A stretch of DNA of 32,100 nt from Thermodesulfobacteriaceae bacterium (GTDB lineage: Bacteria; Desulfobacterota; Thermodesulfobacteria; Thermodesulfobacteriales; Thermodesulfatatoraceae), in the NCBI GenBank assembly GCA_015494065.1, contig WGCA01000014.1, positions 1-32,100 on the forward strand, given 5' to 3'. Every line of letters starts with the position of its first letter. The first letter of the stretch is position 1. The translations under genes were made by a program, and so were the position numbers. Shown in pieces: positions 1 through 32,100 of this stretch. The notes under the pieces are model-generated. The model worked only from the letters and a program-made list of their open reading frames with translations. It searched no databases and was not told the origin of the DNA.

Positions 1-2
1 GT

Positions 3-353
3 CTTTACGTGATTCATTTTCCTACGGTCTGGGCTGGTCCTTTTGATGTTCCCCGAGAAGAACTATTAGAAACCCTTAAAATTGAAGCTGAAAAAAGATT
101 AGAAGAAGCCGTCAAAAAATTTGAGGAAGCTGGGGTAAAAGTACAAAAACTTGTACGTGAAGGCTCTCCTGCCAGTGAAATTATTAAGGCTGCTTCGGAA
201 GAAGACGTTGACCTCATTGTTATGTCGAGTCACGGTACCCATAGCACCAAAAGTTACCTAGGAAGCGTAGCCAGAGGTGTACTTGATCGTACGCCTAAAA
301 ACGTCCTTATAGTTAAGCCTGCTGACCTCCCTGATCCTTTCGCGGTGCCCTAA
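3..353 (+). CDS. Universal stress protein (UspA family), 5' end outside the window
   Basis: This is the last 116 residues of a UspA-fold protein; the reading frame is open to the window edge, so the true start lies upstream. The visible part begins in a beta strand (LYVIH) and continues through an amphipathic helix rich in Glu and Lys. It then reaches the strand DVDLIVMSSHG and the terminal block with LGSVARGVL and the closing strand NVLIVKP. This matches the second half of a single-domain Usp, where the Gly-rich loop before LGS normally binds ATP phosphates. Here the usual first glycine of that loop is Ser (SSHG) and the loop is about one residue short, so nucleotide binding is uncertain. 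It lies 64 bases before the trehalose operon on the same strand, which fits a stress context. The family is clear, but the specific role is not known. Confidence 0.88.
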   Translation, partial: LYVIHFPTVWAGPFDVPREELLETLKIEAEKRLEEAVKKFEEAGVKVQKLVREGSPASEIIKAASEEDVDLIVMSSHGTHSTKSYLGSVARGVLDRTPKNVLIVKPADLPDPFAVP

Positions 354-381
354 AATCGGGGAAAAACAGGCATAATAAGCC

Positions 382-417
382 TTGGCAGACGGCCGGCCTA
401 AACTTAATATGTAACCA
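382..417 (+). promoter_or_regulatory. Candidate sigma-70 promoter of the trehalose operon
   Basis: TTGGCA (382-387, five of six consensus bases) and TAATAT (405-410, four of six) are separated by 17 bases. The predicted transcription start falls at about 416-418, right at the ATG of the next gene, and there is no Shine-Dalgarno sequence before that ATG. A GGCCGGCC octamer occurs in the spacer (391-398) and again at 420-427, forming an inverted or direct repeat pair around the start site. A weaker CATAAT lies at 371-376 without a matching -35 element. This is sequence inspection only. Confidence 0.45.
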
Positions 418-2607
418 ATGGCCGGCCGCATGATTATCGTTTCAAACCGTCTTCCGGTTACCGTCTCCAAGCGGGAAGGAAAGCTAAACTTTCAACCAAG
501 TGCCGGGGGCCTGGCCACGGGTTTAGGCTCTTTTTACCGAGAGACAGGAGGGGTTTGGCTGGGCTGGCCGGGGATTTCGCTGGAATCCATCAGGGGCCGG
601 GAAGAAGAAGTTGAGGAAAAACTGGCTGAACTTTCTTGCAAGCCGGTATTCCTCAGTCAGCGTCAGATCGAAAATTTCTATTACGGCTTCTCTAACAAGA
701 CCCTCTGGCCCCTTTTTCACTACTTTTTACAATACGCCGTCTTTGACCAAAAACTTTGGGAGGCCTACCGCCGGGTAAACCGCCTCTTCTGTGAGGCGGT
801 TTTGGAAGTAGCCGACCCTGACAGTACTATCTGGGTACACGATTACCAGCTCCTTTTGCTGCCGCATCTTTTGCGGGAGAGATTACCCCGGGCCTCTATC
901 GGCTTCTTCCTCCACATCCCCTTTCCTTCCTTTGAGATTTTTCGCGTCATCCCCTGGCGTAAAGAACTCCTGGAAGGGATGCTCGGAGCGGACCTGGTAG
1001 GGTTTCATACTTACGACTACGTAAGGCACTTTATAAGTTCGGTAAGGCGCCTTCTCGGTTACGACCATCAGCTGGGGCTCATCACCACCGCCACCCGGGT
1101 GATCCGGGTGGACGCCTTCCCCATGGGGATTGACTACGAAAAATTTGCCCGGAGTGTGGAAAAGAAGGAGGTCAAACAGGAGATAAAGCGCATTCGCCGT
1201 CGAATCGGCGAGCGGAAGGTTATTCTTTCGGTTGACCGGCTTGATTACACCAAAGGGATAGCCCAGCGCCTGAGGGCATATGACCAGCTCTTGGAAAAGT
1301 ACCCGGAATACAAAGAAAAAGTAGTTCTAATCCTGGTGGCGGTTCCTTCCCGTACCAGGGTGGAACACTACATGTTGCTCAAAAGGGAAGTGGATGAGCT
1401 TATCGGTCGCATTAACGGACGTCACGGGGCCTTTGGGTGGACCCCGGTCTGGTATCTTTACCGGTCGCTTCAGTTTCCCACCCTGGCCGCCCTTTACAAC
1501 CTGGCGGACGTGGCCCTGGTTACCCCTTTTCGTGACGGCATGAACCTCATCGCCAAGGAATATGTAGCCAGTACCCCAGCAGACAAAGGCGTGCTGGTCC
1601 TCTCTGAGATGGCCGGGGCGGCCTCAGAGCTCGGTGAGGCCATCATTATCAACCCGCACAACCTCAACCAGATGACAGAGGCCATGCGGGAAGCCCTGGA
1701 AATGGAACCAGAAGAAAAGCGTACCCGTAATAACCTTATGAAATATCGCCTCCGACGCTACGATATACACCGCTGGGCCCAGGAATTCGTCCAAAAATTA
1801 CAAGAAGTAAAAGAACTTCAGCAGGAATACGTGGCCCGTCAGGTAACCCCCCGGCTGCTACAAAAAATAAAAGAAGACTTCCTGGCGGCCCAAAGCAAAA
1901 TCGAATTTCTGGACTACGACGGCACCCTGGTCGGCTTTACCACCAGGCCAGAGGCCGCCCGACCAGACGCGGAACTGCTCAGAATTATCGAAAAACTCGG
2001 GCAAATACCCGGAAACGACGTGGTGATTATCAGCGGCCGGGACAAGGACACCCTTACCCGCTGGTTCGGTGAACTTCCCGTATATCTGGTGGCCGAACAC
2101 GGAATCTGGGTACGGGCCCCAGGGAGAGATTGGGAGATGATTGAACCTTTAAGTACCGACTGGAAGGAGGCCATTCGCCCCATTATGGAAAATTTCGCCG
2201 ATTTGACCCCCGGGGCCTTTATCGAAGAGAAGGATTACGCCCTGGTCTGGCATTACCGGCGGGCAGACCCGGAGCTTTCTTCGGTGAGAGCCAGGGAATT
2301 GAAAGAAGCCCTCTATGACGTCACCCAGAACCTCGATTTGTTGGTCCTTGAGGGTAATAAAGTTATTGAGGTTAAGCCGATAAATGTAAATAAAGGGCGG
2401 ACAGCGCGCTACTTTCTGGAGAAAAAGGACTACGAATTTATTTTGGCGGTAGGGGACGACTGGACAGACGAAGATCTTTTTGAAGCCATGCCAGAGGAGG
2501 CCTATACCATAAAGGTTGGTTTCGGGGTATCACGGGCCAAATATCAGGTAGAATCTTACCGGGAAGTACGCAAAATTTTGCGATATTTGGTCGAAGAAAA
2601 TGGCTGA
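418..2607 (+). CDS. otsAB: Bifunctional trehalose-6-phosphate synthase/phosphatase
   Basis: The protein makes trehalose in two steps: NDP-glucose plus glucose-6-phosphate gives trehalose-6-phosphate, which is then dephosphorylated. The N-terminal GT20 synthase spans about residues 4-465. It has the glycine loop near 28-37, WVHDYQLLLLPH (139-150), HIPFPS (166-171), the Arg/Lys pair in SVDRLDYTKG (271-280) and DGMNLIAKE (373-381). The C-terminal HAD phosphatase spans about 494-725 with the nucleophile block LDYDGT (498-503), ISGRD (538-542), AEHGIW (559-564) and the metal motif GDDWTDED (679-686). Both active sites look intact. The length of 729 residues suits a fused enzyme. The start at 418 has no Shine-Dalgarno site; ATG at 430 (residue 5) is an alternative and costs nothing conserved. 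The last 8 bases overlap the next gene. Confidence 0.95.
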   Translation: MAGRMIIVSNRLPVTVSKREGKLNFQPSAGGLATGLGSFYRETGGVWLGWPGISLESIRGREEEVEEKLAELSCKPVFLSQRQIENFYYGFSNKTLWPLFHYFLQYAVFDQKLWEAYRRVNRLFCEAVLEVADPDSTIWVHDYQLLLLPHLLRERLPRASIGFFLHIPFPSFEIFRVIPWRKELLEGMLGADLVGFHTYDYVRHFISSVRRLLGYDHQLGLITTATRVIRVDAFPMGIDYEKFARSVEKKEVKQEIKRIRRRIGERKVILSVDRLDYTKGIAQRLRAYDQLLEKYPEYKEKVVLILVAVPSRTRVEHYMLLKREVDELIGRINGRHGAFGWTPVWYLYRSLQFPTLAALYNLADVALVTPFRDGMNLIAKEYVASTPADKGVLVLSEMAGAASELGEAIIINPHNLNQMTEAMREALEMEPEEKRTRNNLMKYRLRRYDIHRWAQEFVQKLQEVKELQQEYVARQVTPRLLQKIKEDFLAAQSKIEFLDYDGTLVGFTTRPEAARPDAELLRIIEKLGQIPGNDVVIISGRDKDTLTRWFGELPVYLVAEHGIWVRAPGRDWEMIEPLSTDWKEAIRPIMENFADLTPGAFIEEKDYALVWHYRRADPELSSVRARELKEALYDVTQNLDLLVLEGNKVIEVKPINVNKGRTARYFLEKKDYEFILAVGDDWTDEDLFEAMPEEAYTIKVGFGVSRAKYQVESYREVRKILRYLVEENG

Positions 2608-3265
2608 AGAAATCCTTTTTCACGTAAAAGACTGTGCCCTGGTCTCAATTTCAACGGGGGTTAAAGCTTACATCCTGACCGAACTTTTAGACCACCTGAA
2701 GCAGGTGGAAATAGGTTGTCTTTATTATCATTTTTGGGCGCGTCAGCTCCGCCCCTCTTTTGACCACCCGGAATTCCATAACGATTTCGCCGCTTGGGTT
2801 CACCGTGAACTCCACGATTGGGTCCTGGCGGAACGTTTAAACCTCATCGCCCCGCATGAATTTCATAACCTTGAAGAGCTTAGGGAAGAACTAATTAACG
2901 TGCTTGAAGAACGCTTTGACGAAAGTGGTGATCTTCCCTGGCGCAAGGCGGAAAAGCCCTTTTATTTCGTCAAGAGTCAGATCGTGGTCATCGATACCGG
3001 GCGTCGTCTGAACCATCCCCGACAATTGCTGGAGGTGGTCCCTTCTTTATCTCAGGGCAGCATTTTTTACCACTTTATTGACGCCCGCCGCCGTACCCCG
3101 GAGCGTATCGATGACTTTCGGGCCTGGCTTTCCGCCTTCTCTCCGGAATACGACGATTTGTCGGCCCGTTTGGCCGCCATAGACCCCTATTTTCTCACTC
3201 TCACCGAAATCAGAAACCAGCTAGCCGTGGTCTTTGAAGACTATTTCGGGGAAAACCATGAATGA
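2600..3265 (+). CDS. DUF5752-like protein with two internal repeats
   Basis: The protein has 221 residues and no signal peptide or membrane segment, and its function is unknown. It resembles the DUF5752 family, which I recall as a neighbour of trehalose glycosyltransferases; that assignment is from memory. The sequence shows an internal duplication, about residues 5-106 and 119-215. Both halves carry, in order, an F-x-(V)-K segment, a TG pair, a G-(C/S)-x-(Y/F)-YHF block (39-45 and 153-159), an Arg-rich turn, DF-x-AW (62-66 and 172-176), and a closing helix ending VLEERF or VFEDYF. The gene overlaps otsAB by 8 bases (ATGGCTGA) and treT by 8 bases (ATGAATGA). It is therefore almost certainly translated with both and probably assists or regulates trehalose synthesis. 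That role is inference. Confidence 0.75.
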   Translation: MAEEILFHVKDCALVSISTGVKAYILTELLDHLKQVEIGCLYYHFWARQLRPSFDHPEFHNDFAAWVHRELHDWVLAERLNLIAPHEFHNLEELREELINVLEERFDESGDLPWRKAEKPFYFVKSQIVVIDTGRRLNHPRQLLEVVPSLSQGSIFYHFIDARRRTPERIDDFRAWLSAFSPEYDDLSARLAAIDPYFLTLTEIRNQLAVVFEDYFGENHE

Positions 3266-4505
3266 GGAACTCCTGAAACGTTACGAAGCCATCGTTGGTC
3301 AGGACGTCATCGACCAGTTATGTCAGATGGCCGCCAGACTCAAAGACGCCCGGGTCCTCCACGTAAATTCTACCCGTTACGGAGGGGGAGTGGCGGAGAT
3401 CTTGCGCAGCATGGTCCCTTTAATGGAGGCCCTGGGACTTTCGGTAAGATGGGAGGTGATTTCAGGAGACGATAGCTTCTTCCAAGTGACCAAATCCTTC
3501 CACAACGCCCTTCAGGGGTTCCCTATTGAATTCACCGAAAAGGCCATCAAAACTTACGAAGAAAACAACCGTACCGAATTTGAAAAACTGGAAAAGTTTC
3601 TGCAAGAGGCAGATTTTGTCTTTATCCACGACCCTCAGCCGGCCTTCCTCATAAAATTCATGCCCGAGCGGAAAAACCGCTGGATCTGGCGCTGTCACAT
3701 CGATCTGTCCCGGCCCTACCGGCCGGTGTGGCGCTATTTACGAAACGTGGTGGTGGATTACGACGCAAGCATCTTCTCCATGCCGGATTTCACCCAACCC
3801 CTCCCCCACCCCCAGTACATCATTCCTCCGAGCATTGACCCTTTGACGGAAAAAAATATGGAGCTTCCGCCGGAAGAAATAAAATCCGTCTACGACCGTT
3901 TTGGGCTTGACCCTGCTAAACCCATTGTCCTCCAGGTCTCCCGGTTCGATCGGTTTAAAGACCCGGTGGGAGTAATAAGGGCGGCGCTTTTGGCCATGAA
4001 GTTCCTTCCTTTTCAGTTGGTTTACGCCGGAGGGGGAGCCGCCGACGACCCCGAGGGAGAAATCGTCTACCAGGAAGTACTTGCCGCCGCCAAAGATCAT
4101 CCCGACATCCATATCCTTTATCTGCCCCCTGACGCTCACCGCACCATCAACGCCCTCCAGCGGGCCGCCCACGTGGTGCTCCAAAAATCACTAAAAGAAG
4201 GTTTTGGGCTTACGGTAACCGAGGCCATGTGGAAATTTAAGCCGGTGATAGGAGGAGATACCGGGGGGATACGGCTCCAAGTGGTAAACCACCACACGGG
4301 CTTTTTGGTGCATACTCCCGAAGGGGCGGCCCTCCGGATCCGCTATCTCCTCTTTTACCAGGATAAATGTTATGAAATGGGACAAAAAGCCCACCGGTTT
4401 GTCAAAGAAAACTTTCTAATTACCCGTCACGTGCGGGATTACCTCTCCCTCATGTTGGCCTTCATCTCCGGCAACGGAGAAAGGATCGAGTTAGAGACCC
4501 TTTAG
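3258..4505 (+). CDS. treT: Trehalose glycosyltransferring synthase TreT (GT4)
   Basis: TreT reversibly joins NDP-glucose and free glucose to give trehalose, a second route beside the upstream OtsAB. The 415-residue protein has the two-domain GT-B fold of family GT4. The acceptor domain has HVNSTRYGGGVAEIL (35-49). A TreT-typical stretch runs through RCHIDLS (145-151), IFSMPDF (172-178) and PPSIDPL (190-196). The donor domain has VSRFDRFKDP (227-236) with the Arg and Lys that hold the nucleotide sugar phosphates, and the GT4 E-x7-E motif at 314-322 (EGFGLTVTE). An in-frame ATG at 3234 would add 8 residues, but ATG 3258 has GGGG upstream and the classic 8-base overlap with the preceding gene. 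The 3' end overlaps pdxA on the other strand by 15 bases. Confidence 0.92.
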   Translation: MNEELLKRYEAIVGQDVIDQLCQMAARLKDARVLHVNSTRYGGGVAEILRSMVPLMEALGLSVRWEVISGDDSFFQVTKSFHNALQGFPIEFTEKAIKTYEENNRTEFEKLEKFLQEADFVFIHDPQPAFLIKFMPERKNRWIWRCHIDLSRPYRPVWRYLRNVVVDYDASIFSMPDFTQPLPHPQYIIPPSIDPLTEKNMELPPEEIKSVYDRFGLDPAKPIVLQVSRFDRFKDPVGVIRAALLAMKFLPFQLVYAGGGAADDPEGEIVYQEVLAAAKDHPDIHILYLPPDAHRTINALQRAAHVVLQKSLKEGFGLTVTEAMWKFKPVIGGDTGGIRLQVVNHHTGFLVHTPEGAALRIRYLLFYQDKCYEMGQKAHRFVKENFLITRHVRDYLSLMLAFISGNGERIELETL

Positions 4506-5438
4506 GCGGTTTTTGGCCAGTCGATAGGCGAGTTCAATGGCCGCCACCAGACTCTTTTCCTGAGCCACCCCCTGCCCGGCAATATCATAAGCCGTTCCGT
4601 GATCAACCGAAGTCCTGATAATGGGAAGTCCCAGGGTGACGTTTACGCCATCTTCAAAATGGAGGAGCTTAAAGGGGATGAGGGCCTGGTCGTGGTAAAG
4701 GCTTACCACCAAATCGAAATCTCCTTTAACGGCCCGGTAAAAGAGGCTGTCAGCGGGATAGGGACCGTAGAGGGGGATACCCTGTCTCCTGGCCTCTTCC
4801 ACCGCAGGCCGCAGGACCTTTTCTTCTTCGTCTCCAAAAAGGCCGCCTTCGCCCGCGTGTGGATTGAGGGCCGCCAAGGCTAGTCTCGGTTCTTCGGGCT
4901 TGAGGTCTTTTAAAAACCGGTAAGCCAGCCGGGTGACGCGCAGGATCTGAGGGACCGTTACGAGTTCAGGGACCTTACGGAGCGGTACGTGAATGGTGAC
5001 CAGCACCACTGAGAGTCGTTTGCCGTAAAAGGCCATGGCCACTTCCTTGGACCCGGTAAGGGCTGCCAACATCTCGGTGTGCCCGGGGAAGGGTTCCCCG
5101 GCCAATTTCAAGGCCGCCTTGCTAATGGGGCAGGTTACCAGACCAATAAGTTGCCCTTCTAAACAGAGGCGCACCCCTTCTTTGATGTAACGCACCATGG
5201 CCCGGGCCGTCTCTTGGTTCGGAGCCCCAGGCCGATAGGGCAGTTGGGAAAGGGATATAATCTCCGCCGAAGGCAGGGGAAGCGAAAGCTTCTGGGCGGC
5301 TTCCTTAAGAAGATTCTCATCCCCCAAAACGGCCAGCGCCAAATCTTCAGGAAAGGGGTGAGTCAGGGCCTTTAAAATCAACTCCGGCCCCACCCCGGCA
5401 GGGCAACCCATGGTCACACCAAGGCGAATTTTAGACAT
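4491..5438 (-). CDS. pdxA: 4-hydroxythreonine-4-phosphate dehydrogenase
   Basis: PdxA oxidises 4-phosphooxy-threonine with NAD(P)+ to a product that loses CO2 and feeds PdxJ in the DXP-dependent vitamin B6 pathway. The 315-residue protein matches the family length. It has the N-terminal TMGCPAGVGPEL, then HTEML (substrate and metal region), HVPLRKVP with the first metal His, and ALNPHAGEGGLFGDEE with the second. The C-terminal block has LYHDQALIPFK with the third metal His, then NVTLGLPIIRTSVDHGTA, which lines the active site. The ATG overlaps the stop of the upstream radical SAM gene by 8 bases (ATGTCTAA), so the two are co-translated. The partner pdxJ is at 10814-11539. Confidence 0.95.
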   Translation of the reverse strand: MSKIRLGVTMGCPAGVGPELILKALTHPFPEDLALAVLGDENLLKEAAQKLSLPLPSAEIISLSQLPYRPGAPNQETARAMVRYIKEGVRLCLEGQLIGLVTCPISKAALKLAGEPFPGHTEMLAALTGSKEVAMAFYGKRLSVVLVTIHVPLRKVPELVTVPQILRVTRLAYRFLKDLKPEEPRLALAALNPHAGEGGLFGDEEEKVLRPAVEEARRQGIPLYGPYPADSLFYRAVKGDFDLVVSLYHDQALIPFKLLHFEDGVNVTLGLPIIRTSVDHGTAYDIAGQGVAQEKSLVAAIELAYRLAKNRLKGL

Positions 5439-6360
5439 AGTAGTAAAGGCGCCGTTTAAAGACCCTGGTCTTAATCTTTTTCTCCCTCACCAGCGTTTCC
5501 AGAAGGGAGAGTGTTTCCTTAAAATCGTAAGAGAGGGCCGCGGCGATTTCCTCAGACGGAGAAGGCCGATGGGCCAAAAGAGAAATTATTTCACTAACCG
5601 AAGGCTTACGGTCCCCACCCCGATTTGCCAGGGCCTCGGTGGAGATGACCTCTGCCGGGGGGTCAAAATAGCGGGCCAATTCTTCCAGGCGTTTCAAGGG
5701 AACCGCCTTGGCCACCGGATAAGCCGGCGGCCGATCCACGGTGTTCAATTGCACGCGCTGGGGCCTGATACGTTCCACTTGGGCGACTATGGCTTCCACT
5801 TCTTCAGGGGAATCGTTGACCCCACCTACCAGCATTACTTCAAGCCAGATCTCTCCGCCAAATTCCTCCCTTAAGGCACAAAGCCCATCCACGATCTGAG
5901 CCAGCCTGAGCCCGGGAACCGGCCGGTTAAGGCGCCGGAAGGTCTCCTCCCGCCCGGCGTCAAGGGAGGGGAGGATAAGATCACAGCGCGCTACTTCGTC
6001 CCTTACTTTCTTGTCCCAGAGGAGAGAAGAATTGGTCAGGAGACAGACCGGCCGATCCGTCAGGGATTTGGCCGTTTCAATAAGACGGCCCAGTTCGGAG
6101 TGTAGCGTGGGTTCCCCTGAACCGGCAAAAGTGAGGACCTCAAAATGAAGGTCCGCCTCGGCCAGCCTTTCCCGCAAAGCCTGCTCGATAAGGGATACGG
6201 GCTGGTAAGGACGCCGTTCCAAGGTGTGAATTCTGGTGGGGCCGATTTCGCAATAAAGGCAGTCAAGAGAACAAATTTTGGGCCCTAAGGGGTCTACCCC
6301 TAAAGAAAGCCCCAATCTTCGCGATTTAACCGGCCCGAAAACAAAGCGCGTGGGTTCCAT
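5431..6360 (-). CDS. Radical SAM protein, COG0731/TYW1-like, function unknown
   Basis: The 309-residue iron-sulfur enzyme carries the CX3CX2C cluster motif at Cys30, Cys34 and Cys37 (CSLDCLYC). It also has the SAM-binding GEP segment in FAGSGEPTLHSE and a TIM-barrel pattern (CLLTNSSLL, LPSLDAG, VMLVGGVND). The best family match from memory is the COG0731 'wyosine-like' group. The archaeal or eukaryotic TYW1 it resembles modifies tRNA-Phe, but bacterial members have no agreed substrate. The last 75 residues or so, after SEIISLLAHRPS, look like a winged-helix module (alternating short helices and a basic hairpin RVFKRRLYYYV). The gene sits between aroF (stop TAA one base before this ATG) and pdxA (8-base overlap), so all three are one transcript. 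Confidence 0.85.
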   Translation of the reverse strand: MEPTRFVFGPVKSRRLGLSLGVDPLGPKICSLDCLYCEIGPTRIHTLERRPYQPVSLIEQALRERLAEADLHFEVLTFAGSGEPTLHSELGRLIETAKSLTDRPVCLLTNSSLLWDKKVRDEVARCDLILPSLDAGREETFRRLNRPVPGLRLAQIVDGLCALREEFGGEIWLEVMLVGGVNDSPEEVEAIVAQVERIRPQRVQLNTVDRPPAYPVAKAVPLKRLEELARYFDPPAEVISTEALANRGGDRKPSVSEIISLLAHRPSPSEEIAAALSYDFKETLSLLETLVREKKIKTRVFKRRLYYYV

Positions 6361-6361
6361 C

Positions 6362-7495
6362 TTAGGGTTTGGGCGCCAACTGTTGCATGGTATGCCTGGC
6401 CACCAGGTCTTTCATTTCCAGATAGGCCTTGCGGGCCCGGTCAAGATATTCGAGAAAACAGGGCAGTTCTTCTAAATATAGGGCCTGAGGACCGTCACAA
6501 AGCGCAGTCTCTGGTTGCGGATGAAATTCCACCAGGACCATATTGGCCCCGGCGATGACGCCCTGAGCCGCCACGTGATAAATGTCCTTGATCCCGTCAG
6601 GGGCTTGGGCCCGGGAGCCAATAGGGTGAGAGGGATCCACGCATACCGGAAGCTTAGTAAGACGTTTTACCACCGGCACGTGACCGAAATCCACCAGGTT
6701 GCGGTGAGGGTCCCCTAGATGGGTCCGCACCCCGCGCAGACAAAAAATGATATTGTGGTTACCTTCGCTGGCTATATACTCACAGGCGTTGAGACTCTCC
6801 TCGATGGTCAGCCCCATCCCGCGCTTGTAAAGCACGGGAAACTCCTGCTGGTTCCCCACCGCCTTTAAGAGTTCGAAATTCTGGGCGTTACGCGTTCCAA
6901 TCTGGAGCATCACCCCGGTAGGATGGCCGGTCTGTTCCAGGGCCTCCCAGATCTCTTCGATATGATGGGGGGCCAGGACCTCCATGGCGATGACCTCGAT
7001 GCCGTATTTGCCGGCCATTTCAAAGAGCCAGGGGAGACACTCTTTACCGTGGCCCTGGAAATCGTAGGGGGAAGTACGGGGTTTGTAGGCCCCCATCCGG
7101 GCGGTCCGGATTCCGTTCTCCTGCAAGGCCTTAAAGATGGCTTCAGTATTTTCTTTGGTGTCAACGGCACAGAGCCCCACAAAGACGTGAAAAGAGTTTT
7201 GGTCAAAATGGAGCCCCCGGTAATCAAACCCTATGGGCTCCAGGTCGCCGTGGCGGCCAATCTGGCGGTATTTAGCCGAAATACGGATGGCCTTTTCCAC
7301 CCCGGGCAGACTCTGGATCACCTCCAGCGGGATCTTGCGCGTGTCACCGATGAGATGGATCTCTACCACCTTCCGGGTAATCCCTTGGTATTCCGCTACC
7401 TGCGTGCGTACCCCCTCAAACTGGGAAAGATACCTCATCAGGATCTGATATTCCGTGCTCTCAGGGGTAACGTCAGGCTTTAAAATGATGATCAT
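6362..7495 (-). CDS. aroF: 3-deoxy-7-phosphoheptulonate (DAHP) synthase
   Basis: The enzyme condenses phosphoenolpyruvate with erythrose-4-phosphate in the first step of the shikimate pathway. A regulatory-type N-terminal domain of about 75 residues (beta strand MIIILKPDV onwards, as in the Thermotoga enzyme) precedes a TIM barrel. Catalytic and binding residues of the type I family are present: Cys in VGLCAVD, Arg and KPRTSP in RMGAYKPRTSP, Arg in GTRNAQ, Lys in LYKRGM, Arg in CLRGVRT, His in DPSH, Glu in VEFHP and Asp in CDG. Several flanking positions differ from the usual type I-beta wording (GPC is GLC, CERG is CLRG). I chose ATG 7495, because GGAGGT at 7509-7504 sits 8 bases before it. 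The longer frame starting TTG 7501 would be only 2 bases from that site. Feedback control through the N-terminal domain is likely by analogy. Confidence 0.92.
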   Translation of the reverse strand: MIIILKPDVTPESTEYQILMRYLSQFEGVRTQVAEYQGITRKVVEIHLIGDTRKIPLEVIQSLPGVEKAIRISAKYRQIGRHGDLEPIGFDYRGLHFDQNSFHVFVGLCAVDTKENTEAIFKALQENGIRTARMGAYKPRTSPYDFQGHGKECLPWLFEMAGKYGIEVIAMEVLAPHHIEEIWEALEQTGHPTGVMLQIGTRNAQNFELLKAVGNQQEFPVLYKRGMGLTIEESLNACEYIASEGNHNIIFCLRGVRTHLGDPHRNLVDFGHVPVVKRLTKLPVCVDPSHPIGSRAQAPDGIKDIYHVAAQGVIAGANMVLVEFHPQPETALCDGPQALYLEELPCFLEYLDRARKAYLEMKDLVARHTMQQLAPKP

Positions 7496-7659
7496 GACCA
7501 ACCACCTCCAAAAATGCTTTAAAAGGCATTGTAACTCTCCTCAAGCGCTTTGCAATTTTGGCCCCTTTTAAAGCGCTAAAAATTAAAAAATCGTTTGATT
7601 TTTGGAAATTTATTAGCTTAGATGATTTAAAAATATTTATTTAAAAAGGAGGCGCCAAA
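7496..7659. promoter_or_regulatory. Divergent intergenic region with aroF promoter and palindromes
   Basis: This AT-rich region separates aroF (-) from mscS (+). For aroF there is a good promoter on the minus strand: TTGCAA (7555-7550), a 16-base spacer, and TACAAT (7533-7528), five of six bases. The predicted start near 7521 leaves a leader of about 25 bases ending in GGAGGT (7509-7504). An AAGCGCTT palindrome (7543-7550) overlaps the spacer and -35, a second copy AAGCGCT is at 7571-7577, and AATGC...GCATT (7513-7530) covers the -10 and start. These could be operators. For mscS only a weak candidate is visible, TTGATT then TTAGAT with 17 bases between, while its ribosome site AAGGAGG (7646-7652) is strong. 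Confidence 0.55.
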
Positions 7660-8484
7660 ATGATGGAAAACCTTTGGGGCACTGTCCACTTTTACCTTTT
7701 GAGCAAGACCTGGCAGGTAATCGGCGCCCTGCTCATTCTGGTGATCGGGGCCTGGTTTTGCAAACGGGCCGCCAATTTTTTTAAACGAGTGCTTGAAAGG
7801 CGCCAGGTAGACCCGACCCTGACCAACTTTCTGGGAGGTCTTTTTTATTACGCCCTCCTGCTTCTTGTGATAATCGCGGCGGCGGGGCAGCTGGGCATCA
7901 ATACCATGTCCTTCCTCACCGTGCTCGGCGCCTTGGGGCTGGCGGTAGGCCTGGCCTTAAAGGACTCCCTTTCCAATATTGCCGCCGGCATCATGATCAT
8001 CTTATTCCGCCCCTTTCGCATAGGAGATGCGGTAACGATAGCCGGGGTGACCGGTAGTGTGCAACAAATCGGGCTTTTTAATACCGTTTTACACACTCCG
8101 GACAACCAGAAGATCATCGTGCCAAACAGTAAGATTCTGGGAGATATCATTACCAATATCACCGCCAATAAAACACGTCGCATTGACCTAGTCGTGGGAA
8201 TTAGTTACGAAGATGATATTGACAAAGCCAAAGCCATTCTCTGGGAACTGGCCGCCAAAGACCAGCGGATATTAAAAGATCCACCTCCTACCATTGCGGT
8301 GGCTGAATTGGCCGACAGTTCGGTCAACCTGGTGTTTAGGCCCTGGGTCAAGACCTCTGATTACTGGGCGGTACGCTTTGACCTTACCGAACAGATCAAA
8401 AAGACCTTTGACGCCGAAGGGGTAAGCATCCCTTATCCCCAACAGGACGTACACTTATTTGTAGAAAAAAACAAAGCCGCCTGA
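7660..8484 (+). CDS. mscS: Small-conductance mechanosensitive channel (MscS family)
   Basis: This inner-membrane heptameric pore opens on membrane tension and releases solutes after osmotic downshock. At 274 residues it is close to the minimal MscS. There are three membrane segments: about 15-34 (VIGALLILVIGAWF), 58-80 (LFYYALLLLVIIAA) and the pore-lining TM3, about 88-120, with the Gly/Ala-packed run LGALGLAVGLALKDSLSN. The beta domain follows with PFRIGDAVTIAGVTGSVQQIG and IIVPNSKILGDIITN, both family hallmarks, then the alpha/beta C-terminal domain. There are two adjacent ATGs (7660 and 7663); the first is 7 bases after AAGGAGG. The nearby trehalose operon suggests a shared osmotic role, although the genes are on separate transcripts. 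Confidence 0.94.
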   Translation: MMENLWGTVHFYLLSKTWQVIGALLILVIGAWFCKRAANFFKRVLERRQVDPTLTNFLGGLFYYALLLLVIIAAAGQLGINTMSFLTVLGALGLAVGLALKDSLSNIAAGIMIILFRPFRIGDAVTIAGVTGSVQQIGLFNTVLHTPDNQKIIVPNSKILGDIITNITANKTRRIDLVVGISYEDDIDKAKAILWELAAKDQRILKDPPPTIAVAELADSSVNLVFRPWVKTSDYWAVRFDLTEQIKKTFDAEGVSIPYPQQDVHLFVEKNKAA

Positions 8485-8491
8485 GGCTGTC

Positions 8492-8543
8492 TTAATTTAT
8501 TGCCGAAAAGCGTTTAAAATGTATGCAGTTCCTTCGTAGGAGG
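8492..8543 (+). promoter_or_regulatory. recA upstream region with ribosome site and weak promoter candidate
   Basis: TTAATT (8492-8497) and TAAAAT (8515-8520) are 17 bases apart and could be a weak promoter. AGGAGG (8538-8543) sits 7 bases before the recA ATG and is a strong ribosome binding site. I looked for SOS operators of the CTGT-N8-ACAG and GAAC-N4-GTTC types between mscS and recA and see neither, so LexA control is not evident here. Confidence 0.35.
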
Positions 8544-8550
8544 CATTTTT

Positions 8551-9591
8551 ATGGCTGGTATGGACAAAAAAAAGGCTATCGAAGCGGCCATCAGTCAGAT
8601 TGAACGCCAATTTGGCCGGGGCACCATCATGCGCCTCGGAGAAGCCCCCAAGATTAGAGACATTGCCACCATTTCTACGGGCTCCCTAGGGCTTGACCTT
8701 GCTACCGGGATCGGGGGGATCCCCAAAGGCCGCATCACCGAAATTTTCGGCCCGGAATCTTCAGGAAAGACCACCCTAGCCCTGCACCTAATCGCAGAGG
8801 CCCAAAAAGACGGAGGGACCGCCGCTTTTATCGACGCTGAACACGCCTTGGACGTCCACTACGCCCAAAAACTGGGGGTTAACGTGGACGACCTACTGGT
8901 TTCTCAACCGGACACCGGGGAGCAGGCCCTGGAAATCGCCGAAGTCCTGGCGCGCAGCGGCGGAGTTGACGTCATCGTGGTGGACTCGGTGGCGGCCCTA
9001 GTACCCCAGGCTGAAATCGAAGGGGCCATGGACGAGATGCAGGTTGGTCTCCAGGCACGCCTCATGTCCAAGGCCATGCGGAAGCTAACGGCAGCCATCG
9101 CCAAGACGGGAACCGCCGTGGTCTTCATCAACCAGATCCGCATGAAGATAGGTATGGGGGCTTACGCCAACCCGGAGACCACCCCTGGAGGAAACGCACT
9201 CAAATTCTATTCCAGTCTCCGGCTGGATATCAGACGCATAGGTACCATCAAGGACGGAAACGAGCCCGTAGGAAACCGAGTACGGGTAAAGGTGGTAAAA
9301 AATAAAATGGCCCCACCCTTCAAAGAGGCAGAGTTTGATATTTACTATGGGGAGGGAATCTCCAAATACACTGAACTTTTGGACTTAGGAGTCAAAATGG
9401 GGCTGATCGAAAAAAGCGGGGCCTGGTATTCCTACCAGGGAGAAAGACTGGGGCAGGGAAGAGAAAATGTCCGGCGCCTCTTCGAGGAAAAACCGGCCCT
9501 GGCCCAGGAGATCGAGAGCAAGATCCGCGAGATGGCCGGGTTGCCCCTCCGGCAGGAAGTAGAAGAAAAACGCGAGGCCCATGCCGGCTAA
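8551..9591 (+). CDS. recA: Recombinase RecA
   Basis: RecA is a DNA-dependent ATPase that forms filaments on single-stranded DNA, pairs homologous strands and stimulates LexA-type self-cleavage. The 346-residue protein is normal length. It has the N-terminal polymerisation helix ([15 protein letters not shown]), Walker [10 protein letters not shown] (67-75), the [10 protein letters not shown] segment, Walker [13 protein letters not shown], the L1/L2 DNA loops ([35 protein letters not shown]) and the C-terminal domain. Its stop overlaps the hldA start by 11 bases (9581-9591), tying its translation to a lipopolysaccharide gene; that pairing is unusual and probably has no functional meaning. The C-terminal tail is charged but short. 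Confidence 0.98.
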
Positions 9592-10540
9592 TCCCTTAGA
9601 AGGGCTCCGTTTCTTGGTAGTCGGGGACGTCATGCTTGACCGGTACTTCTGGGGAGAGGTAGAAAGGATCTCCCCGGAGGCACCGGTGCCGGTCTTCAAC
9701 TTGCGCTACGTCACCAAGTCCCTGGGTGGGGCTGCCAACGTGGCCAACAATCTTAGGGGGCTCAGGGCCCAGGTAGAACTGGCCGGGGTCCTCGGGGAAG
9801 ACCAGGAGGCCGAAGAATTCATCTCTCTACTCAAAGAGAAGAAGATAGGTAGCCGGGGCCTGGTGCGGGAAAAAAACCGCCCCACCACTGTCAAAACCCG
9901 GATTATCGCCTCTTCCCAGCAATTATTGCGGATCGATATCGAAGACCAAAACCCGCTCGCCAGGGAAACGGCTGAACTACTGCAAAAGGAGCTCAAAGGC
10001 CTCCTTAAAGAAGTAGACGGCGTCATCCTTTCTGATTACGCCAAAGGAGTGTTTTTGACCGATGGGCTCACCAATTGGGTCATCGCCGAGGCCACCAGGC
10101 TCGGCCGCCCAGTGGTAGTAGACCCCAAGGGCCTTTCCTGGGAAAGATATCAGGGAGCTACCTGTATTACACCAAACCTTAAGGAACTAAAAGAAATCGC
10201 CAAAGCCGAGGGCCTTTTTACCAAAGAAATGCCTACGGTCTGTGAACACCTCTGCCAGAAATACAACTTTTCCTTTATGCTGGTAACCCTCGGCCCGGAA
10301 GGGATCTACCTCCATCACCCGGAAATCAAAAAACGTTTTCCGGCCCAGGCCAGAGAGGTTTACGACGTCTCAGGGGCCGGGGACACGGTCATCGCTACTT
10401 TGAGCGCCTTTTACAGCGCCGGTTTTCCCATCGAAGAAGTGGTGGAGTTGGCCAACCGAGCCGCCGGGATCGTGGTGGGCAAAATCGGGACCCAGCCCAT
10501 CCTCTGGGAAGAGATCGCCCCGTTTCTCCAATCTCATTGA
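9581..10540 (+). CDS. hldA: D-glycero-beta-D-manno-heptose-7-phosphate kinase
   Basis: The kinase phosphorylates heptose-7-phosphate at C1 in the ADP-heptose pathway for the lipopolysaccharide inner core, which points to a Gram-negative envelope. The 319-residue PfkB/ribokinase-fold protein starts with [20 protein letters not shown] (11-30), typical of RfaE kinase domains. It has the substrate segment [12 protein letters not shown] (47-58), RIDIED (117-122), ILSDYAKGV (149-157), VVDPKG (179-184) and the catalytic DVSGAGDTV (262-270, base Asp268). It ends after the kinase fold, so the cytidylyl/adenylyltransferase half found in fused HldE is absent; a separate hldC gene is expected elsewhere. 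The start overlaps recA by 11 bases. Confidence 0.93.
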
Positions 10541-10595
10541 CGAAAGGTCCCTTTTACTTTATAGGATTAGCGCATCCCCATGAAGGAGGAAGGTT

Positions 10596-10817
10596 ATGGC
10601 CAGACACAAAAAGATCGAACGGATGCGGGAAATTGAACGTCGTCGGCGCCGCCGGGCCAAACTTGCCAAACTGCGGGCCAAGGGCCTCTTCCCGCGCCCT
10701 GAAGGTTATGACCCCCGGGTTTATCCCTACGTGGCTTACGCCGTAGCCAAAGGTATAATGAGCCTGGAAGAGGCCCTTAAAAGGCTTGAGGCGGCCAAGA
10801 TCGAAGGATCTTCCTAA
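10596..10817 (+). CDS. Small basic protein of unknown function
   Basis: I do not recognise this 73-residue protein. It is a convincing gene: GAAGGAGGAAGG (10580-10591) lies just before the ATG. It follows hldA by 55 bases on the same strand. The N-terminal 35 residues are an Arg/Lys-rich helix ([20 protein letters not shown] and following), followed by a Pro/Tyr-rich linker ([20 protein letters not shown]) and a short amphipathic helix ([12 protein letters not shown]). There is no membrane segment, cysteine or known motif. The charge pattern suggests RNA, DNA or ribosome contact, which is inference. Its stop codon TAA (10815-10817) shares bases with the pdxJ stop on the opposite strand, so the two transcripts converge with no spacer. 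Confidence 0.72.
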
Positions 10818-11539
10818 CGGGCACGCTCAATCAAACAGAGCATTTCCCGGACCGCCTCTTTCATCCCCACCATGATGGCCCGGGCTATGATGGCGTGCCC
10901 GATACTAAACTCTTCAATCTCCGGGATAGCAGCCACCGGAGAAATATTGTGGTAGTGTAGCCCGTGGCCTGCGTGGACTTCAAAGCCCAGGTCCTTGGCC
11001 ACCCGGGCTGCCTCCTCTAAACGGGCAAATTCTAAGTCCATCTCCTCCGGGCCGCTGGCCTCCGCATAGTGGCCGGTATGGAGTTCTACCACGTCGGCCC
11101 CGGTCTTGGCCGCCGCTTTGAGCTGCTGGGGGTCAGGGTCAATAAAAATGCTCACCTTAAGCCCCACTTCTTTGAGCTCCTCCACCACTTCCCTCACCTT
11201 GGCGGTGCGTCCCTTTACTTTTAAACCCCCTTCGGTGGTTATCTCCTGGCGCCTTTCAGGGACCAGGGTCACCTGATCCGGACGGACCTCTTTGGCAAAC
11301 TTTATCATCTCTTCCGTAGCCGCCATCTCCAGGATGAGCTTCGTCTTAACAATTTCACGCAAAAGCCGCACGTCCCGGTCCTGGATGTGGCGGCGATCTT
11401 CCCTTAAATGCACCACGATGCCGTGCGCCCCTCCCAGCTCCGCCAGGACCGCCGCGTGGACCGGGTCTGGATAATGGACTTTGCGTGCTTCCCGGACCGT
11501 AGCTACATGATCCACGTTAACCGCCAGTTTGGCCGGCAT
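10814..11539 (-). CDS. pdxJ: Pyridoxine 5'-phosphate synthase (internal start)
   Basis: PdxJ condenses the PdxA product with deoxyxylulose-5-phosphate to give pyridoxine 5'-phosphate. From ATG 11539 the protein is 241 residues, the normal family length. It begins [19 protein letters not shown], the diagnostic PdxJ N-terminus, with Asp-His of the phosphate site. It continues through [70 protein letters not shown] and [14 protein letters not shown] strong GGAGGG (11550-11545) sits 5 bases before the ATG, so it probably initiates on its own. However, the same frame is open upstream into ybeY (see the longer feature). Confidence 0.92.
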
Positions 11540-12016
11540 ATACTCCCTCCTTAGTAAAAAATTCAAAGTCTTACGGGCCCTTTCCCCAAGCAATTGGGCC
11601 ATAACCGCGTATTCTTTGTCAAGCATAAGTTTGGCGGCATAGCGGCCCTGTTCGTGTTCATGCCCTAAAAGATGAAGCAGACCATGGACCGCCAGTAAGA
11701 GGAGGTAATGGCGTTTGGGAATTCCATAAAGCTCGGCCTCTCTTAAGGCGGTATCCACGGAAATAAGCACGTCCCCTAAGAGGCGGGGCTGTACCCCGGC
11801 AAAGGGGCCTTCTCTCTGAGAAAAGGAAATGACGTTGGTGGGGTAAGGTCTACCCAGGTAAAACTGGTTGTAGTGGGTTATGGTTTCGTCATCCACGAAG
11901 ACAAAATTAGCCTCTTTGTCCGGGATATTAAGCAGCGCCAGGGCCTCTTCCAGCTTGCGCCGCAGCCAGGCAAGGGGCAGAGACTTTGGCTGGTAATTTA
12001 AGATTTCAACTGGCAT
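10814..12016 (-). CDS. ybeY: Endoribonuclease YbeY read in frame into PdxJ (400-residue open frame)
   Basis: Residues 1-159 form a complete YbeY, the metal-dependent RNase that helps mature 16S rRNA 3' ends and takes part in ribosome quality control. Signs are the [14 protein letters not shown] strand, [20 protein letters not shown] and the metal motif [12 protein letters not shown] (three His). No stop codon separates it from PdxJ: the frame reads through LNFLLRREY directly into PdxJ Met160. The DNA there contains a run of six T (minus strand, 11561-11556). With five T the frame would read ...AAT TTT TAC TAA, giving a 156-residue YbeY that ends just before the pdxJ ribosome site. So this is either a real fusion, an assembly indel, or a slippage site. 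The YbeY part alone is 11540-12016. No good ribosome site is seen before ATG 12016. Confidence 0.82.
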
Positions 12017-12073
12017 CTCTTGAAGAGTTAGCCAAAGGCCAGTTTTAAGGCAAGTAAAAAATGGATTACGGGT

Positions 12074-13372
12074 TCATTCCTTTTTGGCTCGCTCAGGCCA
12101 GAGACGGTAAAACCTCTCTTTCAGGCCCTTTTCAAAGCCGTGTCCTTTGGGCCGGTAATAAGACCGGTCCTTCAACTTGTCAGGGAGATATTGCTGCGAG
12201 ACGAACCCTTCGGGAGCGTGGTGGGGGTAGACGTAGTCTTTGCCGTATCCCAGCCGGCGCATCAAAGCGGTCACCGGGTTGCGTAAATGAAGCGGCACCG
12301 GTTGAGCCCCGAATCTTTCCACGTCTTCCCGGGCCGCTTCCAGGGCCTGGTAAGCCGAATTACTTTTCGGGGCCAGGGCCACGTAAATCACCGCTTCTGC
12401 CAACGCCAGTTCCCCTTCAGGGCGGCCCAAAAATTCAAAGGCCTCTTTGGCGGCGAGCGCTATTTGCAAGGCCCAAGGATCAGCCAGGCCTACGTCCTCA
12501 GCTGCGGCTGCTACCAGCCGCCGTATGATAACCAGGGGGTCCTCGCCGGCCTCAAGCATACGTACCATCCAGTAAAGGGCTGCGTCAGGATCACTGCCCC
12601 GCAAACTTTTGTGAAAGGCCGAAAGCAAGTCATAATGTTCCTCTCCCTCCCGGTCGTAAAGGAGGGGTTTTTTAAGAGGGACATTTTGTAAAAGATCTCT
12701 GGTGACTTTCCGTTTACCGTCTTTTTCTTCTGCGATTTGGGCCAGGTTTTCGAGAAAATTAAGGGCCATGCGTGCGTCTCCCTCGGCACTTTCGGCCAGC
12801 ACCTCAAGCACCCCTTCTTCCACCTCTACCCCTTGGGTAGCCAAGACCTTGAGGGCTCGTTTGAGGATGAACAGCAGTTCTTCCCGGCTCAGAGGGTTCA
12901 GCCTAAAGACTTGGACCCGGGAGAGCAGAGGAGCCACGATCCGAAAAGAAGGGTTCTCGGTAGTGGCCCCTATAAGGGTAATCTTTCCGGTTTCGACAAA
13001 GGGCAAGAGAAAGTCCTGCTGGGCCTTGTTGAACCGGTGAATTTCGTCAATAAAGATGATGGTCTTTCGCCCATAGGCCCTGGCCTTTTGGGCCTGCTCG
13101 AGGGCCTTTCTAAGCTCTTTCAAGCCAGTGTCTACCGCTGAAACCGTTATAAACTCTGCCCCACTCTCTCTGGCCAAGAGGCGGGCCAGGGTGGTCTTTC
13201 CGCAACCCGGAGGGCCCCAAAAAATAAGGGAGGGGAGCTTTTTGGTCTCCAAAAAGCGGGTCAGAATCTTGCCGGGCCCGATGAGGTGCCCCTGGCCAAC
13301 AAAATCCTCCAGGCGTTTGGGACGTAGACGCTCGGCCAGAGGTGGTTGTGGCTCAAAAAGGGCCTTGGGCAC
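12074..13372 (-). CDS. rarA: Replication-associated recombination protein A (MgsA-type AAA+ ATPase)
   Basis: RarA acts at stalled replication forks as a clamp-loader-like ATPase. The 432-residue protein starts with the family hallmark PLAERLRPKRLEDFVGQGHL. It has Walker A GPPGCGKT (53-60), Walker B IIFIDEIHRFNKAQQDFLLP, sensor 1 LIGATTENPSF and the arginine-finger region APLLSRVQVFRL. The tetramerisation and helical C-terminal domains follow (SAFHKSLRGSDPDAALYW, EAGEDPLVIIRRL, EDVGLADPWAL, and the terminal GYGKDYVYPH). The start is GTG 13372, overlapping the stop of the 42-residue gene upstream as TAGTG. AAGGCAGG lies just upstream as a moderate ribosome site. The gap of 57 bases to ybeY downstream has no terminator. 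Confidence 0.95.
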   Translation of the reverse strand: MPKALFEPQPPLAERLRPKRLEDFVGQGHLIGPGKILTRFLETKKLPSLIFWGPPGCGKTTLARLLARESGAEFITVSAVDTGLKELRKALEQAQKARAYGRKTIIFIDEIHRFNKAQQDFLLPFVETGKITLIGATTENPSFRIVAPLLSRVQVFRLNPLSREELLFILKRALKVLATQGVEVEEGVLEVLAESAEGDARMALNFLENLAQIAEEKDGKRKVTRDLLQNVPLKKPLLYDREGEEHYDLLSAFHKSLRGSDPDAALYWMVRMLEAGEDPLVIIRRLVAAAAEDVGLADPWALQIALAAKEAFEFLGRPEGELALAEAVIYVALAPKSNSAYQALEAAREDVERFGAQPVPLHLRNPVTALMRRLGYGKDYVYPHHAPEGFVSQQYLPDKLKDRSYYRPKGHGFEKGLKERFYRLWPERAKKE

Positions 13373-13500
13373 TAACCTGCCTTCTTACGCTGTTTGCGGG
13401 TTTTTCTTTCCGCCAGAAACAGGCGAGTAAAGCAAAAAGTACACAAAGAAGTAATCAGATTCCAGGAAAAAAGCATAAAAAGGAGGGCTGAGCCTTTCAC
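13372..13500 (-). CDS. 42-residue single-span membrane protein, candidate NSS transporter small subunit
   Basis: This is a short gene between the symporter and rarA. The frame opens at GTG 13500, which overlaps the symporter stop as GTGA, and closes with TAG (13374-13372), which overlaps the rarA start as TAGTG. GGAGG (13513-13509) inside the symporter 3' end lies 8 bases before the GTG, an ideal ribosome site. The product begins [20 protein letters not shown]. It has one hydrophobic span (about 4-30, including a C-x2-C pair) and a strongly basic tail, [12 protein letters not shown], which should face the cytoplasm. Many bacterial NSS transporters have a tiny one-span partner next door (for example MetS with MetP). 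I see the same layout and topology here but cannot claim sequence homology. Confidence 0.7.
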
Positions 13501-15023
13501 TTTCTTTTCCTCCGCCTTTTATCTTGAAAATATACCAGAAAACAGAACAGGGCCATAATCGCGACCAGGACCTCCCGAGCCACCCAGGAAGTCCAGCGGC
13601 TTTCCGCGAGATACCCCGGAAGGATGGTGACCATCCACCAGCCGGTGATTAGAAGGAGAAAAAGGGGGGTTACGTAGCGCATGATAAAAAAGAAGACCCG
13701 AGGCAGTTTTATATAACCGCCGCGATTGATCTCCGCCCAGGCCTGAGCCGGATTAAAGGCCCAGAAGAAGATAAGTACCTCGCATAAAGCAAAGACCACC
13801 ACGAAGAAGGTCCCCGCCCAGAAATCCATTTCGTCAAGAGCACCGGCCAAAAAGACGGCCACGTGGGCCACGGAGAAAAGGACAAACATGGTGGCCAGGA
13901 CGGCGGTGCGGCGATCGAGCCTGAATTCGTCCTCCAAAAAGGCGATCACGGGCTGGGTAATGGCCACCGAAGAAGTAAGCCCGGCAAAAAAGAGGAGGAT
14001 GAACCAAAGGAAACCGAAAAATTGACCAAGCGGGATATTGGCAAAGATGGCGGGCAAACTGACAAAGGCTAGATTGAAAGCCCCACTGGCTGCAATCGTC
14101 TGGGCCGCGGCCACCCCGAAAAAGGCCGCCGCTGCCGGGATAGCAATTGAACCCCCGAGCACTACCTCGGCCAGCTCGTTAAGGGATGAGGCGGTCAAGG
14201 CCGAAAGGGTTAGATCGTCGTTCCGTTTGAGGTAGGAAGCATAGGTAATGATGGCCCCAAAACCCAGACTCAAGGTAAAAAAGACCTGGCCAGCGGCCGC
14301 CAACCATACTTTAGGGTTGGTTAGCTCTGCCCATTTGGGTTCCCACAGGAAGTTGAGCCCGGCCACCGCTGAGCCCATGGGGGTTTCCAGAGTAATGACC
14401 CTGATCATTAAGACCACGGCAAAGAGGAAGAGAAGCGGCATGGCTACCTTGGCCAACTTTTCGATGCCCCTGGAAATCCCCTTAATCAGCACAAAGACGT
14501 TTAACCCCATGGTAACCAGGAAAAAGAAATAGGCTTTAAGACTCGGACGATAAAAGTCCCCTTCCCCCATTCCGGTATAAGCGTTGAGAAATTCTTTAAA
14601 AGGGGCCAGGTAAGTGTGAGGATCGGTTGAGGCCGGGACTTTGGGGAGCATCCCCAAAAGAGACATAACCGCGTACCCCAAGGTCCAGCTTTCAATATAG
14701 ACGTAATAGCAAGAGACCACGAAAGGAACAAAAAGGCCCAGGACCCCTAAATATTTGGCCACCGGGTGTGACCAGAGGAGGCGAAAAATGGCCGGGGTGG
14801 TCCCGTGACCGCGTATCCCTCCGTAACGCCCGATGGCCCATTCCACCCACATTAAAGGGATAGCGATCAAGACCAGGGAAATCATGTACGGGATCATGAA
14901 GACCCCGCCCCCGTTCTGGGCCGCCTGGGTGGGGAAACGCAAGAAATTACCCAAACCTACCGCGTTTCCGGCCATGGCCAAAATCAAACCTATCCTGGTG
15001 CCCCAGTGTTCACGATTTGGCAT
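13497..15023 (-). CDS. Sodium-dependent neurotransmitter/amino-acid symporter (NSS/SNF family)
   Basis: This inner-membrane transporter couples Na+ flow to uptake of an amino acid or related amine. The 508-residue protein has about twelve hydrophobic spans. TM1 carries the family block [20 protein letters not shown] (17-36) with the unwound AVGLGN segment that binds Na+ and substrate, followed by [12 protein letters not shown]. The TM6 region includes [18 protein letters not shown], and TM8 [18 protein letters not shown] supplies Na2-site residues. The substrate is not evident. GGAGGGAGG lies a few bases before the ATG. The C-terminal tail is basic (QDKRRRKRK) and encodes the ribosome site for the next small gene. 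It follows a histidine kinase by 51 bases, probably on the same transcript. Confidence 0.92.
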
Positions 15024-15074
15024 GGGCCTCCCTCCGTTATTTGGGGCTACTAGTAGTAAAGACTATTTGGAGAA

Positions 15075-16169
15075 TCAAGTCTCTGGTTCAACTTCCTGTG
15101 AAAGGGGCCGACGCCTTTCCGGACGGCGCCGGTCAAATGGAAGGCTTAGCCGAAAAACGGTAGGTTGGTAGGCATTTTCTACCTTTACCTCCCCGGCCAG
15201 TTCTTCGGTGATTCTGGAAACCAGGGCCAGACCCATGCCAAAGTGTCCCGGCTTGGTGGTAAAAAACGGGTTAAAGATAAAGGGAAGGGCCTCAACCTTT
15301 ATTCCTTCCCCGTAATCCTTTACCCAAAAATCGACTTTTTCCTGATCCGCGGTACACCTGAATATTACCGGCCCTTTTTGCCCTACCGCCTGGTGGGCTT
15401 CTAGGGCGTTTTGGATTAACTCTACCAAGGCTTCGGCTAGCAGTTCTGGATCAGTGTAGAAGGCAAGAGAAGGTATCTCACGGGGTAAGCTAAGCTCCGG
15501 CTCCTCCCCGCTAATTTCCAGCTGAAAACGCTCTTTCACAAGTTCTATTATCTCTTTTAGCTCAACCAGACGAAACCTGGGGGTGGGCATAAGCACCAAG
15601 CGGCTTAGGGCCTGTAATAAGCTTTCTAGACGTTCACACTGGTAAACCAAAGCCGCGGCGTAGGTTCCTGCCCGCTGGGGATTTTCCTTCAATCTCCGGG
15701 CCAACCCCCCGATTACCAGAATGGGGTTACGGATATGGTGGGAAATGTCTGTCAACATACGCCCTAGAAAGGCCAAATGGCGGGTCTTTCTTAAGGATCG
15801 TTCCAGGGCCTTTACCTGCGAAACGTTTTGAAAAGTAAAAACCACGGGCGAAATTTCCCCCATATCATAACGGACGAAATGTAGATGGGCCACAAACCCT
15901 TCTTTCCCCCTGGGAACTAAAAAACCCTCCCCTTCGTAAACCCCCTTTTCCGCTAGTATACGTTGAATATTGGGCCAGAATATCTGCCGATCTTTTTCGT
16001 CAAAAAAGTAAGCAATATTTTTCCCTTTTAGATCTTCCTCAGCCAATAATTCCAGGGCGCGCTGGTTGGCATAAAGGATCTCGCCCTCGGGTTTTAGTAA
16101 AATGACCGCGGCCTTTATAAGATCTAAAATAGACCTAAAATCCACTTCGAATTCGTGAGGAAAAGCCAT
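15075..16169 (-). CDS. PAS-domain sensor histidine kinase, orphan
   Basis: The 364-residue protein has no membrane span, so it is cytoplasmic. A PAS domain (about 10-115, with AVILLKPEGEILYANQRALE and KGKNIAYFF) leads into a dimerisation helix. The H box is DISHHIRNPILVIGG, phosphoacceptor His144, followed by His145 where most kinases have Glu. The HATPase domain has N box VELIQNALEAH, G1 VKDYGEGI, F box FNPFFTTKPG and G2 FGMGLALV. The tail is rich in Arg and Pro. No response regulator gene is adjacent. The NSS symporter starts 51 bases downstream, so the kinase may serve substrate-linked control of transport or simply share the promoter. Signal and partner are unknown. Confidence 0.9.
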   Translation of the reverse strand: MAFPHEFEVDFRSILDLIKAAVILLKPEGEILYANQRALELLAEEDLKGKNIAYFFDEKDRQIFWPNIQRILAEKGVYEGEGFLVPRGKEGFVAHLHFVRYDMGEISPVVFTFQNVSQVKALERSLRKTRHLAFLGRMLTDISHHIRNPILVIGGLARRLKENPQRAGTYAAALVYQCERLESLLQALSRLVLMPTPRFRLVELKEIIELVKERFQLEISGEEPELSLPREIPSLAFYTDPELLAEALVELIQNALEAHQAVGQKGPVIFRCTADQEKVDFWVKDYGEGIKVEALPFIFNPFFTTKPGHFGMGLALVSRITEELAGEVKVENAYQPTVFRLSLPFDRRRPERRRPLSQEVEPET

Positions 16170-16252
16170 TTCTTTTTCCCAAAAAAACTTTTTTTAGGTC
16201 ATATCAAAAACTAAAGGCCTTTTTCAAGATATTTTTAACCTCCTCCCAAACC
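16170..16252 (-). promoter_or_regulatory. Candidate promoter and orphan ribosome site upstream of the histidine kinase
   Basis: On the minus strand TTGAAA (16227-16222) and TATGAC (16203-16198) are 18 bases apart, with TG just before the -10, a plausible promoter for the kinase-symporter-rarA unit. A strong Shine-Dalgarno-like AGGAGGTT (16244-16237) also lies here without a normal gene after it. The nearest frame is a seven-codon TTG reading frame (16227-16204). The two readings of the TTGAAA segment compete. Confidence 0.35.
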
Positions 16253-16280
16253 AAAAAAGGCCCGCTTCAGCGGGCCTTTT
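16253..16280 (-). terminator. Rho-independent terminator of the ribosomal protein supercluster
   Basis: A perfect 7-base-pair stem (GGCCCGC/GCGGGCC) with a 4-base loop is flanked by A6 and T4 on the plus strand. Read on the minus strand, the stem is followed by a run of six T. It starts 28 bases beyond the rplQ stop. Because A and T runs flank both sides it may also stop transcription from the other direction. Confidence 0.92.
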
Positions 16281-16308
16281 AAAAACGTGATCAAATTCGT
16301 TAAACGTT

Positions 16309-16992
16309 TTATTTCTCTTCGGGCTCCTTCTTTTCTTTCAGTTCTTCTGCGGAAGTTTCCTCCCGAGCCGCCTGAGCTTCCTGGCCTCCTTCGGCTTCAA
16401 CAGCCGTGGCCTCAGAGGAAACGGCTTCTGCCTGCCCTTCCCCTCTGGCCTCAGGCTGGGCTTCCTGTTCTGCTTCCGGTTTGGCCTCAGCCTCCTGAGC
16501 CTCTTCTTCCGGACCCTTTGCTCCTTCCTGGCCAGTCTCTGGTGGAGCTGCCTGTTCAGGGGATTCAGCCCTGGGCGCTTCGGCCTTGGCCTCCTCTTCG
16601 ACCTTTTTCTTCGCGGCAGAAGGCTTATGTTCCAGCTTGTCCGTCACCAATTCAATAAAGACCATCATGGCGGCGTCTCCCCGCCTGGGCCCGATACGCA
16701 CTATGCGGGTAAAACCGCTCTGGCGGTAAGCGTAGCGCTCCTTAAGCTCAGAGAAGAGTTTCCGCACCACTGTCTTATTAGGCAGAATGGAAAGGGCCTG
16801 TCTGCGCGCCGCCAGATCACCCCTTTTGGCCAGGGTGATCATTTTGTCTGCCCAGCGCCGTAATTCCTTGGCCTTGGCTTCAGTGGTCTTAATCTTTTCG
16901 TGCACAAACAGGGCCACCAGGAGGTTACGTAAAAGGGCCTGGCGGTGTTCCCATTTCCCTACTAAACGACGACTTCTCTTTCTATGTCTCAT
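16309..16992 (-). CDS. rplQ: 50S ribosomal protein L17 with long acidic tail
   Basis: L17 sits near the peptide exit tunnel of the large subunit. Residues 1-120 are the standard fold: [20 protein letters not shown] at the start, [19 protein letters not shown], and [20 protein letters not shown] near the end. Residues 121-227 form an extension made almost only of Glu, Ala, Lys, Gln, Pro and Gly, highly acidic and without predicted fold; typical L17 stops near 115-130 residues. The frame is clean to the TAA and then the terminator, so the tail is not a simple frameshift. It is the last gene of the supercluster, 11 bases after rpoA. Confidence 0.95.
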
Positions 16993-17003
16993 GGTTCTTC
17001 TCC

Positions 17004-18020
17004 CTACTGTGCTTCTTTGGCTTCCTCAGGAGGTTTCCAATCAGGAATTTGCATGCCAAAGGAAAGACCCATCTTCTCAAGGACCTTCTTGAGCTCATTA
17101 AGACTCTTGCGCCCAAAATTTTTGGTCTTGAGCATCTCTGACTCTGTCTTTTGCACTAGCTCACCGATATAACGGATATTGGCATTTTTCAGACAATTGG
17201 CCGAGCGCACCGAAAGCTCTAGCTCGTCGATCTTCTTGTCGAGATATTTGTAGTATTCTGGTTTTTCTTCCTCTTCTCGGGCCTTTTCGGTTTCTGCTTC
17301 TTCCTCCGCAAAATTGATAAAGATGGTCAATTGGTCTTTTAAGATTTTAGCCGCGTAGGCCATAGCGTCTGCGGGATCCACGGTACCATCGGTCCAGATC
17401 TCCATTACCAAGCGATCAAAATCACTACTCCGCCCTACCCGGGCCTGTGTGACCGTAAAATTGACCTTCTGGATGGGGGAAAAGACCGCATCCACCGGAA
17501 TAATACCAATCTCTTCCACTTTGGATAGATCTGCAGGTTGATAGCCTTTGCCCCACTCAACGTGCATCTCTATCTTGAGACGCCCGTCTTTGGTGAGGGT
17601 CGCAATATGGTGGTCAGGGTTTACGATTTCGGCCTGACCGTTGGTTTGGATATCCCCGGCCTTAACTTCCCCGCCACCTTCTTTTTCCAGCACAAAAATC
17701 TTGGGTTCCTCGTCAAAGAGCTTAAAACGGACCCCTTTCAGATTGAGAATAATATCGATTACGTCTTCTACCACCCCGGGCAGACTGGTGAATTCGTGAG
17801 AAACCCCCTCAATCTTGACCCAGGTAATGGCCACTCCCTGCAAGGAAGAGAGAAGTACCCGCCTCAAGGCGTTACCCAGGGTAACCCCAAAGCCCCGTTC
17901 CAGAGGTTCAATGATAAATTTACCGTAAAAAGGAGGACGAGAGTCTCCGTGGACCTGAACCCCTTTGGGCTTGATCAGTTCTAACCAATTTCGGCTAATA
18001 GGTACCTTCGTTTCCGCCAT
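17004..18020 (-). CDS. rpoA: RNA polymerase alpha subunit
   Basis: The alpha subunit dimerises to nucleate polymerase assembly and contacts activators and UP elements. The N-terminal domain (about 1-235) includes [39 protein letters not shown] and [14 protein letters not shown] charged linker rich in Glu follows ([14 protein letters not shown]). The C-terminal domain (about 252-320) carries [16 protein letters not shown], with the DNA-contacting Arg and Asn, and [20 protein letters not shown]. Length 338 is normal. It lies 27 bases after rpsD. Confidence 0.98.
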
Positions 18021-18047
18021 AGTATCACCCTGTCTTTAAATTTTCCG

Positions 18048-18680
18048 CTAACGGGAGTAGAACTCGACGATCAGCTGCTCCTGAATAGGCATGGTAATAT
18101 CTTCGCGGGTAGGCAAGGCTTTAACCGTACCCTTAAAGTTTTCTGCGTCGAGTTCAAGCCACTGGGGCACCCCTCGACGCACCACGGCCTCCAGATTTTC
18201 TTGAATGAACGGGTTCTGACGATACTTTTCTTTAAGTTCAATCACCTCTCCTGGTTTGACCAAGTAAGAGGGAATATCCACCGTGCGGCCGTTTACTTTG
18301 AACATCCCGTGGACAATCATTTGCCGGGCCTGAGACCTGGAAGAGGCAAAACCCAAGCGGTAAACCACGTTATCCAACCTTCTTTCCAAGAATTGCAGCA
18401 GGTTATGGCCGGTCTGGCCCCGCATCCGGTCCGCCCAGTCAAAATACCGCTTAAATTGTTTCTCTGAGACCCCATAGATCCTCTTGACCTTTTGTTTTTC
18501 CCGCAATCGGATCCCGTAGTCGGACCGTTTGGCCCGCATTTGGGCCTGCCCGTGTTGGCCAGGGGGATAACTCCTCCGCTCAAAGGCACATTTATCCGTA
18601 TAGCAACGCTCTCCCTTCAAGAAGAGCTTCATTCCTTCTCTACGACACAACCGACAACGAGGCCCTGTATACCTAGCCAA
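18048..18680 (-). CDS. rpsD: 30S ribosomal protein S4 (zinc form)
   Basis: S4 is a primary 16S rRNA binder that starts 30S assembly and in many bacteria represses its own operon. The N-terminus has four cysteines at 9, 12, 26 and 31, the same spacing as the zinc site of the Thermus protein. The S4 RNA-binding domain is at about 98-160 ([40 protein letters not shown]). Length 210 is typical. The start is TTG 18680, with AAGGAGGAG upstream at a spacing of about 8; no nearer ATG keeps the conserved ARYTGPRC start. Confidence 0.97.
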
Positions 18681-18707
18681 GGCTTTCTCCTCCTTGAAAA
18701 CTAAATT

Positions 18708-19100
18708 TTAGATCCTTCTCTTCTTAGGGGGACGACACCCGTCGTGCGGGATAGGGGTGACGTCTTTGATGAGGGTTATCTGAAAACCAGCCGCTTGCAA
18801 GGCGCGCAAAGCCGCCTCTCTGCCCGCGCCTGGTCCCTTAACGTATATCGCTACCTTGCGCATCCCGTGCTCCATGGCCCGTCGCGCCGCGGCTTGGGCT
18901 GCCAACTGCGCCGCGTAAGGTGTGCCTTTTCGGGAACCCTTGAAACCCTCGGTCCCACCACTTGCCCAGGCGATGGTATTTCCCTGTTTATCGGTAATGG
19001 TGACGATGGTGTTGTTAAAGGTAGCGTGAATATGGGCTATTCCTTCAGGTACGTTCTTTTTCTCGCGTTTTTTGCCCCTTGGTCTTCTGCGCTTCGCCAT
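18708..19100 (-). CDS. rpsK: 30S ribosomal protein S11
   Basis: S11 lies on the platform of the small subunit near the mRNA Shine-Dalgarno helix. The 130-residue protein has a basic N-terminal arm ([13 protein letters not shown]), then [20 protein letters not shown], the SSGG-like [20 protein letters not shown] loop, VYVKGPG-type [19 protein letters not shown], and the C-terminal [19 protein letters not shown] signature. It lies 13 bases after rpsM. Confidence 0.98.
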
Positions 19101-19113
19101 CTCTCCTCACCCC

Positions 19114-19488
19114 TTATTTTTTCCGTCTGCCGCGCAGAGAAGAAGGACGCGGCCCTTTTCTGGTTCTGGCGTTAGAACGCGTACGCTGCCCTCTTACCGG
19201 CAGCCCCATCCGGTGCCTAAGACCCCGGTAACAACCCATATCCATCAGGCGCTTGATATTGGCCGAGACTTCCCGCCTCAGGTCCCCTTCAACCTTATAT
19301 TCCCTTTCTATGATCTGACGGATACGGGTAAGCTCTTCCTCCGTAAGGTCTTTCGTTTTTTTGTTCCAATCTACTTCAGCTTTGGTAAGGACCTTCTGGG
19401 CCAGCGTGCGCCCAATCCCGTAAATATAGGTAAGAGCAATCTCTATACGCTTGTTATCCGGAATGTCAACGCCTGCTATCCTGGGCAA
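19114..19488 (-). CDS. rpsM: 30S ribosomal protein S13
   Basis: S13 is in the head of the 30S subunit and contacts the P-site tRNA and bridge B1. The 124-residue protein starts [20 protein letters not shown] and has the helix-two-turns-helix ending at [20 protein letters not shown]. The C-terminal signature is [20 protein letters not shown] followed by a basic tail. The start is TTG 19488: AGGAGGT (19503-19497) lies 8 bases before it, and the sequence from there is the conserved N-terminus. Confidence 0.97.
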
Positions 19489-19512
19489 AGCCGGTTACCT
19501 CCTTTCTAAAAA

Positions 19513-19626
19513 TTATCCTTGCCGCTGCTTATGACGCGGGTTCTCACAGATGACCCGCACCACACCTTTGCGTTTAATGATCTTACACTTACGGCAACGT
19601 TTTTTTACCGAAGCCTGTACCTTCAT
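19513..19626 (-). CDS. rpmJ: 50S ribosomal protein L36 (zinc form)
   Basis: This 37-residue protein reads [20 protein letters not shown] onward and ends [10 protein letters not shown]. Cys11, Cys14, Cys27 and His32 form the CCCH zinc site of the C+ type of L36, in the large subunit near helix 97. It is read from ATG 19626 to TAA at 19515-19513. It sits in its usual place between infA (3 bases upstream) and rpsM (24 bases downstream). Confidence 0.97.
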
Positions 19627-19629
19627 CTT

Positions 19630-19869
19630 TTACCCCTTCTTGCGCTCTTTTTTAGAACCCCGGTAGACGATACGCCCTCGGGATAAATCGTAGGGAGACA
19701 ACTCCACAATCACTTTGTCTCCCGGAAGGATGCGGATGTAATGCACGCGCATTTTACCCGAAATATGGGCCAAGACCTTATGGCCCGTCTCTAATTCCAC
19801 CCGAAACATGGCGTTTGGCAAAGCCTCTACTACCGTCCCTTCTACTTGGATGGCCTCTTCCTTTGGCAT
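19630..19869 (-). CDS. infA: Translation initiation factor IF-1
   Basis: IF-1 occupies the A site of the 30S subunit during initiation. It is a single OB-fold of 79 residues, slightly longer than the usual 72 because of a basic tail (GSKKERKKG). Signature segments are [38 protein letters not shown] and [15 protein letters not shown]. It lies 9 bases after map and has GAGGGG upstream of the ATG. Confidence 0.98.
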
Positions 19870-19878
19870 AAACCCCTC

Positions 19879-20670
19879 TTAAATTTTGGATAATATTTCC
19901 GGTCCCTTAGGCGTAATCACCACCGAATGTTCAAAATGTGCCGCCAACCCCCGGTCTTTAGTGACCGCCGTCCAGCCGTCCGGAAGAATTTCAATGGCGT
20001 AATCCCCGGTAACCACCATGGGCTCTATGGCCAGCACCATACCCGCCATAAGTTTGGGCCCTTTTCCCCGGCGCCCAAAATTGGGTACCTCCGGGGGTTC
20101 GTGCAGGTTTCTTCCTATCCCGTGCCCAACAAAATCGCGAATCACATTAAAGCCAGCCTTCTCCGCCACGTTTTGGATGGTGGCCGAAATATCCTGCACC
20201 CGGTTTCCGATCCGGGCCTTATCAATGGCCCGGTATAAGGCCTCCTCGCAAACCTCCATCAATTTTTGCGCTTCTTCAGATATTTCTCCTACGGCCACGG
20301 TAAGGGCCGCGTCTCCCACGTACCCTTCATAAACAGCCCCAAAGTCAAGGCTCACAATATCGCCCTCTTTAAGAACCTTTTCTTTCAACGGCATCCCGTG
20401 CACCACTTCTTCGTTTACCGAAACACACAAACTAAAGGGGTAGCCCCGGTAACCCTTGAAGGCCGGCAGGGCTCCCCTTTTTTGGACAATCTCTTCCGCA
20501 ATGCGGTTCAAATCCCAGGCCGAAACGCCAGGGGCAATCGTTTCCTTTAAAGTATACAATACTTCCGCTACGATGGCATTTGCTTTACGCAATAAATCAA
20601 TTTCCCAAGGGGCCTTTAACGTAATCTTGGCAGGCCCCTTGGCCTTTTTCACTATTTGGGTCTTACGCAA
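19879..20670 (-). CDS. map: Type I methionine aminopeptidase
   Basis: Map removes the initiator Met from new proteins. The two-metal active site is visible: Asp pair in SLDFGAVYEGYVGDAALTV, His in GHGIGRNLHEPPEVPNFG, Glu in LAIEPMV and Glu in AHFEHSVVIT. The substrate-side His is in VNEEVVHGMP. The protein is 263 residues from TTG 20670, which falls 2 bases after the adk stop but has no clear ribosome site. The first 17 or so residues are basic and not part of the core, so a later non-ATG start near residue 7 (GTG) or just before the LKAPWEIDLLRKAN helix is possible. The enzyme identity is not in doubt, only the start. Confidence 0.95.
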   Translation of the reverse strand: MRKTQIVKKAKGPAKITLKAPWEIDLLRKANAIVAEVLYTLKETIAPGVSAWDLNRIAEEIVQKRGALPAFKGYRGYPFSLCVSVNEEVVHGMPLKEKVLKEGDIVSLDFGAVYEGYVGDAALTVAVGEISEEAQKLMEVCEEALYRAIDKARIGNRVQDISATIQNVAEKAGFNVIRDFVGHGIGRNLHEPPEVPNFGRRGKGPKLMAGMVLAIEPMVVTGDYAIEILPDGWTAVTKDRGLAAHFEHSVVITPKGPEILSKI

Positions 20671-20672
20671 GG

Positions 20673-21317
20673 TTAACCGCCGAGTAGCTGAACTATCCTG
20701 TTAAAAATTTCTTCAATGGAGCCCATCCCGTCAATCCGGTGCAGGACCCCTTTCTTTTCGTAATAAGCGATAATGGGCTCGGTCTGTTCGTGATACACCT
20801 TCAACCGGTTGCGCACCGTCTCTTCGTTATCATCCGCCCGCTGATAGAGCTCTCCACCACAGACGTCGCATTTGCCTTCCTCTTTGGGCGGCTTGAAAAT
20901 TACATGATACATCATGCCGCACTTCTTGCAAGTACGCCGCCCGGTAAGACGTTTGACCAACTCCTCATCGGGTACGTCAATCAAGATGGCGTAATCGATC
21001 TTCTTGCCAAGCTTTTCCAGAAGCTTGTCCAGGGCTTCGGCCTGGGGCACCGTCCGCGGAAACCCGTCTAGAATGAAGCCCTTTTCGCAATCAGGCTGTT
21101 TGAGACGCTCCTCCACCATGCCGAGCACAATCTCATCCGGTACCAGCGCCCCTTTATCCATATATTCTTTGGCCTTCTTCCCCAACTCGGTACCTTTGGA
21201 AAGATGCTCACGAAACATGTCACCGGTGGAAATCTGGGGAATACCGTATTTCTCCGCAATCATCTTGGCCTGCGTCCCTTTACCTGCCCCCGGTGGTCCC
21301 AAAAATACGATGTTCAT
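20673..21317 (-). CDS. adk: Adenylate kinase with zinc-type lid
   Basis: The enzyme interconverts AMP plus ATP and two ADP. The P-loop GPPGAGKGT is at 7-15, the AMP-binding [10 protein letters not shown] segment follows, and [16 protein letters not shown] carries the AMP contact. The lid has two Cys pairs (CKKCGMMYH and [14 protein letters not shown]), the zinc-holding form common in thermophiles and Gram-positives and different from the hydrogen-bonded E. coli lid. Length 214 is the long form. It follows secY by 20 bases, the standard order. Confidence 0.97.
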
Positions 21318-21337
21318 AGCCCCCTCCTTTAACGAAT

Positions 21338-22651
21338 TTAACGGCGACCGCGTAGCCGCCCCTGCTTCATGAGGCCTTCATAATGCCTCGTCAAAAGGTG
21401 TGACTCCAGCTGCGCCATAGTATCCATGGCTACCCCAACCACAATCAAAAGGGCCGTGCCCCCAAAATAAAAGGGTACGTTAAATTTAGCTATCAAAATG
21501 GTGGGCAAAACGCAAATGGCAGAAACGTAAAGGGCCCCGATTAAAGTGATCCTCGTAAGCACCCGGTCCAAAAATTCGGCCGTAGCGCGCCCGGGCCTTA
21601 TCCCAGGGATGAATCCGCCGTATTTTTGCAAATTTTCGGCCACCTCTTCTGGATTGAAGATGATGGCGGTGTAGAAATAGCAGAAGAAGATGATCAACGC
21701 CACAAAAAGTAACTCATAGACCAAATTGCCCGGTCTGAAGAAAGAGGCCACCTGCTGAAAAGACTCTAGCGGCACAAAACTGGCCACGGTGGCCGGAAAC
21801 ATGAGGACCGAAGAAGCAAAAATCGGCGGGATAACCCCCGCCATATTGACCTTCAAGGGCAAATACGTAGTCTGCCCCCCTACTACCTGACGCCCTACCT
21901 GACGCCTCGCGTAGTGAACAGGGATGCGTCGCTGGGCCCGCTCCATAAAGACCGTAAAGGCCACCACCGCGACCACCAGGACGATAATGAAGAGTAAAAC
22001 CAGCGGAGACAACTCCCCTGTCTTAACAAAGCGGATGGTATTCATGATGGCAGAGGGCATGCGCGCCACAATACCGGCAAAGATGAGCATGGATATGCCG
22101 TTGCCGATAGCGTGCTCCGTCATCTGTTCTCCAAGCCACATGAGGAAAACCGTCCCCGTAGTGAGGGTGAGCATGGTAAGGAGCCTGAAGCCCCAGCCCG
22201 GAAACATGACAATGGGCTCCCCGTTTGGCCCGCTCATTTTTTCAAGCCCCAGCGCGATCCCAAACCCCTGCACCAGACAGATGGCCACCGTCAAATAGCG
22301 CGTATAATAGGCAATCTTGCGCCGCCCCTCCGGCCCTTCCCTTTGCATTTCTTTAATGCTGGGGAAAACCACTGTCAGAAGCTGAAGAATAATGGAGGCG
22401 CTGATGTAAGGCATGATCCCCAGGGCACAGATCGAAAGCTTGCGCAGCGCCCCACCGGAGAACATGTCAATAAAACCAAAAATGGTGCCCCCGGCCCGGG
22501 AAAAGAGGGCTACCAAGGCCTCGGTATTGATCCCCGGGGTCGGAATCTGGACCGCTATCCGATAAATAGCAAGCGCCGCCAGTAAGAAGAAAATCCGGCG
22601 GCGCAATTCAGGAATATTGGCAAGGGTTTCCACCCCTTTGGTCTGTAACAT
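21338..22651 (-). CDS. secY: Protein translocase channel subunit SecY
   Basis: SecY is the ten-span channel of the Sec translocon. At 437 residues it is normal length. Recognisable parts are the TM1 start [20 protein letters not shown], the plug and TM2 region [20 protein letters not shown] followed by [14 protein letters not shown], the cytoplasmic loop [15 protein letters not shown] and the conserved C-terminal [20 protein letters not shown] then [14 protein letters not shown]. It lies 12 bases after rplO. Confidence 0.98.
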
Positions 22652-22663
22652 GTAAAGGACCCC

Positions 22664-23125
22664 TTAAAGAGGAATTATCTCCACCGTTCCCCCTGCGGCC
22701 TCAATTTTTTTGCGGGCGGAAGCCGAAACCGCATGGCACTTTACGTTGAGAGCGATGTTCAGCTCACCGTCTCCCAAGATCTTTACCGGCCTGGGTTTCC
22801 CCTTAAGAAGACGGGCCTTCCGAAGGGTTTCCGGGGTTACCTCCGCCCCAGCCTCAAACTTCTTAGCGAGATCGCCCACGTTAAAGACCGCATATTCTAC
22901 CCGAAAGGGATTTTTAAAACCCCGCTTGGGTAAACGCCGCAAAATGGGCATCTGGCCACCTTCAAACCAGGGGGGCACTCCACCCCCGGTACGCGCCTTC
23001 TGCCCTTTATGCCCGCGGCAGGAGGTCTTTCCGTGTCCCGAACCAGGACCACGGCCTACCCGTTTTTCTTTCTTTTTGGACCCTGGAAAAGGCGAAAGGT
23101 TGGCCAGGCTGATCCCTTCAGCCAT
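22664..23125 (-). CDS. rplO: 50S ribosomal protein L15
   Basis: L15 is an assembly-stage large-subunit protein with a long basic, glycine-rich N-terminal arm ([40 protein letters not shown]) and a C-terminal domain ending [11 protein letters not shown] set the start at ATG 23125 (153 residues), not 23146, because GGAGG lies 6 bases before it. ATGGCTGA there also overlaps the rpmD stop, and family members begin near this [12 protein letters not shown] block. Confidence 0.96.
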
Positions 23126-23306
23126 TGATCTCCTCCACTTTGACAAGATGTTTTATCTTTTCGATCATCCCCCGGATACAAGGATTGTCCGGGCGGATGA
23201 CGGTGTGTCTTATACGCCTAAGCCCCAAAGCCTGAATAGTCGCCCTCTGCTTCTTGGACCATCCATATTTGCTACGCACCAAGGTGATCTTAAGCTGCTT
23301 CGCCAT
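23118..23306 (-). CDS. rpmD: 50S ribosomal protein L30
   Basis: L30 is a small large-subunit protein of 62 residues: [20 protein letters not shown], then [20 protein letters not shown] and [12 protein letters not shown]. The start at ATG 23306 is preferred over an upstream frame extension to 23333, since homologues begin at [10 protein letters not shown]. It overlaps the end of rpsE by 17 bases and the start of rplO by 8. Confidence 0.95.
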
Positions 23307-23808
23307 GGCCTTCACCCACTTCTTCGAGTTCAAGGTTACGCTTCTTGGCCACGTGTTCGGGACTTTGCAAAAGTTCTAAGGCCCGGAACGTGGCCTTGAC
23401 CACGTTGTGCGGGTTGGTGCTCCGGATACACTTGGTCACCACGTCCCTTATACCCACGGCGTCCATAATCGCCCGCACCGTACCTCCCGCGATAACCCCC
23501 GTACCAGGCGGGCCCGGCTTTAAAAGGACCTTGGCCGCGCCATATTCTCCTATGATGGGGTGCGGAATGGTCCCCTTAATGACCGGGACCGTTATCATAT
23601 TCTTTCGGGCCTTTTCCAAGGCCTTACGGATGGCGTCTGGCACCTCCGGGGCCTTCCCAAGGCCGTAACCAACCCGTCCGGCTCCGTCTCCCACCACCAC
23701 CAGCGCCGAGAAACGAAACCTGCGCCCACCTTTGTGGACCTTAGCCACCCGGTTAATAAATATGATCTTTTCAATCAGCTGTTCTTGTTCTTTAGGTGAC
23801 GCCACCAA
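23290..23808 (-). CDS. rpsE: 30S ribosomal protein S5
   Basis: S5 lines the mRNA entry channel and affects decoding accuracy. The 172-residue protein has the N-terminal double-stranded-RNA-binding-like domain ([40 protein letters not shown]) and the C-terminal [20 protein letters not shown] signature with the loop [16 protein letters not shown]. The start is TTG 23808 (or the adjacent GTG 23805), 7 bases after GGGAGGT. Confidence 0.97.
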
Positions 23809-23824
23809 GGCTCAAACCTCCCTT

Positions 23825-24205
23825 TTAAAACTCTAAACCTGCGGCCCGAGCCCCTTCGGCCAGGGCCTTAACGCGGCCGTGGTACTTATAACCCCCACGG
23901 TCAAAAACCACCTTCGTGATACCGGCTTCAAGCGCTCGCTTACCGATCAACTCCCCTACCGCTTTGGCAACCGCGGTCTTACCCCCGTCTTTTTTAAGCT
24001 CCGCCAGCTTTTCCCTGATCTGGGGCGTGAGAGAAGAAGCCGCCACCAATGTCCGCCCCGATACGTCATCGATAATTTGGGCGTAAATATGTTTGCAGGA
24101 GCGAAAAACCGAAAGCCTAGGTCTTTCCGGTGTCCCAAAAATCTTTTTACGAACGCGCCGTTTTCTCCTGAGACGTGCCAATACCTTTCTGCTTGTTCTT
24201 CCCAT
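23825..24205 (-). CDS. rplR: 50S ribosomal protein L18
   Basis: L18 binds 5S rRNA with L5. It has 126 residues with a basic N-terminal arm ([20 protein letters not shown]), then [40 protein letters not shown] and the C-terminal [20 protein letters not shown]. All are family positions. It lies 16 bases upstream of rpsE and 18 bases after rplF. Confidence 0.97.
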
Positions 24206-24223
24206 AGCTTCTTCACCCTGCCC

Positions 24224-24793
24224 TTATTTCTTACCGCCTTTACCGGCTTTGCGTAGGATCTTCTCGCCCGTATAACGGATCCCCTTCCCCTTGTAGGGTT
24301 CGGGGGGCCTAAGCTTACGAATATTGGCTGCTGTTTGCCCCACCAGCTCTTTGTCAATACCCTCTAGAATGATCTGAAATTGGACCTCACCACTTCCTTT
24401 TTGCACCTTGGCGGTAACGCCAGAAGGGAGCTTGAACTCCACCGGATGGGAATAACCCAGGTTCAAGACCAGGGTATCCCCTTTTAGCTCTGCCCGGTAA
24501 CCAAGCCCTACTATATCCAGCGACCTCGTAAAGCCCTGGCTCACCCCGATTACCCAATTGTTGAGCAGGGCCCGGGCCAGCCCGTGAAAGGCCTTGACTT
24601 TTCTGGCCAAACGCTTCTGGACCTCAGCCGGCAAGACCTTTATTTCGTTACCGTTTACCTCAAATTCCACCAGGGGAGGACGAGGTTTCTCCAGGCGCCC
24701 CTTCGGCCCCTGGACGATGATCCTGTCTTCTTTTATTTCTACTTTAACCCCTTCCGGAAGCGGAACAGGCTTTCTGCCAATACGGGAAAGCAT
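24224..24793 (-). CDS. rplF: 50S ribosomal protein L6
   Basis: L6 sits near the factor-binding site of the large subunit and is made of two similar domains. The 189-residue protein starts LSRIGRKPVPLPEGVKVEI, has GLARALLNNWVIGVSQGFTR in the middle and the C-terminal signature PEPYKGKGIRYTGEKI followed by a basic tail (RKAGKGGKK). A GAGGTGAGGAG stretch precedes the ATG. Confidence 0.97.
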   Translation of the reverse strand: MLSRIGRKPVPLPEGVKVEIKEDRIIVQGPKGRLEKPRPPLVEFEVNGNEIKVLPAEVQKRLARKVKAFHGLARALLNNWVIGVSQGFTRSLDIVGLGYRAELKGDTLVLNLGYSHPVEFKLPSGVTAKVQKGSGEVQFQIILEGIDKELVGQTAANIRKLRPPEPYKGKGIRYTGEKILRKAGKGGKK

Positions 24794-24807
24794 ATCTCCT
24801 CACCTCG

Positions 24808-25203
24808 CTACCAGACTTCACAGATTACTTCTCCCCCAATGCCCCTTTTGCGGGCTTCTTTGTCGGTCATAATGCCTTGGGAGGTAGAAATGATGGCCAC
24901 CCCGTAACCTCCCAGGACCTGGGGAAGTTCGTCCTTTTTTACGTAAACCCTCCGCCCGGGCTTACTTACCCGTTTAAGCCCGGCAATTATCGGCCTTCTT
25001 TGCTCATCGTATTTCAGCACCAGCTCGATCTTTCCTTGCGGTCCCTCAGGGATGAACTTAAAATCTTCAATATAGCCTTCTTCCTTAAGAATCTTGGCTA
25101 TAGCCAGCTTCATTTTGGAAGCCGGTATCTCTACCGTTTTATGCCGCACCATACAAGCGTTACGAATGCGGGCCAACATATCAGCAATAGGATCAGTCAT
25201 CAT
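24808..25203 (-). CDS. rpsH: 30S ribosomal protein S8
   Basis: S8 binds helix 21 of 16S rRNA and often represses the spc operon. The 131-residue protein begins [20 protein letters not shown] and ends with the signature [20 protein letters not shown] then VICEVW. Two consecutive ATGs (25203 and 25200) are possible starts; the family start fits either. I do not see a clear S8-binding mimic in the mRNA around rplE. Confidence 0.97.
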
Positions 25204-25216
25204 GGCTCAACACCCC

Positions 25217-25402
25217 TTACCAACTGGCTTTTCTCACGCCAGGAATTTTCCCTTCGGAAGCCAATTTGCGAAAACAAATACGACAGAGCCCGAAACGGCG
25301 AATATAAGCCCTTGGCCTACCACAAATAGAACACCGGTTGCGCTTGCGCACCTTAAACTTGGGCTCTTTCATAGCTTTTACAATCTGGGCTTTCCGCGGC
25401 AT
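25217..25402 (-). CDS. rpsN: 30S ribosomal protein S14, zinc type (type Z)
   Basis: The short 61-residue form of S14 has two Cys pairs ([10 protein letters not shown] and CRICFRKLA) that bind zinc, and the sequence [20 protein letters not shown]. It belongs to the head of the 30S subunit. The type Z form, not the longer Cys-free form, is the only S14 in this cluster. It lies 8 bases after rplE and 13 bases before rpsH. Confidence 0.97.
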
Positions 25403-25410
25403 GACTCCTC

Positions 25411-25956
25411 CTATCTCCTGCGCTTAAAGGGCATTCCCAAAAGCTTTAAAAGCTCAAAGGCCTCTTCGTCTGTCTCGGCCGTGGTAACAAAGGTAATATT
25501 CATCCCCTTGATCTTTTCTACTTTGTTGGGATCCACTTCCGGAAAAATGGTGTGGTCACTTATTCCCAAAGTATAATTGCCCCTTCCGTCAAAACCTTTG
25601 GTCGGCACCCCCCGAAAATCTCTTACCCGGGGCAAGGCCACGTTCACCAGACGCGCAAAGAAGTCGTACATCCGCTGTTTGCGCAAAGTCACCATAACCC
25701 CGATGGGCATCCCTTCCCGCAACTTAAAGGCCGCAATAGACTTGCGGGCGCGCCTTATGCTCGGCTTCTGGCCAGAAATCATGGCCAGCTCTTCCACCGC
25801 CTGGTCGATGATCTTGGGGTTTTGTACCGCCTCCCCCAACCCCATATTAAGACAGATCTTTTGCAGCCTGGGCACCTCTAAAAAGTTCTTGTAACCGAAC
25901 TTTTCCATCAATTTAGGTACTACTTCCTCTTGGTAGAATTCTCTCAGCCAGGACAT
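25411..25956 (-). CDS. rplE: 50S ribosomal protein L5
   Basis: L5 binds 5S rRNA and contacts P-site tRNA. The 181-residue protein begins [20 protein letters not shown]. It has [20 protein letters not shown], the loop [40 protein letters not shown] and the C-terminal [21 protein letters not shown] chose ATG 25956 rather than the upstream 25980: AGGAG with further GG-rich bases lies just before it, the extra residues are non-conserved, and it leaves a 7-base gap from rplX. Confidence 0.96.
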
Positions 25957-25963
25957 AGCCACC

Positions 25964-26335
25964 CTACTCCTTCGCCTCAATTATCTCGCCACATTTTTTA
26001 CAGACCCGCACCTTGGTGCCGTCTTCAAGGATCTTGCGCCCTATCCGTACCCCGCGGCTACATTTGGGACAAAAGACCATAAGGTTGGAGATATGGATGG
26101 GCGCAGGCTTTTCCACGATCCCTCCTTCGGCGTAAGGGGTCGGCCGCATATGCCGCTTAACGATGTTTACCCCTTCAACCACCGCCCGCTGCCGTCGGGG
26201 AAAGACCTGTAACACTCGTCCGATCTTCCCCTTGTCCTTGCCTGCAATCACCACCACCTGGTCGTTTTTCCGGATATGACACTTTACCTGGTGCGGCTTA
26301 AGGTCTCTGCGCTGTTTGCTCCTGAAAAGTGGCAT
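25964..26335 (-). CDS. rplX: 50S ribosomal protein L24 with C-terminal zinc ribbon
   Basis: L24 starts large-subunit assembly on 23S rRNA domain I. The KOW motif is in the N-terminal half ([20 protein letters not shown] then VLQVF) with [13 protein letters not shown] after it. The last 35 residues carry two Cys pairs ([14 protein letters not shown] and VCKKCGEII), a zinc ribbon seen in many but not all bacterial L24. The N-terminus has about 15 additional basic residues ([15 protein letters not shown]). Length 123. Confidence 0.96.
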
Positions 26336-26347
26336 AGCTAAAACCCC

Positions 26348-26716
26348 TTAAAGAACTTCTGGTGCCAACGAGATTATTTTCATGAAATTTTTGGCCCTCA
26401 ACTCCCTTCCCACCGGGCCAAAAATCCGGGTCCCAATCGGTTCCCCCCACTGGTTAATCAAAACGGCCGCGTTTTCGTCAAAGCGAATCAACGTGCCGTC
26501 AGAACGCGGCTGCTCTTTCTTGGTTCGCACCACCACGGCCCGAACCACGTCTCCAGCCTTTACTTTGGAATTGGGCAAAGCCTCTTTGACCGAAGCAATG
26601 ATCACGTCCCCGATGCGCGCGTAACGGCGTCCAGAACCACCCAGCACCCGGATACACATAATGCGTTTGGCACCGGAGTTATCAGCCACGTTAAGGTAAG
26701 TCTGTTGTTGAATCAT
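26348..26716 (-). CDS. rplN: 50S ribosomal protein L14
   Basis: L14 sits at the subunit interface and is the docking site of the silencing factor RsfS. The 122-residue protein has the starting block [20 protein letters not shown], the signature [20 protein letters not shown] and [13 protein letters not shown], and the C-terminal [20 protein letters not shown]. The length and motifs are exactly typical. Confidence 0.98.
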
Positions 26717-26733
26717 AGCTCTTCACCACCCTT

Positions 26734-27027
26734 CTAAGCCGACGTTTCTTCCCTCTCTAAAACTTTTGCCCTTTCCAAAATTTCCCGCACCCGCCATCTT
26801 TTATGCCTGGAAAGGGGACGGGTCTCTTCTATCAGGACCTTGTCGCCGATGCGACAGGCGTTGTCTTCATCATGGGCCATGAACTTCTTCCTTCGCCTTA
26901 CGTATTTCTTGTAAAGAGGGTGCAAAACGAGCCTCTCTACCATTACCACTACCGTCTTGTCCATCTTGTCACTGACTACGGTCCCGATAAATTGTTTGCT
27001 CTGTTTCTTGCTCTCTCCCATCTTCAT
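26734..27027 (-). CDS. rpsQ: 30S ribosomal protein S17
   Basis: S17 is an early-assembly OB-fold protein of the small subunit. Signature stretches are [40 protein letters not shown] and [20 protein letters not shown]. At 97 residues it has a short charged N-terminal extension and a Glu-rich tail. ATG 27027 has AAAGG upstream; a second in-frame ATG at 27021 is possible. Confidence 0.96.
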
Positions 27028-27036
27028 GACCCTTTA

Positions 27037-27237
27037 TTAAGAATGAATTCCTAACTCTTTTTCACGTATCACCGTAAGCACCCGGGCGATATCCCTTTTT
27101 ACCTGCCTAATGCGCATCGGATTTTCCAACTGGTGAATGGACTTTTGAAAACGCAAATTAAATAACTCTTCCCGCAATTCCCTCAACTTTTCCTGGAGTT
27201 CCACCACAGATAAGCGGCGCAATTCTTCCGCCTTCAT
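27037..27237 (-). CDS. rpmC: 50S ribosomal protein L29
   Basis: L29 lies beside the peptide exit tunnel and helps dock the signal recognition particle and trigger factor. The 66-residue two-helix protein has [40 protein letters not shown] and [16 protein letters not shown]. Its ATG overlaps the rplP stop as ATGA. Confidence 0.97.
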
Positions 27238-27653
27238 AACCGGTCCTCCCGCGAGACAATCTTACATTTGATAGGCAGCTTATCCGCCGCCAGCTTCAAA
27301 GCCTGACGCGCCACTTCTTCTGGCACCCCTTCGATCTCATAAATGATTCGCCCCGGCTTTATTACCGCCACCCAGCCCTCTACGTTTCCCTTTCCTTTAC
27401 CCATCCGGGTTTCGGCGGGCTTTTTGGTAATCGGTTTGTCAGGAAAGACCCTTATCCAGATCTTGGCCCCCTTTTTGGCGTGGCGCACGATGGCCACCCG
27501 GCCGGCCTCGATCTGTTGCGCGGTAAGCCAACAGTGATCAAGGGCCCTTAGGCCGAACTCACCAAAGGCCACGGCGTTGCCCCGCCAGGCCTTACCCCGG
27601 TTACGGCCTTTCTGTTGTTTCCGGTATTTTACTTTACGCGGTTGCAGCAACAT
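27234..27653 (-). CDS. rplP: 50S ribosomal protein L16
   Basis: L16 is a late-assembly protein contacting the A-site tRNA and peptidyl-transferase region. The 139-residue protein starts [20 protein letters not shown], has the signature [20 protein letters not shown] and the segment [18 protein letters not shown]. The Arg that is hydroxylated in E. coli L16 falls in a comparable loop but I cannot tell whether it is modified here. It overlaps rpmC by 4 bases. Confidence 0.97.
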
Positions 27654-27666
27654 ATTTTCTTACCCC

Positions 27667-28326
27667 CTAAAGATTAAGAGGCGCCATCTCTCCTTTTTCC
27701 GGCAAGACCTCTCCCTTAAAGATCCAGACCTTTACCCCGATCACCCCGTATTTGGTATTGGCCTCGGCAAAACCGTAATCGATATCAGCCCGCAAAGTGT
27801 GGAGGGGTACCCGCCCTTCCCGGTACCATTCCTTACGGGCAATTTCAGCCCCACCCAGGCGGCCCTTACACTGGACCTTGATTCCCTGGGCCCCGAAACG
27901 CATGGCCAAAGCCACCGCCCTTTTCATGGCTCGCCTGAAAGAAACCCGCCGCTCAAGCTGTGTGGCGATGTTTTCCGCTACCAATTGGGCGTCAAGCTCC
28001 GGCCGCCTTACTTCCACGATATCAATATGGATTTCCTTACCCCCGGTGAGCTCTTCCAACGCCCTTTTAAGGGCCTCAATCTCGGCGCCCTTTTTCCCGA
28101 TCACAATCCCGGGACGGGCTGTATGAATGATGATCCGGACCTTGTTGGCTGCCCGTTCCACTTCTATCCGGGAGATCCCCGCGTGCTTTAACCGCTCCTT
28201 GATATAACGACGAATCTTATAATCCTCATGCACCAATTTGGGAAAATCCTGCTTGGCAAACCAGCGGGAATCCCACGTTCTGGTAATCCCGATTCTGAGC
28301 CCTATGGGATTTACTTTCTGACCCAA
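27667..28326 (-). CDS. rpsC: 30S ribosomal protein S3
   Basis: S3 forms part of the mRNA entry and unwinding site. The 219-residue protein has the KH domain with the GKKG loop ([20 protein letters not shown]) and the C-terminal signature [20 protein letters not shown] then [10 protein letters not shown]. It starts [20 protein letters not shown], which fixes the start as TTG 28326; GGAGG lies 7 bases upstream of it. Confidence 0.97.
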
Positions 28327-28340
28327 CGTTCACCCTCCTC

Positions 28341-28676
28341 TTAAGGCTTCTCTTCTACTACGATGGTGATGTGGCTAGTCCGTTTAAGAATCCGGCTAGC
28401 CCGCCCAAAAGCACGGGGCCAGATCCTTTTAAGTCTTGGCCCTTCGTCAACGTAAGCCCTTTTGACGTAGAGACGGTCAGGGTCCATCTGGTAATTATGT
28501 TCAGCGTTGGCAATCGCCGACTCCAGCACCTTCCTCACCAGTCGTGCCGCCTTTTTGGGCGTAAACCTGAGAATATTCAAGGCCTCGTCCACGGGTTTGC
28601 CCCGGATAAGGTCTACCACTAACCGTGCCTTATAAGGCGATATGCGTACATATCTGGCCACCGCTCGCGCTTCCAT
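28341..28676 (-). CDS. rplV: 50S ribosomal protein L22
   Basis: L22 has a globular domain on the large-subunit surface and a hairpin that lines the exit tunnel. The 111-residue protein contains [40 protein letters not shown] and the hairpin end [20 protein letters not shown] followed by [11 protein letters not shown]. No change at tunnel residues of note can be judged by eye. Confidence 0.97.
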
Positions 28677-28686
28677 GGCTCAACCC

Positions 28687-28974
28687 CTATTTTTTCTTTC
28701 CTTTTACTTTGCCTTTATCCGCCGCATGCCCACGGTAAGTCCTAGTAGGGGCAAATTCCCCCAGTTTATGACCAACCATATTCTCCGTAACGTAGACCGG
28801 GATAAACTTGTGCCCGTTGTGCACCGCAAAAGTAAGCCCTACAAACTCGGGCAGAATAGTCGAACGCCGACTCCAGGTCTTGATGACCTTCTTATCTCCC
28901 GTCTCAAGGGCCTTGCGTACCTTTTTAAGTAGGTGTTCGTCGACAAAAGGCCCCTTTTTCCTTGACCTAGGCAT
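28687..28974 (-). CDS. rpsS: 30S ribosomal protein S19
   Basis: S19 lies in the head of the small subunit with S13. It has 95 residues: [40 protein letters not shown], the signature [20 protein letters not shown] and a basic tail ([14 protein letters not shown]). It lies 13 bases after rplB and 10 bases before rplV. Confidence 0.97.
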
Positions 28975-28987
28975 AACACACCTCTCC

Positions 28988-29815
28988 TTAGCCCTTGCGT
29001 CTTCTTACGATAAATTTGTCAGAAGGCTTTTTCCCTCTCGTCTTAAGCCCCTTAGCCAACTGCCCCCAGGGAGAACAAGGATGCCGGCCGCCGTGGGTGC
29101 GGCCTTCACCACCACCCATAGGGTGATCCACCGGGTTCATGGCCACCCCGCGCACGTGGGGCCGTCTACCAAGCCAACGGGAACGACCAGCCTTCCCCAA
29201 AGTCACGTTTTCATGGTCAATGTTACCCACCTGACCGATGGTGGCCCGGCAGTCCAGGTGGACCATCCTGATCTCCCCAGAAGGGAGCCGCAAATGAGCG
29301 TAATTACCTTCCTTGGCCATTAGCTGCGCAAAGGTTCCCGCCGCCCGGGCCAGCTGCCCCCCTTTACCAGGTCTCAATTCGATGTTGTGCACGATAGTAC
29401 CCAGGGGAATATTGCGCAAAGGCATACAATTGCCCACCTTAACTTCCACCTCTTCCCCAGACATGAGCACGTCCCCAACCTTGAGGCCCAAAGGAGCTAA
29501 AATATAACGCTTTTCCCCGTCGGCGTAGTGCAGGAGCGCGATATTGGCCGAACGGTTGGGGTCATATTCGATGGCTGCCACTTTGGCAGGCACTCCGTCC
29601 TTATCGCGCTTGAAGTCAATGCGCCGGTAAAGCCGTTTGTGCCCACCCCCACGAAAACGCGTAGTGACCCGACCGTAATTGTTGCGTCCTCCCGTCTTGG
29701 TAAGTGGTTCAAGGAGTGATTTTTCCGGCTCCTTACCCGGCGTGAGGTCCGGGTCTATCACAAAGCTCATAAAACGTCGTCCGGGAGACGTGGGCTTACA
29801 TTTTTTAATTGGCAT
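28988..29815 (-). CDS. rplB: 50S ribosomal protein L2
   Basis: L2 is close to the peptidyl-transferase centre and essential for subunit joining. The 275-residue protein has the N-terminal [20 protein letters not shown], the [20 protein letters not shown] segment and the C-terminal signature [20 protein letters not shown] with the conserved His, followed by [17 protein letters not shown]. The length is standard. Confidence 0.98.
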
Positions 29816-29829
29816 AGCGCAACACTCCT

Positions 29830-30120
29830 CTAAACGGTTTCAAAAAATTCTATGGTCTGTCCCGGAGCCAAACGCACAATAGCCTTCTTACGCACCGGGC
29901 GGCGCCCTTCAAAACGATAAATTCGCTTGGGCTTGCCCTTGACCCGTATGGTCTGGACCTTCTCTACCTTCACGTTAAAAAGCTCTTCCACGGCCTTTTT
30001 TATCTCAATCTTATTAGCGTCCGGATGGACCCAGAAAGTTACCTGATTGTTTTTCTCCTTCAAATACATCGATTTTTCGGTAATTACCGGCTGTAAGATG
30101 ATGGTCCTCGGGTCCTTCAT
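29830..30120 (-). CDS. rplW: 50S ribosomal protein L23
   Basis: L23 is at the tunnel exit and is the docking point of trigger factor and SRP. The 96-residue protein has [40 protein letters not shown] and [17 protein letters not shown], and ends with the basic hairpin and the [10 protein letters not shown] strand. The ATG overlaps the rplD stop by 4 bases (30117-30120). Confidence 0.97.
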
Positions 30121-30740
30121 TTTGAAAGCCTCTCTTCAATTTTTGGCAAAGCTTCTTGTTTTATAATCAGGTATTCGTGGTTGAGCACGTCGTAGACGTT
30201 AAGACCCTCCACCGCCAGCACTTTAACCTTGGGCAAATTCCGGGCACTCCTTTCTATAATCTCGTCCCGCTCAGGGACCACTACCAGGGCGTTTTCTACC
30301 CCCAAACCCTTCAAAAATTGGACAAATTTTTTGGTCTTGATCTCATCAAGACCAAAATCATCGACCACTTTCAACTTCCCCTCTTGGGCCCGTACCGAAA
30401 GGGCCATCTTTAAGGCCAAACGCCGCTGTTTTTTATTGAGCTTAAATTCGTAATCTCGAGGTTTGGGGCCAAAGACCACGCCGCCACCGACCCAGTGCGG
30501 CGCTCTGATGCTACCCTGCCTGGCCCGCCCCGTCCCTTTCTGCGGCCAGGGCTTGCGGCCTCCACCGCGCACTTCCCCCCGGGTCTTGGTACAAGCTGTG
30601 CCCGCACGCCAACGGGCCATCTGCCAGCGAACGACCTCGTGCAGCAGGCCCACTTTGACCGGAACATTAAAGATGTCTTCCCTGAGACTCACTTCGCCCA
30701 CCTTTTCGTTTTTATTGTTTACCACCGCCACCGTGGCCAT
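30117..30740 (-). CDS. rplD: 50S ribosomal protein L4
   Basis: L4 has a globular domain and a long loop reaching the exit tunnel; in E. coli it also represses the S10 operon. The 207-residue protein has [20 protein letters not shown], the basic loop [20 protein letters not shown] then [17 protein letters not shown], and the C-terminal [20 protein letters not shown] and [21 protein letters not shown] see no E. coli-type S10 leader, because the upstream gene here is tuf, 24 bases before rpsJ. Confidence 0.97.
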
Positions 30741-30756
30741 AACTCACTCCCCAGGC

Positions 30757-31398
30757 CTATTGGTTGAAATAAACAAAGACGTAGCTATTTACCGAGCCCG
30801 GCACCGCCCCTTTTACCAACAAAACGTTTTTGTCCGGTTTCACGTCCACAATGCTCAAATTCCGCACCGTCACCGTCTCGTTACCGTAATGGCCGGGCAT
30901 CCTCTTCCCTTTGATGACTCGCCCTGGAAACGTACTGGCCCCACTTGAACCGGGTTTGCGGTGCACCTGCTTGGCCCCGTGACTCATGGGCTGACGCTGA
31001 AAACCCCAGCGTTTAATCGCTCCGGCAAAGCCCCGACCCTTGCTCTTTCCCGTAACCTTGACCTTTTGACCGGGTTCAAGAGAAAGCTCAGCCAAAGTAA
31101 TTACTTGCCCTGGAGAAAAATCTTCCGGATTTTCTACCGCAAACTCCTTCAGGATATAAAAACCGTGGTCCAAACCAGCCTTAGCAAAATGGCCCCTCAT
31201 GGGCTTGGTAAGCTTGGAAAACTTCTTAGGCTTAAAGCCTAACTGCACCGCGTTGTATCCGTCCCTTTCTACCGTCTTCACCTGAACCACCGTGCAGGGA
31301 CCAACCTCCAAGACCGTTACCGGAACCACTTCTCCTGAAGGAGTAAAGACCCTGGTCATGCCCAATTTTTTACCGATCAATCCTTCCACCATGGCCAT
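30757..31398 (-). CDS. rplC: 50S ribosomal protein L3
   Basis: L3 binds both ends of 23S rRNA and reaches toward the peptidyl-transferase centre. From ATG 31398 it is 213 residues: MVEGLIGKKLGMTRVFTPSG after a two-residue lead, FSKLTKPMRGHFAKAG, and the signature KGRGFAGAIKRWGFQRQPMS then HGAKQVHRKPGSSGAS. An upstream GG-rich ribosome site (AAAGGGGTGG) supports this start over the longer frame to 31467, which would run into rpsJ. Confidence 0.96.
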   Translation of the reverse strand: MAMVEGLIGKKLGMTRVFTPSGEVVPVTVLEVGPCTVVQVKTVERDGYNAVQLGFKPKKFSKLTKPMRGHFAKAGLDHGFYILKEFAVENPEDFSPGQVITLAELSLEPGQKVKVTGKSKGRGFAGAIKRWGFQRQPMSHGAKQVHRKPGSSGASTFPGRVIKGKRMPGHYGNETVTVRNLSIVDVKPDKNVLLVKGAVPGSVNSYVFVYFNQ

Positions 31399-31411
31399 TG
31401 CTTCCACCCCT

Positions 31412-31726
31412 TTAGAGCTTGATTTCCACTTCCACCCCAGCGGGAAGTTCAAGCTGCATGAGCGCATCTATCGTCTGCTGGGTGGGCTCCAAGATATCAA
31501 GTAAGCGCTTATGGGTCCGGATCTCAAATTGTTCGCGCGAGTTTTTGTCAATATGCGGAGACCGCAGCACCGTCCAACGACTAATCTTTGTGGGTAACGG
31601 AATCGGACCCACCACCCGCGCCCCTGTATCCCGCGCGGTACGCACTATTTCCGCCACCGAATGGTCAAGGATCTTATGGTCAAAAGCCTTCAACTTTATT
31701 CTTATCCTCTGGGTCGGGACTATCAT
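31412..31726 (-). CDS. rpsJ: 30S ribosomal protein S10 (NusE)
   Basis: S10 is in the head of the small subunit and, as NusE, pairs with NusB in antitermination. The 104-residue protein has [40 protein letters not shown] then [20 protein letters not shown], and ends [13 protein letters not shown], all typical. The tuf stop lies 24 bases upstream, so it is co-transcribed in the usual fus-tuf-S10 layout. Confidence 0.98.
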
Positions 31727-31750
31727 AACCGGACCTCAAGCCTCCTAAAA

Positions 31751-32100
31751 CTATTCCAAAATCTTGGTGACTACACCGGCACCTACCGTGCGCCCACCTT
31801 CCCGTATCGCAAACCTCAATCCCTCCTCCATCGCCACCGGCTTGATCAACTGCACCTCTAACTCCACGTTGTCTCCAGGCATCACCATCTCTACACCCTC
31901 CGGCAGCTGCACTACCCCCGTCACGTCCGTCGTCCGAAAATAAAACTGCGGCCTATATCCATTGAAAAACGGCGTGTGCCGCCCTCCTTCCTCCTTCGTC
32001 AATACATATACCTCCGCCTTAAAACGCGTGTGCGGCGTTATGCTCCCAGGCTGCGCCAATACCTGCCCACGCTCCACCTCATCCTTACCCACTCCTCTCA
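31751..32100 (-). CDS. tuf: Elongation factor Tu, C-terminal part (5' end outside the window)
   Basis: EF-Tu carries aminoacyl-tRNA to the ribosome. Only the last 116 or so residues are in view, and the frame is open to the window edge (..[19 protein letters not shown]). They cover the end of domain 2 and domain 3, with [59 protein letters not shown] and [18 protein letters not shown], all diagnostic. The upstream fusA, rpsG and rpsL genes probably lie beyond the window. Confidence 0.98.

Follow-up and report, generated by a model that had tools for sequence, protein, structure and literature searches.

The small gene that lies between an NSS symporter gene and rarA in a Thermodesulfobacteriaceae bacterium (assembly GCA_015494065.1, contig WGCA01000014.1) very probably encodes a one-span protein that serves LeuT-type Na+/amino-acid symporters as a dedicated subunit. 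The window is the whole stretch of DNA that was analysed, 32,100 nucleotides in length. Genes of this kind occur almost only together with LeuT-type symporters, being adjacent to the symporter gene, fused to it or unlinked from it. A sequence-only reading of the window had suggested a one-span NSS subunit in the manner of MetS, and this suggestion is supported by conservation, by co-occurrence across the phylum, by natural fusions and by co-occurrence when the two genes are unlinked.

The small gene and its neighbours

The small gene (13372-13500, minus strand) starts with GTG at 13500-13498, stops with TAG at 13374-13372 and encodes 42 amino acids, with a predicted single membrane span and a basic tail. 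A GGAGG ribosome-binding site (13509-13513, minus strand) is located 8 nt 5' of the GTG, within the symporter coding sequence, and relatives have a purine-rich or GGAGG-like site at the equivalent position. The start codon overlaps the symporter stop (TGA, 13499-13497) in a GTGA (13497-13500, minus strand), which is ATGA in many relatives; at the other end, the stop codon overlaps the rarA start (GTG at 13372) in a TAGTG (13370-13374, minus strand), and this second overlap is not kept in relatives. The frame, the site 8 bases before the start, both overlaps and the hydrophobic span followed by a basic tail had been described from the letters, and each is found in the sequence exactly so. With the small gene overlapping the symporter gene, its product would be made by translational coupling.

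The symporter (13497-15023, minus strand; 508 aa) has LeuT of Aquifex aeolicus as its best solved homologue (E about 3e-203), the two being 60% identical over 509 columns. By sequence comparison it is an orthologue of LeuT, in the same clade, and not an NSS of the MetP type; in the symporter tree, the partners belonging to the LeuT clade stand apart from the MetS-type NSS. The earlier assignment to the NSS family was right, while the identity as LeuT and the separate locus of the A. aeolicus partner had escaped it. Directly upstream of the LeuT gene is a PAS/histidine-kinase gene (15075-16169, minus strand). Elsewhere in the window, a 400-aa frame (10814-12016, minus strand) fuses YbeY (residues 20-142) to PdxJ (163-395), two enzymes that are unrelated to each other.

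Conservation and selection

Is such a short frame a gene at all? It is intact at 17 of 17 orthologous junctions, i.e., loci from the same taxonomic order as the window with an orthologous symporter 75-100% identical, and its start is ATG in 15 of them and GTG in two. In relatives, it opens 4 or 11 bases ahead of the end of the symporter gene. The core, including LCTFCFTR.F, is near-invariant across these loci; the tail is variable yet basic in the order to which the window belongs. Most differences fall at third codon positions (0.177, 0.038 and 0.505 at positions 1, 2 and 3, respectively), and the pooled pN/pS is 0.125 in frame, whereas the two shifted frames give 1.19 and 6.96. For the core, dN/dS is 0.01-0.09 where computable, with synonymous sites near saturation.

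The small frame is a real gene under strong purifying selection. The sequence-only reading had proposed to look at this junction in relatives for a kept frame and a low dN/dS, and neither stops nor frameshifts appear there; its argument against chance gains from the 17 intact junctions and from the contrast in pN/pS between the true and the shifted frames. A chance open frame, which the short length and the GTG start might bring to mind, is almost inconceivable in view of the many phyla that carry the protein, the purifying selection and the lack of decoy matches (reversed decoys gave 0 profile matches at the threshold used for the small protein).

Distribution and gene architecture

Profile matches to the small protein lie directly 3' of most LeuT-type symporters (46-100% identical to the query), and the protein is found in Desulfobacterota, Aquificota, Dadabacteria, Ignavibacteria/Bacteroidota, Omnitrophota, Acidobacteriota, Planctomycetota, WOR-3 and others. 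Among 297 genomes of the phylum, the symporter (E 1e-100) is present in 34 and the small protein (E 1e-3) in 30, all of them within the 34; the four symporter genomes without the small gene (G013, G014, G015 and G017) hold only one divergent paralogue each. Each species was sampled through a representative genome, in many cases a MAG, and the Fisher p for this co-occurrence (4e-37) ignores kinship. The tests themselves are phylogeny-uncorrected, but in several lineages the gene has moved, become fused or been lost, and we take this as an argument for independence.

Some observations count against a subunit. A symporter clade from sister genera, 43-46% identical, is without the small gene and has tRNA or other genes in its place, and the small gene was not found in G355, G391, G381 and five more genomes that have a symporter, several of these genomes being draft MAGs.

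The architecture was followed on a FastTree phylogeny of 150 symporters, rooted on MetS-type NSS, in which 145 rows form the LeuT clade. Within this clade, the small gene is downstream of the symporter in 97 rows, fused to it in 11, upstream in one and unlinked in 11, and 25 rows have none at the locus. The unlinked state was confirmed in the genomes of L125, L130 and L160 and in the sampled Aquificaceae; for L124, L126 and L127 the label was taken from their clade. Ten of the 25 rows without the gene belong to the paralogue clade; for 13 more, outside it, the genomes were searched, and eight carry a copy elsewhere, as does G493. For one of those eight (L180/L303), the copy merely lies further 3' of the same symporter.

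The fast-diverged LeuT paralogue clade without the small gene (L018-L028) is a natural comparison group for the subunit role. In a Hydrothermota MAG (L182), two distinct small-subunit-like frames follow one symporter, and second copies are seen in G368, which has two unlinked ones, and in G183, where the second is weak.

In the 11 fusions, the small helix is in frame at the symporter N-terminus, and a linker of ∼12 residues separates it from the position that corresponds to LeuT R5. The carriers are Acidobacteriota, Aminicenantes and single MAGs labelled Deltaproteobacteria and Fibrobacter. The fusion group has a weak support of 19 on its own; joined by L264, in which the small gene is separate and upstream, it forms a clade well supported at 99, so that a single fusion event is likely, though short of proven.

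The small gene in Aquifex and the Aquificaceae

In one of the sampled genomes (G336), a protein matches PDB LeuT at 100% identity over 506 residues, and the genome is taken, on this basis, as that of A. aeolicus strain VF5. It carries a 51-aa small protein, MKGEALIFMLFSWLLICSLSTFCFTMLLTHQEKPSEKRETFISEEEREEIT, which over 39 residues shares 59% identity with that of the window; its gene begins a few bases past the tyrS stop, about 230 kb from the LeuT gene. The two genes are mostly unlinked in the Aquificaceae, being adjacent in only three of the genomes. Across 61 sampled genomes of the family, with LeuT defined by 67% identity or more, 22 have both LeuT and the small protein, three LeuT alone, two the small protein alone and 34 neither. 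The small protein is thus present in 22 of 25 genomes with LeuT vs 2 of 36 without it (p 2.5e-11, kinship ignored). The small genes for which LeuT was not detected are L220 (G373) and L225 (G379), where incomplete assemblies or another partner are possible.

The small genes of the Aquificaceae are under purifying selection (pN 0.233, pS 0.789), and 20 of 21 of their products terminate in (E/D)EIT. This acidic tail is conserved in Aquificota (L194, L197 and L216-L238) and seen in Desulfurobacteriaceae as well, while the order of the window has a basic one instead; the (E/D)EIT tail may possibly be a short binding motif. A search of the open-access literature gave no description of a LeuT partner, and in the papers covered A. 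aeolicus LeuT is worked on by itself.

The gene arrangements bear on another explanation, i.e., that the frame merely sits within the symporter transcription unit, either with a leader or regulatory function or as the gene of a small membrane protein unrelated to the symporter. The junction, with its geometry of translational coupling, would suit either, but the fusions, the separate upstream copy, the unlinked copies that track LeuT and the constraint at the amino-acid level make this explanation very improbable.

Proposed role and structure

What might a subunit of this kind do? Fusion and co-occurrence suggest that the small protein binds the symporter. Its single helix would probably have the N-terminus outside and the basic C-terminus in the cytoplasm, an orientation that fits an N-terminal fusion onto the cytoplasmic N-terminus of the symporter. 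The AlphaFold2 model of a natural fusion (pLDDT 83.5, pTM 0.87) keeps the LeuT fold, with a TM-score of about 0.83 against LeuT when scaled by query length, and has a confidently predicted extra helix at residues 7-33, with pLDDT 79-91.

In LeuT, R5-D369 keeps the inner vestibule closed, and the N-terminus is ordered when the transporter is outward-facing and mobile when it is inward-facing (PMC7260283). Since the fusion joint is just ahead of the inner-gate arginine, a helix end near the N-terminal gate and TM1a is favoured. More tentatively, the cytoplasmic end of the helix might lie close enough to this gate (LeuT R5-D369, TM1a) to stabilise or tune it. In a covariation analysis of 126 pairs, underpowered with a Neff of 89, the top pairs lean to symporter columns 438-499 (TM11-TM12), in part inconsistently with the topology, and were set aside as uninformative.

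When purified on its own, A. aeolicus LeuT binds substrate and, in proteoliposomes, transports alanine (PMC10945697). It follows that the small protein is not absolutely required for basic transport in vitro, and its part is probably to tune, assemble or stabilise the symporter and not to catalyse. The contribution may alternatively consist in assisting assembly. Such a role, in assembly or stability, is the chief alternative to a gate-tuning helix: the small protein would be a factor for the assembly, stability or membrane insertion of the symporter, and would leave the finished symporter or contact it loosely, without becoming a permanent subunit. Small one-span proteins often are factors of these kinds. 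The activity of LeuT alone after heterologous expression (PMC10945697) would agree with such a factor, but the fusion clade holds the small helix covalently, in a 1:1 ratio, through its diversification, and we regard this account as rather unlikely.

For A. aeolicus, we consider a further reading possible, with slightly more doubt than conviction: LeuT would natively be a two-chain transporter, its unlinked subunit MKGEALIFMLFSWLLICSLSTFCFTMLLTHQEKPSEKRETFISEEEREEIT would sit beside the N-terminal inner gate and alter both gating and transport kinetics, and the data on LeuT alone would describe an incomplete complex.

Implications

Neurotransmitter transporters have LeuT of A. aeolicus as their standard structural model, and the models of the serotonin and dopamine transporters draw on its structures and dynamics. 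The open debates on the behaviour of the inner gate and TM1a, for which detergent and membrane differ, are based on LeuT alone. A partner that is conserved with LeuT even after relocation of its gene bears on the measurements made on LeuT alone. Moreover, two branches of the bacterial NSS would have small subunits, and the small protein defines a family missing from the curated libraries searched (Pfam and NCBIfam).

Relation to MetS and other known systems

MetPS, an importer of methionine and alanine, has MetS as its small subunit, and MetS is reported to be essential. MetPS itself has been described as an NSS importer of two subunits (PMC3219685). The small protein resembles MetS in that it has one span and about 30-60 aa, is encoded beside an NSS symporter, aligns from Met1 and has a basic tail. 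It differs in its motif, GWxF..SW......FCF (W13, C23) instead of GAWIM......GG, in its partners, which are of the LeuT clade, and in that it is also found unlinked and N-terminally fused.

In Pfam and NCBIfam, no small-protein member reaches the cut-off of NF033493, NF033494 or PF16951; the best NF033493 E among 24 diverse members is 0.0031, and the window protein gave no match. When the profile of these 24 was aligned by hhalign with that of eight MetS of the same phylum, most of them found beside NSS symporters ∼30% identical to that of the window, the match had a probability of 96.3% and an E of 1.7e-9, gapless from Met1 through the span; column shuffles reached at most half the score, and the reversed profile a third. 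The comparison with MetS that the sequence-only reading had called for came out below the curated cut-offs and, between profiles, clearly positive, and its surmise of an undescribed family agrees with the lack of any Pfam or NCBIfam model at cut-off. A DUF3311 match (E 0.12) is far below its own cut-off and was rejected as chance.

Could the protein simply be one more MetS of the known family, with nothing new about it? The hhalign result, with controls that score much lower, and the same size, position and topology would all be expected of one; scores below the three cut-offs, a different motif and LeuT-clade partners are not, and ordinary membership seems unlikely to us. The small protein is better regarded, from these alignments, as a distant MetS relative that falls outside the family when judged by the curated tests.

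A profile search of the PDB gave no small-chain relative at E up to 10. CydX, AcrZ and KdpF are named among small accessory proteins (PMC10903887). These are likewise small one-span proteins with a large membrane partner, and a sequence relation to them was not found. On the side of the symporter, the comparison is with LeuT of A. aeolicus (PDB 2A65 and others), of which the window symporter is an orthologue and on which the natural fusion can be modelled.
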